A stretch of DNA of 64,000 nt, from assembly GCA_019752115.1 (NCBI GenBank), contig JAIEMN010000019.1, positions 248,001-312,000 of the forward strand, in the 5' to 3' direction. The notes below the pieces were generated by a model. The model saw only the letters and a list, made by a program, of their open reading frames with translations. It did not search any database and was not told the DNA's origin. This DNA is from Gemmatimonadaceae bacterium (lineage in GTDB: Bacteria > Gemmatimonadota > Gemmatimonadetes > Gemmatimonadales > Gemmatimonadaceae). Below are positions 1 to 64,000 of this stretch, piece after piece (positions within the stretch are counted from its first letter, which is position 1; each line of letters opens with the position of its first letter). The translations under genes and the position numbers were made by a program.

Positions 1-44
1 GTACATCAGTTCACCTCCCCCCCAAGCCGATTACCTTTCGCCCC

Positions 45-590
45 ATGAAGATCTATACCAGAACCGGCGACGAGGGCGCCACCGCCCTCTTCGGCGGCGG
101 CCGCGTGGGGAAGGATCATCCGCGCGTGGAAGCGTACGGCGATGTCGACGAGCTCAATGCCTCCCTGGGGCTCGCGCGCTCGATCGACATGATGCCGCGC
201 ATCGATGAAGTGCTCGTGCCCATTCAGCGCGACCTCTTCGCGATCGGCGCGCTGTTGGCGACGCCGGACCATGAGAAGATGAAGGAGCAGCTCTCCAAGG
301 CGCGCATCGACGAAGGGCGCATCGCGGAGCTCGAGCGCTACATCGACGGCTGCGAATCGGAGCTCGAACCGCTCAAGTCCTTCATCATCCCCGGTGGCAC
401 CCCCAAGGCCGCCGCGCTGCACGTCGCGCGCACGGTGTGCCGCCGCGCCGAACGGCGCGTCGTGCATCTGAGCGCCGAGGTCGAGCTCCCACATCTCGTG
501 GTCATCTACCTCAATCGCCTCAGCGATCTCCTCTTCATGCTCGCCCGCGTCGCCAACAAGCGCGCCGGCGCCGGCGAAGTCACCTGGTAA
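45..590 (+). CDS. PduO-type cob(I)alamin adenosyltransferase
   Basis: This 181-residue protein transfers the adenosyl group of ATP to cob(I)alamin to make coenzyme B12 in the cytoplasm. The N-terminal nucleotide-binding signature TRTGDEGATALFGG (residues 5-18) is clear, as are the later family stretches ARTVCRRAERRVVHL and LNRLSDLLFMLAR that build the ATP/cobalamin site. Length is normal for the family. The start ATG has no Shine-Dalgarno; a TACCTT box at 32-37 ends 7 nt before it, which fits a leaderless transcript. A 15-bp tandem repeat separates it from aroB. A B12-dependent methionine synthase lies further along the window, although that enzyme uses methylcobalamin. Confidence 0.93.
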   Translation: MKIYTRTGDEGATALFGGGRVGKDHPRVEAYGDVDELNASLGLARSIDMMPRIDEVLVPIQRDLFAIGALLATPDHEKMKEQLSKARIDEGRIAELERYIDGCESELEPLKSFIIPGGTPKAAALHVARTVCRRAERRVVHLSAEVELPHLVVIYLNRLSDLLFMLARVANKRAGAGEVTW

Positions 591-602
591 CTCCGCGCTG
601 TT

Positions 603-647
603 CGTCTTCCCGCAGTACGTCTTCCCGCAGTACGTCTTCCCGCCGTA
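603..647 (+). repeat. Three tandem copies of the 15-bp CGTCTTCCCGCAGTA unit
   Basis: Units run 603-617, 618-632 and 633-647; the last carries CCGTA instead of CAGTA. They fill the gap between the adenosyltransferase stop and the aroB GTG. The same unit occurs at about 3.8, 6.9, 11.5 and 13.9 kb. Confidence 0.95.
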
Positions 648-657
648 CGCCGAGAAA

Positions 658-1728
658 GTGCCCCTAGATCTCCCCCTCCCCTACCCCATCCACTGCGCCC
701 GCGGCTCGCTCGTGCAGGCGGGGGAGATCGTGCGGGCCGTCGCCCCCGCCCATCGCGTCGCCATCATCTCCGATGAGAGCGTCGCGGCGCATCATGGCGC
801 GGCCGTGGCGGCGCAGTTCACCGGGGCAAAGCTCTTCACCATTCCCCCCGGCGAGCACGAAAAGACGCGCGCCCGCTGGGCCGAACTCACCGACGCGCTG
901 ATCGCGTGGGGCGCCGGTCGCGATACCACCATTGTCGCGCTGGGCGGCGGCGTGGTCGGCGACCTCGCTGGCTTTGTGGCGGCGACCTACATGCGCGGCC
1001 TCCCCGTCGTGCAGGTGCCCACTACGCTCCTCGCCATGGTGGACGCGTCGGTGGGCGGCAAGACGGCCGTCGATACACCGGCCGGTAAGAATCTCGTTGG
1101 CGCGTTTCACAATCCGTCGGCGGTGATCATCGACCCCGACGTGCTGCGCACCCTCAGCGCCCCGCAGTTCCGGAGCGGGCTCGCCGAGATGCTCAAGCAC
1201 GGCGTCATCGCCGATCGCGCGTATTTCGACGCGATGCTACACGCGCTCCCGGCGCTCTTGAGCGACGGCGCCGCCGCCGAACCGCTGCCGCGCCTGATCG
1301 CCGGCAGCGTGCACATCAAGGCCGACGTCGTCGCCGAAGACACGCGCGAAGGCGGGCTCCGTCAGATCCTGAACTTCGGCCACACGATCGCACACGCCGT
1401 CGAGAAGCTCCGCCAGTATCAGATGCTGCACGGCGACGCCGTCGCCATGGGCATGGTGGCCGAGGCGCGCATCGCCGAAGCGATTGGGCTGGCGTCACCC
1501 GGGCTCGCGTTGGCCGTGGAAGACGCCGTGCGCAGTGCCGGCCTCCCGAGCGCGCTGCCGAGCGATCTCTCTATAGAGGCGATCATCGCCGAGACGCACG
1601 GCGACAAGAAGGCGCGCGGTGGCGCGGCGCGCTATGCGCTGCCTCGCTCGCTTGGCGAAATGGATGCGGCGGAGGGGCGCTGGTCGGTGGCGGTGCCTGA
1701 CGCCGTCGTCCTAGGCGCGCTGAGCTAG
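658..1728 (+). CDS. aroB: 3-dehydroquinate synthase
   Basis: AroB converts DAHP to 3-dehydroquinate, the second step of the shikimate pathway, using NAD and a divalent metal. The 356-residue product has the NAD/substrate core GGGVVGDLAGFVAATYMRG and the adjacent VPTTLLAMVDASVGGKTAVD, then AEMLKHGVIAD and NFGHTIAHAVE, which carry metal ligands. The predicted start is GTG, only 10 bp after the end of the 15-bp repeat array, with a weak GAGAAA upstream. Length and order are normal. It is followed by an almost 600-bp gap holding two giant palindromes. Confidence 0.97.
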   Translation: MPLDLPLPYPIHCARGSLVQAGEIVRAVAPAHRVAIISDESVAAHHGAAVAAQFTGAKLFTIPPGEHEKTRARWAELTDALIAWGAGRDTTIVALGGGVVGDLAGFVAATYMRGLPVVQVPTTLLAMVDASVGGKTAVDTPAGKNLVGAFHNPSAVIIDPDVLRTLSAPQFRSGLAEMLKHGVIADRAYFDAMLHALPALLSDGAAAEPLPRLIAGSVHIKADVVAEDTREGGLRQILNFGHTIAHAVEKLRQYQMLHGDAVAMGMVAEARIAEAIGLASPGLALAVEDAVRSAGLPSALPSDLSIEAIIAETHGDKKARGGAARYALPRSLGEMDAAEGRWSVAVPDAVVLGALS

Positions 1729-1747
1729 GACCGGCACTGGCGCGGGA

Positions 1748-1857
1748 CGCGGGGGCTGGCGTGCGGCGCCTCACGGCCCTGTCCCGGGTTGGGAAACGCC
1801 GTGCCGGCGTTCCCAAGCCGGGACAGCGGCCGCTCGGACCGCACGCCAGCCCCCGCG
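1748..1857. repeat. Large imperfect palindrome 1
   Basis: Outer arms of 19 nt (1748-1766 and 1839-1857, CGCGGGGGCTGGCGTGCGG and its exact reverse complement) enclose a central hairpin. The central arms are GTCCCGGGTTGGGAA (1781-1795) and TTCCCAAGCCGGGAC (1810-1824), 14 of 15 paired, closed by CGCCG-TGC-CGGCG. The whole could fold as a cruciform or a long RNA hairpin downstream of aroB. It shares the TTGGGAA...TTCCCAA core with the palindrome at 1920-2034. Confidence 0.9.
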
Positions 1858-1919
1858 TTTGCGATCTCAGGCGCGAACCGCTCTGACCTCTGACCTCCGC
1901 GCCCCAGGCGAAGCCGCCC

Positions 1920-2034
1920 GGGCGCTCCGGCGGGGGTGCGGCGCCGAGCGGTCGCTCTCCGGGCTTGGGAAGGCCGCCGGCGTTCCCAACCCCGGAGAGG
2001 ACCGACTCGGCGACGCAGCGCCGCCGGAGCGCCC
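1920..2034. repeat. Large imperfect palindrome 2
   Basis: Outer arms GGGCGCTCCGGCGG (1920-1933) and its exact complement (2021-2034) surround GCCGAG/CTCGGC and an inner pair CTCTCCGGGCTTGGGAA / TTCCCAACCCCGGAGAG with one mismatch. Architecture and core match palindrome 1, but the outer arms differ in sequence, so pairing seems conserved rather than primary sequence. Together they account for most of the gap 1729-2226. No credible gene is seen there. Confidence 0.9.
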
Positions 2035-2226
2035 CCGCGCCCAACCAGCCCAGGCCTCGGAACTCAGGGACGAAACGCGAACCGCTGAGCGTTGCGTCCC
2101 CGCGACACTCAACCCGGGCCGCATGAAGATCCCCACACAACTGAGCTATCCGAGATCACATAAATGCTCGTCTGGCGCAAAACTGCCGGAAAAGTGTCGC
2201 TATACGTCAAAGACAGAAGATTTTTA

Positions 2227-2255
2227 TTGACCGTCCAGAACCCGACCATTATCGT
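2227..2255 (+). promoter_or_regulatory. Candidate sigma-70 promoter for the sigma factor gene
   Basis: TTGACC (2227-2232) is separated by 17 bp from TATCGT (2250-2255), in a locally AT-richer stretch upstream of the sigma gene. Predicted leader to the ATG at 2322 is about 60 nt. Confidence 0.45.
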
Positions 2256-2321
2256 GGCGCTCCGACTCGACCAGTCCGGTCTCCCCCCGGATTGATCCCA
2301 GTACACGTACGGCGAGGGCGT

Positions 2322-3227
2322 ATGCAGGCAGCTGCAACCAGAACCTCTGAGGCCCGCGCGAAGGGCTTCTTCCGTTCCGCTCCTTCCACCGCCTTCGACC
2401 AGTACTTACACGATATCCAGAAGCTCCCGCTCATCACCGATGCAGCCGAGGAGCGCCGCCTGGCCCGTCTCGCCCAGAAGGGCGATGAGGCGGCCGCGGA
2501 ACGTCTGGTGACGGCGAACCTCCGGTTCGTCATCAGCTACGTGAAGAAGTATCAGGGACACGGCCTCGACCTCTCCGAACTCGTCGCCATCGGCAACGAA
2601 GGCCTCCTCAAGGCCGTCCGGAAGTTCGATCCCGACCAGGGCGTCAAGTTCATCTCCTACGCCGTGTGGTGGGTCCGGCAGGCGGTGCTCAAGGCGCTCG
2701 CCGAGCAGACGCGCTCCGTGCGCATCCCGCTCAACCAGAATTCGCAGCTCATCCGCATGGCGCGCGGCGAGATGGTCCTCAACCAGGTGCTCAATCGCGA
2801 GCCCACCGATGAGGAACTCTCCAAGCTCCTGCAGGAACCGCTCGAGCAGGTGCGCGCCGCGCGCCAGATCACGAGCACCGAAGTCTCGCTCGACGCGCCC
2901 ATCGATCGGCAGGATCGCGAAGCGTCCACGCTCGGCGAGCGCTTCGCCGGCGAAACGCACGTCGATATCGAAGAGGGCACCGACTTCCGCCTCATGCGCG
3001 AGTTCATCGATCGCGTCTTCCGGAAGTACCTCACGCCGCGCGAGCGCAAGATTCTCTATCTCTACTACGGCCTCGACGAAGGGGCGGAAGCGATGACACT
3101 CGAGCGCATCGGTGCGCTCATGGGCGTCACGCGTGAACGCATTCGCCAGATCCGCGAACGCGCCTTCGAAAAGCTCCGCGAGTCGCCCGATGGCAGTGCA
3201 CTCGCCGGGTTCTGGGGCGCAGCGTAA
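2322..3227 (+). CDS. RpoD/SigA-family RNA polymerase sigma factor
   Basis: This sigma-70 family factor of 301 residues directs core RNA polymerase to promoters. Region 1.2 begins near AFDQYLHDIQKLPLIT. Region 2 is very conserved (ANLRFVISYVKKYQG, GNEGLLKAVRKFDP, ISYAVWWVRQAVLKALAEQ). Region 3 follows, and region 4 ends in MTLERIGALMGVTRERIRQI with the helix-turn-helix. Region 1.1 is absent, as in the short primary sigma factors of Bacteroidota, so it could be the housekeeping factor or a group 2 factor. An in-frame TTG at 2292 exists, but ATG 2322 is preferred because GGCGAGGG precedes it. A strong hairpin terminator follows. Confidence 0.93.
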   Translation: MQAAATRTSEARAKGFFRSAPSTAFDQYLHDIQKLPLITDAAEERRLARLAQKGDEAAAERLVTANLRFVISYVKKYQGHGLDLSELVAIGNEGLLKAVRKFDPDQGVKFISYAVWWVRQAVLKALAEQTRSVRIPLNQNSQLIRMARGEMVLNQVLNREPTDEELSKLLQEPLEQVRAARQITSTEVSLDAPIDRQDREASTLGERFAGETHVDIEEGTDFRLMREFIDRVFRKYLTPRERKILYLYYGLDEGAEAMTLERIGALMGVTRERIRQIRERAFEKLRESPDGSALAGFWGAA

Positions 3228-3301
3228 CCGCGGCACGTCACCACTGAAGGCTCGGCGGAGAATTCTCCCCGCGTTGTGAGAATTCGGTTTATGCAATAGC
3301 T

Positions 3302-3345
3302 TCGAAGCGGGTGCTCGAGGAACTACGGGCACCCGCTTCGAGTTT
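3302..3345 (+). terminator. Hairpin terminator after the sigma factor gene
   Basis: A 13-bp perfect stem, TCGAAGCGGGTGC (3302-3314) with GCACCCGCTTCGA (3329-3341), has a 14-nt loop and is followed by GTTTG. The T-run is short, so strength is uncertain. Confidence 0.7.
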
Positions 3346-3383
3346 GCGTCGTGGTCCGCTCGTGTCCTGTGGTGGGAGAGTCC

Positions 3384-3764
3384 GTGCCCCGTGTTCTGCT
3401 GATCGACGACGAAGCCGGTATCCGGTTCGCTCTGCGGCGCTTCTTCGAGCGCGCGCAGTGGAGCGTCGTGGAAGCCGCCGATGGCACCGAAGCCCAGGGC
3501 CAGCTCGCCGCGATCGCGGCGCAAACGGTTGAGCAGGTCGATCTCATCCTCCTCGACCTGCACCTCCCCGGCATCAGCGGCAGCCAGCTGCTCACCGATC
3601 TGCAAATCAGCAGCCCCGCCCTCGCCGCCCGCGTGATCCTCACCACCGGCGACGCCGTCGCCGACGCCGAACCCGGCACCCCGCTCGCCGAGCACCCACA
3701 CGTGCTCCAGAAGCCGTTTGATCTGGGAACGCTGAAGGCCAAGGTCGCAGAGATCTGCGGTTAA
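3384..3764 (+). CDS. Single-domain response regulator (CheY-like receiver)
   Basis: A stand-alone receiver of 126 residues with no output domain. The acidic pocket is in VLLIDDE near the N-terminus, the phospho-acceptor Asp is in LILLDLHLPG, the switch Thr in VILTTGDA and the conserved Lys in VLQKPFD. It presumably relays phosphate from a kinase not encoded nearby. The GTG at 3384 is chosen because GGGAG lies 5 nt upstream; the frame is open back to 3351. A repeat array follows its stop directly. The partner kinase cannot be deduced from the neighbourhood. Confidence 0.88.
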   Translation: MPRVLLIDDEAGIRFALRRFFERAQWSVVEAADGTEAQGQLAAIAAQTVEQVDLILLDLHLPGISGSQLLTDLQISSPALAARVILTTGDAVADAEPGTPLAEHPHVLQKPFDLGTLKAKVAEICG

Positions 3765-3765
3765 C

Positions 3766-3818
3766 CCGCAGTACGTCTTCCCGCAGTACGTCTTCCCGCA
3801 GTACGTCTTTCCGCCGTT
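3766..3818 (+). repeat. 15-bp repeat array between the receiver gene and glcD
   Basis: A partial unit, two exact CGTCTTCCCGCAGTA copies (3774-3788, 3789-3803) and a degenerate third (3804-3818) sit immediately after the receiver stop codon and end 15 bp before the glcD ATG. Confidence 0.93.
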
Positions 3819-3833
3819 CCAGTAGTTTTCGGC

Positions 3834-5270
3834 ATGCAGCAGTCCCTCGCCAAAATCGTCGGCGCCAACTGGGTCAAAACCCGGCCGAGCGAGCTCGCCG
3901 CCTACGACGCCGACGGCCTCCCCGGTCACCGCGCCACCCCCAGTCTCGCCGTCTTCCCCGGCACGCGAGACGAGCTGATACAGGTCGTGCGCGAACTCGC
4001 CAAGACCGGCACGCCGTTCGTGCCGCGCGGCGCCGGCACGGGGCTCTCCGGTGGGTCCCTCGCCGAAGATGTGGTGCTCCTCGGGCTGCAGCGCCTCACG
4101 CGCATCATCAGCGTCGATCCCGTCAATCGCACGGCGCGCGTCGAGCCCGGTGTCGTGAATGTGCGCCTTTCACGCGCCACGCTGCCGCATGGGCTGCACT
4201 ACGCGCCCGATCCCTCGAGTCAGACCGCGTGCACGATCGGCGGCAACGTCGCCGAGAATGCCGGTGGGCCGCACTGCCTCAAGTATGGCGTGACGCTCAA
4301 TCACATCGTGGAGTGTGAAGTCATCCTCCCCGATGGCACGCTCACGCGCTTCGGCAATGCGCATGGCGAAACCGACGGCTACGACCTGCTCGGCTTGTTC
4401 ATCGGGAGCGAAGGCTGCTTTGGCGTGGCGACCGAGATCACTGTGCGTCTCGTGCCCAACCCCGATGCCGTGCACACGCTGCTCGCGAGCTTTGCCAGTG
4501 TGGACGCCGCCGCGCGTGCGGTGTCGCGCATCGTGGCTACCGGCATCGTGCCGGCGGCGCTCGAGATGATGGACAATGCCACCATCCGCGCGGTCGAAGC
4601 GAGCATCTACACCGCCGGCTACCCCATCGACGCGGCGGCGGTGTTGCTCTGCGAGGTGGACGGCATGCACGAGGGGCTCGACGAAGACGTCGCCATCATT
4701 CGCCGCTGCTGCGAAGAGAGTGGCGCGAGCGACGTGCGCGTCGCCACCGCCGAAGCCGATCGAATGCGACTCTGGCAGGGGCGCAAGAAAGCCTTTGGCG
4801 CCATGGGGCGTATCGCGCCCAGTCTCGTGGTGCAGGATGCCGTCGTGCCGCGCACCAAGCTCCCCGAGGTGCTCGCGCGCATCGATGCCATCGCCCAGCA
4901 CCACGGCGTGAAGGTGTGCAACGTCTTTCACGCCGGCGACGGCAACCTGCACCCCAACATTCCCTACGACGCGAACAACGCCGAAGAGAATGACCGCGTG
5001 CATCACGCCATGAGCGAGATCATGCAGGCGTGCATCGACGCCGGAGGCACCATCACCGGCGAACACGGCGTCGGGCTCGACAAACTGCCGTACATGGAGC
5101 GCCTCTTCAGCGCCGCGTCGCTCGACGCGATGTGCCGGGTGCGCAGCGTCTTCGACCCCGACCGCCGCGCCAACCCCGGCAAGGTCGTACCCGTGCGTGC
5201 CTGCCGCGAATGGCATGGCACGGCCGGTGTCACGTCGCCTCGCGACGGGAGCGCGCATGCAGTCGCCTGA
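3834..5270 (+). CDS. glcD: Glycolate oxidase FAD subunit
   Basis: GlcD is the FAD-binding catalytic subunit of the GlcDEF glycolate dehydrogenase, which oxidises glycolate (or D-lactate) to glyoxylate and feeds electrons to the membrane. The 478-residue product has the PCMH-type FAD domain (PRGAGTGLSGG; DPSSQTACTIGGNVAENAGG) and the C-terminal FAD-oxidase domain with NVFHAGDGNLHP and GEHGVGLDKL. It opens a glcD-glcE-glcF operon: glcE overlaps its end by 14 nt. No Shine-Dalgarno is seen; TAGTTT at 3823-3828 ends 5 nt before the ATG, so a leaderless start is possible. Confidence 0.93.
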   Translation: MQQSLAKIVGANWVKTRPSELAAYDADGLPGHRATPSLAVFPGTRDELIQVVRELAKTGTPFVPRGAGTGLSGGSLAEDVVLLGLQRLTRIISVDPVNRTARVEPGVVNVRLSRATLPHGLHYAPDPSSQTACTIGGNVAENAGGPHCLKYGVTLNHIVECEVILPDGTLTRFGNAHGETDGYDLLGLFIGSEGCFGVATEITVRLVPNPDAVHTLLASFASVDAAARAVSRIVATGIVPAALEMMDNATIRAVEASIYTAGYPIDAAAVLLCEVDGMHEGLDEDVAIIRRCCEESGASDVRVATAEADRMRLWQGRKKAFGAMGRIAPSLVVQDAVVPRTKLPEVLARIDAIAQHHGVKVCNVFHAGDGNLHPNIPYDANNAEENDRVHHAMSEIMQACIDAGGTITGEHGVGLDKLPYMERLFSAASLDAMCRVRSVFDPDRRANPGKVVPVRACREWHGTAGVTSPRDGSAHAVA

Positions 5271-6384
5271 GAACGCCGCGGCGCTCGCCGACATCGTACG
5301 CCACGCTGCTGCGCACGACACGCCGCTCCGCCTGGCCGGCAGCGGCACCTGGCAGCACGCCGGCGGCCCATTCGTGAGCGACTCCCCCGTCTCGCTCGCG
5401 GCGCTGCGCGGTGTCATCGCCTATGAACCCGGCGATCTCGTCATCACGGTGGGCGCCGGCACCACGCTCAGCGACCTCGACGCCGCCACCCGACCGCACG
5501 GCCAGATGCTCGCCGTGCATCCGTATGGCAGCCCCCACGGCACCATCGGCGCCTGCGTCGCCACCGCGAGCCCCGCACCACTCGCCCTTGGGGATCTCGC
5601 CACGCGCGACCTCGTGCTTGGCCTCGACGTCGTGACCGGCACCGGAGAAGTCACCCGCGTGGGCGGCCGCGTCGTGAAGAATGTCGCCGGATTCGACCTC
5701 GTGCGCCTGCACATCGGCGCCTGGGGGACACTCGGCGCGATCACCGAAGTCACGCTGCGCCTGCACGCCATTCCGCAGGTCGACGCGATCATGGTGGGCA
5801 CGCTCGAACAGGACATCGCGCACGCGCTCCCCGCGCTCGTGGCGAACCGCGCGCCGCTGCCGATGATCGTGCGCCTCCGCCCCAATCGCCCCGCCGAAGT
5901 GTGGGCGCGCGTCAGCGGCAACACCCAACGCGCCGCCGCCCTCACCGATCGCCTCGCCGCGCTCGGCGTGACCGCCCTGTCGCACGTCGCGAACGCCGAC
6001 GCGCTGCGCGAGACGCCCAGCAACGCCGTCGTCCTCCGCGCCCGTACCGCCGTCAGCGATGCCGCGCCGTTCGTGCTCGCGGCACAGCGCGCTTTCCCCG
6101 ACGCCGAGCTGCTGTACGATCCGGCCAAGGGCTCGCTGCGCATCGTGCACTCGCTGGCGCAACTCGACGGCACCGGCGCCCCACTCGACGCGCGCATCGC
6201 CCAGCTCATGACCACCGCCGCCACCAACGGCGCGCAGCATGCGGTCAGTGTGGTGGTCGATCAGGGCCGCACCACCCCGCACACCCGCAACGCCATCGAG
6301 CAGGGCCTCAAGCGCGCCATGGACCCACGCGACGTGATGAACCGCTACGAAGGCGTACACGCCAGCGAACCGCAACACGCATGA
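5257..6384 (+). CDS. glcE: Glycolate oxidase subunit GlcE (FAD-binding)
   Basis: GlcE is the second, smaller FAD-domain subunit of glycolate dehydrogenase. The 375-residue protein has the degenerate PCMH fold: LRLAGSGTWQHAGG near the N-terminus, ITVGAGTTLSDLD, then VGGRVVKNVAGFDLVRLHIGA. The frame is open from 5197, but ATG 5257 has GGGAG upstream and gives a 14-nt overlap with glcD. Its stop shares ATGA with the start of glcF, so the three subunits are translationally coupled. Confidence 0.9.
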   Translation: MQSPENAAALADIVRHAAAHDTPLRLAGSGTWQHAGGPFVSDSPVSLAALRGVIAYEPGDLVITVGAGTTLSDLDAATRPHGQMLAVHPYGSPHGTIGACVATASPAPLALGDLATRDLVLGLDVVTGTGEVTRVGGRVVKNVAGFDLVRLHIGAWGTLGAITEVTLRLHAIPQVDAIMVGTLEQDIAHALPALVANRAPLPMIVRLRPNRPAEVWARVSGNTQRAAALTDRLAALGVTALSHVANADALRETPSNAVVLRARTAVSDAAPFVLAAQRAFPDAELLYDPAKGSLRIVHSLAQLDGTGAPLDARIAQLMTTAATNGAQHAVSVVVDQGRTTPHTRNAIEQGLKRAMDPRDVMNRYEGVHASEPQHA

Positions 6385-7658
6385 CGCTCCCGCTACAGCA
6401 ATCCCCACTCGGCCAAGCGAAAGCCGGCCTCGATGCGTGCGTGCACTGCGGCTTCTGCCTGCAAGCGTGCCCCACGTACGTCAACCTCGGCGACGAGAAC
6501 GACTCGCCACGAGGCCGTCTCGTGCTGATGCGCCGCATGCTCGACGGCGAGATCGCCCTGACCGATGATGCCGCAACGAAGCACATCGACCAGTGCCTCG
6601 GCTGCCGCGGCTGCGAAACCGCCTGCCCCAGCGGCGTCCCCTACGGCCACCTGCTGGAAGCGACGAGAGCCACCATCGCCCAGCAGCGCCCCATCCCGAT
6701 TATTGCAAGAGCAGTCCTAAGCGTCTTCAATAATCACACCATCCTGCACCTAGCGCTCCGCGCCGCAAGACTTTTCCGAGACACCGGCCTCCCCAAGGCC
6801 CTCGCGCGTGTTCTCCCCCAGCGCCTAGCCTTCCCGCTAGCCATGCTAGCCAGCACCAAGCCCCGCAGTACGTCTTCCCGCAGTAAGTCTTCCCGCAGTA
6901 CGTCTTCCCGCAGTACCCAAGAACAAGAACCGTCCGCCGCCCTCCTCACAGGCTGCGTCATGCAAGGCCTCTTCCCTCACGTCCACCAAGCCACCGAAAA
7001 AACCCTCCGCGCCAACCACCACACCATCAAGCAAGTCCCCACGCAGCGCTGCTGCGGCGCCCTCCACGCCCACGCCGGCGATCTCGCCTCCGCCAGGTCC
7101 CTCGCCAAGCAGAACATCGCCGCCTTCGAGCAGAGCAGCGTGGATGTGATCGTCGTGAACTCCGCCGGCTGCGCCGCGATGATGAAGGACTACGCCCATC
7201 TCCTGTCGGACGACCCCGTCTGGAAGTCGCGCGCCGCGCGCGTCAGCGCCAAGGTGCGCGACGTCTCCGAAGTCCTCGCGTCACACGGTCCCACGCCAGG
7301 CTCACAACCCGTCACGCTCCGGGTCACGCACGACGCCCCCTGCCATCAGCAGCACGCGCAGCGCATCACCGCGCCGCCGCTCACGGTACTCAAGTCCATT
7401 CCCGGGCTCACCCTCGTGCCGCTCGAAGACAGCGACCAGTGCTGCGGCGCGGCCGGCATCTACAATCTCATCGAGCCCGACGTCTCCGATCGCGTGCTGG
7501 CGCCCAAGCTGCAGCGCATCGCCGACACCAAGGCGCAGATCGTGGCGACCGGCAATCCCGGCTGCATGATGCAGATCGGCGCGGGGCTGCTGCTGAGTGG
7601 CAGCGACGCGCGCGTGATGCATCCGGTGGAGCTGCTCGCCGAGTCGTATCCCGACTGA
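6381..7658 (+). CDS. glcF: Glycolate oxidase iron-sulfur subunit with a repeat-encoded linker
   Basis: GlcF carries electrons from GlcDE. The 425-residue product has two [4Fe-4S] motifs, CVHCGFCLQACP and CLGCRGCETACP, and two CCG domains (RCCGALHAHAG; QCCGAAGIYN) typical of heterodisulfide-reductase-like subunits. Residues of about 161-178, between the ferredoxin part and the first CCG domain, are a low-complexity Arg/Ser/Thr stretch encoded exactly by the 15-bp repeat that is otherwise intergenic. The frame is kept because the unit is a multiple of three. The start ATG overlaps the glcE stop. Function is probably retained since every Cys motif is intact. Confidence 0.93.
   Translation: MTLPLQQSPLGQAKAGLDACVHCGFCLQACPTYVNLGDENDSPRGRLVLMRRMLDGEIALTDDAATKHIDQCLGCRGCETACPSGVPYGHLLEATRATIAQQRPIPIIARAVLSVFNNHTILHLALRAARLFRDTGLPKALARVLPQRLAFPLAMLASTKPRSTSSRSKSSRSTSSRSTQEQEPSAALLTGCVMQGLFPHVHQATEKTLRANHHTIKQVPTQRCCGALHAHAGDLASARSLAKQNIAAFEQSSVDVIVVNSAGCAAMMKDYAHLLSDDPVWKSRAARVSAKVRDVSEVLASHGPTPGSQPVTLRVTHDAPCHQQHAQRITAPPLTVLKSIPGLTLVPLEDSDQCCGAAGIYNLIEPDVSDRVLAPKLQRIADTKAQIVATGNPGCMMQIGAGLLLSGSDARVMHPVELLAESYPD
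6862..6915 (+). repeat. 15-bp repeat array inside glcF
   Basis: A partial unit (6862-6870) and three full units (6871-6885, 6886-6900, 6901-6915) lie within the glcF reading frame and encode repeats of SSRST/SSRSK. One unit starts AGT rather than CGT, as in the 13.9-kb array. Confidence 0.95.
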
Positions 7659-7671
7659 GCGAGGTCGGCGT

Positions 7672-8286
7672 ATGCGCGTGAACGTCCTGCTCTTCGACGG
7701 CTTCCTGATGGGGCAGTACGGCGATCGACAGCGATGCCTGTGCGACGCCATCATGGCGCGCGGGATCGACCCCATGGACGAAGCGACCTATCGCGTGGTG
7801 ATCGAGAAGCTTGACGGACGCACCTTCGAGGAGGTGCTGCGCATGGGCTGGGCTACGCACGAGCTGGTGCAGCAGGATCCCACCCTCCTCGAGCTCATGG
7901 CGCTCGACGCCAACGCGCGGTATGCGGCGTGGTTGCGCGACGGCGCGACGATGGACCCACAGGTGCGTGAGCTGGTAGACGTGCTCACGAAGGACGGACA
8001 GCGCGTGATCCTGCGCGCCGATTCGCGTCGCCGTGACGTGGTCCCTTTTCTTGAGCGCTGGGCGATGCACGACGTCTTTGCGTTTGTACGCTGCGCCGAT
8101 GACCCGCCGATAGCCGCGTCCATCTACCGCAGCAGCTTCTGCCGCTCGTGGGAGGCGATCATCGATCGCGTCACCCGGTGGGGCGTGGACCGCGCCAACG
8201 TGAACGTGATGGACGGCAACGACGACGCCAGAATGGTTGCTCTGCAGCTGTTGTCTGGCGCCCACGTCACCGAATTGGGATACTGA
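7672..8286 (+). CDS. HAD-like protein with degenerate catalytic motifs
   Basis: This 204-residue protein resembles a haloacid-dehalogenase phosphatase in layout: VLLFDGFLMG at the N-terminus sits where motif I (DxDGT) belongs, VILRADSRRRD resembles motif II, and NVMDGNDDARMVALQLLSGA resembles motif IV. The second Asp of motif I is missing and no clear motif III Lys is visible, so phosphatase activity is doubtful. GAGG precedes the ATG and the gene follows glcF after 13 bp, so it may be co-transcribed. An alternative is an unrelated hypothetical protein; the fold assignment is by eye. Confidence 0.5.
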   Translation: MRVNVLLFDGFLMGQYGDRQRCLCDAIMARGIDPMDEATYRVVIEKLDGRTFEEVLRMGWATHELVQQDPTLLELMALDANARYAAWLRDGATMDPQVRELVDVLTKDGQRVILRADSRRRDVVPFLERWAMHDVFAFVRCADDPPIAASIYRSSFCRSWEAIIDRVTRWGVDRANVNVMDGNDDARMVALQLLSGAHVTELGY

Positions 8287-8346
8287 ACGGGATCGGAAGT
8301 CGGCCGCCGCGTGATGCGGATGGCTGAATGCGCTGCCGGATCCTTG

Positions 8347-8352
8347 TACATT
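8347..8352 (+). promoter_or_regulatory. Candidate -10 box for ygfZ
   Basis: TACATT ends 8 nt before the ygfZ ATG and no ribosome-binding site is present, consistent with a leaderless message. It is one of several similar cases in the window. Confidence 0.35.
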
Positions 8353-8360
8353 GAATATCG

Positions 8361-9413
8361 ATGACCTCCCCAACGCCCGCATTGATCTACCCCGAGCCGC
8401 TGAGCCCTGCGGACATCGCGGCCTATGAGGAACTGCGTCGGAGCGCCGCCTGGTTTGAGTCCAAGGGCCGCTGGACGAGTGTGAAAGGCCCCAAGGCCGC
8501 CGAGGCGCTCAATGGGTTGGTGACCAACGACGTCCTCAATGTGCCGGTGGGCGGCGGCTGTCATGCCGTCGCGCTGTCGCCCAAGGGGAAGGTCGTCTGC
8601 GACATGCTCATTATCCGCACCGAGGAGCAGGCGTTCTACCTCACGATTCTCGCCCAGTACACCGACGCGTGGCTCGATCTCGCGCGCAAGTACATCAACC
8701 CGCGTCTCGCCAAGGTCGCCGATGAATCGGCGCAGTGGTCGACGTGGATGTTGTACGGCGCCGAGGCACCGCTGGTGGTGGCGAAGGCGGGCGGGGGGAC
8801 GCACACGAACGACGAGCTCACGCACGGCATGGCCGCGACCTTGAGCGGCTGGCCCGATTGGCAGCATCAGGCGTGGAACATCGGGCCTGCCAGCGTGCGC
8901 CTCATTCGGGCGCCGCTCATGGGGAGCCTGCCGGGGTTCATCGTCCTGGCCGACGCGCTCGACGCCGATCTGGTGCGGAGCCGCCTCGAGGCCGCCGGCG
9001 GGCAGCAGGCCAATCGGTCCGTCTGGAACATCGCCCGCATCGAGGGCGGCCGGCCGGCGATGGGCGTGGACATGGACGAGAACACCATCCCGCAGGAAGC
9101 CAACCTCGACACCCTCGGCGCCATTTCCTTCACCAAGGGCTGCTACACGGGGCAGGAGACGGTCGCGCGGGTGCACTTCCGCGGGCATGTGAACCGGCAT
9201 CTGCGCGGGCTCGTGGGCGAGGGGCCGCTGCCGCAGCATGGGCGCGTGCTCGATGAGACCGGCAAGGACGTGGGCGACGTGCGGAGCACCGCCATCTCGC
9301 CGCGCCTGGGGCCGATTGCCTTCGCGATGATCCGCCGTGAGGTCACCCCAGGCGCCACGGTGACCGTGGAAGGGGTATCGGCCCGGGTGGAGGCGCTCCC
9401 CTTCCCCGGGTAG
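8361..9413 (+). CDS. ygfZ: YgfZ/GcvT-like folate-binding protein
   Basis: YgfZ-family proteins (IBA57 in mitochondria) are folate-dependent helpers for assembly or repair of certain [4Fe-4S] enzymes. The 350-residue product has the GcvT-like fold and the diagnostic motif KGCYTGQE (about residues 257-264) with its functionally important Cys. NGLVTNDV and a C-terminal beta-barrel part (GPIAFAMIRREVTPGA) also fit. An aminomethyltransferase role is unlikely because of the KGCYxGQE motif. A strong bidirectional hairpin terminates it. Confidence 0.92.
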   Translation: MTSPTPALIYPEPLSPADIAAYEELRRSAAWFESKGRWTSVKGPKAAEALNGLVTNDVLNVPVGGGCHAVALSPKGKVVCDMLIIRTEEQAFYLTILAQYTDAWLDLARKYINPRLAKVADESAQWSTWMLYGAEAPLVVAKAGGGTHTNDELTHGMAATLSGWPDWQHQAWNIGPASVRLIRAPLMGSLPGFIVLADALDADLVRSRLEAAGGQQANRSVWNIARIEGGRPAMGVDMDENTIPQEANLDTLGAISFTKGCYTGQETVARVHFRGHVNRHLRGLVGEGPLPQHGRVLDETGKDVGDVRSTAISPRLGPIAFAMIRREVTPGATVTVEGVSARVEALPFPG

Positions 9414-9439
9414 CGCAGGAAGCTCGGGGGGCAAAAGCA

Positions 9440-9475
9440 AAACGGGGGGAGCGCCGAAGCGCTCCCCCCGTTTTC
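9440..9475. terminator. Bidirectional terminator
   Basis: AAAACGGGGGGAGCG...CGCTCCCCCCGTTTT forms a 12-bp GC stem flanked by A4 and T4, so it works for ygfZ on the plus strand and for the convergent lipoprotein gene on the minus strand. Confidence 0.92.
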
Positions 9476-9485
9476 GTCGACCAGC

Positions 9486-9686
9486 TTACTTCTTGGTCGT
9501 GTCGGCAGCCGGGGCGGCCGGAGCGGCCATCGCGGCCGAATCCTTCTTGGCCGTGTCAGCAGCCGGGGCGGCGGCCGGCGCGGCAGCGGCCGGGGCAGCG
9601 GCGGCCGAATCAGCGGCCGGGGCCTTCTCTTCAGCAGAGCAGGCGGCGAGCACGAGTGCAGCGGCGACGAAAGCGATGCGCTTCAT
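9486..9686 (-). CDS. Small Ala/Pro-rich lipoprotein
   Basis: A 66-residue protein with a lipoprotein signal (MKRIAFVAAALVLAAC, lipobox LAAC) and a mature part made almost only of Ala, Pro, Asp, Lys and Ser in imperfect repeats (AAPAAAPAAD, DTAKK/DTTKK). No enzymatic domain is present. It would be a flexible, lipid-anchored envelope peptide. The start is set by GGAG 8 nt upstream of the ATG; an open extension to 9812 is unlikely to be translated. Function is unknown. Confidence 0.7.
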   Translation of the reverse strand: MKRIAFVAAALVLAACSAEEKAPAADSAAAAPAAAAPAAAPAADTAKKDSAAMAAPAAPAADTTKK

Positions 9687-10017
9687 GGGGCGGACTCCAT
9701 ACGGTGCGGTGTGTGCGCCGTGCGTCCTATAAAGCGCACGGCCCCCTCGACAGAATTGCCGACGGGGAACTAACGAGCAGCGGAAATGTATGGGCAGGGG
9801 CCCGGGTGTCAAGGCTCTCCAGCTCGCTCGCGCGTTACCTGCAAGCGGTTGCCCTGTAAAGGTTTTCGCGAAAAAACCGGGCGTTATATAGATGAGCTCG
9901 CCAAAGGGACGACGTCGGGCACATCTCGCACGCCTCGTGCGCTCTACCTGCGGTACCCTCGGATTCGTCCGGACCGATTCCCGGCCCCGGACCCCGAGCC
10001 GTCTTCAGTCCGTTCCC
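9687..10017. other. Non-coding gap upstream of the AAA ATPase
   Basis: This 331-bp gap separates the divergent lipoprotein and ATPase genes. It holds an imperfect hairpin GGTTTTCGCGAAAAAACC at 9861-9878 and a TATATA run at 9885-9890. The ATPase frame is open from 9892, but that extension (Arg-rich, no family similarity) is judged non-coding. No convincing promoter pair was found. Confidence 0.5.
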
Positions 10018-11472
10018 GTGTCCCGACTCCCCGACACTCTCGGCGCGCTGCGCCGCTCCGGCTACGTCACCAACCGTCCGAAGAACGTCAAGGACGAGAT
10101 CCGCCGTAACCTGATCGCCCGCCTGCAGGATGGCGGGCCGCTCTTCCGTGGCGTGCTCGGTTACGAAGAGACCGTCATGCCGCAGATCGTCAACGCGCTC
10201 CTCGCGCGCCACAACTTCATCCTGCTCGGCCTCCGCGGCCAGGCGAAGAGCCGCATCCTGCGCGCGCTCGTCTCGCTGCTCGATGAAGTGATGCCCGTCG
10301 TGGCTGGCAGCGAGGTGAACGACGATCCGTTCAACCCCATCTCCAAGTACGCGCGCCAGCTCATCGAAGAGCATGCCGACGACACGCCCATTGCGTGGGT
10401 CTCGCGCGATCAGCGCTACGTGGAAAAGCTCGCCACGCCCGATGTGACCGTAGCCGACATCATCGGCGACGTGGATCCCATCAAGGCCGCGCGCGGTGGG
10501 CATCTGTTGAGCGACGAGCTCACCATTCACTACGGCATGCTGCCGCGCGCCAACCGCGGCATCTTCGCCCTGAACGAACTCCCCGACCTCGCCGGCAAGG
10601 TGCAGGTGGGCCTCTTCAACATCATGCAGGAAGGCGACGTGCAGATCAAAGGCTATCCCGTGCGCCTCGCACTGGATGTCCTCCTCTGCTTCACCGCCAA
10701 TCCTGAGGACTACACCGCGCGCGGCAAGATCATCACGCCGCTCAAGGATCGTATCGGCAGCGAAATCATTACGCACTACCCCGAGAGCGTCGATCTCGGC
10801 GTGAGCATCACCCGCCAGGAAGCGTGGACCAAGCGCGACCACGGCGTGGAGATCCGCGTCCCCGATCTCATCGAAGAAGTGGTCGAGCGCATCGCCTTCG
10901 AAGCCCGCGACGACAAGCGCATCGATAAGCGCTCCGGCGTGAGCCAGCGCATGCCCATTACCGCCATGGAAAACGTGGTGAGCAACGCCGAGCAGCGCGC
11001 GCTGCGCAACGGCGACAACGAAGCCGTGCCGCGCATCGCCGATGTGTACGCCGCCCTTCCCGCCATCACCGGCAAGATCGAACTCGAGTACGAAGGTGAA
11101 CTCGTGGGCGGCGCCAACATCGCCCGCGAACTCATTCGCCGCGCCTGCGAACAGACGCTCCGCGCAAGAGCTGGCGATCTCGACACCGACGACATCGTGA
11201 TGTGGTTCGACCAGGGCAGCGCCCTGCAGGTCTCCGACGACACGGCCTTGCCCGTCGTGCGCAAAGGCTTCGACCTGGTACCGGGGTTGGTCGAAACGGT
11301 GGTCGCACTCGGCCTTGCCAAGAAGGGCGACGACCCGATGATCGTGGTGGCGTGCGAGCTGGTACTCGAAGCGCTGGTCGCCCGCCGGAAGATCTCGCGG
11401 ACGGACGCGGGCTCGTATGGCCGCGCGGAGCGGGAGTCGCGGAGGAAGCCGGGGCAGGAGTTTTACGGATAG
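10018..11472 (+). CDS. MoxR/ChlI-like AAA+ ATPase
   Basis: A 484-residue AAA+ protein of the Mg-chelatase ChlI/MoxR clade. The atypical Walker A is GLRGQAKS, Walker B is GIFALNELPDL (Asn-Glu in place of Asp-Glu), and sensor 1 is in LLCFTANPEDYTARG. The family acts with VWA-domain partners to remodel proteins or insert metals; a matching VWA protein lies at 16430-17704. The GTG at 10018 begins a stretch (SRLPDTLGALRRSGY) that leads straight into conserved sequence. A true Mg-chelatase role is unlikely because no bch or chl gene is nearby. Confidence 0.85.
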   Translation: MSRLPDTLGALRRSGYVTNRPKNVKDEIRRNLIARLQDGGPLFRGVLGYEETVMPQIVNALLARHNFILLGLRGQAKSRILRALVSLLDEVMPVVAGSEVNDDPFNPISKYARQLIEEHADDTPIAWVSRDQRYVEKLATPDVTVADIIGDVDPIKAARGGHLLSDELTIHYGMLPRANRGIFALNELPDLAGKVQVGLFNIMQEGDVQIKGYPVRLALDVLLCFTANPEDYTARGKIITPLKDRIGSEIITHYPESVDLGVSITRQEAWTKRDHGVEIRVPDLIEEVVERIAFEARDDKRIDKRSGVSQRMPITAMENVVSNAEQRALRNGDNEAVPRIADVYAALPAITGKIELEYEGELVGGANIARELIRRACEQTLRARAGDLDTDDIVMWFDQGSALQVSDDTALPVVRKGFDLVPGLVETVVALGLAKKGDDPMIVVACELVLEALVARRKISRTDAGSYGRAERESRRKPGQEFYG

Positions 11473-11504
11473 TTCGGCGCGTCGGCCGGGGGTAACGGCC
11501 CGGC

Positions 11505-11610
11505 CTGCGGGAAGACGTGAAACGGCAAGACGAACGGCGGGAAGACGTACTGCGGTAACCGCGGTACGTCTTCCCGCCGTTCGTCTTCCCGCAGTACGTC
11601 TTCCCGCAGT
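11505..11610. repeat. 15-bp repeats in both orientations forming a 57-bp hairpin
   Basis: Reverse-complement units at 11505-11555 face forward units at 11559-11610. The arms 11529-11555 and 11559-11585 pair 26 of 27 bases around a TAA loop. The structure lies between the AAA gene and the TonB receptor gene and could act as a terminator. Confidence 0.93.
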
Positions 11611-11669
11611 TAACCCCCCATTAAGGCACCCCCATCCACTTTAAAGGAGGTCCCTAACCCCGCCCCCAC

Positions 11670-13820
11670 ATGTCCCGCTCCCTCCGCGTAGCCGCGGCGC
11701 TCTGCGCCACGGCCAGCAGTCTCACCGCTCAAGTCTCCCCCCCACAAGACTCCGCCAAGCGCGACTCCCTCGCCCGTCGCCTCACGCCTTACAACGTCCG
11801 CGCCACCCGCAGCGAGGCCAGTCCCTTCGTCTCGCCGCTCGCCATCACGCGCATCGGCAAGGACAAGTTCGACGCCAAGGCGGGCTTCGGCCTGAACGAC
11901 GCCATGGCCGGCGTCCCCGGTGCGCTCGTACAGTCGCGCTACGGCACGAGCGATGTGCGCATCACCATCCGTGGCTTCGGCGCGCGCGGCGCCGGTGATC
12001 GGAGCAACGCCGGTACCTCGCGCGGCATTCGCGTGCTGATCGACGGCATCCCCGAGACCGAGCCCGATGGCCGCACGGCGTTCGACAACGTCGATCTCGC
12101 CGCGGTGGAAGGCATCGATGTCATCCGCTCCAACGCGAGCGCACTCTGGGGCAACGCGGCCGGCGGCGTGGTCAACATCAGCACCGTGCCCGTGGTGGAC
12201 CGCCCGCTCGCGGCGGCCACCGTGCAGAGCGGGTCGTTCGGCCTGCAGCGCTACATCGCGCAGACCGCCGCGCCGCTCGCCAATGGCGGCGTGGCATACG
12301 CCACGTTCGTGAATACCACGTTCGACGGCTGGCGCGTGAACTCCGACGCGCGGCGCGTGCTGGTGAACACCGGCATCGTGGCGCCGGTGGGCGAGAAGAC
12401 GCGTGTGCGCGTGCACCTCACCGGGGCCAACAACCTCTTCCACATCCCCGGTCCGCTCAACGATGTGCAGGTGGCGGCCGATCCCAGACAGGCTAACGCC
12501 ACCTACAACACGCGCGACGAGCGCCGCTACAACCGCCTCGCCCGCCTCGGCGCCGGCATCGAGCAGCAGATCTCGCCGCGCGCCACAGTCTCGGCGATGG
12601 CATATATCAACCCCAAGTACCTCCAGCGCTCCGAGCGCGGCACGTTCCGCGACTTCACCCGGTACCACGGCGGGGCGAACGTCGCCTACAACCGCATGGA
12701 CACCGTGAGCGCCACGTTCAAGAACCGCTTCACGATGGGCGTGGATCAGGCGTACCAGGACGGCGCGATTCTCTTCTACTCGCTCAGCGCCACGGCCGGC
12801 CGAGGCACGACGCTGGCGGACAACAAGAAGGAAGGCGCGTACAACAGCGGCGTGTACGTCGAAGACGAGCTGCTCTTCAACAGCAAGCTCGCCCTCTCGC
12901 TCGGCGCGCGCGCGGACGGCATTTCGTACTACTACAAGAGCTTCATTACCCCGAAGCGCGACGCGAGCAAGACGTTCTCACAAGTGACGCCCAAGGTTGG
13001 ACTGTCGTACCGCCTCACGCCCACGCACCAGTTCTACGCCAACATCGGCGGCGGGGTGGAAGCGCCGGCCGGCAACGAGACAGACCCCGCGAGCACCTTT
13101 GGGCAGGATACCGTCACCGCCATCAACCCGCTCCTCGAGCCCATCCGCTCGTACACGTACGAGGTCGGCACCAAGCATATCGCCACCGTGAACGCCGGCC
13201 TCATCACCGGCGTGAGCTACGATGTCGCCGCGTATCTCACGAACGTGAGGAACGAGATCGTCCCCTACCGCGGTGGCCGCTTCTACTTCACCGCCGGCGA
13301 GGCGCGCCGTACCGGTCTCGAAGTCTCGCTGAGCGCGCAGGCCAAGCACGGCTTCCGCCTCGACAACGCGCTCACGCTGAGCAAGAACACGTACGAGCAG
13401 TACGTCGTGGACTCCGTCCACTACGGCAAGCCCGGCGCCAAGGCCGACTACAGCGGCAACCTGGTGGTTGGCGTGCCGAAGTGGTTCTACAGCAGCTCGC
13501 TGGTGTGGTCCAACCCGAAGGCGCCTCTCGGCCTTGGCTGGTCCGTGGGCGTCCAGGGCATCGGCGATTACTACGCCGACGACGCGAACACCGTGAGGAT
13601 CCCGCAGGCGCATCTCCTGAGCGCGACGCTCCGCGCCGACCGGCTGGTGCAGGCGCGTGATGTGACGCTCAAGGGATTTGTAAGCGTGGAGAACGCAGGC
13701 GACCGGCGCTTCATCGGCTCGGCGTTCCTGAACCCCGACGTGGTGGGCGGGAAGCCGCTGGCGTTTGAGCCGGGGATGCCGCGGGCGATTACGGTGAGCT
13801 TTTCGGTGGTGCGGCGATAA
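11670..13820 (+). CDS. TonB-dependent outer-membrane receptor
   Basis: A 716-residue TonB-dependent receptor for energised uptake across the outer membrane. A signal peptide (residues 1 to about 20, ending SSLTAQ) is followed by a plug domain with VRITIRGFGARG, RGIRVLIDGIPE and SNASALWGNAAGGVVNIST. The rest has the alternating pattern of a beta-barrel and ends ITVSFSVVRR. The substrate cannot be read from the sequence; no iron or vitamin gene adjoins it. An excellent AAGGAGGT at 11644-11651 lies 18 nt before the ATG, an unusually long spacing. Confidence 0.92.
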   Translation: MSRSLRVAAALCATASSLTAQVSPPQDSAKRDSLARRLTPYNVRATRSEASPFVSPLAITRIGKDKFDAKAGFGLNDAMAGVPGALVQSRYGTSDVRITIRGFGARGAGDRSNAGTSRGIRVLIDGIPETEPDGRTAFDNVDLAAVEGIDVIRSNASALWGNAAGGVVNISTVPVVDRPLAAATVQSGSFGLQRYIAQTAAPLANGGVAYATFVNTTFDGWRVNSDARRVLVNTGIVAPVGEKTRVRVHLTGANNLFHIPGPLNDVQVAADPRQANATYNTRDERRYNRLARLGAGIEQQISPRATVSAMAYINPKYLQRSERGTFRDFTRYHGGANVAYNRMDTVSATFKNRFTMGVDQAYQDGAILFYSLSATAGRGTTLADNKKEGAYNSGVYVEDELLFNSKLALSLGARADGISYYYKSFITPKRDASKTFSQVTPKVGLSYRLTPTHQFYANIGGGVEAPAGNETDPASTFGQDTVTAINPLLEPIRSYTYEVGTKHIATVNAGLITGVSYDVAAYLTNVRNEIVPYRGGRFYFTAGEARRTGLEVSLSAQAKHGFRLDNALTLSKNTYEQYVVDSVHYGKPGAKADYSGNLVVGVPKWFYSSSLVWSNPKAPLGLGWSVGVQGIGDYYADDANTVRIPQAHLLSATLRADRLVQARDVTLKGFVSVENAGDRRFIGSAFLNPDVVGGKPLAFEPGMPRAITVSFSVVRR

Positions 13821-13836
13821 GGAGGAGATGTACTGA

Positions 13837-13980
13837 ACTGCGGGAAGACGTGGGGCGGGAAGACATACAGCGGGAAGACATACAGCGAGATGGCAGCGAG
13901 GACGCGCAGCTGTCGCAGTAAGTCTTCCCGCTGTAAGTCTTCCCGCTGTAAGTCTTCCCGCAGTACGTCTTTCCGCATTC
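13837..13980. repeat. Inverted 15-bp repeat arrays between convergent genes
   Basis: Reverse units (13837-13887) and forward units (13914-13980) form a long stem-loop; a 32-nt arm pairs with two mismatches. Variant units (AGTCTTCCCGCTGTA) occur twice, at 13921-13935 and 13936-13950. The element sits between the convergent TonB receptor and rmlB genes, where it may terminate both. Confidence 0.93.
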
Positions 13981-13982
13981 AA

Positions 13983-15032
13983 TCACTGTGCCCCCGCCCC
14001 ACTGAGGAAGGCCTCAACCGTACGCCGCAATCCCGTTTCCAGCGACTCCGCCGCCCTCCATCCCACCCGCTCGCGCAGCTTCGTCGCATCCAGCGCATAC
14101 CGCATGTCGTGCCCCGGCCGGTCCGCGACATGAGTAACCAGTGCTGCGCAAGCGGAGCCGCGTGCAGCCGGGCATTCGGGGTATCGCGCGCGCAGCGCCG
14201 CATCCGCGGCAAAGCGCGCATCGAGCTCGGCGCAGAGGGCGCGCACTAGCTCCAGGTTCGTGCATTCACGCCCGGATCCGATATTGAACGACTCGCCGGC
14301 AACATCGGCGAGCAGGATGGACTCCACGGCCGCTGAGTGGTCGTTCACGTAGATCCATTCGCGCTGCTGCAGCCCGCTGCCGTAGATGGGGAGCGGTTTC
14401 CCGTGCAGCGCATGGGTCAGCATCAGCGGAATGAGCTTCTCCGGGTACTGTCGCGGCCCATAGTTGTTGGCGCAGTGGCTGATGCTGTACGGCAGCCCAT
14501 GCGTGCGGCCCGCGGCGCGCACGAAGTGATCGGCGGCCGCCTTGCTCGCTGAATAGGGGGAGCTGGGGCGATACAGGCTCGCCTCGGTGAACGGCGCGGC
14601 GCCCGGCGCGAGGTCGCCATAGACCTCGTCGGTAGAGATCTGGTGAAAGCGCACGCCGCTGCGCCATGCGCCCTGCTCGCACCACGCGTCGCGCACCGCA
14701 TCGAGCAGCACCTGCGTGCCCCACACATTGGTGCGTACGAAGGCATCAGCCGAGGCGATGCTGCGGTCCACATGACTTTCGGCGGCGAAGTGCACGACGG
14801 TCGTGACGTCATGCGCGCGCAGTACCGCACTGACCAGCTCACGATCGCAGACATCACCGTGCACAAAGACCACGCGCCCGCTCGCCTCAAGGTTCGCCAG
14901 TGACGTGCGATTACCTGCATAGGTGAGCGCATCGAGCACCACCAGCCGGTCGCCGGCATGATGCTCGGCCCAGTAGTGCACGAAGTGCGAGCCCATGAAG
15001 CCCGCCCCGCCGGTGACGAGGAGCGATCGCAT
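13983..15032 (-). CDS. rfbB: dTDP-glucose 4,6-dehydratase
   Basis: RmlB/RfbB makes dTDP-4-keto-6-deoxyglucose, a precursor of rhamnose and other deoxysugars. The 349-residue SDR protein has the Rossmann glycine motif TGGAGFMGSHF at residue 6, HFAAESHVDRS, the catalytic TDEVYGD (Asp-Glu pair) and YSASK. The start ATG at 15032 is the first residue of the Rossmann strand; the open extension to 15086 is rejected. rmlA, rmlC and rmlD are not adjacent, so the final sugar is undetermined. It lies 16 bp after the MFS gene and is probably co-transcribed with it. Confidence 0.9.
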   Translation of the reverse strand: MRSLLVTGGAGFMGSHFVHYWAEHHAGDRLVVLDALTYAGNRTSLANLEASGRVVFVHGDVCDRELVSAVLRAHDVTTVVHFAAESHVDRSIASADAFVRTNVWGTQVLLDAVRDAWCEQGAWRSGVRFHQISTDEVYGDLAPGAAPFTEASLYRPSSPYSASKAAADHFVRAAGRTHGLPYSISHCANNYGPRQYPEKLIPLMLTHALHGKPLPIYGSGLQQREWIYVNDHSAAVESILLADVAGESFNIGSGRECTNLELVRALCAELDARFAADAALRARYPECPAARGSACAALVTHVADRPGHDMRYALDATKLRERVGWRAAESLETGLRRTVEAFLSGAGAQ

Positions 15033-15048
15033 GCCCAACTCTAGCGCC

Positions 15049-16347
15049 TCACACGAGGCGCCAGAAGTTCGAACGCCGGAGCGCAATGAGCGACGCCCCC
15101 ATCAGCACCGTGGCCGACATCGCGATCGCCGCACCGGCGCCGATCGCCCGGGCGAGCGCGCCCAGCACGAAGGCGCCAACCGCCTGCGACAGCCCCACGA
15201 ACACCAGGCTGTAGAACCCCATCAGCCGCCCGCGGTAACGCTCATCCACCAGCAGTTGCAGCACGCCGTTGGACATCGCATTGAACGCGATCATCGCCAC
15301 GCCGGTCGCAAACAGAATGACATACGCCAGGTGCACGCGCGTCGTGAACGCGAACGCCATCACCAGCGCCGGGAAGGCAATCGCCGCCGTCATGATCAGC
15401 GGCCCCTTCCGCGCCCGGTGCGACAGCGGCCCCGCCACCATGAGGGCCCCGAGCAGCCCGCCCACCCCCAGCACCGCGAGCAGGGCCCCGTACCCCCCGG
15501 CGCCCAGATTCAGCTGATCCCGCGCCATGACCGGCATGAGGGTGAGGAACGGCCCGCCAAAGATCGCGCCGATAGTCACGAGGGTGAGCAGATCCCGAAC
15601 CGGCCCCGGCTTCGCGAGGAAACGCAGCCCGTCCAAAGCCCCCGCCGTCGCCGCAGTTAACTGCCCCCTGACCCCTCCCCCCTGGCTCCTGAACTGCGGT
15701 GCCGGTAGATCGATCAGAAACAGCCCCCAGAGGACGAACACAAACGAGAGGGCATTCAGCCCGAAGCACCAGGCAATGCCGAACCGGCTGATGACTACGC
15801 CGCCGAGCGCTGGTCCCACCACGCGCGCCAGGTTGAACCCGCTCGAGTTGAGCGCAATCGCCGGGGCCAGGTCCTCCCGCCCCACCAGCTCGATGATCAT
15901 GCTCTGCCGGGCCGGCACCTCCACCGCGCTGCAAATCCCCTGCACCAGGCTGAGCCCCAGCAGGATGGGGACCGACACGTGCCCCGTGAGGGTCAGCAGC
16001 CACAGGGCGGCCGCCTGAAGCAGGAAGGCCGTCTGGGTGATTTTGGCGATCCGGAGCTTGTTGCCATGGTCCACCAGCGCGCCGGCGTGCATGCTGAAGA
16101 GCACGACCGGGAGGGCGCCAATGGAGGCGACCAGGCCGACGATGAAGGCGCTGTTGGAGAGCTGGAGGGAAAGCCACCCCACCGCCATCGTCTGCATCCA
16201 GGAGCCGATCAGCGACGAGGTCTGTCCCAGCCAGAAGAGCCGGAAGTTCCGGTGCTTGGCGAGCACCCGAAACGGGTTCGCCGAGGGCCGCCCGGTGTTG
16301 GCGGTCTCAATCGGGGAGTCGGGGAGGGATCGCGGGGCCGGTTCCAT
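15049..16347 (-). CDS. MFS transporter (EntS-like exporter family)
   Basis: A 432-residue, 12-segment permease of the MFS_3/enterobactin-exporter type. Features include FRLFWLGQTSSLIGSWMQ before TM1, an alternating series of hydrophobic segments and ARQSMIIELVGREDLAPAIA in the family-specific stretch after TM4. Residues of about 217-233 (QFRSQGGGVRGQL) in the central TM6-TM7 loop are encoded by a repeat segment (15651-15699) that has a second, intergenic copy just upstream of the gene. The ATG at 16347 is chosen; the frame is open to 16737 but that part overlaps the divergent VWA gene. Substrate is unknown. Confidence 0.85.
   Translation of the reverse strand: MEPAPRSLPDSPIETANTGRPSANPFRVLAKHRNFRLFWLGQTSSLIGSWMQTMAVGWLSLQLSNSAFIVGLVASIGALPVVLFSMHAGALVDHGNKLRIAKITQTAFLLQAAALWLLTLTGHVSVPILLGLSLVQGICSAVEVPARQSMIIELVGREDLAPAIALNSSGFNLARVVGPALGGVVISRFGIAWCFGLNALSFVFVLWGLFLIDLPAPQFRSQGGGVRGQLTAATAGALDGLRFLAKPGPVRDLLTLVTIGAIFGGPFLTLMPVMARDQLNLGAGGYGALLAVLGVGGLLGALMVAGPLSHRARKGPLIMTAAIAFPALVMAFAFTTRVHLAYVILFATGVAMIAFNAMSNGVLQLLVDERYRGRLMGFYSLVFVGLSQAVGAFVLGALARAIGAGAAIAMSATVLMGASLIALRRSNFWRLV
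15651..15699. repeat. CTGACC-type repeat inside the MFS gene
   Basis: A pyrimidine-rich segment (CCCCCTGACCCCTC then CCTGGCTCCTGAACTGCGG) bounded by the 8-bp inverted ends CCGCAGTT (15651-15658) and AACTGCGG (15692-15699). It is related to 16375-16412. Confidence 0.7.
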
Positions 16348-16374
16348 GCGTACAGTAGGAGTATAGCGGCCGTC

Positions 16375-16412
16375 TCCCCCCTGACCGCTTCCGCCTGACT
16401 TCTGAATTGCGG
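16375..16412. repeat. CTGACC-type repeat in the MFS/VWA intergenic gap
   Basis: CCCCCCTGACCGCTTCCG followed by CCTGACTTCTGAATTGCGG aligns without gaps to the copy inside the MFS gene, with about six differences over roughly 34 bases. It fills much of the 82-bp divergent gap. Confidence 0.65.
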
Positions 16413-16429
16413 TCCATCCGCCCGCTCTC

Positions 16430-17704
16430 ATGCGTTTCCATACGTACACCAAGTTCAATCCCCAGCTCTCGGACGCCGTGGACCTCCAGTCCCTCCTCGA
16501 CCAGCTGGCGGATTTCCTCCTGCAGAGCGGTTTCGCGGGCGGCGAGCAGGGGTTCTGGGGCGAACCGGGAGAGGACCCCGACCGGTCCATCGATGCGCTC
16601 AAGGACGCCATTCTCCGCGCGCTCATCGAAAGCGGGCAGATCACCCCCGAGATGCTCGAAGCGCTCCGCGGTGAGGGCGACGAAGTGAGCGAGGCCAAGC
16701 TCGCCGAACTGCTCGACGGGCTCGTACAGCGGCTCATTCAGGACGGCTTCCTCTCCGTCGATCAACCTGGGCTCATGCCCGCCGGCCATCAGCCGGTGAC
16801 CGGCAAGGGCTCCATCGCGCAGGCCGCCGCCAAGGACGTCCAGTTCAATCTCACCGACAAGGGCGTCGACTTCCTCGGCTTCAAGACGCTGCGCCACCTC
16901 ATGGGCTCCTTCGGCAAGTCGAGCCTCGGGTCGCACGACACGCCGCAGCTCTCCACCGGCGTGGAGAGTGATGCGTTCAGCAAGCCGTACGAGTTTGGCG
17001 ATACGCTCAACCTCGATGTTCCCGGCACACTGGCGAATGCCCTCGCGCGCACCGGTTCACTCGATGTGCCCATCGATCTCGACTACAGCGACCTCATGGT
17101 ACGGCAGAGCGAGTATCGCTCCAGCTGCGCCACGGTGCTGATGCTCGACTGCTCACACTCGATGATTCTGTACGGCGAGGATCGCTTCACGCCGGCCAAG
17201 AAAGTGGCGCTCGCCCTCACGCATCTCATCAAGACGCAGTTCCCGGGCGACACCATTCGCGTGGTGCTCTTCCACGACAGCGCCGAGGAGATCCCGATCG
17301 CCACGCTCGCCAAGTCGCAGGTGGGGCCGTACCACACAAACACCGCCGAGGGGCTCAAGCTGGCGCGCCGCATTCTGATGAGCCAGAAGAAGGACATGCG
17401 GCAGATCATCATGATTACCGACGGCAAGCCCAGCGCGCTCTCGATGCCCGATGGAAGGATCTACAAGAACTCCATGGGGCTCGACGGCTATGTGATCGCC
17501 GAAACGCTTCGCGAGGTGGCTGCGTGTCGCAAGAGCGGGATCATGATCAATACCTTCATGCTCGCTCGGGACCGCGCGCTGGTGGAATTCGTGAAGCGCG
17601 TGAGCGAAATCAGCCGAGGGAAGGCGTATTTCACCAACACGATGAGCTTGGGGCAGTTTGTGTTGATGGACTTCCTGAAGAAAAAGACGAAGCGGGTCAG
17701 CTGA
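16430..17704 (+). CDS. VWA-domain (MIDAS) protein, partner of the AAA ATPase
   Basis: A 424-residue protein whose C-terminal half is a von Willebrand A domain with the MIDAS motif DCSHS (about residues 238-242), the Thr in YHTNTAEGL and the Asp in IMITDGKPS. The N-terminal half is helical and acidic. Such proteins work with MoxR/ChlI ATPases as Mg-dependent adaptor subunits; the ATPase at 10018-11472 is the obvious candidate although five kilobases away. The divergent MFS gene leaves 82 bp upstream. The C-terminus overlaps a 10-bp hairpin. Confidence 0.85.
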
Positions 17705-17717
17705 AGGCTGACCCGCT
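17691..17717. terminator. Hairpin at the end of the VWA gene
   Basis: AGCGGGTCAG (17691-17700) pairs perfectly with CTGACCCGCT (17708-17717) around a 7-nt loop that includes the stop codon. No T-run follows, so termination is only possible. It lies between convergent genes. Confidence 0.5.
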
Positions 17718-17744
17718 CGGGAAGAATCGGTATCGGCTGGCGAA

Positions 17745-18527
17745 CTAGCGGCTACCGATCCGGAAGACCATGACCGGAATGGTCATGAGCATGATGCGAA
17801 TGTCTTCCCAGAGCGACTGGCGACGCATGTATTGAATGTCGAACTGCACCTTGCGGCGCACATCGTCGATGGTCTCGTCGTACGGATTCGACACCTGCGC
17901 CAGCCCGGTAATGCCCGGTTTCACACGCTGACGTACCGGATACTCATCGATCTGCTCACGAAGGCGCACGAAGATACTGGGGCGCTCAGGACGCGGGCCC
18001 ACGATGTTCATATCCCCGCGCAGCACATTGAAGAGCTGCGGCAGTTCGTCGATGCGTGTCTTGCGGATGAACTTGCCCACCGCCGTCACGCGGTCGTCGT
18101 CCTTCTTGGCCCATACCGCTTCACCGTTCTTCTCCGCATCGACCTTCATTGAGCGGAACTTGTAAATCGTGAAGGGAATGCCGCCCAAGTCTTCGCGACG
18201 ACGATCATGTAGCGCCCACGTACGATTCCAGCGGCGATCGATACCGACACGAACCTGCGTGTAGAGAATTGGACCGCGCGAAGTTAGGCGGATTACCAGA
18301 GCAGTCAGGGCCATGACCGGCGCGGCGATGATACTCATGATAAGCGCCAATGCGAAATTGAACGCACGGCACAGCAGATCGGACCGCTCGCGCGGTTCGA
18401 ACTCATCCCCGGGTCCAGTCGCCTGCAGAATGGCCGCATCACTCGCTGGCGTCATCGTCTCACGCGGCTTGGCCGCACGAGTACCAGTGGCAATAGGAAT
18501 GACAGAGGCTAGAAATGGAACGGACAT
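17745..18527 (-). CDS. Polyprenyl-phosphate sugar phosphotransferase (initiating EPS transferase)
   Basis: This 260-residue monotopic phosphoglycosyl transferase attaches the first sugar phosphate to undecaprenyl phosphate on the inner leaflet, starting repeat-unit synthesis. One membrane-re-entrant segment (about residues 55-80, FNFALALIMSIIAAPVMAL) precedes the catalytic core: YKFRSMKVDAE, the Asp-Glu catalytic dyad in KTRIDELPQLFNVLRGDM and IVGPRPERP, then KPGITGLAQV. The N-terminal four-helix part of WcaJ/WbaP is missing, so it is a minimal type. It is the last gene of a three-gene minus-strand operon with the export and copolymerase genes, 9 bp after the SLBB gene. Confidence 0.93.
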   Translation of the reverse strand: MSVPFLASVIPIATGTRAAKPRETMTPASDAAILQATGPGDEFEPRERSDLLCRAFNFALALIMSIIAAPVMALTALVIRLTSRGPILYTQVRVGIDRRWNRTWALHDRRREDLGGIPFTIYKFRSMKVDAEKNGEAVWAKKDDDRVTAVGKFIRKTRIDELPQLFNVLRGDMNIVGPRPERPSIFVRLREQIDEYPVRQRVKPGITGLAQVSNPYDETIDDVRRKVQFDIQYMRRQSLWEDIRIMLMTIPVMVFRIGSR

Positions 18528-18536
18528 ACCGAGGCG

Positions 18537-19391
18537 TTAGCCGTCTTTCCGGTTGTAGTACCACATCAGGAACTGCAGTGCGGCGAAGAAGAGCGAAGAA
18601 ACTACGAAAGCGAGCTGAAGTATTGATTGAAAACTGAGCTTCCGCTTCTCAGGAATGCGAACCTCGTCGCCACTCTGAATGTCAATCTGTTCTAGGGTCC
18701 TTCCGTCCTTTACGAGGCGCGAGGATTCCTTGGCGCGCAATAGCACCTTTCCGCCTCGACTTACTTCAAGTTGCTTCAGATTTGCATCGGGGTTCGGCCC
18801 TCCAGCCAACATCACCAAATCACTCACTGGTCGATCAGGCGAAGCGTAGAAGTAGCCCGGGTTACGCACTGCGCCGAGGATCGCTACTCGAGTCAAAGCA
18901 CTCGTTCGAACAGATACCCCCCGCAAGTATCTCGCCACATGCGCACTCATGCGTTCGTCGAGTTCAGACCTAAGGACTCCTCGAAGTGAAATGTCCGGCA
19001 GACTGAAGACAGCGACCTTAAGGCTGTCTCGGACGGATGCCGTGTCTGAACGGGTCGAATCTCGACGCATTGTAATCAAAAACCGATCACCAACGTGGAA
19101 ATCACCAATTTCCAATCGGTTACGAAGGGCAGTCAGCTCCTCGGTCAGACGCCCTCGGGACTCACGCTTCAACCTCGTATCCGTGAGCGCGCGCTCCACC
19201 TCAGTCGCCCGCTGGGCGAGCTCTGCCCGTGTGGCACGCTGCGCTCCCGCCGGAGTTATGGCCTGACCACCACTCTTGCTCCCAGGAAAAACGAGGAGCG
19301 CTGCAACAACTACCGCAGGGATTGATGCACGCATGCGACAGGACGATGTACCTAAGGACTGAGCCAAAAACTTTAGGGCTTTGGAATTCAC
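18537..19391 (-). CDS. SLBB-domain polysaccharide export protein
   Basis: A 284-residue Wza/BexD-related envelope protein for polysaccharide secretion. A signal/anchor (residues of about 20-44) precedes a periplasmic helical part, a poly-export-like stretch (FHVGDRFLITMRRDS) and an SLBB domain (VAILGAVRNPGYFYASPDRPVSDLVMLAGG). The C-terminus has a hydrophobic segment (ILQLAFVVSSLFFAALQFLM), unlike classical lipoprotein Wza; no lipobox is visible. The GTG start at 19391 shares GTGA with the stop of the upstream BY-kinase gene, which favours this start over ATG at 19334. Confidence 0.85.
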   Translation of the reverse strand: MNSKALKFLAQSLGTSSCRMRASIPAVVVAALLVFPGSKSGGQAITPAGAQRATRAELAQRATEVERALTDTRLKRESRGRLTEELTALRNRLEIGDFHVGDRFLITMRRDSTRSDTASVRDSLKVAVFSLPDISLRGVLRSELDERMSAHVARYLRGVSVRTSALTRVAILGAVRNPGYFYASPDRPVSDLVMLAGGPNPDANLKQLEVSRGGKVLLRAKESSRLVKDGRTLEQIDIQSGDEVRIPEKRKLSFQSILQLAFVVSSLFFAALQFLMWYYNRKDG

Positions 19392-21832
19392 GATTCCCGC
19401 CCGCGATTTAGCGCTGCTCTCTTGTCCCCCGGTTCCGAGATACGCGCCGGCTCTTCGTCATGGGCCGCATACTCTCGGTAGTAGGAATAGTACTCGTAGA
19501 CGCCTGTCAACTGGATCCCGTTCAGTACCGCGCCCATCACACGAACTGGCAAAGTGTCCACCACGGCCATCTTTGCCTTCGCCATCTTCCGATCCGTAAT
19601 TCCAGCCCGCAACACGAGTGCCATATTGCCGGTGGCCGTCGCGAGAGCGTAAGCATCAAAGCCCGCGCCAAGCGGCGGCGAGTCAACGATGACAACATCA
19701 TACTCTGCTGTCATCTGACCAATAAGCTGATTCAGGCGAGGAGTGGCCAACAACTCCGGAGCGCGACGACGACGCGCGCCGCCAGGCATAATCGTCAAGT
19801 TCGGGTGTGACGCCGTCGGTTGAAGTACTTCGGCAATCAGGGCAGTGCCATCGAGATATTCCACAAGTCCAGGACGAGTTTCGCATCCGAAAGTCTTTGC
19901 GAGTTCCCCCCTTCTAATGTCTCCGTCGATCAAAAGAGTTCGGGAACCGGCCTCGGCGAAACTCAAAGCTAAATTCGCGGAGATTAGCGATTTACCGTCA
20001 TTGGGACCCGGGCTAGTAATCGTCATGCAGAGAGGGCGTGATGGATCAGCAGCGTACCGTACATTCATGCGAATGGTACGAAACGCTTCTACCACCTGGG
20101 CCGCCTGATCTGCCTGACGACGCTTAACACGAGTGTCGATCACCGGTACGACCCCAAGAACGAATAAGCCGAGATCGTCTGTTGCCTGCTCCGGATACCT
20201 GAAGCGTTTGTCAACCTGATCCAGAAGAATTGCCAAGAACACGCCCAACGCGAGAGCCGCAGCGATTGCTCCGAGAATAATGACTGGCGCCGTGTTTCGC
20301 GTTGGTTTGAGGGGTGGAACCGCGGGACTGAGAATGCTCACATCGGGAATCGTCGCGGCTTCCGCCAACTTGGCTTCCGCCGCCTTTAGATTGAGATTGC
20401 GATACATATCAGCGCTCACTTCAACATTCCGCTTGAGTCGCTGCTCCTCGATCGTTCGGCTAGGAATGCTCTTGAGATCCTTGCTGCTCTTGTCGATCTC
20501 GGATGTGAGCGTTTGCTCGCGCAATCGCAACTGCGCTACATAGCCCTGCAAGGCAGCAGGAACCAGCGTGCTACGAACGCTCGCGAGTGCCGCCTGCTCG
20601 TCCCGGACTTGTTGGGCTTCATCAGTATAGGTCTCGCGAAGTTTCCGGAGCTTGTTTTCTCGTTCATTTTGTTCAGAGAGAACCTTCCGAAGGTTGTCAG
20701 CCGCCGGATCGGTCGCCGCAATCGGAACCGACAGCACCGCTTCCGCGGAGATTGGCGTGCCCGCTCGTGCTTGGTTCAGTATCCGCTCGAGACTCGTCCT
20801 GTCGCGGGAGTATGCGTCAGCCTGAACCTTGTCCCTGAAATAGTTTTCAAAGACAGGGCTGTTGGTCATTTCAATGCCCGGCTGGATCGTCTGCCTTTCG
20901 CTCGGTTCTGTAACCGTGCGAACGCGAAAACTCTCTAGAGCGTTCTCAGCTTCCGTAAGCGATCTTGCAGCATACTGCTGCTGCCCTTCGAGGATGCTCG
21001 CCTGATATGTGATGTTCTTCTTCTTCAGTGCTGTGGCCACTGCCACGAACTGCTCGACCCATGCGTTGAGAGTGGCCGCAGATCGCTGCGCATTCTCCCC
21101 TGTCATGCGAAGAAAAAGAAAGGACGAACCTTCGTTAAGCGTCATTCTGAGCTTACGGATCAACAGCTCGGACGCCTCTCGGGGCGTACGAACGGTGAAT
21201 TCGATGTCTTTCTTTCCCCCAAGTTGTTGAAGCGTTGGCTGCCACTGGAAGCCAAGCTGGCGACCGATAGAATCACCGACGATGCCTTTCTCGACTTCAA
21301 CTCCAGCCTTCAACGAAAGGACGTACCTGCCATTAGAGATCGCTATACGGTAATCTCCTGGTCGCAGGCGCTGCTGATCCGCGCGAAATCCACGGAACGC
21401 TGTGCTGTCACCATCGCGCTTGGGCTCAAGAAACAAGCCGAGATTCGTGACAACGGGATCTGCGATTGCATAGGATCGAAGAAGGTCTTGCCATCCGGAA
21501 GCCTTCAGAAGTTCCTCTGCCTGGATGGGTCCCCGCTCGCCCTTCCCGTCCCGATTGGTCCCCGTGCCCTGTTCGAGCAGGATTGTGGCACTTACCTCAT
21601 ACTCAGGCTCGATGAACTTGGTCGCCCCCCAACCGGCGCCCGCTCCCACCAACCCAAGCAATACGATCAGCCACTTAAAGCGCGAAACAGCCGCCCAATA
21701 GCGCTGAAGGGTAGGCCCCTTAGGCGTCGACGAATCATTGCCACCGTCCCAGTCCCCCTGCTGAACAAATTCCGGGGAAACCTCGGCGCCGCTCTCTCTT
21801 TGGCTGACGGATTGGATCTGCTGACCGGACAT
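19388..21832 (-). CDS. Wzz/Wzc-type polysaccharide copolymerase and tyrosine kinase
   Basis: An 814-residue inner-membrane protein controlling chain length and export. A first TM at about 53-70 and a Wzz domain are followed by coiled-coil and GNVR-like stretches and a second TM at about 515-535. A cytoplasmic BY-kinase comes last: Walker A SPGPNDGKSLIS near residue 610, Walker A' LLIDGDIRRGEL near 635, Walker B VVIVDSPPLG near 715, and a C-terminal Tyr cluster GVYEYYSYYREY. The ATG at 21832 is preferred; the open extension to 21988 is not conserved-looking. It heads the operon with the SLBB and sugar transferase genes, divergent from the sigma-54 regulator. Confidence 0.92.
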   Translation of the reverse strand: MSGQQIQSVSQRESGAEVSPEFVQQGDWDGGNDSSTPKGPTLQRYWAAVSRFKWLIVLLGLVGAGAGWGATKFIEPEYEVSATILLEQGTGTNRDGKGERGPIQAEELLKASGWQDLLRSYAIADPVVTNLGLFLEPKRDGDSTAFRGFRADQQRLRPGDYRIAISNGRYVLSLKAGVEVEKGIVGDSIGRQLGFQWQPTLQQLGGKKDIEFTVRTPREASELLIRKLRMTLNEGSSFLFLRMTGENAQRSAATLNAWVEQFVAVATALKKKNITYQASILEGQQQYAARSLTEAENALESFRVRTVTEPSERQTIQPGIEMTNSPVFENYFRDKVQADAYSRDRTSLERILNQARAGTPISAEAVLSVPIAATDPAADNLRKVLSEQNERENKLRKLRETYTDEAQQVRDEQAALASVRSTLVPAALQGYVAQLRLREQTLTSEIDKSSKDLKSIPSRTIEEQRLKRNVEVSADMYRNLNLKAAEAKLAEAATIPDVSILSPAVPPLKPTRNTAPVIILGAIAAALALGVFLAILLDQVDKRFRYPEQATDDLGLFVLGVVPVIDTRVKRRQADQAAQVVEAFRTIRMNVRYAADPSRPLCMTITSPGPNDGKSLISANLALSFAEAGSRTLLIDGDIRRGELAKTFGCETRPGLVEYLDGTALIAEVLQPTASHPNLTIMPGGARRRRAPELLATPRLNQLIGQMTAEYDVVIVDSPPLGAGFDAYALATATGNMALVLRAGITDRKMAKAKMAVVDTLPVRVMGAVLNGIQLTGVYEYYSYYREYAAHDEEPARISEPGDKRAALNRGRES

Positions 21833-22213
21833 TAGAAATGACGGGATGGGGATCAGGCGTAATGGTCTGACCTTAGACGGCCTAGGAATGTCGCTGGCAA
21901 CACGGTGCGGCGTAAGCGCACCGGCCACGCCGCAACAAAGCAACATTTGCGTGACGTTTTGGGACCTGTTGCAGTCATGAAACGCCAACTGTCGTGCAAA
22001 AGCGACGATTGGCGCTTGACTCCGGGCAGTCCTTGCCGTAATTCGCCCTGTTCAGGTTGGCCAGTCGCAGCCTCACTGCATCATTTATGTAGTGAGACAA
22101 CCGCACCTTGCCAGAGCGTCGCCTCAGCGCCGCACGGCTGTTGCCGGTGGGCATCACTGATCCAGCTGCTGAGCAGGACACACCGGCAGGCGAACGTTCT
22201 ACGCCGATACGCA
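21833..22213. other. Divergent regulatory gap of the EPS operon and the sigma-54 regulator
   Basis: This 381-bp gap separates wzc-like (minus) and the PrsR-like regulator (plus). It should hold promoters for both. GG-N10-GC sigma-54 cores were looked for on both strands; only a moderate minus-strand match was seen (22109-22124, 7 of 11 consensus bases, about 280 bp from the start). No gene is supported here. Confidence 0.4.
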
Positions 22214-23704
22214 ATGACCGATCCATTTCTGAGCGACTCCACCTCGAACGCCGTTCCAGACAAGGGAACAGGACTCCGCATCCTCGTCGTCGATGACGAC
22301 CGGACGCTGCGGGAAGGGTGCGCGTCGGTCCTCCAAATGGATGGGCATGCTGTCACCGCGACTGGCCGGGCCGAGGAGGCCCTTGAGCTGGTCAAGCGGC
22401 GCAAGTTCGACCTGGTGCTGGTGGACCTGTTCATGACCCCGGTCTCCGGGATGGAGATCCTCAAGGCGGCCGTCGAAGCCCATAAGGGCGTCATCGTGGT
22501 CGTCATGACCGGAAACCCCACGGTCCAATCCAGTATCGAGGCGCTCCGCGCCGGCGCTTGGGATTACCTCCCGAAGCCCTTCTCGGCGAGCCATCTCCAG
22601 GTGCTGGTTGGGCGGGCAGCGCACGCTGCGAACGCGAGCCGAGAGACGAAGGAGATCAAGCCGTCGGCGCTCATGACTCAGAGCGGTTCGGGCGAAAGCA
22701 TGGCGCTGCTGGGGGTGTCCCCGGCGTTCCGGAAGGCGGTGGAGCTCGCCCAGAAGGTCGCGGCCACCGACGCCTCGGTCATGATCTCGGGCGAAAGCGG
22801 GACGGGCAAGGAAATGATCGCCCAGTTCATCCATAAGCACAGCCGGCGCACCCAGCGCAAGCTGGTGCCGGTGAACTGCGCCGCTCTCCCCGACAACCTC
22901 CTTGAGTCGGAAATGTTCGGCTACCGGAAAGGCGCCTTTACGGGTGCCGACCGCGACAAGGCCGGCCTGCTCGAGGTGGCCCATCAGGGCACGCTGTTCC
23001 TGGACGAGCTCACCGAAATGACGATGCCGCTCCAAGCCAAGCTCCTGCGCGTTCTGCAGGACGGCGTCGTGCGGCGGCTTGGGTCAGAGACGCAGGACGC
23101 CGTAGTAGACGTGCGCTTCATCTCGGCCACTAACCGGGATCCACAGGAAGCGGTGCAGCAGGGGATCCTGCGCGAAGACCTCTTCTATCGGTTACGCGTC
23201 GTCCCCATCAAGCTGCCGCCCCTGCGGAAGCGCCTGGAAGACATTCCGTTGCTCGCCGAGTTCTTCCTGAAGCGGAGCTGGGAACGGCACCGGAGCAGTG
23301 GAGCGCCCGCGCCGGAGCTGGCCAAGGAAACGGTTGAATTTTTGCAGTCGCGACCGTGGCGCGGCAACGTGCGCGAGCTCCAGAACGTCATCGAGCACGT
23401 GGCGGTGGTGGCCGATGCCGACCGCCCAATCATGCCCGATGACATCCCGGTCTATGATGATGGTGGAGCGGCTCCCTCCGGTGACGGCGGGCTGCCAACC
23501 GGCATCATGAACGAGGCCTTCCACGTGGCCAAGGACAACCTGATCGCCCACTTCGAGAAGGAGTACCTTGGGCGCCTCACGGCCCGGGCGGGCGGCAACA
23601 TGTCCAAGGCGGCGCGTCTGGCCGGAATCGACCGCACGACGCTCTACCGCCTCATGGAGAAGCACGGGTTCAAGCGCGACGCGCTCTCCGGCGCCGCGGA
23701 CTAA
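22214..23704 (+). CDS. Sigma-54-dependent response regulator (PrsR/NtrC type)
   Basis: A 496-residue enhancer-binding protein with receiver (ILVVDDD, phospho-Asp in LVLVDLFMTP, Lys in YLPKPF), a sigma-54 AAA+ domain (GESGTGKE near residue 192, sigma-54 contact loop GAFTGA near 240, LFLDELTEM) and a Fis-type helix-turn-helix (MSKAARLAGIDRTTLYRLM). It should activate RpoN promoters by ATP hydrolysis when phosphorylated. In PEP-CTERM/exosortase loci of other bacteria the equivalent is PrsR, paired with kinase PrsK; no kinase is seen in this window. The start at 22214 matches the receiver boundary. Likely targets include the PEP-CTERM gene at 29849-30562. Confidence 0.93.
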   Translation: MTDPFLSDSTSNAVPDKGTGLRILVVDDDRTLREGCASVLQMDGHAVTATGRAEEALELVKRRKFDLVLVDLFMTPVSGMEILKAAVEAHKGVIVVVMTGNPTVQSSIEALRAGAWDYLPKPFSASHLQVLVGRAAHAANASRETKEIKPSALMTQSGSGESMALLGVSPAFRKAVELAQKVAATDASVMISGESGTGKEMIAQFIHKHSRRTQRKLVPVNCAALPDNLLESEMFGYRKGAFTGADRDKAGLLEVAHQGTLFLDELTEMTMPLQAKLLRVLQDGVVRRLGSETQDAVVDVRFISATNRDPQEAVQQGILREDLFYRLRVVPIKLPPLRKRLEDIPLLAEFFLKRSWERHRSSGAPAPELAKETVEFLQSRPWRGNVRELQNVIEHVAVVADADRPIMPDDIPVYDDGGAAPSGDGGLPTGIMNEAFHVAKDNLIAHFEKEYLGRLTARAGGNMSKAARLAGIDRTTLYRLMEKHGFKRDALSGAAD

Positions 23705-23739
23705 TGCGTTGCGTTAGCATCTCGCTCTGATCAGCCGGC

Positions 23740-25137
23740 ATGCTGTTCAACAGTCTAGAGTTCATTTTTGCCTTCTTGCCAATCGCGTATGCCGTGTTCT
23801 GGCTCTTGCCGAACGCGCGCGCGCGGTACGTGTGGCTCACCATCACCGGATACGTCTTTTACGGGTGGTGGGACCCACGTTTTTGCCTGCTGATGGCGTT
23901 CTCGACCGTCGTGAGCTACACGGCCGGTCTTGGTATTTTGCGCTCCCCGGTGGGAAGCGCCGCACGCAAAGCGTATCTGGTCATCCCCATCAGTGTGGAT
24001 CTCGCACTGCTCGGGTTTTTCAAGTACACGAATTTTGCGCTTGATACCGTGCGGTCCGTGGCATCGGTCGCCGGGATTGATGTTGCCGTGCCGCATCTCA
24101 ACATCATCCTGCCAATCGGCATTTCGTTCTACACCTTCCACACGATCAGTTACATCGTCGACGCGTACCGCGGGGTGATCACGCCGACCCGAAATCTTTG
24201 GGAATTCAGCACTTACGTCTCACTGTTCTCACAGCTGGTTGCCGGCCCGATCGTCCGCTTCCGGCAGATCGAAGAGGACCTCGAGGCGATCGGCACGAGT
24301 AGTCGGACCCGCTGGCTGACCCGCGGCATTTCGTTCTTCTGCGTAGGGCTGGTCGAGAAGGTGTTGGTCGCTGACACCCTTGCGGCCATGGTTGACCCAT
24401 CTTTTGCTCATTGGCGCGAACTGAGCACAGGTGGCGCATGGTTCGCGGTCTTTGGCTACACGTTCCAATTGTTATTTGATTTCTCCGGGTATTCAACGAT
24501 GGCCGTGGGGCTCGGCTACCTATTCGGCATCCGAATTCCACAGAACTTCAACAGCCCCTACAAGGCGCTGAACCCGTCGGATTTCTGGGAACGCTGGCAC
24601 ATTTCGCTGTCGAGCTGCCTCCGTGACTACCTGTATATCCCGCTAGGCGGCAATCGATACGGGACCTGGAAGACGTACCGGAATCTGATGTACACGATGC
24701 TCTTTGGTGGACTCTGGCATGGCGCATCGTGGACGTTCGTGTTCTGGGGGTTCTATCACGGGCTGCTTTTGTGTGCCTACCGAGTCTTCAAGCGACAGTG
24801 GGATGAATTGCCGCGGATGGTGCAGCAGTTCGGAATGTTTGTTGGTGCGCTGATCGGCTGGATCTTTTTCCGTGCCACCTCATTTGGCGAGGCGCTGCAT
24901 CTCCTCCGCGTGCTAGTGGTGCCCACGGAAGGAGCATCCTTCTCCGATCTGAACTCGAAGTTTGTTGCAGCTGTCCTTGCCATCGCTGCCTGGTGGGCGC
25001 TGAAGGGGCCCAACGCATTCGACATCAAGCACGAGTGGACACCGCGTAGGCAGATGTTATTGGCCACCGCGTTTGGCGCCGGGCTGGCTCTGATCGTGAC
25101 GGCGCGGCCGTCGCCATTCCTTTACTTCCAGTTCTAA
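23740..25137 (+). CDS. MBOAT-family O-acyltransferase (AlgI-like)
   Basis: A 465-residue multi-pass membrane protein that passes acyl groups, usually acetyl, across the membrane for polysaccharide O-acylation. It starts MLFNSLEFIFAFLPIAYAVF as AlgI proteins do, has VAGPIVRFRQIEEDL and GYSTMAVGLGYLFGI, and the conserved catalytic His in GGLWHGASWTFVFWG. The SGNH protein that follows after 2 bp is the probable periplasmic partner, as AlgJ/AlgX are for AlgI. It follows the sigma-54 regulator by 35 bp. Confidence 0.93.
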   Translation: MLFNSLEFIFAFLPIAYAVFWLLPNARARYVWLTITGYVFYGWWDPRFCLLMAFSTVVSYTAGLGILRSPVGSAARKAYLVIPISVDLALLGFFKYTNFALDTVRSVASVAGIDVAVPHLNIILPIGISFYTFHTISYIVDAYRGVITPTRNLWEFSTYVSLFSQLVAGPIVRFRQIEEDLEAIGTSSRTRWLTRGISFFCVGLVEKVLVADTLAAMVDPSFAHWRELSTGGAWFAVFGYTFQLLFDFSGYSTMAVGLGYLFGIRIPQNFNSPYKALNPSDFWERWHISLSSCLRDYLYIPLGGNRYGTWKTYRNLMYTMLFGGLWHGASWTFVFWGFYHGLLLCAYRVFKRQWDELPRMVQQFGMFVGALIGWIFFRATSFGEALHLLRVLVVPTEGASFSDLNSKFVAAVLAIAAWWALKGPNAFDIKHEWTPRRQMLLATAFGAGLALIVTARPSPFLYFQF

Positions 25138-25139
25138 TC

Positions 25140-26297
25140 ATGCGGCCCGCATCGCTTGCCGCCGGTACAGCCGCAATGTGCCTGGTCGTGGTGACGATGG
25201 AGATCACCACACGCGTAGATGATTGGGCGCAGTTTGGCGTTCCGCTCTCCTCTCCTGAGACATCGCTGGCTGATCTTTTCACAGTTGACTCACTTGGCGC
25301 GCATGCGAAGCCAGGTACACAGTTCAAGCAGTTCAAGATCAATGGACTAGGATTTCGCGGCAGAGAGGTAAGTCCGTCAGAAATGAAGGGCACGGCCGTT
25401 GTCGTTAGCGGTGCTTCGGAGTCCTTCGGCCTGTATGAGACGGCCGGAAGGGATTGGCCGAGCCAACTTGCGGACTCTCTGGCTGCCACGTGTGGAGCGC
25501 AGATTCCGGTCCTGAATGCGGCATTCGCAGGCATGTCACTCCCGACTGTGATTCAGGACGTTCGGCTGCGAATAGCACCGTTACGACCGCGGGTCGGCGT
25601 ATACTATCCCACGCCGATGCAGTATCTGGAGGGCGATGCGCTGCCCCGGGCAATGGCGCCGCACTCGGGCGCGCCTAGGCCGCCTCAACAGCGGTTGCGA
25701 TTCGTACCGCGACTTCGAGATGCGCTCAAGCGCTCTACTCCGGAAGTAGCGCTGGACCTGGCCCGACGCATTTTGACCGCGCGTACGCGATCGTCTGCCG
25801 GCATCTCGGCGAGCGATAGAGCCGAGCCAGAAAGGCTCGCCGCTTTTGAGTCGGACCTAAGACGACTCGTTGGGGCATACCGGCAGGCCGGCATCGAGCC
25901 GATGCTCGCGGTCCATCAGAATCGCTTCCGGGAGAGTGACTCAGAGACAAGCCGGCGCCTGTTGACCGCCTGGGAACGCTTCTATCCTCGTTACACAGCC
26001 CGAGCTATCCTCAGCTTCGACAGCTTGGGCGGAGACGCCACCCGCCGCGTTGCCCAGGACAGCGCAGTGCACCTGCTCGACCCGGGGCCGGCGCTCGCCC
26101 GGTGGGACTCCGACAGGGTGTTTGCAGACTTCACACACTTTTCTGACCAAGGCGCTGCAGTCGTGGCCGGTGAAGCCGCCCGTATACTGAAGCCTGAGGT
26201 CTGTACCGGCGGTAACGCCTCCGCGCTTACCGTCAGGCGCACTCGCCTTAGTATTAAAGTATCGCCACTGAATCACTCCCCACCAAACGCATTATGA
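25140..26297 (+). CDS. SGNH-hydrolase-like protein, probable polysaccharide O-acetylation partner
   Basis: A 385-residue membrane-anchored or secreted protein with an N-terminal hydrophobic segment (LAAGTAAMCLVVVTM). Block I of the SGNH fold is seen as VVVSGASESFG, and the Asp-His pair is in FADFTHFSDQG near residue 345. These place the Ser, Asp and His triad of an esterase or acetyltransferase. With the MBOAT gene 2 bp upstream it probably finishes acyl transfer to exopolysaccharide. Its stop overlaps the gltA start as ATGA. Confidence 0.75.
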   Translation: MRPASLAAGTAAMCLVVVTMEITTRVDDWAQFGVPLSSPETSLADLFTVDSLGAHAKPGTQFKQFKINGLGFRGREVSPSEMKGTAVVVSGASESFGLYETAGRDWPSQLADSLAATCGAQIPVLNAAFAGMSLPTVIQDVRLRIAPLRPRVGVYYPTPMQYLEGDALPRAMAPHSGAPRPPQQRLRFVPRLRDALKRSTPEVALDLARRILTARTRSSAGISASDRAEPERLAAFESDLRRLVGAYRQAGIEPMLAVHQNRFRESDSETSRRLLTAWERFYPRYTARAILSFDSLGGDATRRVAQDSAVHLLDPGPALARWDSDRVFADFTHFSDQGAAVVAGEAARILKPEVCTGGNASALTVRRTRLSIKVSPLNHSPPNAL

Positions 26298-27655
26298 GCC
26301 AGCCGCCCCTTGCCTCCGATTCGCTGGAGCTCCGCGACAGCCGTACTGGTGCGACGTACAGCACCCCCATCAAGACGGAAGGACCGGAGGGCGACACGTA
26401 CGTGCGCGCCGCCGACCTGCGCCAGATCAAGCGCGACGCTGGCGAGTTCGGCATGCTCAGCTACGATCCCGCCTTCATGAATACGGCGTCATGCCGTAGC
26501 GCGATCACGTTCATTGATGGAGACAAGGGGATCCTGCGGTACCGCGGCTATCCCATTGAGCAGCTGGCCGAGAAGGCGACGTTCCTTGAGGTGGCCTACC
26601 TGCTGCGTAACGGTGAGTTGCCCAATCAGGATCAGTACAACACGTGGGTGCGCGACATCACGTACCACACGTACGTGCACGAGAACATCCGGAAGTTCCT
26701 GGAAGGGTTCCGGTATGACGCGCACCCGATGAGCATGCTCTGCAGCGCCACCGCGGCGCTGTCGAGCTTCTATCCGCAGGCGCGTGATATCCATGACCCC
26801 ATGCAGCGCTATATCAGCGTGGTGCGACTCATGGCCAAGCTCCCCACCATGGCGGCGTTCGCCTATCGCCATGTGAAGGGGCTACCGATCATCTACCCCG
26901 ACAACGAGCTGAGCTACACGGAGAACTTCCTCTCCATGGTAGCGCGTATGTCGGAGCCAAAGTACGAGGCCAACCCGGTCTTCGTGAAGGCGCTGGAAGT
27001 ACTGTTCATCCTTCACGCGGATCACGAGCAGAACTGCAGCACGAATGCGGTTCGCGCGGTCGGCTCGAGCCACGTCGACCCGTTCTCGGCGGTAGCGGCC
27101 GGCATCGCTGCCCTATTCGGCCCGCTGCACGGCGGCGCGAACGAGGCGGTGCTCCGCATGATCACCGAAATCGGCGACAAGAAGAATATCCCGGCCTTCA
27201 TCGAAGCCGTGAAGAGCGGGAAGGGCGAACAGCGCCTCATGGGCTTTGGCCACCGCGTGTACAAGAGCTACGACCCGCGGGCCCGAATCGTGAAGAAGCT
27301 GGCCGACGAAGTGTTCCAGCAGGTCGGCATGGACAAGGATCTTGAGATTGCGCTCGAGCTCGAGCGGATTGCGCTGTCCGATGACTACTTCGTCTCGCGC
27401 AAGCTTTATCCGAACGTCGACTTCTACACCGGCCTCATTTATCGGTCGATGGCGTTCCCGACGGACTTCTTCACTGTGCTCTTTGCCGTCGCCCGTGTGG
27501 CAGGCTGGCTCGCTCAGTGGGAAGAGATGATTCTTGACAAGGAACAGAAGATTGCTCGACCGAGGCAAATCTATATTGGACACGGCGAGCGGAGGTACGA
27601 AGATTCTCTCACAGAGAAGTTTCCACGCGCGCGAAAGGATAGTATACGAAAGTGA
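26294..27655 (+). CDS. gltA: Citrate synthase
   Basis: A 453-residue type II citrate synthase that condenses oxaloacetate and acetyl-CoA. Conserved His residues are in NCSTNAVRAVGSSHVDPFSA and MGFGHRVYKSYDPRA, and the catalytic Asp in NVDFYTGLIYR. Length and N-terminal strand fit the hexameric E. coli type. Its start shares ATGA with the SGNH gene and its stop shares GTGA with a glycosyltransferase, so it sits inside a polysaccharide operon. Codon use is closer to the GC-rich core genes than to the transferases after it. Confidence 0.96.
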   Translation: MSQPPLASDSLELRDSRTGATYSTPIKTEGPEGDTYVRAADLRQIKRDAGEFGMLSYDPAFMNTASCRSAITFIDGDKGILRYRGYPIEQLAEKATFLEVAYLLRNGELPNQDQYNTWVRDITYHTYVHENIRKFLEGFRYDAHPMSMLCSATAALSSFYPQARDIHDPMQRYISVVRLMAKLPTMAAFAYRHVKGLPIIYPDNELSYTENFLSMVARMSEPKYEANPVFVKALEVLFILHADHEQNCSTNAVRAVGSSHVDPFSAVAAGIAALFGPLHGGANEAVLRMITEIGDKKNIPAFIEAVKSGKGEQRLMGFGHRVYKSYDPRARIVKKLADEVFQQVGMDKDLEIALELERIALSDDYFVSRKLYPNVDFYTGLIYRSMAFPTDFFTVLFAVARVAGWLAQWEEMILDKEQKIARPRQIYIGHGERRYEDSLTEKFPRARKDSIRK

Positions 27656-28638
27656 CTACTCGCAAATTGGACGGCAGAGATGCATCGCTTCTGCTCAGCG
27701 TCGTCATTCCATGCTTCAACGAGGAAGACGGCGTTGAGGAACTGGTCAGGCGCGTTCAAAGCGCATGTACTTCAGTATGCGCGGAGTCACAGTTTGAGAT
27801 CATTCTAGTGAATGATGGGTCGAAAGACCGAACTTGGAGTGAGATGCAGCGCATGCTGCAGTCAACTCCAACCCTCGTGTGTGTCGACCTATCGCGAAAT
27901 CATGGGCATCAGCTCGCGCTGACAGCTGGGCTATCCTTTGCTCGTGGCGAGCGGATCTTCATCATCGATGCGGATCTCCAAGATCCGCCGGAGCTACTCG
28001 GAGAGATGATGCGTCTGGTCGACGACGGAGCTGACGTCGTTTACGGCCAGAGACGAAAACGTCCGGGCGAGACTCGATTTAAGCTCGTCACCGCAGCGCT
28101 CTTCTACCGGGCTCTTCGGAAGCTAACGGATACTGACATTCCCGCAGACACTGGCGATTTTCGGCTAATGACCCGTCGAGTAATGCTCGAGCTCCAAAAC
28201 ATGCCGGAGCGCCAGCGCTTTATTCGCGGCATGGTGGCATGGCTCGGGTTTCGCCAAGTCCCGTTGCTTTACGATCGCGCACCGCGGTTTGCGGGATCCA
28301 CGAAGTATCCGCTTCGTAAGATGATTCTCTTCGCGGTCGATGCGTTTACCGGATTCTCTATTGCACCGCTCAGGTTCTCGCTTCTCCTAGCGCTGCTAGG
28401 CGTCATGATCGCGGCGTTACTTGCCGGATACTCACTTTACAGCTTCGCGATTAAACGCGTGGTTCCTGGCTGGGCCAGCATCACGTTTTCGATCGCTGCA
28501 TTTAGCAGTCTGCAGTTACTAATGCTCGGCATCATTGGAGAGTACCTCGGCAGAATGTTTATTGAGTCGAAGCAGCGCCCTCGTTTTCTCGTACGGGAGA
28601 TTCTTGGAGGAAGCTCCGCGACGGCGGAGCCAGGTTGA
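27652..28638 (+). CDS. Membrane-anchored GT2 glycosyltransferase (GtrB/DPM1-like)
   Basis: A 328-residue GT-A transferase making a polyprenyl-phosphate sugar donor or adding a sugar to the lipid carrier. The N-terminal domain shows SVVIPCFNEEDGVEELV, ILVNDGSKDRT and the metal-binding IIDADLQDPPE. Two C-terminal TM segments (about residues 240-300) match ArnC/GtrB. The GTG start overlaps the gltA stop. The next gene overlaps its stop as TGATG. Confidence 0.92.
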   Translation: MTTRKLDGRDASLLLSVVIPCFNEEDGVEELVRRVQSACTSVCAESQFEIILVNDGSKDRTWSEMQRMLQSTPTLVCVDLSRNHGHQLALTAGLSFARGERIFIIDADLQDPPELLGEMMRLVDDGADVVYGQRRKRPGETRFKLVTAALFYRALRKLTDTDIPADTGDFRLMTRRVMLELQNMPERQRFIRGMVAWLGFRQVPLLYDRAPRFAGSTKYPLRKMILFAVDAFTGFSIAPLRFSLLLALLGVMIAALLAGYSLYSFAIKRVVPGWASITFSIAAFSSLQLLMLGIIGEYLGRMFIESKQRPRFLVREILGGSSATAEPG

Positions 28639-29759
28639 TGGAGGGTGGTGAATCCGCGTTACGAATTGCGATGGTGCTCCCATCTCTTGATATCGGTGGC
28701 GAGGAATTCGCCGTACTTCGTCTCGCGAAGTCCCTAGCAGAAAGAAACCATCGCGTGCATATCGTGTGCACGGACCACCTCGGTGAATTAGCCAGTGAGG
28801 TATCTTCTGTGAATGGGATCTCGCTAGCTGTCGCCAAGACGCGAGGGTGGCGGGACGTGGTATTCCCGAGTGCGTTACTCGCCGAGCTCGACGCATTTCA
28901 CCCGCAAGTCGTTCATTCCCACACGGGAAGCTGGTTTCAGTGCGCAGCCTGCAGGTCAGTCCGACGGTCATTCGTTCTCGTCCACACAGAGCACGGCATG
29001 ATCAGTAGACCAGAACCACTGAAGCTAGCCATCCTCAAGCGGCTTGCTCGCGAGCGAACTGATTCCTTGTCTGCTGTTTCGGAATCGTTGAGGCTCGAGC
29101 TTTCGAGGCAGTTACGCATCGGCTCCGACTCCATCTGTACTATCCCTAACGGGATCGACGTTGCTCAATTCCAAGCGTCCGCCCATAGACGTTCACAAGC
29201 TCGGGAGCAGCTTGCGGCGACAGCAGACGAGATCGTCGTGGGCTGTGTCGCACGTCTTCATCCCCTCAAGGGAATCGATGTATTGCTCGATGCCTGGGCG
29301 GCCCTCAAGACCGAATCACGCAGTCGTCTGGTGGTGATTGGCGACGGCCAGGAACGTGAAGTTCTGCGCGAGCGGGCTAGACGACTGAACGTGCCTGTGA
29401 ACTTCATGGGATCACGAAGCGATGTGGCATTGCTGATGTCTGGCTTAGACGTGTTTGTCTTGCCGTCTCGATCCGAGGGGTTACCCCTGGCGCTCTTGGA
29501 GGCCATGGCCACTGGACTGCCCTGCGTCGTTACTGACGTTGGCGAGATGTCAGCGGTCCTCGGTGGTGGCGACTACGGACTAGTGGTCCCTCCGGAGCGA
29601 CCAGCGGAACTAGCAGCTGCGATTGGATTGCTCTTGGCTAACCCAACTAGGCGAGCATCCTACGCAGAAGGTGTTAGGGAACGAGTCGAGAGCTTATACG
29701 GCCATGATCGTACAGTGGCACACTACGTGTCCACCTATCGTAGATTGCTCCAAAGTTGA
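28638..29759 (+). CDS. GT4-family glycosyltransferase
   Basis: A 373-residue GT-B transferase. VLPSLDIGGEEFAVLRLAK marks the N-terminal acceptor domain. The C-terminal donor domain has VARLHPLKGIDVLLDAW, VVIGDGQERE and the EX7E pair in SRSEGLPLALLEAMATG. It probably adds a nucleotide-activated sugar to the EPS repeat unit in the cytoplasm. It is the last gene of the plus-strand cluster running from the sigma-54 regulator and is followed by a strong hairpin. Confidence 0.92.
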   Translation: MEGGESALRIAMVLPSLDIGGEEFAVLRLAKSLAERNHRVHIVCTDHLGELASEVSSVNGISLAVAKTRGWRDVVFPSALLAELDAFHPQVVHSHTGSWFQCAACRSVRRSFVLVHTEHGMISRPEPLKLAILKRLARERTDSLSAVSESLRLELSRQLRIGSDSICTIPNGIDVAQFQASAHRRSQAREQLAATADEIVVGCVARLHPLKGIDVLLDAWAALKTESRSRLVVIGDGQEREVLRERARRLNVPVNFMGSRSDVALLMSGLDVFVLPSRSEGLPLALLEAMATGLPCVVTDVGEMSAVLGGGDYGLVVPPERPAELAAAIGLLLANPTRRASYAEGVRERVESLYGHDRTVAHYVSTYRRLLQS

Positions 29760-29789
29760 TATCGAGTCTCTATATGTTATGAGAAACGA

Positions 29790-29827
29790 GCGAGGGGGAG
29801 ATGGCTGTTTCGCCATCTCCCCCTCGC
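29790..29827. terminator. Perfect 16-bp hairpin between convergent genes
   Basis: GCGAGGGGGAGATGGC (29790-29805) and its exact complement (29812-29827) close a 6-nt loop between the GT4 gene and the convergent PEP-CTERM gene. No long T-run follows, but its position fits a bidirectional terminator. Confidence 0.8.
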
Positions 29828-29848
29828 TACATCCCGAAGAGCTACTGC

Positions 29849-30562
29849 TTAGGCGGCGCGGCGACGACGCTTGATCGCGACGAGACCCGCGAGACCCGCA
29901 GCCATCAGGGCATACGTAGAAGGCTCAGGCACAACTGACGTGTTCGCGAGGATACCGTCCGTCAGACCGTTACCCGTGACACGAATAGCAAGGGTGTTGG
30001 AGCCAGCGACACCGGCGGCACCATTGATGTTCAGCTCATACATATTGAGCCAGTTGGTACCGAACGGCGGCGGATTGTTGATGTTCGGCGTAAGGCCACT
30101 GAGGGAGAGCGCCGAACCATTGACGCTCCAGCCAAGGAACGTGTTGTCGAACGCGAAATTGCGCAGCCACAACGAGCTGAAGGCATTCGCCGACGAGAAC
30201 GTGCGATAGAACGTGTACTCAAAGTTGGCGTTCTCGTCGCGTAGCGAATTGTAAAGCGAGGCGTCAGCTTCGGCCGAGATGTAGTACGCACCGTTGACGG
30301 GAACGACAGCCCAACCGTTTGGCGTGGCCGTGACACGCATCGCCTTGGTCGAGACGCCAGCGCCAGTGAGGTTGCAGGACGCGGTTACGGCCGGATTCGA
30401 CGTCGTAAAGATTCCGGCATCTGGGGTGATGCGACGCACGCACACCGTCCAATCGTTATCGAAGCCGAGACCATCAATGCTGGCCCCGGTCGAGAAGCTC
30501 TGCGCGCCGGCCGTCGAGCCGAGCAGTGCAGAAGCAAGTACCAGACTACGGAACATGCGCAT
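29849..30562 (-). CDS. PEP-CTERM sorting-domain protein (exosortase substrate)
   Basis: A 237-residue exported protein with signal peptide (MRMFRSLVLASALLGSTAGA) and the C-terminal tripartite sorting signal: VVPEPSTYALM, a hydrophobic helix (AAGLAGLVAI) and a basic KRRRRAA tail. The exosortase at 41976-42941 would cleave at this motif. The mature part is beta-rich, Asn/Ser/Thr-rich and low in Lys, with no recognised enzyme domain. ATG 30562 is preceded by AGGAG at 8 nt. Upstream is a good sigma-54 promoter match. In other bacteria such proteins help form floc or biofilm matrix. Confidence 0.93.
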   Translation of the reverse strand: MRMFRSLVLASALLGSTAGAQSFSTGASIDGLGFDNDWTVCVRRITPDAGIFTTSNPAVTASCNLTGAGVSTKAMRVTATPNGWAVVPVNGAYYISAEADASLYNSLRDENANFEYTFYRTFSSANAFSSLWLRNFAFDNTFLGWSVNGSALSLSGLTPNINNPPPFGTNWLNMYELNINGAAGVAGSNTLAIRVTGNGLTDGILANTSVVPEPSTYALMAAGLAGLVAIKRRRRAA

Positions 30563-30612
30563 TTCTAAAGCTCCTAAGGTTTGGGGATTCAGCGAGTTCC
30601 GGAAGCATGCCT

Positions 30613-30628
30613 AGCAGTATCCGGGCCA
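30613..30628 (-). promoter_or_regulatory. Sigma-54 promoter of the PEP-CTERM gene
   Basis: Read on the minus strand, TGGCCCGGATACTGCT matches the RpoN consensus TGGCAC-N5-TTGCT at 9 of 11 defined positions, with the invariant GG and GC spaced by 10. Predicted start is near 30602, giving a 40-nt leader with AGGAG before the ATG. Confidence 0.75.
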
Positions 30629-30638
30629 AGCCAGCAAA

Positions 30639-30654
30639 TGGCCTAGAGATAGCT
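30639..30654 (+). promoter_or_regulatory. Weaker divergent sigma-54 candidate
   Basis: TGGCCTAGAGATAGCT on the plus strand has the GG-N10-GC core and matches 8 of 11 consensus positions. It points to the GT-C gene at 31080 but would leave a leader of more than 400 nt. Confidence 0.35.
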
Positions 30655-30710
30655 AAGCCTTTCTAAAATAATCGCTTCCTCTTTCTGGAATATCATAGAT
30701 CACCCCCGGA

Positions 30711-30728
30711 TGTTGCGTATACGCAACA
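30711..30728. promoter_or_regulatory. Perfect 18-bp palindrome, candidate enhancer site
   Basis: TGTTGCGTATACGCAACA is a perfect inverted repeat centred about 100 bp upstream of the minus-strand sigma-54 promoter GC element, the usual distance for an NtrC-type activator site. It may be bound by the regulator at 22214-23704. Confidence 0.55.
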
Positions 30729-31079
30729 CGAATGTCGCAATGATCACGCGACGGAGGTCCCATTTGGATCCTCAAATCTTCACAGGAGGACCAAGGTCGT
30801 CGGAGGTGGGATCGAAAAGTCGTTGCCTTAGGTGCAGGCCTTGCTCTGCCACCTCGACACCGCAGCACTGGGTTACGGCTGGACGGATCTTCGAGTCATA
30901 TCTCGACTGCAATTCAGGCTGTCGAGTGGGCACTATGCGTGAGCGCACTCGGAGCGCCTCCGACGCCGTCGAGGCAGTCGTCAGGAACTCGAAATTGCGC
31001 TTCAGCCGACCTCCCGTCGCCTTCTGACTGAACATGTTGAGAACGGGGCCTCGCACCACCGAAAACGAGACCACAGCGA
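30729..31079. other. Remaining non-coding gap upstream of the GT-C gene
   Basis: Short open frames cross this 351-bp stretch on both strands (for example 30710-31027 plus, 30772-31086 minus), but their translations lack recognisable features or ribosome-binding sites. I see no repeat or RNA structure of note. Confidence 0.4.
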
Positions 31080-32672
31080 ATGACAAGTAGGCTGCCCAAA
31101 GTGCTTAGCGTGACCAGAACCCCCGCGATCATTGCGTTAGGTCTCTGTTTTCTCATCGCGCTAACTCTGGTCTTGGTCGGGGGAGCTTTCGAGGGCGAGT
31201 TCGGCAAGCACGGAGATGAATCCGCGCATGTCCTCTCCGGCATGCTTGTGCTCGACTTTGTGAAGACGGGAAACTTCTCAAGCCCGATCGAGTTCGCGCG
31301 CGCTTACTACGAGCATTATCCAGGGTTTGCGATAGGAGTCTGGCCTCCTCTCTTCTACGTGCTAGAAGCCGGGTGGGGTAGCCTTTTTGGTTTTTCAAAG
31401 GCCTCACTCCTGGTTCTTCAGTGTCTCAGCGCCGGGCTGAACGGTGCAATTATCGTTGTGTACCTTCGCGGTCTCGTTTCGCCCCTCCGGAGCATTGGCT
31501 TCGCCTGCGTTTTTTCGCTACTACCGGTAGTGAGCTATGAGCTGAGTTGGATCGCGGTCGATATCTGGATATGCCTTTGCACCCTTGTATCGATCCATTT
31601 GTTCGCTCGCTATGTCGAGAGCCCAAGTCTACGACGATCCATCCTTTTTGGGGTTGCCGCCGGACTCTCGCTCCTTGTTAAGGGTAGCGCCGGATTCCTT
31701 GCGTTTCTGCCTGCATATACAATTGTCGCGACCAAGCGTTGGAACTTGCTGCGACGGCTTGATCTGTGGGTCTCGGCCGTTGTCGTTATCGCCACTGCCG
31801 GTCCGTGGTATTTCCTGACGACTGGGATCGCGAGCGATACGTTCGCCAAACATCTCGGGATTGCGTTCTGGCGTGAGGCGATCCCTTCTTACGTTTCAGG
31901 GACGTGGACAAACGTCGGCATACTTATCGCCGGCCCGCTTCTCGTTGTCGCCCGTGCTGGCGATCAGTCCATCCGCTCGAAAGTCGCTGCCGCCGCAACC
32001 TTCTCCGCGTTCACCTTTCTTCTTCTAGTTCCGGCCGACGTAGATCCTCGATACCTGATGCCAGCCTTCGCGTCGTCGATTCTCTCATTTGCACTTGCTC
32101 TTCCTAGAGGCGATGACGCAGTTGCACGAAGAGTGGCAATGGCTGGTTACATCGGAGCCCTCGTCTGGGCTTTCACTAGAATTCCGCGAGATATTGCGGA
32201 ACTCGCCCCAATCGCCCGGGGCTATCGAGCTGTCAGTTCCGCCATCGTCGCCTTGGATGCACGATCAAGGACCAGAGTACTGATCTCATCCGACGAAGGA
32301 ACAGAGGGCGGGCTTCTCGTTCACGTTGCGCAACTCGATTCGTCGCGGCCTTCACTCGAGTTGGTTCGAGCTACAAAAGTGCTCGCCTCAATGACATGGC
32401 AAGGCAAGAACTATCGTCTTCGATCACAGAGTCCAATTCTGAAGCAGCTAGATTCGCTCGGAATAACGTCGATTGCGATAGCGAATCAGGAACAAACCAC
32501 TGTTCAGCACCAGAAGCTTCTTTGGGAAGCAACGTCCGACACCAGGCATTGGAGATGTGTAACCGCTCGCTCCGCCAAGTATCTATTGTTTGTCCGAGCG
32601 AATGAGGCGGAACTTGATCACGCTGTTCGCGTAGCGCGCTCGTTCACCCTCAAGCAGAATACAAGATTCTGA
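31080..32672 (+). CDS. GT-C membrane glycosyltransferase (PMT/ArnT-like)
   Basis: A 530-residue polytopic protein with about ten hydrophobic segments and the first periplasmic loop motif GKHGDESAH, whose acidic pair is typical of the catalytic Asp-Glu in GT39/GT83 enzymes. YPGFAIGVWPPLFYVLEA resembles the second loop of these families. It should use a polyprenyl-phosphate sugar on the periplasmic side, for example one made by the GtrB-like protein at 27652. The C-terminal 150 residues are soluble. GC is clearly lower than in the first 17 kb. Confidence 0.8.
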   Translation: MTSRLPKVLSVTRTPAIIALGLCFLIALTLVLVGGAFEGEFGKHGDESAHVLSGMLVLDFVKTGNFSSPIEFARAYYEHYPGFAIGVWPPLFYVLEAGWGSLFGFSKASLLVLQCLSAGLNGAIIVVYLRGLVSPLRSIGFACVFSLLPVVSYELSWIAVDIWICLCTLVSIHLFARYVESPSLRRSILFGVAAGLSLLVKGSAGFLAFLPAYTIVATKRWNLLRRLDLWVSAVVVIATAGPWYFLTTGIASDTFAKHLGIAFWREAIPSYVSGTWTNVGILIAGPLLVVARAGDQSIRSKVAAAATFSAFTFLLLVPADVDPRYLMPAFASSILSFALALPRGDDAVARRVAMAGYIGALVWAFTRIPRDIAELAPIARGYRAVSSAIVALDARSRTRVLISSDEGTEGGLLVHVAQLDSSRPSLELVRATKVLASMTWQGKNYRLRSQSPILKQLDSLGITSIAIANQEQTTVQHQKLLWEATSDTRHWRCVTARSAKYLLFVRANEAELDHAVRVARSFTLKQNTRF

Positions 32673-32718
32673 TGATTCCTGCTAACGATTCTACCCGAAC
32701 CGGCCTTCGCCTAGATCA

Positions 32719-34026
32719 ATGACTCTGCTCCGATGGGGGCGGGCATTTAAGGGAGTATTGGCTCACCCACAGACGCTACCACGGGCGGAGGCAGCGCTCG
32801 CTGTACTAGGCGGCGCAATCGCTGGCTTCGCGTCACAGTCCGTTATTGCGCGAAACACATCGAAAGATTCGTTCGGCCAGTATTTACTTGTCTTGGGAGT
32901 TTTGAATATTGCTCAAGTTCCGGTGTCTATGGAACTGGGCGCGGCGGCGACTCGCTTTGCGCGCGGAATGTACGATAGCGGTGATCGCGCTTCCCTAGAA
33001 TCATTGACACGAGTTGGCCTTGTCGTACCGGCCTGCATTTGTCTGCTGTTGACCTTCATACCGGCGCCAAGTCCGTTGTTCTCGTGGCCAGTAAGGCTCT
33101 TGGCCGCGGCGTTGTTGTTCTCGATGGCGGCAACCCGATTCCTGACACAGTTACTCGCCGCTTTCTCGAGACAAAGAGTAGTGAATATTGCGTATCAGTT
33201 GCTGAGGCCGGCGGCTACTCTTGCCATCAATCTCTATCTGCTTCGTTCGACCACTATTCGCTTAACACCTGTAGTCATCCTGCTAGTTTCGAGTACAATC
33301 GGCGCATATCTCGCTCTTGTCTGGATTTCGTTCGATACCGTTTCCACGCTAGCAGCAGTTAGCCCATCGAACAAGGTCAACTCGCCCAAAGGCCGGCCAC
33401 GAGATTGGCTAGCCTATTCGATGCCTCTTGTCATTGGCTCTGTGGTAAGTTCGGCGATCAACACACAGATTGACACGATCGTAGTTGGGAAGCTTTTGGG
33501 CGCTAGCAGTGCAGCGACCTACGGACTGGCCGCCCAGATTGCATTAGTTGTAGCTCTGATTGGGCAAGCTATCGTCAATTGGGAGGCTCCCAAATGGGCT
33601 TTCGCGATTGATCGCGCGCAGGTGACCCACTCTCCGATCACGTTCCGGAGCGCAATCGCAAAGTCAGCGGCAGTGGCAGCGCTCGCTGCGACGGCCGTTA
33701 GCGTAGGATCGCCCCTCGTACCTGTTGTCTTTGGCCAGAAGTACGCAGATGCGCTCCCACTGCTTTTCGTTCTTCTCGTCGGCCAGGTCCTGAATGCAGG
33801 TTTCTCTGCGCCGATAGCGACACTACTAAACCTCGCGGGCTATCAACGGCGGGCATTGGCAACCGTTATCCTATCGAGCATAGCCGCGCTCGGCCTGTCG
33901 GTGGTGATGACGCTGTCGTGGGGTGTGGTCGGGACCGCATTGGCGGTGGTCGGCGCGGCCTGTATGCGGGCCGGTGTTCTGTATGTTGTATTTAATCGAT
34001 CACAGCTTCACCACCGGAAGATCTGA
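32719..34026 (+). CDS. Wzx-type oligosaccharide flippase
   Basis: A 435-residue polytopic protein of the MOP/MATE superfamily, with 12 or more hydrophobic segments and characteristic GGAIAGFASQSVIARNTSKD, SAINTQIDTIVVGKLLG and LLVGQVLNAGFSAPIATLLN. It would move lipid-linked repeat units from the inner to the outer leaflet for the Wzy-type polymerase at 39989. It is followed directly, with no gap, by the next membrane protein gene. Confidence 0.87.
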   Translation: MTLLRWGRAFKGVLAHPQTLPRAEAALAVLGGAIAGFASQSVIARNTSKDSFGQYLLVLGVLNIAQVPVSMELGAAATRFARGMYDSGDRASLESLTRVGLVVPACICLLLTFIPAPSPLFSWPVRLLAAALLFSMAATRFLTQLLAAFSRQRVVNIAYQLLRPAATLAINLYLLRSTTIRLTPVVILLVSSTIGAYLALVWISFDTVSTLAAVSPSNKVNSPKGRPRDWLAYSMPLVIGSVVSSAINTQIDTIVVGKLLGASSAATYGLAAQIALVVALIGQAIVNWEAPKWAFAIDRAQVTHSPITFRSAIAKSAAVAALAATAVSVGSPLVPVVFGQKYADALPLLFVLLVGQVLNAGFSAPIATLLNLAGYQRRALATVILSSIAALGLSVVMTLSWGVVGTALAVVGAACMRAGVLYVVFNRSQLHHRKI

Positions 34027-35292
34027 ATGCGACCTGCAGTTGCCCAACTAAACGTGTCTCGCAAGTCACAGCCAAAACTTGCATCGAGAAGTGTGATTGC
34101 GCTTGCGTGCTTAATCATCGCCGGCTTAGCGCTTCGAATCGAAGCTTGGCACTATACAAGCTCCGATATGCGAATGTTTCTCTTGCCATGGTATCTGAAC
34201 GCGAAGACGGTGGGCGCGAGCGCACTTACAGGCGAGTTTACAAACTACACCCCCCCGTACTCCTACCTGCTGGTTCTGGGCTCTCGATTTTCGCCGTTCG
34301 GTGACCAGTCCACGATCAAGTTGATCTCGATGTGCTTTGATCTGGCTATCGTAGCGGCAAGCGCTCCCTTGCTACTCAGGGCTCAGCTCGGCACACAAGC
34401 TTTGCTGCTGGGCGCCTTATTCTCAGTGCCTACACTCGCCATCAATAGCTCTGTGTGGGGTCAATGCGATTCAATCTACGGGTTTCTTTGTCTGGCAACC
34501 CTAGCCCTGATCGCCAGCCGTAGGGTCTTGCTTGCCGCAGTTGCATTCGGAATCGCGATCTCGGTGAAGCTCCAGGCGATCTTTATTGCACCCGTGGTTC
34601 TCGCCGTCGCTATCGGGGTTGGCTCTCTCGGCCAGATGATTGTCGCGGGAGCGCTCGGTATACTTCTCGCGCTGCTTCCCGCGATGTTGGCTGGACGAGA
34701 CCTCTCGAGCATTGCGAGCGTGTACCTCGAACAGAGTCAGGCGGCGCATCGTCTAGCTCTAGGCGCTCCGAATCCCTGGTCCATTGTCGAGTGGCTGTGG
34801 CCTGGCTTTCCGTATGAGACTGGCGTCGCAATCGGCCTGACGACTGCCGCAGCACTTGGACTTGTCATCTCCTGGAAGCTTTCGGAGAGAATTCGACGCG
34901 AAGGAACAGCGAACATTCTCCTCCCGAGCGCACTCATGTGCGCCGTGCTCTTTCCTTATGTTTTGCCTAAGATGCACGAACGGTACTTCTTTCTCGCAGA
35001 TATTCTTGCTTGCATTCTTGCTCTCAGAGGTGACGTCGGCGTAGCTCTACCCCTCCTTGTCACTGGGGGGTCTTTGTTTGGCTACTTGTCCGGGCCATTG
35101 GGCATTCATTGGCTTCCAGCACTTGGCGCAGCTCTCAATTTACTTGCTCTGCTCGGAAGTATGAAGCTGCTTGGAATAGCGCCGCTGCATCCTTTAGGAG
35201 CAATTGGTGCGGCAATTTGTTCGCGGTGGCGACTATTCACAATACAAAACTCGAGCGCAGAGAGTCGTTTCGATTTGCCGTCAGCGACTTGA
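34027..35292 (+). CDS. GT-C membrane glycosyltransferase (GT87/mannosyltransferase-like)
   Basis: A 421-residue polytopic protein. The first loop carries an acidic residue after TM1 (YTSSDMRMFLLPWY), and SSVWGQCDSIYGFLCL matches the WGQxD motif of polyprenol-dependent GT-C enzymes. LPKMHERYFFLADILA is also typical. It probably adds a sugar on the periplasmic side, so the locus holds at least two GT-C enzymes. The start lies at the stop of wzx, implying coupling. Confidence 0.78.
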   Translation: MRPAVAQLNVSRKSQPKLASRSVIALACLIIAGLALRIEAWHYTSSDMRMFLLPWYLNAKTVGASALTGEFTNYTPPYSYLLVLGSRFSPFGDQSTIKLISMCFDLAIVAASAPLLLRAQLGTQALLLGALFSVPTLAINSSVWGQCDSIYGFLCLATLALIASRRVLLAAVAFGIAISVKLQAIFIAPVVLAVAIGVGSLGQMIVAGALGILLALLPAMLAGRDLSSIASVYLEQSQAAHRLALGAPNPWSIVEWLWPGFPYETGVAIGLTTAAALGLVISWKLSERIRREGTANILLPSALMCAVLFPYVLPKMHERYFFLADILACILALRGDVGVALPLLVTGGSLFGYLSGPLGIHWLPALGAALNLLALLGSMKLLGIAPLHPLGAIGAAICSRWRLFTIQNSSAESRFDLPSAT

Positions 35293-35493
35293 GTACAAGC
35301 ACCAATTACACGACAAAAGGTGAGATCGTTCAGCTCTCTGATGACCGAACCGTTGACACCAAGCGTTACGCTCCGGTCTCTGGGAATGAGCTTACCTGAA
35401 GTGACTCACCTCTATCCTCCATTCTGCGGAGTTGCGAACTGCTTGTACCGGCGACCGCGTCCTTTCTGCAACAGGCATACGGACGCCTACTCC
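35293..35493. other. Gap between convergent EPS genes
   Basis: The 201-bp gap separates the GT-C gene and the convergent methyltransferase gene. No strong hairpin or gene is visible. Confidence 0.4.
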
Positions 35494-36195
35494 CTAGTTT
35501 GCCCGCAATACTCCAATTAAGTTTGTGCCATATCGATTTCCCGTTAGCGCCTGAAGCGCACTCACGCCAGCGCTTTCGATGTTACGCAGTACCGGAATTT
35601 GTGACGTGAATGGCACTGTATAAAATGTCTCAAGGCGCTCTACCGTAAAACCAGATCGACTGCATATCCCTTCGATGTCCTCTACGCTGTTGGCCTTGTA
35701 ATGTGTCAGAAACACGTGATCCTCCTCGCGTCGTTCAACAATTGAGGCGAGCGTGCGACGAACCGATGGATGCAGAAAGGTGGCAGCAAACTTAATTATC
35801 GGATTCGCCTTTGACGGGGTGACGAATAGGAATCGCCCCTGCTCACACAGCACTCGCCTGATCTCATTGAACATTTGGATAGGCTGCTCGATATGCTCGA
35901 GCACCATGTTCGCAGTTACAAGCTGGAACGAGTTTTCTCTGAAGGGGAGCGAATAAGCTGAACCGCCGACTCGTACCGTGAGGAATGGATTGGCGTTCAG
36001 ATGTTCAACGTGGGGATCACATCCAGCGAGCAGTTTCGCTCGCGCAGCCAGCTCAGCTTGACCTGCACATAGCCATCCGTCGTGAAGCTGGCTACCTGCT
36101 CCAACGTCAAGCCAGTGGATTCCCCGCTCGACGAGCGACTCTAGATATCGAGCGTACATGTTTTGGTGATGAACTACTTGAGCAGATCCAAGCAT
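35494..36195 (-). CDS. Class I SAM-dependent methyltransferase
   Basis: A 233-residue Methyltransf_11-type protein. Motif I is WLDVGAGSQLHDG, the acidic end of strand 2 is in AGCDPHVEHL, and ANMVLEHIEQPIQMFNEIRRVL is the common family stretch. It likely methylates a sugar or lipid-linked sugar of the EPS. It follows the acetyltransferase gene after 6 bp, so both may be decorating enzymes from one transcript. Confidence 0.85.
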   Translation of the reverse strand: MLGSAQVVHHQNMYARYLESLVERGIHWLDVGAGSQLHDGWLCAGQAELAARAKLLAGCDPHVEHLNANPFLTVRVGGSAYSLPFRENSFQLVTANMVLEHIEQPIQMFNEIRRVLCEQGRFLFVTPSKANPIIKFAATFLHPSVRRTLASIVERREEDHVFLTHYKANSVEDIEGICSRSGFTVERLETFYTVPFTSQIPVLRNIESAGVSALQALTGNRYGTNLIGVLRAN

Positions 36196-36201
36196 GTGCC
36201 G

Positions 36202-36804
36202 TTATTGAGGGTTTCCGTTTTGCTGTGCGGTAGCCGGAGCCGTGATTGCGCGCAGCACTTTCGCAGGATTTCCTCCTACGAGCACATCGGCTGGGTACAC
36301 GCCGGTGCAGACGCTGCCGAACGCCACTACGCTGTTTTCCCCGATCACCGAACCCGGAAGCACGCCCGTCTGTGCTGCAATCCAAACATTTGCTCCAATT
36401 TGGATTGGATGCACGCGGACCTTGGCGTCGGCGGATCTACGATTCCTGTCAATTGAATGAAAATCCGAGTCCATGATTCGTGCATCCGAAATTATTGATC
36501 CGTCTCCTACGTCTATCGTGTCGACGCATCCAAAGCGGGTTCCATTTAGGTATACGCCGTTGCCGACCTGTATCCTGGCGGCTGGCGAATGCGTAAAGGG
36601 CGTAACAGTCATCTCGATCACCACATCGTCACCGAAGACGACAGCACCAGGGCCCCTAACTTTCAAACTGCCGAACACACGCAGGTTTCGACCAGCTCGA
36701 AATCGTCGTCCCGTCATCGGGAGCCAGAGCTTGAGAAACCATCCCTTGCAAATCGCCAAGGCCACGCGAAGTAGGTACAGAATCGATCTCATCTGAGAAT
36801 CCAT
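36202..36804 (-). CDS. Hexapeptide-repeat (left-handed beta-helix) acetyltransferase
   Basis: A 200-residue protein with repeated [LIV]-G-x4 turns: IQVGNGVYLNGTRF, IDVGDGSIISDARIMDSDFHSID (catalytic-type His), IQIGANVWIAAQTGVLPGS and NPAKVLRAI at the end. This is the sugar O-acetyltransferase type (CysE/LacA/WbbJ). An N-terminal hydrophobic segment (ILYLLRVALAICKGWFLKLW) may associate it with the membrane. It should acetylate an EPS sugar in the cytoplasm. Confidence 0.87.
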   Translation of the reverse strand: MDSQMRSILYLLRVALAICKGWFLKLWLPMTGRRFRAGRNLRVFGSLKVRGPGAVVFGDDVVIEMTVTPFTHSPAARIQVGNGVYLNGTRFGCVDTIDVGDGSIISDARIMDSDFHSIDRNRRSADAKVRVHPIQIGANVWIAAQTGVLPGSVIGENSVVAFGSVCTGVYPADVLVGGNPAKVLRAITAPATAQQNGNPQ

Positions 36805-36885
36805 TCTACGCGAATTGAGGATCGTATCGACCCTCGATGAGAGCGGCGACTCGATTCTCCGTTCTCACTCGCGTTTTCGATGGGA

Positions 36886-38625
36886 TTACTTGCGATACCA
36901 CATGTATGCATGTGTGTAATAGTAGCTCTGGTTGAACTGCTTTGATCCTGCGATCCAAGCGTTATCAACCATCGATGCGGCAATAGAATCTACTCGAGCA
37001 TTTCGCTCAGCACGAATCGACGGACTGGTAGCATGTTTCGCGCCAAAAGCGAAGCCCACTAGAATTAGACCATTGAGATCAGTCGGTATCTGTCCAGCCT
37101 CCGACTCGGGTATCGCCGTACATGACTTGTTGACGTAACGGAAGGCGCCGACAGAGGCATTCCATTGCGTTCTCCACATATACTCCGTCGACGCCGCGAC
37201 TGCAGTGATTACAGACGGGTCCTGATTGATGCGCTCGTAGTACTTGATCATCGCATCATTCAACATTCCTGCCATATAGTTCGATTGGCCGCTACACCAA
37301 TTAGGCCATATGTAGCTCCCATCTTGCTGGATGGTAGAAATTGTCTTTCGCACATAGTCATCAAGTCTCGTGCGCCAGGGCTGGCTTCGATCGCCTAGCT
37401 CCCAGCTCAGTAGCGACATAATTACCATGCGTGCGGTAATTCGACCTTCCCCAACAGAGACAATATCAGGCGTATACACCTCCGTTAGCCTCGTGGCAGA
37501 CCTAACCACAGCGGCAACAGCTGAGTCATCACCAGCCAACCAATGCGACAGTGCAAGGCCCTCCATCTGAGCCCAATGAGGAGATGGCAGATAGTTGTTC
37601 GCCTCGATGTACTTTCGGCGATAGTCGCGCGCCAAAGCAGTCGCTCTGAAGAACCACTTCGGATCACCAGATCTTGCCCAGTATACGTAGTGATTTAGCG
37701 CGCGATCATAGTAGTTGGCCGTTTCCCAAGCAGGGCCCATCTGTAACCAAAACCCATCGGCATACGATACGAAGTTCGATTCGTACTTTGGGTCGAGCGT
37801 CTCAGCTACCGGCACAGCAGGTCCAAAAAGGCCAGTACTAATCAGGTATTTCGGATCAGTTGGAATCAACGCCAGCGCGGAGTCCGCAGTCACATTTGAC
37901 CATGATGGTTGCGGAACCGTACTCGGTAGAATCTGCAGTTGTCCCAAGACGGGCGCGGTACCGGCATCAACGGTGGCCTGTATGGCAATCGCTCGCAAGC
38001 TGTTGTCGTCGTATTGTCCACTCAGCGCCCGCGTTGCCACGGGCACGTCTTTCCCCCCCAAGACGAGCTTTATGTTCTTTAGCTGGCCTAGCGTTATCGA
38101 GCCTTTGGGAAACGGAATACCGTTCGACACGATTGCGGTTCTTGGCGAACCCGAGTTCCTGACGAGCTGCACCTCAATGGATGTCACCGGGACCGGAGAG
38201 TTCGGAGTGGCGGTCACGACCCGGACGGTGCGCGTATCTGCGCAAGTGGTAGTGGCAGCCGTCAATGTCGCCTCACCAGTGGAAACTCCCACGGCCGAAG
38301 CGCTGCCCACGGCCTGCAGGACGCTCGGATTCGAAGACGAAATCGTTGGCATCGATATCCGCTGTCTTGAATTGAGCCGGCTCGCGAACTGCAGAGTGAT
38401 CGATTGTCCCACGATTACCGAATCACTGCTTATCGACAGAGCGTTGCACTTTGGAAGGCTGGAAGCGGCCTGACTTGCTGGGATATAGGCTGCTGTCTGC
38501 TTCGGAGGCACTAGCAGATCGACCGAATCGCATCCTCCGGCCAGAATCCCACAGACACTGAGCACTAGCATTCTCGGACCCCTACGAGAGGCGATTGCAA
38601 AGACCAGCGTTTTGTGGAGTGACAT
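36886..38625 (-). CDS. Lipoprotein with Big-like domain and alpha/alpha-toroid-like region
   Basis: A 579-residue lipoprotein (lipobox LAGGC near residue 32). Residues of about 60-140 look like a bacterial Ig-like domain (VIVGQSITLQFAS ... GEATLTAATTTC). From about 270 on it is helical and aromatic-rich (ALNHYVYWARSGDPKWFFRA, HWAQMEGLALSHWLAGDD, YIWPNWCSGQSNYMAGMLND), which suggests an alpha/alpha toroid as in polysaccharide lyases and epimerases. It may trim or modify the polymer in the envelope. The catalytic residues are not identifiable; this is an inference. Confidence 0.6.
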   Translation of the reverse strand: MSLHKTLVFAIASRRGPRMLVLSVCGILAGGCDSVDLLVPPKQTAAYIPASQAASSLPKCNALSISSDSVIVGQSITLQFASRLNSRQRISMPTISSSNPSVLQAVGSASAVGVSTGEATLTAATTTCADTRTVRVVTATPNSPVPVTSIEVQLVRNSGSPRTAIVSNGIPFPKGSITLGQLKNIKLVLGGKDVPVATRALSGQYDDNSLRAIAIQATVDAGTAPVLGQLQILPSTVPQPSWSNVTADSALALIPTDPKYLISTGLFGPAVPVAETLDPKYESNFVSYADGFWLQMGPAWETANYYDRALNHYVYWARSGDPKWFFRATALARDYRRKYIEANNYLPSPHWAQMEGLALSHWLAGDDSAVAAVVRSATRLTEVYTPDIVSVGEGRITARMVIMSLLSWELGDRSQPWRTRLDDYVRKTISTIQQDGSYIWPNWCSGQSNYMAGMLNDAMIKYYERINQDPSVITAVAASTEYMWRTQWNASVGAFRYVNKSCTAIPESEAGQIPTDLNGLILVGFAFGAKHATSPSIRAERNARVDSIAASMVDNAWIAGSKQFNQSYYYTHAYMWYRK

Positions 38626-38889
38626 GCTAGCTCAAGGCCTCTGCCGGCGAGACAAGATCCAAATACGAAGCGCATCGTCGCGGTGCAGGAGTGTATGTGC
38701 AGGACACTCCTAAGCACGTGACTCCCGACTTTCGGACGCGTCACTGAAGTGTCACTGCGCGCGGATGCCCCGTTTCGCGTCCGGCATCCAGCCCGACAAC
38801 TTCGCCGTCTCGACTTTCGATGCGCAATCGTTTGGCTACTCATTGTGCGACGAAAAGCGCCAAATCCGTGACAGCAGTCACAGCCTTCC
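38626..38889. promoter_or_regulatory. Upstream region of the lipoprotein gene with an inverted repeat
   Basis: AGGAGTGT (38687-38694) and ACACTCCT (38704-38711) form an 8-bp inverted repeat with 9-bp spacing about 70 bp upstream of the start; it may be an operator. No sigma-54 core was found. Confidence 0.35.
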
Positions 38890-39960
38890 TTAGGCTTCTC
38901 GCCGGCCGTAGAGGTCTAAAAGCGATTTAACCCGCGCTGCCACAGAGAATCGCATGGCGATGCAGCGCCTCGCGTCGCTTCCCGTGGGGGTTCGTCCGGT
39001 TCTTAGCGCGGACTGTATGGCTGTTGCGATTTCCTCGGGCTTCCCTGGCTCAATCAGAAATCCTGCTTCCGGATCTGTCAGAATCGCCGCGACATCTCCA
39101 ACAGCGGTCGCCACCACCGGCGTATCGGACGCCAATGCTTCCAGCAGCACGTTCGGCATTCCCTCGGACAGGGAAGGAAGAACCACAACATCAACCTGAT
39201 GATATAGTTCAGTCACCGATGGCAAGTGTCCGACAAAGTTCGCATCGATACCGAGTTGACGTGTCGCATGCTCCAGATCGGATCGCTCTGGACCGTCACC
39301 TGCCACCAGCACGGAGAAACTCTCCCCCCGCGACGAGAGGATCGATAGCGCTTTGGCGAAATCGGAAACTCCCTTCTCAGCGCTTAGACGCCCGAAGAAA
39401 GCCACCACGGGATGATGATCTCTTCTCTGTCGTGGGCGCGGAGCCACCGCCGTCTTCTGCTGGATGACGGCGTTCGGGATGTGGCGGACGTTCCGTTTCT
39501 TGAATAGCCTGCGGTGGGCGCCGGCGACAACCACAATCTCATCAGCCAGATGGAGCAAAACTCTATCGATTGCGTTATAGAGCCTCATCCGCGTGTTCTC
39601 CCACGTGTAACCGTGAAAGAATGCTATCCACCGGGAGCATCGTCCGCTTAATCGCAATGCTAAGGCAAGTAGCGCTGGTCTCGTGCCGTGAGACTGCACG
39701 ATCGATCTGGAGTCCCGCTGAAACTCTCGGACGACTCTCACGATTAGCCTAGGCCCAATGCGCCCCTCGGTGCGGATGATCCGATAGGCAACTCCCTCTG
39801 TCTTGAGGAATTCTATATAAGGGCTGGTCTCCTTACCGTGAGGCAAGAAGCAGACTAGCTCCAGATCTACCGCGAGTTGTCGAAGCGGGTGAACGACGCT
39901 TGCCAGCTGCCTTCCCGGACCTGATACGATCTCAGTGTCAATCAGTGCAAGGACTTTCAT
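38890..39960 (-). CDS. GT4-family glycosyltransferase
   Basis: A 356-residue GT-B transferase with N-terminal VLALIDTEIVSGPGRQLASV, donor-domain VAFFGRLSAEKGVSDFAKAL, VLVAGDGPERSDLE and the EX7E motif in SLSEGMPNVLLEALASD. It probably extends the lipid-linked repeat unit. It is the last gene of the minus-strand cluster exosortase-epsI-polymerase-transferase, starting 28 bp after the polymerase stop. Confidence 0.92.
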   Translation of the reverse strand: MKVLALIDTEIVSGPGRQLASVVHPLRQLAVDLELVCFLPHGKETSPYIEFLKTEGVAYRIIRTEGRIGPRLIVRVVREFQRDSRSIVQSHGTRPALLALALRLSGRCSRWIAFFHGYTWENTRMRLYNAIDRVLLHLADEIVVVAGAHRRLFKKRNVRHIPNAVIQQKTAVAPRPRQRRDHHPVVAFFGRLSAEKGVSDFAKALSILSSRGESFSVLVAGDGPERSDLEHATRQLGIDANFVGHLPSVTELYHQVDVVVLPSLSEGMPNVLLEALASDTPVVATAVGDVAAILTDPEAGFLIEPGKPEEIATAIQSALRTGRTPTGSDARRCIAMRFSVAARVKSLLDLYGRREA

Positions 39961-39988
39961 CCGTTGATACCGGGCACGTTAATGACAA

Positions 39989-41311
39989 CTAGTTACGCAA
40001 CGGTTGCGTTAACGCGGGAGCGCTTGAGCTCTGCATCGTACGATATCCTAGGACGCATAATCCCCACAGCCCGAACCATGCTGCAAAATAGGCGAAGCTG
40101 AGGAAAAACGAGCTGACGGCGAGCCCCACCACCGCGCCAAGTAGCTCTGGCCTCTGAAATGGCTTGCGCTCTGTCGGAATACTCAGGTTTACGAGCCTGA
40201 ACGAACTTGCTATTGATGCTACTACGAGAGAGAGGAAGAGTAGACCACCTGGCAACCCAAGCTCGGCGAAAGCCTGAAGATACGCATTGTGTGCATTCGA
40301 CCACTTTCCTTTCTTGCCAGCCTGTTCAAGTGTCACACCTTCGGCGACTTCGAAGGCTCCTGCGCCGACTCCTACTATAGGATGCGCTCTAACGTAACCG
40401 AGTCCCCGGCGCCACACCTCTACACGTCCGTAATAGGACGTCTGGTTGTAGTCCTCAGAGACGGATTTGAGTGTCGCGAGCCTTTCGAAGTAACTAGCTG
40501 GTGCTGTGGAAACTAGAAGTACCGCTGCGGCCGCGAGGAATGCCATACCAAGAAGGCGCTTTTTCCCGATAGAAAAGAGCACTACTATCGCACAGGCACT
40601 TGCGATACCGATCGAGCCCCCGCGTGAGTCCGTCTTGATTAGGACCCAAGCAGTCAACGCCAGCACCAAAGCGCCCGATACTCGTCCGAGTGCCCGCGCG
40701 CGAAGCATATACCCAAGCGCCAATGGAGCTGTCATCGCCATGACTGCTCCGAGATCGTTGGGATCCATTGAATTGGGAATTTCTAGCCTGCCGTATGTTA
40801 CCTGGCCAAATCCGAGCGCAGCAACAGCAAGGCCAGCACCGCCAGACATGAACAGTAACAGCAACTGATCTACTACAGCGGTTCTTGGAGGAAGGCCCCC
40901 GAGTGTCAATGTCATCAGCGCGAGGGGCAGGAGACCTGTCGCGGTCTGAAACGACAAACTTTGATACATCGACAGCGGTATCGTCGTTATCGCCCAACCG
41001 GTATATGCTAACACCATTAGCAGCTGCGCATTGCTCACGCGTGGCGCACGAGCCTCAGCTGGAAGTCGAAATACCTTGAAGATGGCGATTGGCGCGAGCA
41101 GTAGCGCGGGACGGAAGAAGCTCGGTATCGAAGGGATCAGAAAGTGAAGCTTGTGCACAACGACGTAGACGAGCGGATACAGAATCCAGAGAAGACCTGC
41201 ATTCAGCTTCTGCCCCTGCGCGGCACGGGCCCGCCGATAGCCTAATCGCCGCGATCGTCCATTGGGGTGATTGGGAGCTATGACTTCCCTATGGACCGAG
41301 GCGACTGTCAC
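39989..41311 (-). CDS. O-antigen ligase/polymerase family protein (Wzy/WaaL-like)
   Basis: A 440-residue polytopic protein with about ten TM segments and a large periplasmic loop containing YYGRVEVWRRGLGYVRAHP, GVGAGAFEVAEG and NAHNAYLQAFAELGLPGG, the Wzy_C signature with its conserved His. It likely polymerises repeat units flipped by Wzx. The GTG start shares GTGA with the epsI stop. Polymerase and ligase activities cannot be separated by sequence alone. Confidence 0.87.
   Translation of the reverse strand: MTVASVHREVIAPNHPNGRSRRLGYRRARAAQGQKLNAGLLWILYPLVYVVVHKLHFLIPSIPSFFRPALLLAPIAIFKVFRLPAEARAPRVSNAQLLMVLAYTGWAITTIPLSMYQSLSFQTATGLLPLALMTLTLGGLPPRTAVVDQLLLLFMSGGAGLAVAALGFGQVTYGRLEIPNSMDPNDLGAVMAMTAPLALGYMLRARALGRVSGALVLALTAWVLIKTDSRGGSIGIASACAIVVLFSIGKKRLLGMAFLAAAAVLLVSTAPASYFERLATLKSVSEDYNQTSYYGRVEVWRRGLGYVRAHPIVGVGAGAFEVAEGVTLEQAGKKGKWSNAHNAYLQAFAELGLPGGLLFLSLVVASIASSFRLVNLSIPTERKPFQRPELLGAVVGLAVSSFFLSFAYFAAWFGLWGLCVLGYRTMQSSSAPALTQPLRN
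39995..40009. repeat. Inverted repeat at the end of the polymerase gene
   Basis: ACGCAAC-G-GTTGCGT overlaps the last codons of the polymerase gene. Its arm contains the GTTGCGT half-site of the palindrome at 30711-30728, but in everted order. Confidence 0.5.
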
Positions 41312-41979
41312 TGATTCGCCTCGTCCCTTGGACCTCGAGGCATGACACTATCGGCGACGGCTACCGCAACAGCGGCAAGTTGGCGGCCCCGCTGCTTTGC
41401 AAACCCCATCGCTTTTTCGTCGTCTGTCCGAGACTCCGCATTAAGCGGGATTACAAGTCGGACGAGCGCCTCCTCCGTTCTTCCGAACAGTGCCGCATCC
41501 CTCAACAGATCCCACTTTACGCGGTACTCACTGCTCTCCACCCTTCCGCGGCCTTGGTACCAGTACAATACCAGAGCTCGTGTACCCTTGTTGGCCAAGA
41601 GCACCTCGTTGACGATCGCCGGAGTAACCGACTTCAAGGGTACGCGCTCACTACTGATGATTTCCCAGCCAGCCCCTGGGAGGCAATTCTTGGGTGAGTG
41701 AATCGCTTTCCCTTGCACTTGGCGGTCGTAATAGCCGATGTAAAGCGTAACCGCCCCGAGCTGCGGCACGGAGTACTCTCGAAGGAGGTAGTGTGACATG
41801 CCGGCTACTTTGCGCTCTTCGGCAGCGATCGGTATGTCCTTACCCTCTACTCGGTCGAGGACCCGAGCAACTGAGCCCAATGTTCGCTGTGGCTGCATGC
41901 TCTTCTGCGGACGCATTCCGCTAATGAGCAGAGCACCGGAGCCGAGCACGACCGCAGGGATCATACCTAGGAGTTTCAC
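41308..41979 (-). CDS. epsI: EpsI-family exosortase-associated protein
   Basis: A 223-residue protein with an N-terminal membrane anchor (MIPAVVLGSGALLISG) and the family hallmark YYDRQVQGKAIHSPKNCLPG, including the conserved His and Cys. EpsI accompanies or is fused to exosortases of the EpsH/XrtA type; its exact role in sorting or EPS processing is unsettled. The GTG at 41979 is preferred: it shares GTGA with the exosortase stop and has GGAGG 5 nt upstream. The open extension to 42027 would overlap the exosortase by 52 nt. Confidence 0.92.
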   Translation of the reverse strand: MKLLGMIPAVVLGSGALLISGMRPQKSMQPQRTLGSVARVLDRVEGKDIPIAAEERKVAGMSHYLLREYSVPQLGAVTLYIGYYDRQVQGKAIHSPKNCLPGAGWEIISSERVPLKSVTPAIVNEVLLANKGTRALVLYWYQGRGRVESSEYRVKWDLLRDAALFGRTEEALVRLVIPLNAESRTDDEKAMGFAKQRGRQLAAVAVAVADSVMPRGPRDEANQ

Positions 41980-42941
41980 GCCGTCCTCCGGGTCGGCAGT
42001 AGCCTTTCTGCGCCACCCAACGCCCATGCGATCATTGATGTGATCAGGAACGCGGCGCCAAACATGACCATACCCTCGCTAGTGTGCATGAAGCCTTTCC
42101 CGGCTTCAGGGCTTACAAAGAGCACGAGGAATCCTGTAAGAAAAACGCGTACCCCGTTCACCAGAATAGCAACGGGTATGGCGACGCACACCAACAGTAG
42201 CCTTGTCGGCCACCTATCAAGGAACATCGCTCCGAGCAGGACGCTCAGACTGATTAGCGCAGTCAAAGATCGCAGCCCACTGCAAGCTTCCGCCACAAAC
42301 AACTCTTGCCCCGGAATCCGAATCACATTCCCGTTCATCAGCACCGGAATCTGACGCCACTTGAGTAGCGCAGCACCTAGCTTGGACGCTGTGAACTGCA
42401 ACGGCAACGCGACCGTGTTCAGAATCACTTCCGGAATCGGAACGGAGAGAGACACCAGCGTGAACGGCAGCCACCAATGCAGCAACTGCCGGAAGCCCGC
42501 GTACCACACCACGAGCCCCGCCAGCGCCATGATCATCGAGCCGCGCATCACGAACAGCTCAGCGGCGAGATCGGCAGCGTAACGGAACAGCACCGCAGCA
42601 ATCAGAATCGCGATGCCCAGCCCGCGCTGCGGCTTGGCGTCGTCGCGCACGCCACTCTTGAGCGCGAACCACAGCGACAACGGCGCGAGCAGAAGCCCAT
42701 GGCCGGAGTTGGGGTCGTTCCACCAGGCATCAGCCAACAGCTTGGCCGGCTTGGCGAAGAGCAGCACGAACATCAGGGCAGTGAGCCCGTGTGCGGCGAG
42801 ATCAACCGGCGCCTGCGCGCGCAGACCGGCGACGGCCTTCGCAATCAGCTCCCGCGGATCGTGCTCCGCGGGCCGATTGGCGGCCGTGGCCGTACTGCTG
42901 GAGGCACCCGAGGGTGCAGTGGACGATGCGGGAATGGTCAC
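41976..42941 (-). CDS. Exosortase (EpsH/XrtA family)
   Basis: A 321-residue, eight-TM cysteine transpeptidase-like enzyme that recognises the PEP-CTERM signal. The catalytic Cys is in LFVAEACSGLRSL (about residue 217), the Arg in NGVRVFLTG (about 262) and the His in MHTSEGMVMFG (about 283). WWNDPNSGHGLLLAPLSLW is the family N-terminal loop. The hydrophilic N-terminus of about 50 residues is extra. It heads the epsI-polymerase-transferase operon. The only substrate in the window is the PEP-CTERM protein at 29849; others are expected elsewhere. Confidence 0.95.
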   Translation of the reverse strand: MTIPASSTAPSGASSSTATAANRPAEHDPRELIAKAVAGLRAQAPVDLAAHGLTALMFVLLFAKPAKLLADAWWNDPNSGHGLLLAPLSLWFALKSGVRDDAKPQRGLGIAILIAAVLFRYAADLAAELFVMRGSMIMALAGLVVWYAGFRQLLHWWLPFTLVSLSVPIPEVILNTVALPLQFTASKLGAALLKWRQIPVLMNGNVIRIPGQELFVAEACSGLRSLTALISLSVLLGAMFLDRWPTRLLLVCVAIPVAILVNGVRVFLTGFLVLFVSPEAGKGFMHTSEGMVMFGAAFLITSMIAWALGGAERLLPTRRTA

Positions 42942-43076
42942 CAGAATTCAGGGCGTAGGGGACATTACGGAGACGCCCGAGATGTACCCGCTGTCACAGA
43001 ACGGGCACCGTCTCGGACGTCCAGATAAATCTGCCAAAACCCGACATCGGCCGGGGCGTGCCGGATTGTCCGGCTA

Positions 43077-46790
<3,714 letters not shown>

Positions 46791-46806
46791 ATCTTGAAAG
46801 CTATAT
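46791..46806. promoter_or_regulatory. 16-bp divergent intergenic region of metH and the MTHFR fusion
   Basis: The two ATG codons are separated by ATCTTGAAAGCTATAT. TATCTT (46790-46795, plus) and TATAGC (46805-46800, minus) could be -10 boxes for nearly leaderless messages; both -35 regions would lie in the opposite coding sequence. There is no room for a SAM or cobalamin riboswitch. Confidence 0.4.
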
Positions 46807-48735
46807 ATGACCACTGTTGCTGAGCACCCGACGCCCGCGAATTCCGCGGGCCACAACGCGCCGGCTGCATCGCCGCGCGCCGCCCTTCTTGAGCGCCTGC
46901 TGGCCCCCGACGAAGTGGTCATGTTCGACGGCGCGATGGGCACAATGCTCTATGCCAAGGGCGTGTTTATCAATCAGTGCTACGACGAACTCGTGCTTCG
47001 TAGCCCCGATCTCGTACGCGAAGTCCACGCGGCCTATGTGAAGGCCGGCGCAGACGTGATCGAGACAAACACATTCGGGGCGAACCGCACCAAACTCACG
47101 CAGTATGGCCTCGAGGGGCAGGTCACGCAGATCAATCGACGCGCGGCCGAGGTGGCGCGTGAGGCGGCGGGCGAGCAGCGACTTGTCGCTGGTGCAGTCG
47201 GCCCACTCGGCGTACGGCTGGAGCCCTACGGGCCAACAAGCCGTGCAGAGGCGCGCGAGATTTTCCAGGAACAGACGGCGGCACTCAAAGCCGGTGGGGC
47301 CGACTGCTTCATCCTCGAGACCTTCGCGGATCTGGAGGAGTTGGAGCAGGCGATTCTTGCGGCGCGCGCGGTAGACCCCACCATGCCCGTCATCGCTCAG
47401 GCGACGGTTGGCCCTGAGCAGCGCACGGCGTTCGGCGCCACTCCCGAGGATGTGGCCCGCGTTCTCGACAAGTGGGGAGTGGACGTCATCGGGCTGAACT
47501 GCTCAGTGGGCCCGCAGACGATTCTCGAGGCCATCGAACGCATGGCCGCGGTTACCGATCGCAAGCTGTCCGCGCAGCCCAACGCCGGTATGCCGAGAGA
47601 CGTGGGCGGGCGAAGCATGTACATGGCCAGCCCGGAGTACATGGCCACGTACGCGCGCCACCTCATTCAGGCCGGTGCCAAGATCGTTGGCGGGTGCTGC
47701 GGAACGACACCTGATCACATCAAGGCGATGGTGGAGGGCGTACGTCCGCTCGCCCCGCGCACGCGAGTCATTCCAGGCGCCACGCGGGAGTTCGCAGCGG
47801 TGACTGGCGCGCCGGCCCCTGGCAAAGAGCCTGTGCCGCTCGCGGAGCGTTCGCGCCTTGGGGCAAAGCTCGCGGCCGGGAGGTTTGTGACCAGCGTAGA
47901 GATCGTTCCACCGCGCGGCGTGGATACTGCCAAACTCGAGCAAGACGCGGCCGCACTCGCCAAGGCTGGTGTTGACGCCATCAACGTGCCTGACGGGCCT
48001 CGTGCGCAGAGCCGAATGGGCGCTATTGCGACGAGCCTGATCATTGAACGGCATGGCATCGAGGCCGTCACCCATTACGCGTGTCGCGATCGCAACCTGC
48101 TCGGTATGCTGAGCGACCTGCTCGGCGCATCCGCGCTTGGGCTGCGGAATATGCTGCTTATCACTGGTGATCCACCGAAAATGGGTCCGTATCCGGATGC
48201 GACCGCCGTGTTCGATATTGATGCGATCGGACTCACCAATCTCGTTCGGAAGTTGAATCGTGGACTAGATCCGGGAAACAACCCAATAGGCGAGCCAACC
48301 AAGTTCGTCATTGGCGTCGGCGTGAATCCGGCGGCGATTGACCCCAGTCACGAGTTGAGGCGATTTCGCTGGAAGGTGGAGGCTGGCGCTGAGTACGCCA
48401 TTACCCAACCGGTATTCGATCCTTCGCAGCTTGAAAGTTTTCTTGTGCGCTGTGAAGATACCCGAATTCCGGTCGTCGCTGGCATTTGGCCTCTGGTATC
48501 TGCTCGCAACGCTGAGTTCTTGGCGAACGAAGTCCCTGGCGTGACCATGCCGGCTGAGATCTTGGATCGAATGCGATCAGCGAACGACAAGAGCAAGGAA
48601 CACGCCCTTGCGGAGGGTATCTCCATTGCTCGAGAGATGCTCGCTCGAGTGAAGGGCGCTGTTCAGGGCGTACAGGTGAGTGCCCCTTTTGGCAAGATCG
48701 AGTATGCGCTTGAAGTCTTCGGGGCGCTTTCATGA
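46807..48735 (+). CDS. Homocysteine S-methyltransferase / methylenetetrahydrofolate reductase fusion (YitJ-like)
   Basis: A 642-residue bifunctional protein. Residues 1 to about 320 form a homocysteine methyltransferase domain with [22 protein letters not shown] and the zinc motif [10 protein letters not shown] near 295. Residues of about 350-642 form a MetF-type FAD domain ([41 protein letters not shown]). MTHFR makes methyl-THF, the methyl donor of the divergent metH. As the methyltransferase domain keeps its Cys ligands it may also methylate homocysteine itself. No separate metF is in the window. Confidence 0.93.
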
Positions 48736-48756
48736 TCGCCGCTGGAGCTTAAGAGA

Positions 48757-50643
48757 ATGTGCGGAATTGCCGGCGCATTAAGCTTTGACGCCCCTGTCGA
48801 TATGGCGCTCCTTGAGCAGCAGCGTGACAGCATGCGTCATCGCGGCCCGGACTCGGCCGGGCTTTGGCAGTCTGATCATGGCAAGGTCGGCTTCGCCCAT
48901 CGGCGCTTGGCGATCATCGACCTCTCTCCAGGCGGTCACCAGCCGATGACGCACGCTGAGACGGGCGTGACGATCACATTCAATGGTGAGATCTACAACT
49001 ACGTCGCCCTTCGCGACGAGTTGCGCGGCCGCGGCCACACTTTTCGCACGCATTCCGATACTGAGGTAATCCTCAGCGCCTTCGTTGAGTGGGGCGTGGA
49101 GTGCGTGTCGAGGCTGGATGGCATGTTCGCGTTCGCGATCTTTGACCCGCGCGTTGATCTCGTGCACTTGGCGCGCGATCGCGCTGGCGAGAAGCCTCTT
49201 TTTTATCGTCGAACTGCTGACGGCCTTGGCTTCGCGAGTGAGGCGAAAGCTCTACTTGCCGATCCGTCCTGTCCTCGCCGCATTCGCCTGCAGTCGCTCG
49301 ATGAGTACTTCGCGTACGGATACGTTACGGGTGAGCATACACTTTTTGCCGATATCCTTCGCGTCGCGCCGGCTGGACTAATGACCGTCGACCTGCGCTC
49401 AGGCCGTATCGACTCTCGTCAATACTGGACACTGCCATCACTTGAACGGTCCCAAGATGTGGCAGACACGAGCGCCATTGAGGATCAGCTGCTCGAGGTG
49501 CTGCAGGGTGCAGTAAAGCGCCAACTCGTAGCCGACGTCCCGGTAGGCATTCTACTAAGCGGCGGAGTGGATTCGAGCATTGTAGGTGCGCTTGCGGCCA
49601 AGGTAAGCCGTTCGCCGGTACGGACGTTTACCGTGAGATTTCCGGGACACGGGGAGTTCGACGAAGGTCCGTTCGCACGGATGGTGGCGGATCACCTCGG
49701 GACTAAGCACACCGAGATCGAGGCGACACCGCCAAGCCCAGAGTTGATGGGCCAGCTTGTTGCGCAGTTTGATGAGCCCATCTCCGATTCGTCGATGATC
49801 CCGACGTATCTGGTCTCGAAGGCGATTCGCGATTACGCTACCGTTGCCATTGGAGGAGACGGCGGCGATGAGCTATTCGGCGGGTATCATCGGTATTCTG
49901 CCCAGCTCAGACAGGAGCGCCTACGACGCCAGCTGCCCAGGCCGCTTCGAGCGCTCATGGCAAGGGCGTCCACGTTCCTGCCCGTTGCCGCACCGGGACG
50001 AGGCTTTCTTACGGCGCTTGGCGGTTCGGCGGACGATAGCATTGCGAACCCCGGTCGTATCTTTCGGGCCGATGAGCGTCCCTCGCTTAGCGATGCACTC
50101 GAGACTCAACCTCTGTCGGACGGCGCAACTGCGGAAGCTCTTCGACGAAGTGCAATGCGGAGTCGCGGGTCGCTATTGCAGCGCGCTACAGCCGTAGATT
50201 TTTCGAGCTACATGGTCGATGATGTGTTGGTCAAGGTCGATCGGGCCAGTATGCTCACATCGTTAGAAGTCCGAGCGCCTTTCCTCGACCGCTCCGTCAT
50301 TGAGTTTGCATTCTCTAAAGTGCCTGACGTTTTCAAGGCGACGGAGACGGGTCGGAAGCTCATTCTTCGTAAGATCGGATCACGTCTGCTTCCTTCGTCG
50401 CTCGACTTGACGCGTAAGCAGGGCTTCTCGATTCCGATGAATTCGTGGCTACAGAATGAGTGGGCATCGGTCGTCGATGACGCGATGAGCGGCCCGAAAC
50501 CGATGCTCGTTAAGCCAGAATCGGTGCGGCGGTACCGCAGATTGCTTCAGCAGGGGAAGCCCGTTGGTGACCGGCTCTTCGCGCTGGCCTTCTTGCTCAT
50601 GTGGGAGCGGACCTATCACCCTACCGACGTAGTCTTGGCCTAG
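48757..50643 (+). CDS. Asparagine-synthase-type glutamine amidotransferase
   Basis: A 628-residue AsnB-like protein. The N-terminal Ntn glutaminase domain begins MCGIAG with catalytic Cys2 and has RHRGPDSAG, HRRLAIIDLSPGG and FNGEIYNY. The C-terminal ATP-PPase domain has the SGGVDSS P-loop (near residue 270) and GGDGGDELFGGY. It could make asparagine, but in exosortase/EPS loci such paralogues commonly act on other acceptors, for example amidating uronic acids in polysaccharide. GGAG upstream supports the start. It is convergent with the GT2 gene with no gap. Confidence 0.9.
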   Translation: MCGIAGALSFDAPVDMALLEQQRDSMRHRGPDSAGLWQSDHGKVGFAHRRLAIIDLSPGGHQPMTHAETGVTITFNGEIYNYVALRDELRGRGHTFRTHSDTEVILSAFVEWGVECVSRLDGMFAFAIFDPRVDLVHLARDRAGEKPLFYRRTADGLGFASEAKALLADPSCPRRIRLQSLDEYFAYGYVTGEHTLFADILRVAPAGLMTVDLRSGRIDSRQYWTLPSLERSQDVADTSAIEDQLLEVLQGAVKRQLVADVPVGILLSGGVDSSIVGALAAKVSRSPVRTFTVRFPGHGEFDEGPFARMVADHLGTKHTEIEATPPSPELMGQLVAQFDEPISDSSMIPTYLVSKAIRDYATVAIGGDGGDELFGGYHRYSAQLRQERLRRQLPRPLRALMARASTFLPVAAPGRGFLTALGGSADDSIANPGRIFRADERPSLSDALETQPLSDGATAEALRRSAMRSRGSLLQRATAVDFSSYMVDDVLVKVDRASMLTSLEVRAPFLDRSVIEFAFSKVPDVFKATETGRKLILRKIGSRLLPSSLDLTRKQGFSIPMNSWLQNEWASVVDDAMSGPKPMLVKPESVRRYRRLLQQGKPVGDRLFALAFLLMWERTYHPTDVVLA

Positions 50644-51771
50644 TCACTTCGGCGAACCCCACACACTCCAGTTGCCGCGCAATCCATTGAAGAGTGCGAT
50701 GATCGTGGCCCGCTGCATCGAGTAGAACCAGCCGAAGGCAGAGGCGGTTTTTTGGCGCAGGCGCGGCACAGTTAGCACGACAGCGATCGTCGCTGCTGTG
50801 CCTCCACCGAAAGACGCAGGATACGCTCGCGCAAGATCAGTGAAAACCCAGAGGGCGACCGGCAGGAACAATGCGATCAGCAAAGGTGTGGCGAGCCGGG
50901 CAAGCTTGTGCATTACAAACTGCAGCACCACCGGGTTTCGCCTTGAGAGCGTTTCAGGGAGCAACGCGATCAGCTGTAGTACGCCGGTCAGCGTTCGTGT
51001 TTTCCGAGTTTCCTCGGCTTTTGACGAAAAAGACCGCACATCATACGCTTGCGCGGCATACGAAAATCCAACTCGATATCCGCGTAGGACAAGCGACATC
51101 GGGACGAACACATCGTCGAGCAAAGTGCCGTCCGGGATTGGCACCCACAGTTGACGGCGCATCGCGTACACGGCCCCGGTAACGCCGATACTTGAGTGAA
51201 TACGCGCCTCGCTGTGCCGCAGCCACTTCTCGAGGCTCCAGTACCAGTGTACGGGCGAGGCACCACCGGCCCTGCCCAGCTCGAGTGCGCCCGAGATTGC
51301 ACCGAAGCGGGCATCTTCCAACGCCGCGACCAGTTCGGGAATTGTGTCGCGAGTGAACCGCTGTGCGGTATCGGCCATCACAAGCACTTCTCCCTGCGAC
51401 GCGCGGACTCCTGCATTCAGCGCCGCGGCTTTCCCTCCCGGCTGATCACCGTCAACAACACGTACCGGGAACCCTTCGAACGCCGTGACGGGCCAGATCT
51501 CGCGACTCAGGACGTCACGCACAACAATGATTTCTAGTCGTTCAAGTGGATGGTCCGTGTCGAGCAAGTTCTGAACACGCGCCAGGACCAGCTCAGAAGC
51601 CTCCCGGGTTGCGAGAACGACGCTAACTGATCGCCCCACCGCAGCGCCTCGGTCGGGTTGGCACGGACGCCCGAGAAAACGGGAAAGCCCCCCCATGATG
51701 AGGGGGTATCCGATCCAGATCAGGAGCAGGAGCGCGACTAGGGTGGCGCTGGCGAGGTAGACCCATATCAC
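50644..51771 (-). CDS. Membrane GT2 glycosyltransferase (cellulose-synthase-like)
   Basis: A 375-residue processive-type GT2 with an N-terminal TM (VALLLLIWIGYPLIMGG), catalytic domain and three C-terminal TM segments. Motifs are GGKAAALNAGVRAS, a degenerate DxD as VMADTAQ, and LLDDVFVPMSL in the position of the catalytic acidic motif. The QxxRW box is replaced by a Lys/Arg-rich EETRKTRTL, so polymerising activity is uncertain; single sugar transfer is possible. It is transcribed opposite to both flanking genes. Confidence 0.85.
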   Translation of the reverse strand: MIWVYLASATLVALLLLIWIGYPLIMGGLSRFLGRPCQPDRGAAVGRSVSVVLATREASELVLARVQNLLDTDHPLERLEIIVVRDVLSREIWPVTAFEGFPVRVVDGDQPGGKAAALNAGVRASQGEVLVMADTAQRFTRDTIPELVAALEDARFGAISGALELGRAGGASPVHWYWSLEKWLRHSEARIHSSIGVTGAVYAMRRQLWVPIPDGTLLDDVFVPMSLVLRGYRVGFSYAAQAYDVRSFSSKAEETRKTRTLTGVLQLIALLPETLSRRNPVVLQFVMHKLARLATPLLIALFLPVALWVFTDLARAYPASFGGGTAATIAVVLTVPRLRQKTASAFGWFYSMQRATIIALFNGLRGNWSVWGSPK

Positions 51772-51846
51772 ACCTGTATTCTAGCAGTCCGGCGGTTGCG
51801 CGTCCTCTTGTACGCTTCCGACAGGCGAAACACCGACTAAAATCCA

Positions 51847-53034
51847 GTGACAGTGCACCTCTCGCCCTCTGCTCCCCAGGCCGTGCTCACCGCCAATCCC
51901 CTCACCGTCCTGTCGGAGGAGGAATCCCTCTTCCGCACCGCCGTCGCAGAACTCGCCCTCTCCGAAGTGCTCCCTCAAGTGCGAGCCATGGAGGAGGCTG
52001 GGAAGGTCGACCCAGCGCTGACCGCCAAGTTCTTCGAGCTTGGCCTCATGGGCATTGAGCTTCCGGAAAGTGTCGGCGGAGCCGGAGGCTCCCTCATGAT
52101 GGTGACCCTCGCTGTCGAAGAGCTGAGCAAGGTGGATGCCTCGGCCGCCATTCAGGTGGACGTGCAAAACACCCTCGTGAACTACCCCCTGCACCGCTAC
52201 GGGAATCCGGAGCAGCACGCCCGGATCTTGCCCCGGATGACCTCGGATACGATCGGCGCCTATGCCCTGTCTGAGCCGGGATCGGGTTCCGATGCCTTCG
52301 GGCTCGCCTGCCGAGCGGATCGGGCGGAGGGCGGGTGGACTCTGAACGGGTCCAAGGCGTGGATTACGAATGGGGGCGAGGCGAACGTCTTCGTGGTGTT
52401 CGCCAACACAAACCCCGACGCCGGCTACAAGGGCATCACGGCCTTCATCGTGGAGCGGGGCGCTACCGGCTTCACGGTAGGCCGAAAGGAGGACAAGCTC
52501 GGGATCCGGGCGTCCAGCACCACGGCGCTGCATTTCGAGAATGTGTTCGTGTCCGACGCCAACGTGCTCGGGGCGGTGGGTCAGGGGTACAAGATTGCCA
52601 TCGACACCCTGAACGGCGGCCGGGTGGGAATCGGCGCCCAGATGATCGGCGTGGCCCAGGGGGCGCTCAATGCGACCACGGCCTACCTCAAGGAACGCCG
52701 CCAGTTCGGCCGCCCCCTCGCCGATTTCCAGGGGATTCAGTTCCAGGTGGCGCAGGCCGCCACCGAACTCGAGGCGGCCCGCCTGCTGGTGTACAACGCG
52801 GCACGCCTGCGGGATGCCGGAGAGGATATCGCCAAGGAGGGGGCCATGGCCAAGCTCTATTCCTCGCAGATGTGCGAGCGAGTCACTTCGCTCTGTGTGG
52901 AGCTTTTTGGCGGCTACGGCTACACCCGTGAGTATCCGGTCGAGAAGTTCTATCGGGACGCGAAGATCGGCACTATCTATGAGGGCACCAGCAACATGCA
53001 GCTACAGACGATCGCCAAAGCTGTGCTGAGGTGA
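51847..53034 (+). CDS. Acyl-CoA dehydrogenase
   Basis: A 395-residue FAD enzyme that introduces a trans double bond into acyl-CoA. Signatures: YALSEPGSGSDAFGL, GSKAWITNGGEANVFVVFA, the C-terminal YGYTREYPVEKFYRDAKIGTI with the catalytic Glu in YEGTSNMQLQ. It is typical of short- to medium-chain (butyryl-CoA or glutaryl-CoA-like) types. A glycosyltransferase gene starts at or within a few bases of its stop, an unusual partner. GTG start with an in-frame second GTG two codons later. Confidence 0.93.
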   Translation: MTVHLSPSAPQAVLTANPLTVLSEEESLFRTAVAELALSEVLPQVRAMEEAGKVDPALTAKFFELGLMGIELPESVGGAGGSLMMVTLAVEELSKVDASAAIQVDVQNTLVNYPLHRYGNPEQHARILPRMTSDTIGAYALSEPGSGSDAFGLACRADRAEGGWTLNGSKAWITNGGEANVFVVFANTNPDAGYKGITAFIVERGATGFTVGRKEDKLGIRASSTTALHFENVFVSDANVLGAVGQGYKIAIDTLNGGRVGIGAQMIGVAQGALNATTAYLKERRQFGRPLADFQGIQFQVAQAATELEAARLLVYNAARLRDAGEDIAKEGAMAKLYSSQMCERVTSLCVELFGGYGYTREYPVEKFYRDAKIGTIYEGTSNMQLQTIAKAVLR

Positions 53035-53039
53035 GGCTC

Positions 53040-53987
53040 ATGCGCCTAGGCGTAGTCATTCCCGTGCGCGACCGCGAAGCATTGCTTCGCGCATGTTTGA
53101 CGTCCCTGCAGGCCTCACTGCTCCAGTACCCGAACGCCTATATCGTCGTCGTCGACAATGGCTCAACGGATGGGTCTTTTGTCGTCGGTCAAGCCTTCGG
53201 TCCTCGCGTGTCTTCGATCCAGTCCCTTGCTCGCAGCATTGGAGGAGTTCGAAATGCGGGTGCTCAGCAACACGGTATCGCGGCTGACGCATTCGTTTTT
53301 GTAGACTGCGATTGCATTGTTCGACCGGATTTTCTACCAGCTGTGGCATCGGTATTTCATGCTTCTGGAGCAGACGCTGTAGGCTGTGAGGTGATTTCGC
53401 CTGCGGACGGTCACTGGACGGAGGTAACGAGTGACGCACTGCATCGAGTTGGCGGCGACTCGTTTCGAGAGTACATAAATTCCGCCTGTTTCGCGGTGAA
53501 AGCGGAAGCTTTCAAGTCTATCGGCGGCTTTGACGAACAAATGACGAGTAGCGAAGACGTAGATATTTGTCGCCGCCTGCTGAAGAAGGGATTTCGCATC
53601 TTCCACAGCGAAAGCCTCAGGGTTGTTCATCTTGGAAATCCGAAATCAACCAGTGGATTTTACAAGCGACTCCGTTGGCACGGAGAGGGAGCTGCACAAG
53701 CCCGCCCGTTTCAACTTTCGCGGACTATTGCGGCAGCAATAACCCATCTGCTCGTATCGTCAGTAGGACTCGCGGTCGCGGTTACCTGGACCCTCCAAGA
53801 CCGAAACCTGTACCGGGCAGGCCTCTTACTAATCGCATCGTTTCTTGCGGTACCGACACTTTTCGTGGCGGCTCGCGCTGCTCAACTGCGACGACCGATT
53901 CCTATAGCGAATAGCATCGCGCTCATGACCGTATCGATGTTCGCAAGATCGCATGGGCTCTTGCGATCGCTTCGACGCCGCGCGTGA
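53040..53987 (+). CDS. GT2-family glycosyltransferase
   Basis: A 315-residue GT-A transferase with LGVVIPVRDREALLRACL, IVVVDNGSTDGSF, the metal-binding VFVDCDCIVRPDF and GGFDEQMTSSEDVDICRRL, then two C-terminal hydrophobic segments. ATG 53040 is chosen because GAGGTG precedes it at 6 nt; a GTG at 53031 that overlaps the acyl-CoA dehydrogenase stop as GTGA is the alternative. Its stop overlaps the VanZ-like start (GTGA). Confidence 0.9.
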   Translation: MRLGVVIPVRDREALLRACLTSLQASLLQYPNAYIVVVDNGSTDGSFVVGQAFGPRVSSIQSLARSIGGVRNAGAQQHGIAADAFVFVDCDCIVRPDFLPAVASVFHASGADAVGCEVISPADGHWTEVTSDALHRVGGDSFREYINSACFAVKAEAFKSIGGFDEQMTSSEDVDICRRLLKKGFRIFHSESLRVVHLGNPKSTSGFYKRLRWHGEGAAQARPFQLSRTIAAAITHLLVSSVGLAVAVTWTLQDRNLYRAGLLLIASFLAVPTLFVAARAAQLRRPIPIANSIALMTVSMFARSHGLLRSLRRRA

Positions 53988-55267
53988 GGTGGATTGCATG
54001 CGCAGTGAGCGTTTTACTCATCCTTGCGGCCACACTTCTCCCCACCGGTACCGCTCCCATCGACTTAGCGGCCCAGAGATGGTGTATTGACTGCGGTGGT
54101 CCGTGGGCCGCTGATGCGGTGTGCAACATTTTGCTGTTTGTTCCTTTAGGAGTTGCGCTAGCTTCGCTGCGGTCGAGAGCTTCCCAAGCCGCGGTAATTG
54201 GGGGACTTCTTTCATTCTTGCTGGAGCTTGCACAGTCCCTAGACTTGCCCCCAGGAAGAAGCTCCTCATTCGTTGATGTGCTAGCGAACTCTTTGGGCTC
54301 CGAGATTGGGTGGGGACTTTTTCGAGTTGGTCCCCGACTCTGGCAAGCCCGCGGCGGGAGAGCGTTTGGGTTAGGGCTCTGTTGGTGGTTCCTCGGCTTG
54401 CTTGTGCTATTTGGCACGGCAGCTGCAGTGCAGCGGGGAGCCGACTCCAGTCCACGATTGATCAGCACTAGCCCTTACCAACATTCGCCGATATACGGCT
54501 GGTATGGCGGCAATCCACAACTTGCTACAATCGGTGCCTCCGCCGACGAACAACCGTTGACAATCTTGCACCGAGGCAGTGGTCCGATCGTCGCTGCTGC
54601 CGATTCACCGAGCGAGACTTGGTTGGTTCGCGTCTGGACGGCGGGTCGGGATACAGCCAGGTACCGACGCGCCCTGTTCTACCTCCACCTCTTGGGGGAT
54701 AGCACTCCCGAGCTTGTCATTTCGCAGAACGACGGTGCCGCGGAATTGCTCGTTAGGCGGCGGGCCCAAGAACTCGGACTTGTATTCCCAACGCTTACGC
54801 TGGCACGTGTGTTCGGTCAGGTAAAGGAAGACGATCGTATTGATCTGCAGATCGGAGTTCACCCTGCCCGTGTTGAACTAACGGGCAACACGGGTGCAGG
54901 TGCGCGTACGGCTGCTCTTGATCTATCGCCAGCGATTGGATGGACATTGCTTCAGTCGGTCGTTGGGATCGCGCATCCGCTCGCTTCTCTGGTCGCTTTG
55001 GCTTGGCTCACGGCGATATTCCTGCCTGTGTCATGGTGGCTGACGAGGAGTGGCAACCGATTCTCAATCATTTTGTCGGGTACCGCGATCGCTGTGAGCA
55101 CGCTCGGTGTTAGCGCTCTCTTTAGCGTTGCACCATTTTCCACCAGGGACATCCTATTTGTCTGCGCAATAGGAGGCGTCGGTATCTACTCTGGTCGAAG
55201 ATCCCAGGCAGGAGTTCGTCAGCCCCCAGTGCCTCCTAAACTCCCGGCTGTTTCTCGGATTTCATGA
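53984..55267 (+). CDS. VanZ-like membrane protein with C-terminal lectin-like domain
   Basis: A 427-residue protein. The first 130 residues match VanZ-like membrane proteins (DAVCNILLFVPLGVALASL, LLELAQSLDLPPGRSSSFVDVLANSLGSEIG). A periplasmic beta-rich part of about 150 residues follows, looking like a LamG/concanavalin-type domain (LTILHRGSGPIVAAADSPS, RRALFYLHLLGDSTPELV). Three more TM segments finish it. VanZ-like proteins often accompany exosortase EPS loci, but the function is not established. Overlaps on both sides (GTGA, ATGA) show tight coupling to the GT2 and YggT genes. Confidence 0.75.
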   Translation: MRWIACAVSVLLILAATLLPTGTAPIDLAAQRWCIDCGGPWAADAVCNILLFVPLGVALASLRSRASQAAVIGGLLSFLLELAQSLDLPPGRSSSFVDVLANSLGSEIGWGLFRVGPRLWQARGGRAFGLGLCWWFLGLLVLFGTAAAVQRGADSSPRLISTSPYQHSPIYGWYGGNPQLATIGASADEQPLTILHRGSGPIVAAADSPSETWLVRVWTAGRDTARYRRALFYLHLLGDSTPELVISQNDGAAELLVRRRAQELGLVFPTLTLARVFGQVKEDDRIDLQIGVHPARVELTGNTGAGARTAALDLSPAIGWTLLQSVVGIAHPLASLVALAWLTAIFLPVSWWLTRSGNRFSIILSGTAIAVSTLGVSALFSVAPFSTRDILFVCAIGGVGIYSGRRSQAGVRQPPVPPKLPAVSRIS

Positions 55268-55860
55268 ACTCGCTCATTGGCGCGCTCGATGCGCTCCTCG
55301 CCCTCATTCGCCCTGTCATCTTCGCGGCCGGCGCCGTGGCTGGTATCGGGGCTATCGTCAGCTGGGGCGTGCGCACCCGCAAGATTTCGCCCTTCTCCGG
55401 TGTGGCGCGGTTCGTCCGCGGCAGCATCGACCCGTGGCTAGTCACGCCCATGGAACGGCGTCTGCTGCGCGCCGGTGGCACCCCGTACGCGGCGCCGTGG
55501 TGGGCACTCGCTGCGGTCATTCTGGGCGGCCTGCTTCTGATCTCCGGGCTGCAGTTTGTGCGCGATCAGCTTGCCCTGCTCTTCCTCGCCTCGCAGTCGG
55601 GGATGTCGCTGGCGGCGGTGCTCGTGCAGTGGACGTTCAGCATCCTGCGGATTGCCCTCTTCGCCCGCGTGATTGCCAGCTGGGTGGGCGGTGGCCCCTA
55701 CTCCAAATGGTGGCGCTGGAGCTTCGTCCTCACCGAGTGGTTCCTGGCACCGCTGCGGAATGTTATCCCGACGATCGGGATGATCGACATTTCGGTGATC
55801 GTGGCGTACTTCGGGCTCAACATTCTTGAGTCGATCGTAATGCGCGCGCTGGTGGGTTAG
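55264..55860 (+). CDS. YggT-family membrane protein
   Basis: A 198-residue integral membrane protein with two YggT-like repeats, of which RIALFARVIASWVGGGPYSKWWRWSF and LTEWFLAPLRNVIPTIGMIDIS are the clear signature. YggT proteins have been linked to osmotic tolerance and envelope or division factors. The start overlaps the VanZ-like stop as ATGA, and the end overlaps the convergent EEP gene by 4 nt. Confidence 0.85.
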   Translation: MNSLIGALDALLALIRPVIFAAGAVAGIGAIVSWGVRTRKISPFSGVARFVRGSIDPWLVTPMERRLLRAGGTPYAAPWWALAAVILGGLLLISGLQFVRDQLALLFLASQSGMSLAAVLVQWTFSILRIALFARVIASWVGGGPYSKWWRWSFVLTEWFLAPLRNVIPTIGMIDISVIVAYFGLNILESIVMRALVG

Positions 55861-57074
55861 CGCGCGCGATCCCTCCACCCGTAGTCAACGATCAACGGCT
55901 GGTGCTCCGATGGGTGCCCGCGTTCTACTCGTACGGCCGTAGGTACCAGTGTCGGGGGCGTGAGAGCGTGATCGATCCGAACGGCGTATCTACCCGACCA
56001 CATCGTGTGGCCGAAGCCGGTACCGCGCGCGGCGAAAGCATTGATGAGGTCGCCCCAGTCCCGCCGCAGAATCGCACTCCCGTAGGGCAGATTGAAGTCG
56101 CCAGCGACGACATAGGCCGAATCGTTTCGCGCAACAAATTTGGTCGCATGCTCGGAATCCGCCGCACGCACGATCAGGGATGTCTGAAGTCGCGCGAAGT
56201 CAAGCTGCCTCGCGGCCCAGAGTGCACTCCGCGGACTCTCCAGATGTACCGAGTAAACCGGTAGCTCACCGCCGGGAATTTGCAGGCGGTATCTCACGAT
56301 GTTGCCGAATCGCCCAACAACTGCGGTGCCAGCGCGAACCCGCGAGACTATGGAGTCTACTCCGACCAGTGGAAACCGTGAGGCAAGGCAAAACTCTGCC
56401 GTAATGCTCAAGCCTCGCGGCGCGATTGCACGGAGGGAATCGGCTACGATCGTCTTGCAGTCCTGCAGCAGCACGATGTCTGCATCCCACGCGGTGAGAT
56501 CGACTCGAAGCTCAGCGGCGAGAAGTGCTGATCGGTCCGTGTTGTACGTGACCAATCGGAACGCAGGACGTGCAGTATGAGGCGCGCCCCACGGGGGGAG
56601 TTCGAAGTCGGCAATTCCGAGAAGCGTCACTGCGGTGCCGAACACGGCTGCAAGAGCAGTCCAGAGCCCTCCGATCATTGCGAGCGGAGCCAGCAACAAC
56701 CAAGGAAATACCAGCCACCAGCGTGGACCAAATGCGAGAAGCATCCCTGCCGGCGAGGCATCTGACGCGGCACGAAGGTATAGCGCGAGTAGAACCATGG
56801 CGGCAGAGTATCCGCCAACGCTCAAGATGACGAACTTGTGTAGTCGGTGCGAGATCTGAGGTAGCTGCATCCGCCGCGCAGTGGCCTTTGGGCGAGAAGT
56901 CCTACTGCCGCTGCGGCGCTTGGTGCTCTCCCCCGAACCTAAAGGCACGTCCGCATCGGGTTTTGCATCTGCGGCCCGAAGCACACGACGACAGCGGCGG
57001 CAGAGGATCCGGCTCTCGGGAGAGACCGCGCCAATATGAAAGACTTCTCCGCATGGGCATTCGAGCGTAGCCAT
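55857..57074 (-). CDS. Zinc-ribbon, membrane-anchored endonuclease/exonuclease/phosphatase-family protein
   Basis: A 405-residue protein with an N-terminal zinc ribbon (CPCGEVFHIGAV ... LCRRCRRVL), a linker, three hydrophobic segments (about 85-180) and a C-terminal EEP domain outside the membrane. EEP features: LVTYNTDRS at the first strand, DADIVLLQDCKTIV in place of the usual Glu motif (Gln-Asp), VAGDFNLPYGSA, and the final DHALTPP. The missing Glu suggests altered metal binding. Substrate could be a nucleic acid, phosphoester lipid or sugar phosphate. ATG 57074 starts the zinc-ribbon sequence. Confidence 0.75.
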   Translation of the reverse strand: MATLECPCGEVFHIGAVSPESRILCRRCRRVLRAADAKPDADVPLGSGESTKRRSGSRTSRPKATARRMQLPQISHRLHKFVILSVGGYSAAMVLLALYLRAASDASPAGMLLAFGPRWWLVFPWLLLAPLAMIGGLWTALAAVFGTAVTLLGIADFELPPWGAPHTARPAFRLVTYNTDRSALLAAELRVDLTAWDADIVLLQDCKTIVADSLRAIAPRGLSITAEFCLASRFPLVGVDSIVSRVRAGTAVVGRFGNIVRYRLQIPGGELPVYSVHLESPRSALWAARQLDFARLQTSLIVRAADSEHATKFVARNDSAYVVAGDFNLPYGSAILRRDWGDLINAFAARGTGFGHTMWSGRYAVRIDHALTPPTLVPTAVRVERGHPSEHQPLIVDYGWRDRAR

Positions 57075-57261
57075 GCCACCAATGTACGCCAGTTGACACA
57101 GCACTTGCGCGAGGGGCGGTCCACCGGAGCCTTTCGGACTGATCCGCTTGGACTGTCACAGGATCAAGATCGGCGGAACGGGGGTACCACTCCCCGTGTT
57201 CGAGTCGCAGCCGGGCGAGTGCCCGGCGCTGAACTGGAACTCACTTTCTGGAGCATTCTGG

Positions 57262-57750
57262 ATGCGTAAGCTCGCCCTGCTCGCCGCTGCCGCCGTCGTT
57301 GCGTTCGCCGCCCCGACCGCCGCGCAGGCGCAGGAAAAGGACATTGTCGAGACCGCCGTCGCGGCGGGCTCGTTCAAGACGCTCGCCAAGCTGCTCGGCG
57401 ACGCCGGCCTCATCGAGACCCTCAAGGGACCCGGCCCGTTCACCGTGTTCGCCCCGACCGACGAGGCGTTCGCCAAGGTCCCGGCCGCCACGCTCGAGGC
57501 GCTCGGCAAGGATAAGGCGAAGCTCAAGAACGTCCTGCTGTACCATGTGGTCGCCGGCAAGGTCCCGGCCGCCGAAGCGCTCAAGCTCGCCGGCAAGGGC
57601 GCCAAGACGGTGGAAGGCCAGGAAGCCAAGATCTCGGTGATGGATGGCAAGCCGATGATCAACAACGCCCATATAATCAAGACGGACATCATGGCCAAGA
57701 ACGGTATCATCCACGTCATCGACGCGGTGATCCTGCCGCCGGCCAAGTAA
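57262..57750 (+). CDS. Secreted fasciclin (FAS1) domain protein
   Basis: A 162-residue protein with signal peptide ([23 protein letters not shown]) and a single FAS1 domain: [34 protein letters not shown] (H1 box), [10 protein letters not shown] and a final [14 protein letters not shown] (H2 box). Such proteins mediate cell-surface or matrix adhesion. GGAG lies 8-9 nt before ATG 57262; the longer open frame from 57148 is rejected. A stable terminator follows. Confidence 0.93.
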
Positions 57751-57769
57751 GTATTGATCGTCTGGGGCG

Positions 57770-57806
57770 AAGAGGCACGACGCGAGGACTGCGTCGTGCC
57801 TCTTTT
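57770..57806 (+). terminator. Rho-independent terminator after the fasciclin gene
   Basis: AAGAGGCACGACGC (57770-57783) and GCGTCGTGCCTCTT (57791-57804) form a perfect 14-bp stem with 7-nt loop, ending in TTTT. Confidence 0.9.
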
Positions 57807-57832
57807 GGCTTTGGTGGAGGCGCCACCGAGGG

Positions 57833-57838
57833 TAGTTT
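57833..57838 (+). promoter_or_regulatory. Candidate -10 box of the formyltransferase-like gene
   Basis: TAGTTT ends 6 nt before the ATG at 57845 and there is no ribosome-binding site, again suggesting a leaderless message. Confidence 0.35.
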
Positions 57839-57844
57839 TCTATC

Positions 57845-58612
57845 ATGCGCTCCGCCCTGATCTGCCACGCCGGTGATCGCCTAAACGAGGAAGGAGTCGC
57901 CCGATGGCTCGGCGGCTTCTCCGAACTCAGGGTCGTCGTTCGAATCACCGAACCGCGTTCCCGACTTCTCCGCCGCCTGAGGCGGGAGGTGCAGCGTTCT
58001 GGCGTGATTCGCCTATTTGACATCCTCGCCTTTCGAATCCTGCACACGCTGCGTTTTCAGAAAGCCTTCCAAGAATGGACCGATGCGACCTTGGCTCAGA
58101 TTTCGCGCGAGTATCCGCCGGTCGCTGCCTATAGAGTTGTTGAATGCGCCAGCGTCAACGAGCCGCACGTTGCCGAAGCGCTTCGCGACGAGGCCGTGGA
58201 GTTCGCACTTGCTCGGTGCAAACAGATCATCAGCAAGCGTGTTTACCATGTGCCCCCCAAGGGAGTCTACGTTCTCCACCCCGGGATTTGTCCCGAATAC
58301 AGGAATGCTCACGGCTGCTTCTGGGCGATGGCCGAAGGGGACTTCTCGAATGTCGGCACATCGCTACTGCGCATCGACGACGGCGTAGACACCGGGCCTG
58401 TCTACGCCTACTTCCGCACGCAGTTCGACATGAGGCGCGAGTCACCACTGGTGATTCAAGAGCGAACTTTGTTCGATAACCTCCCCGAGGTAGCCCGCGT
58501 CTTGTCCGACGTACTCGATGGGAAGGTTGGTCCGCAGGATACGAGCGGGCGGGAATCGCGAGCGTGGGGGCAACCGTGGCTTTCCGCCTGGTTGCGGTTT
58601 TTTCGGTCGTAG
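57845..58612 (+). CDS. Formyltransferase-like protein lacking the catalytic Asn
   Basis: A 255-residue protein related to the hydroxymethyl/formyl-transferase domain of Fmt, PurN and sugar N-formyltransferases. YVLHPGICPEYRNAH corresponds to the family NxHxSxLPxxRG segment, with the catalytic His kept but Val at the Asn position. LRIDDGVDTGPVYAY supplies the conserved Asp. It could be an altered sugar formyltransferase or a different C1 enzyme. The deacetylase gene follows after 3 bp; deacetylation of an N-acetyl sugar would yield the amine such an enzyme could formylate. Confidence 0.7.
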   Translation: MRSALICHAGDRLNEEGVARWLGGFSELRVVVRITEPRSRLLRRLRREVQRSGVIRLFDILAFRILHTLRFQKAFQEWTDATLAQISREYPPVAAYRVVECASVNEPHVAEALRDEAVEFALARCKQIISKRVYHVPPKGVYVLHPGICPEYRNAHGCFWAMAEGDFSNVGTSLLRIDDGVDTGPVYAYFRTQFDMRRESPLVIQERTLFDNLPEVARVLSDVLDGKVGPQDTSGRESRAWGQPWLSAWLRFFRS

Positions 58613-58615
58613 GCG

Positions 58616-59341
58616 ATGCGTTTACTCTATCATGACGTAGTGGACGAACTCGGCTCGAACACCGGGTTCCCGGGTGCGTCGGCGGCCCACTACAAGTTGG
58701 ACCAGCGCGTCTTCGAGCAGCATCTCGACATTCTCAGCACGAGCAACCCTGCGATTGAGCTAACCTTTGACGACTGTGGAGCATCTGCCCGTTGGATTGC
58801 AGATCAGCTCGAGGCTCGGGGAATGCGAGGGCTATTTTTTGCGCCTACGGCCTTCATCGATAAACGCGGGTTCTGTAGCGTCGACGACCTTCGGGCAATT
58901 CGAAAGAGCGGCCATTTGATCGGGAGTCATTCGCATACTCACCCCATCCCTATCTCGGCACTCCCTCCCCAATCGCTCCTCGACGAGTGGCAGAAGAGTC
59001 GACTCTGCTTGGAGGATTGGCTCGGAGAACAGGTTCGGTGCGCCTCAGTCCCCGGGGGGTTCCTTTCCAGTTCCGTGTTAGACGCGCTTTCGGCTGCAGA
59101 CTACACGACCGTCTTTACATCTGAGCCCCTCAGATCAGAATCCAAATACGGCGAGTTAACGCTCATCGGTCGCTACTCGGTAACCCGAGCGAGTAGTCTC
59201 GATGAACTCCGCTCGGTCGCCGCAGGAAATCAATGGCCGTGGATCCGGCAGCGCCTTCTCTGGGGGGCAAAGCGCATGGTGAAGCGAATTGGTGGGCGCG
59301 CTTGGCTTCAACTGCGAGAGAAAGTGTTCGAAAGCCGCTGA
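58616..59341 (+). CDS. Polysaccharide deacetylase (NodB/CE4 family)
   Basis: A 241-residue CE4 protein. Motif 1 is LTFDDCG (the TFDDG type, catalytic base and metal Asp), motif 2 is GSHSHTHP with the two metal His, and PGGFLSSSVLDAL corresponds to motif 3. There is no clear signal peptide, so it may act in the cytoplasm on sugar precursors or be exported by another route. It ends 44 bp before the convergent metallopeptidase gene and closes the polysaccharide-related region. Confidence 0.88.
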   Translation: MRLLYHDVVDELGSNTGFPGASAAHYKLDQRVFEQHLDILSTSNPAIELTFDDCGASARWIADQLEARGMRGLFFAPTAFIDKRGFCSVDDLRAIRKSGHLIGSHSHTHPIPISALPPQSLLDEWQKSRLCLEDWLGEQVRCASVPGGFLSSSVLDALSAADYTTVFTSEPLRSESKYGELTLIGRYSVTRASSLDELRSVAAGNQWPWIRQRLLWGAKRMVKRIGGRAWLQLREKVFESR

Positions 59342-59385
59342 TGCGGCCAAAGATCATCTTCCGGTTCGCCTAGAGTACGTGTCGC

Positions 59386-61410
59386 TTACTGCACCCGCTG
59401 CACACTCACCCGCAGCGCCCCACCATTCACCCCCGCCAGCTGCACCACCTGCCCGCCGCCCTGCACGCCGTTGAGCGTGAGGTAGGTCGCACCGGCGCCC
59501 GGCAGCTGCAGCCCGCTGAACACGAACGACCCGGCGCTCACCGCGCGGCCGCGGAGCGGCGCGCTCTGGAAGATCCCGGGGAACGTGCCGGCCAGACCGC
59601 TCCACATGTCCGCCGCGTTCCACGTCGCACTGGCCGGACCCACCGCGTTCGACATCGCCCAACCCGCCAACAGCTGATCCGCCGGCACACCGGCGATCTG
59701 CGCCAGGCCAGCCACACCGGCCGGCGCCGTGCCCGCCACCAGCGCCTTGAGCATGCCGCTCTCGTTCGCCGCGTACTGGTCCACCGCCCAGCGCACGAGG
59801 CTCCAACCGCTGGCGTAGTAGGTCACGTCGCCGCTCTTGGCGGGGCCAAAGGGCGTGAGCGAATCGGCGCCGCGCAGGTACGCGTGCAGCTGCGAGAAGT
59901 GCTTCCACATCACGAGCGGGCGGTCGTCGCACTGCGTGAGCTCGCAGCCCACGCTCGCCGCAAAGCCGGTGTTCCCCTTCCACGTGCCGCCGCCGGGGAA
60001 CGTGCGCGCGTAGAGCTCCTCGGCCACCCGCGCCGTCGCCTCCTCGAGCCAGCTCTCCTCGCTGTTCGCGCCACGCGACAGGCGCTCGGCGTAGCTCGCC
60101 AGGTGCTTGCTCTCGTGCACCACCGTGCTGCGCAGCGCACGGCGCCAGTCGTCGGCCGTTTCGTTCGTGCTCGGCACGCGGGCGTAGAAGACCTCGTCTT
60201 CGTTGCTCGCGGCGAACTTGGTCTTGGGGTAGAAGTTGCACGCGCTCACATAGCCCGACGTCCCCGGGCTCGAATCGTTCACGAAGCGCGTGAAGAGCAT
60301 CGTGATGCGGCCGTCGCCGTTGAGCTGGCCGTTCAGCGCGAGCGGGTCGCCCAGGTTCTTGGTGAGCAGCGGATAGACGGTGGCGTCGAACTCGCTGCCG
60401 ATCGCGCGGAGCGCGTCGTCCATGCGGCCGGCACGCGGCGACGCGATGTCTTCGAGCACGACCGCCTTGGCACCGGCGTACACCACCCGCGCGCGGACCG
60501 CGCGGCCGGTCGTGCACGAGTTGAGCAGCGCGTTGATCTGGAGTGTGTCGCCAAGCGCCGCCGGGGCGCGCACCGCCGAAAGGCGCGTGCGGGCGGGGAT
60601 ACCGGCCTGCGCGAACACCGCGCGATCCGCCGCCAGGTGCGCAGCGTGGCGGGCGTCGTCAGCCGGGACGGCTTCCGACGCCGAGAGCGCGGAGGGAGCG
60701 GAGAACGCGGAGGCGGCGCGGAGCCCCATCACGTTCGCATCGCTCTGCACCACACTCGCCACATTCGCCAGCGCGCCCGTCCCCAGGCCGCGGAGGTCGA
60801 AGCGAGCGGTTGCGGTGCTCTGGGTCGCGGTGTTCACCACGGCCACGACGTACTTGGCGGCCCCGGTCGCGGCGCCGGCGAGCTCCACACAGGCGGCCTG
60901 CTCGGCGTTCAGCGTCACCGCGGCGTCGCCGGCCGTGAGGGCGAGCGGGGTGGCAGTGCGGAGGACGACGGTCTGCTGCAGCGTGGTGGCGCCGAGTTCG
61001 AGGCGGAGCGTCTGGGCGGCCGGCGCGGCGCAGGCAAAGCCGGTGGCCGGCACGAGCGCTTCGATGCGGGTCGCCGAGGCGGCGCGGACGTCGAGGGCCA
61101 CGCCGGCGATGGAGAGGCGGATGGCCGACGGGGTGGTCGGGAGGTTCGTGCCGGTGATCGTGACGACCGTCCCAACGAGGAGCGTGTCGGGGGTGATCTG
61201 GCCCACGGTCGCGGCCGGTGACGCCACGGGTGTCGAGCCAGCCGGCGCCGGCATGGGGGTCTGCTGTGGCGCCGTCGGGGCCACCGCACCCGTTCCGCTG
61301 CACGCCTGCAACACCCCCAAGGCGCATGCCATCAGCGCGGCGCCGGCGAGGCGCCGGCCGCGCGTGGCAGTTGCTTCGTAAGTGGTTGCGGTGTTGGCGT
61401 TTGCAGACAT
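59386..61410 (-). CDS. M30-like metallopeptidase lipoprotein with IPT/TIG domain
   Basis: A 674-residue envelope protein. The lipobox is LQAC near residue 37, followed by a Pro/Ala linker and an IPT/TIG domain (TPDTLLVGTVVTITGTNLP). The peptidase part has VVHESKHLASYAERL, an HExxH zinc motif, and downstream SWLEEATARVAEELY with the third ligand region, as in the M30 hyicolysin family. A C-terminal beta domain closes it. The substrate is unknown. Strongly GC-rich codon use, unlike the transferases before it. Confidence 0.75.
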   Translation of the reverse strand: MSANANTATTYEATATRGRRLAGAALMACALGVLQACSGTGAVAPTAPQQTPMPAPAGSTPVASPAATVGQITPDTLLVGTVVTITGTNLPTTPSAIRLSIAGVALDVRAASATRIEALVPATGFACAAPAAQTLRLELGATTLQQTVVLRTATPLALTAGDAAVTLNAEQAACVELAGAATGAAKYVVAVVNTATQSTATARFDLRGLGTGALANVASVVQSDANVMGLRAASAFSAPSALSASEAVPADDARHAAHLAADRAVFAQAGIPARTRLSAVRAPAALGDTLQINALLNSCTTGRAVRARVVYAGAKAVVLEDIASPRAGRMDDALRAIGSEFDATVYPLLTKNLGDPLALNGQLNGDGRITMLFTRFVNDSSPGTSGYVSACNFYPKTKFAASNEDEVFYARVPSTNETADDWRRALRSTVVHESKHLASYAERLSRGANSEESWLEEATARVAEELYARTFPGGGTWKGNTGFAASVGCELTQCDDRPLVMWKHFSQLHAYLRGADSLTPFGPAKSGDVTYYASGWSLVRWAVDQYAANESGMLKALVAGTAPAGVAGLAQIAGVPADQLLAGWAMSNAVGPASATWNAADMWSGLAGTFPGIFQSAPLRGRAVSAGSFVFSGLQLPGAGATYLTLNGVQGGGQVVQLAGVNGGALRVSVQRVQ

Positions 61411-61812
61411 TGGTCAGTTCGGCACGGGGTGGTCCAGCCACTCTTCTTGCCAGTGAAGAGGGCAAGGGCCGTGCCGAGCTCTGCCGTGGGGATGACCTTT
61501 TTGCCGTCGGCGTGACGGTCTGCTGCCATGGTGGGGTCTGCGTGGGGAATGCGCAACAGGTGGGTGCGGGCAAAGGGCCGCGACGCGCGTCTGCAACTGA
61601 CATGTGGCGTGGGCGCCGATTGCGACCCGACACACGTCCGAATTGCAAACGGTCGATCAATTCCCTTGCTTTTTGTCGAACTGGCCCGCGTCGGCACCGC
61701 TCGACTTAGGCGTGCACTCGCGTCCGACGGGTCGGCAGAGGAATGGTCAGGCCGGCTTCGGTGGCGGTGGCCAGCCACGCCTGAACGGATCCGGCCCTCT
61801 CACCCACGCGCT
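61411..61812. other. Gap between the metallopeptidase and hepT genes
   Basis: In this 402-bp stretch only weakly supported short frames occur, such as a minus-strand frame 61332-61529 overlapping the metallopeptidase start. No hairpin or repeat stands out. It must contain the metallopeptidase promoter and the hepT 3' end. Confidence 0.4.
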
Positions 61813-62175
61813 CTAGGTCGGATCGGCGGCCTCATCGTCGCCGCCATTCAGCATTGTCTCAATCTCGCGGTGCAGCGCTGGGATATTTCGCTGCAAGACA
61901 CGCCAGACGATATCGAGATCGACGCCGAAATAGTCGTGGATCAGTCGATCACGCATGCCCGCCATGGCGCGCCATTCCACGGAAGGATTACCGTCCCGAA
62001 CGTGTTGCGGAATTCGCTTGGTAGCTTCGCCAATAACCTCGAGGCTTCGAACCACGGCCCGCTGCACCACCGGATCGGTGTCGAGTTGCTCCCGCGTCAA
62101 CCGTTCACAAAGGTCCAGGAGAAACTCAGTTTCTTCGAGGATGTGTCGGAGAATCTCACGCGGCTCGAAGGACAT
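61813..62175 (-). CDS. hepT: HepT-like toxin (DUF86)
   Basis: A 120-residue HEPN-family RNase toxin with the R-x4-H-x-Y motif in RDRLIHDYF near residue 85 and [13 protein letters not shown] before it. ATG 62175 is chosen: it lies inside the end of the upstream antitoxin gene (20-nt overlap), the usual arrangement. MntA partners neutralise HepT by adding AMP to the motif Tyr, which is present here. Confidence 0.9.
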
Positions 62176-62473
62176 CCATCGCGTCGGCAAGGATGTGGTC
62201 GCGCAGAAACGGCGAAAGTCCTTCTGGAGTAACGAGATCGACGTGTCGGCCAAGCGTCGACTCCAGCAGATCGCCGAGGGCGACGAGATGTTCGAGCGTC
62301 TTCTCGTTCGGTGCGAACTCGACGATGAGGTCGACATCACTCCGTGCATCGGCCGCGTCACGGCGTACCGAGCCGAAGAGCGCCAGCCGCTGCACGCCGA
62401 GCTTGAGGATATCCAAGCGGATCCCATGAATTCGGGATTCCACGTCGGATCGGGAAGGTGCGCGCTCGATCAT
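62156..62473 (-). CDS. mntA: MntA-like minimal nucleotidyltransferase antitoxin
   Basis: A 105-residue MNT-fold protein with [20 protein letters not shown], the GSxxR...SDxD active-site motif, and [12 protein letters not shown] with the third acidic residue. It pairs with the overlapping hepT gene. Only 18 bp separate its ATG from the divergent amidohydrolase ATG. It is intact, so the system may be functional. Confidence 0.92.
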
Positions 62474-62491
62474 GGACGTAATTTAGCGTCT
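62474..62491. promoter_or_regulatory. 18-bp divergent gap of mntA and the amidohydrolase gene
   Basis: GACGTAATTTAGCGTCT holds overlapping -10-like boxes on both strands: TAATTT, 7 nt from the plus ATG, and TAAATT, about 8 nt from the minus ATG. Both transcripts would be leaderless. Confidence 0.4.
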
Positions 62492-64000
62492 ATGCGCCTC
62501 TCCGTCCTCGCCGCCGCCCTCGCGGCCCCCGCCCTCCTCGCCGCCCAGGTCCGCCCCGACCCCGCCGACCTGATCGTCACCAACGCCCGCATCTACACCG
62601 TCGACGACGCCCGCCCGCTCGTGGAGGCGTTCGCGGTGAAGGGGGGCAAGGTGGTGTTTACCGGCTCCAAGGCCGAAGCGAACGTCTACAAGGGCGCCGC
62701 CACCAAGGTCGTGGACGCCGGCGGCCGCACGGTCATCCCCGGCATGGTCGATGCCCATGGCCACTTTGCCGGCCTCGCCCAGACGCTGCGTGCGGTGGAC
62801 CTCACCGGCACCAAGAGCCTGGCCGAGGTGGTGCAGCGGGTGGCCGCGAAGGCCAAGACGCTCCCCAAGGGCTCGTGGGTGATTGGCCGCGGCTGGGATC
62901 AGAATGCCTGGGGCGACACCCGCTTCCCCACGCATGAGTCGTTGAGCGCGGCAGTCCCCGAACATCCGGTGCTGCTCACGCGCGTGGACGGCCACGCGAA
63001 CTTTGCCAACGCCATGGCGATGCAGCTCGCCGGTGTCACCAAGGCCACGCCGGACCCGAGCGGCGGCAAGATCCAGCGCGATGCGAGCGGCGCCCCCACC
63101 GGCGTGTTCATCGACAACGCGCAGGGGATCGTGGGGAGCAAGGTCCCCGAACTCACGCGCGACGAAATGCGGAGCGCCCTCAAAGACGCCATCGCGCTCA
63201 TGCACTCGCTCGGCCTGGTGGGCGTGCACGACGCGGGCGCGAGCCGCGCGAATATCGATCTCTTTGAAGACATGGCGCAGAAGGGCGATCTCAACCTGCG
63301 CCTGTACGTCATGATCGGCGACAACGCCGAGGCGCTCAAGCACTACTTCGCCATGGGCCCCCGCTCGGCGCTCTACAACAACCAGGTCTGGGTGCGCGCC
63401 GTAAAGCTCTACGCCGACGGCGCGATGGGCTCCCGCGGCGCCGCGCTCCTCGAGCCGTACAGCGACGATCCGAACAACACCGGGCTGCTCGTCAGCGCAC
63501 CGGCGCACATTCAGGAGGTCGCCGAGCAGGGGTTGGCGAACGGCTTCCAGATCAACACGCACGCGATCGGCGATCGTGGCAACCGCGTGGTCCTCGACGC
63601 GTACGAAAAAGCGCTCGCCAAGGTCCCGGCGGCCAATCATCGCTTCCGCGTGGAGCACGCGCAGATCCTGCACTACGACGACATCCCGCGCTTCGCACAG
63701 CTGGGCGTGATTCCGAGCATGCAAGCGAGCCACCAGACGAGTGACATGTACTGGATCGGCAAGCGCCTTGGCCCCACGCGCCTCTACGGCGCCTACGCGT
63801 GGCAGTCGCTGCTGCAGACGGGCGTGATCGTACCGAACGGCAGCGACTTTCCGGTGGAGCAGGTGAACCCGCTGATTTCGTTTCATGCCGCGATCTCGCG
63901 CCAGGATGCGCGCGACTATCCGGCGGCGGGGTGGTTCCCGGAGCAGAAGATGAGCCGCGAAGACGCGCTGCGATCGATGACGATCTGGCCGGCGTACGCG
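62492..64000 (+). CDS. YtcJ-like amidohydrolase, incomplete at the window end
   Basis: About 503 residues are visible and the frame is still open at 64000. A signal peptide (MRLSVLAAALAAPALLAAQ) is followed by an amidohydrolase barrel: VIPGMVDAHGHFAGL with metal-binding His, the long YtcJ-type insertion (WVIGRGWDQNAWGD, LLTRVDGHANFANAM), KLYADGAMGSRGAALLEPY, NTHAIGDRGNR and HRFRVEHAQIL. The family hydrolyses amides such as N-substituted formamides; the true substrate is unknown. Export to the periplasm is predicted. Confidence 0.9.
   Translation, partial: MRLSVLAAALAAPALLAAQVRPDPADLIVTNARIYTVDDARPLVEAFAVKGGKVVFTGSKAEANVYKGAATKVVDAGGRTVIPGMVDAHGHFAGLAQTLRAVDLTGTKSLAEVVQRVAAKAKTLPKGSWVIGRGWDQNAWGDTRFPTHESLSAAVPEHPVLLTRVDGHANFANAMAMQLAGVTKATPDPSGGKIQRDASGAPTGVFIDNAQGIVGSKVPELTRDEMRSALKDAIALMHSLGLVGVHDAGASRANIDLFEDMAQKGDLNLRLYVMIGDNAEALKHYFAMGPRSALYNNQVWVRAVKLYADGAMGSRGAALLEPYSDDPNNTGLLVSAPAHIQEVAEQGLANGFQINTHAIGDRGNRVVLDAYEKALAKVPAANHRFRVEHAQILHYDDIPRFAQLGVIPSMQASHQTSDMYWIGKRLGPTRLYGAYAWQSLLQTGVIVPNGSDFPVEQVNPLISFHAAISRQDARDYPAAGWFPEQKMSREDALRSMTIWPAYA

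Follow-up and report, generated by a model that had tools for sequence, protein, structure and literature searches.

A predicted sigma-54 promoter and palindromic operator recurring at PEP-CTERM genes in relatives of Gemmatimonas, and their probable NtrC-type regulator

The 64,000-nucleotide stretch of Gemmatimonadaceae DNA analyzed here (the window) very probably carries the sigma-54-dependent promoter control region of a PEP-CTERM regulon, with an operator read by the NtrC-type response regulator encoded at 22214-23704. On the comparative evidence, many PEP-CTERM genes in Gemmatimonas relatives share a DNA switch, and the palindrome and predicted promoter upstream of the focal PEP-CTERM gene are one instance of it. 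The sequence comparisons described below give good support to the wiring, the predicted operator, and the probable regulator.

The focal gene (29849-30562, minus strand) encodes a PEP-CTERM surface protein of 237 aa that scores over cut-off for both TIGR02595 and PF07589. The sigma-54 (-24/-12) promoter predicted before it, TGGCCCGGATACTGCT (30613-30628, minus strand), has the form GG-N10-GC, with its -12 element at 30614 giving a predicted start at 30602 and a leader of 40 nt to the ATG at 30562. The predicted upstream activating sequence, TGTTGCGTATACGCAACA (30711-30728), is a perfect 18-bp palindrome centered ∼117 bp upstream of that start. Both elements lie exactly where the first-pass annotation had placed them, and our reading of the promoter geometry, start, and leader agrees with it. 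Taken singly, each could be a chance occurrence in the window: allowing up to two mismatches, it contains 12 copies of the -24/-12 pattern against 12.0 expected from shuffles, and ∼0.24 perfect 18-bp palindromes of any kind are expected in 64 kb. The focal elements owe their significance to position and degenerate recurrence, not to single-site statistics. Searches of the own genome found TGTTGCGTATACGCAACA exactly once, plus one match with a single mismatch that is a chance occurrence; widening the search to two mismatches likewise added chance matches alone, and the pattern TGTNGC-N6-GCNACA gave four sites, only the focal one being at a PEP-CTERM promoter. Such searches for the exact palindrome, or for copies within two mismatches, are misleading because the operator is degenerate. 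The recurrence check suggested in the first-pass annotation accordingly failed for the exact string, which is unique in the genome, and succeeded for the degenerate operator, which recurs at PEP-CTERM promoters.

Sigma-54 sites were scored with the model TGGCACG-N4-TTGCW (threshold 16.9) upstream of 154 PEP-CTERM genes, 14 from the own genome and the remainder from congeners and three sister genera (same genus or family). High-scoring sites are concentrated 45-100 nt upstream of the start codon, and the bins from -100 to -41 contain 44 sites of at least 16.9 on the coding strand versus 3 on the opposite strand. The focal site belongs to this class enriched at -45 to -100 and, at -66 from the start codon, is typical of the set. 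The genome also encodes rpoN (428.7 bits, over cut-off), and these observations support the proposal that the PEP-CTERM gene has a sigma-54 promoter. A strong sigma-54-like site, TGGCGCGAAACATGCT, also occurs at 37030-37045 (minus strand), close to where an unclassified ORF has its 3' end; it lies 240 nt upstream of an acetyltransferase gene, and a good operator upstream of it was not found.

For 60 sigma-54-linked genes, a de novo palindromic search of the 170 bp preceding each promoter returned an 18-bp motif, TGTnGCgt..acGCnACA, with a log-likelihood of 166 against 30-35 in 12 dinucleotide shuffles. Shuffles served as the control, reversed sequences being uninformative since a reversed palindrome is still detected. 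The motif is the palindrome of the first-pass annotation with degenerate positions. When each genome in turn was left out of training, 46 of the 60 promoters carried a match of at least 8 bits versus 4 of 179 coding controls (Fisher p ∼7e-32), with the qualification that the promoters are not fully independent, some being orthologous between congeners. The focal palindrome scored 18.4 bits under the model trained without its own genome. Box centers lie mainly 90-150 bp upstream of the -24 T across the 60 promoters, and the four promoters of the own genome appear unrelated outside the motifs on inspection. When the genomes of 30 congeners were searched with a strict pattern of half-site and promoter, it was no more frequent than its reversed control. 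At the level of sequence, the comparisons establish the promoter class, the operator class, and their coupling, and the recurrence of the degenerate form before other PEP-CTERM genes bears out the suggestion of a palindromic enhancer.

Promoter and operator models trained without the own genome were then combined in a scan of 850 kb, ∼16% of the 5.17-Mb draft genome, picked to cover most of the PEP-CTERM contigs. The top four promoter-plus-palindrome pairs in these 850 kb (27.0-32.2 bits; next pair 22.3) are all upstream of PEP-CTERM genes, with the focal pair ranking first, and the pairs at ranks 5 and 7 are likewise upstream of PEP-CTERM genes. Six operator sites in the 850 kb score 14 bits or more, and three of these are at PEP-CTERM promoters. 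Among the ∼16 PEP-CTERM genes of the genome the pair is clear at four, or present at six including weak cases, and a clear pair is absent from ∼10 of the 16. A third conserved element of the class AAYGRCTTAG (log-likelihood 48 versus 28-35 in shuffles) is found in many PEP-CTERM promoters, including all four of the own genome, where it occurs before L015, L019, and L021 as well as the focal gene. The focal copy, AAAGGCTTAG (30653-30662, minus strand), lies between operator and promoter, 34 nt upstream of the -24 T; the element is mainly found 34-37 or 44-47 nt upstream of that base, two positions one helical turn apart.

The regulator gene (22214-23704, plus strand) is ∼7 kb from the focal PEP-CTERM gene. 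Its product combines a receiver with an AAA+ domain bearing GAFTGA and a Fis HTH, the domain make-up of an NtrC-type enhancer-binding protein, and its true start is 22214, the listed GTG at 21905 belonging to an over-long ORF. Close orthologues are nearly all on contigs named as Gemmatimonadota, some as Gemmatimonas, which marks the own genome as Gemmatimonas-like. Three predicted operator boxes of 18 bp each, CGCCGCAACAAAGCAACA (box A, 21928-21945), TGTTGCAGTCATGAAACG (box B, 21967-21984), and TGTCGTGCAAAAGCGACG (box C, 21990-22007), lie upstream of the regulator gene, between it and a divergent polysaccharide gene that starts at 21832, and are conserved across 17 aligned species. They are followed by a conserved sigma-70-like promoter of the regulator gene (22016-22044, plus strand; TTGACT-N17-TAATTC), which reads TTGAC-N17-TATTTC in the alignment. 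Using a matrix learned from PEP-CTERM promoters only and a threshold of 9 bits, we found 72 boxes upstream of the regulator gene in 19 congeners against 1.6 expected, with every one of the 19 having a box. Of 11 other orthologues, most of them outside the genus, 9 likewise have boxes upstream, and the 25 genes of all other groups of sigma-54-activator-type regulators combined gave 2 sites. In NtrC-type systems, autoregulation is usually marked by a cluster of sites upstream of the gene for the activator itself. The 22214-23704 regulator is thus probably autoregulated and, judged by this box cluster, most likely the reader of the operator, in line with the first-pass suggestion of an NtrC-type reader 7 kb away. 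The C32 regulator was considered as reader because several genomes have PEP-CTERM genes 15-30 kb from it, and was rejected: it has no boxes upstream of its own gene. It resembles PilR, its neighbors being a putative kinase and pilin-like genes. The own genome has a probable PilS/PilR pair beside two pilin-like genes (L288, 2502-7539), with no operator boxes before PilR.

The gene divergent from the regulator (19388-21832, minus strand) encodes an exopolysaccharide chain-length/tyrosine-kinase protein (Wzz/GNVR/AAA). Near the start of an SLBB polysaccharide-export gene, TGATGCACGCATGCGACA (19323-19340) scores 16.2 bits on the operator model and may serve the polysaccharide operon as an operator located within a gene. 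The polysaccharide locus also contains, in tight gene order, a citrate synthase gene (26294-27655) flanked by an MBOAT/DltB-like acyltransferase gene and an ORF of unknown function on one side and by glycosyltransferase genes on the other. PEP-CTERM proteins need an exosortase, and the single exosortase detected in the genome (41976-42941, minus strand; 8TM_EpsH over cut-off, closest to XrtD) is encoded 11 kb from the focal gene, together with an EpsI-family exosortase-associated protein (41308-42027, minus strand). At 43077-48735, with the exosortase genes to one side and a PEP-CTERM-type amidotransferase gene to the other, a gene for full-length methionine synthase (MetH) lies head to head with one for a bifunctional homocysteine methyltransferase/methylenetetrahydrofolate reductase.

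The promoter and operator could be real and the operator be read by another sigma-54 activator, with the boxes at 21928-22007 serving the divergent polysaccharide operon instead; we consider this unlikely. The genome does encode several other activators of the sigma-54 type, and in two congeners operators are kept although no orthologue of the 22214 regulator was detected: G010, which has an exosortase, and G008, in which an exosortase was not detected either. Against this, the boxes cluster solely before the 22214 regulator among all activator groups, a pattern that extends outside the genus, and most regulator-less assemblies lack an exosortase as well (7 of 8 congeners; Fisher p 0.001). Assembly gaps are the likely cause of the absent regulators because the congeners concerned mostly lack the exosortase too and are mostly incomplete drafts; G010 is an exception to this account. 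Three congeneric genomes (G021, G028, and G029) are complete. The regulator is also found in relatives where PEP-CTERM matches were not; it therefore does not serve PEP-CTERM genes exclusively, and its regulon is wider or older than them.

In the arrangement we favor, the 22214-23704 regulator would bind the 18-bp palindrome TGTnGC-N6-GCnACA ∼115-160 bp upstream of the start and loop to sigma-54 RNA polymerase held at the -24/-12 site, where its AAA+ domain would open the promoter. It would also bind boxes A, B, and C, which separate the regulator gene from the divergent exopolysaccharide operon, an arrangement that makes autoregulation probable and coupling between polysaccharide and surface protein possible; polysaccharide synthesis may in this way be coupled to surface-protein supply through the regulator. 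Among the window genes checked no kinase was seen, and we infer that the regulator is phosphorylated by an unlinked or missing kinase.

The first-pass annotation had suggested that the PrsK/PrsR wiring of other PEP-CTERM bacteria may hold here. Haft et al. (2006; PMC1569441) described a sigma-54 motif and activator box before PEP-CTERM genes, the box being recognized by PrsR acting with PrsK, which are usually adjacent in Proteobacteria, and found the motifs only in that phylum. The architecture is the same in both cases: single PEP-CTERM genes have long upstream regions that contain a -24/-12 motif and, further upstream, an activator box, and genes for exosortase and polysaccharide functions lie near that of an NtrC-type response regulator (PMC1569441). 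TIGR02915, the PrsR model, is moreover the regulator's best-scoring model in NCBIfam. Its score of 369 bits is nevertheless 133 bits under the cut-off of 502.6, which no congener reaches, and is exceeded by the scores of several unrelated regulators from the own genome. PrsK (TIGR02916) gave no match in 30 congeners at E 1e-40, a search in which the control genomes were likewise silent. The operators differ in both sequence and position: the proteobacterial box is 17 nt long with a TTTACA end and lies ∼63 nt upstream of the promoter motif (PMC1569441), whereas the palindrome described here has 18 bp and lies further upstream, ∼80-140 nt from the motif. TTTACA, in either orientation, occurs in 4 of the 60 promoters versus 2.7 expected and is not enriched. 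The regulator would work like PrsR, but its sequence does not support membership in that family; the claim of membership is largely refuted, and it is very improbable that the system is a genuine PrsK/PrsR one in the sense established for Proteobacteria. Chance resemblance of the palindrome and the sigma-54 match, a reading that draws on neither element being beyond chance within the window alone, retains a negligible probability: the comparisons refute it through recurrence in held-out genomes, the fixed geometry, and the first rank of the focal pair in the composite scan.

We regard it as an even call whether Gemmatimonadota evolved or re-wired their own sigma-54 PEP-CTERM circuit, combining an autoregulated, kinase-unlinked regulator, a nonproteobacterial operator, and coupling between exopolysaccharide synthesis and exosortase-substrate supply. 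If they did, the regulator would be older than its link to PEP-CTERM genes because it and its boxes occur in relatives without a PEP-CTERM match. We found no description in the open literature of a sigma-54 PEP-CTERM circuit in Gemmatimonadota, and the present one would bring to a second phylum a logic previously described for Proteobacteria alone, the operator being different and the regulator probably so. Operator and regulator are predicted precisely enough for testing, and the operator model lists a regulon and opens a route to the signal controlling exosortase substrates and the floc or biofilm matrix.

NtrC and NifA enhancers are palindromic boxes ∼100 bp upstream, bound by activators with a Fis-type HTH, and the activator gene is autoregulated. 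The predicted operator resembles them in its upstream palindromic boxes and Fis-type HTH activator and differs in sequence and spacing, the NifA box being TGT-N10-ACA and the present one TGT-N12-ACA. The RpoN-dependent PEP-CTERM gene pepA of Aquincola tertiaricarbonis, which has a mapped start, carries -24 TGGCAC and -12 CTGCTT elements (PMC9850573), and the focal promoter shares the -12 element as CTGCT. That organism, however, is a betaproteobacterium with PrsK/PrsR and an enhancer of the earlier predicted type (PMC9850573). In Desulfovibrio vulgaris, which belongs to a different phylum, DVUA0057, a response regulator encoded in a polysaccharide operon, bound predicted PEP-CTERM promoters by DAP-chip, a validated binding motif not being reported (PMC3333781). 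We assign the circuit predicted here to a known kind, of which it would be a variant belonging to Gemmatimonadota.
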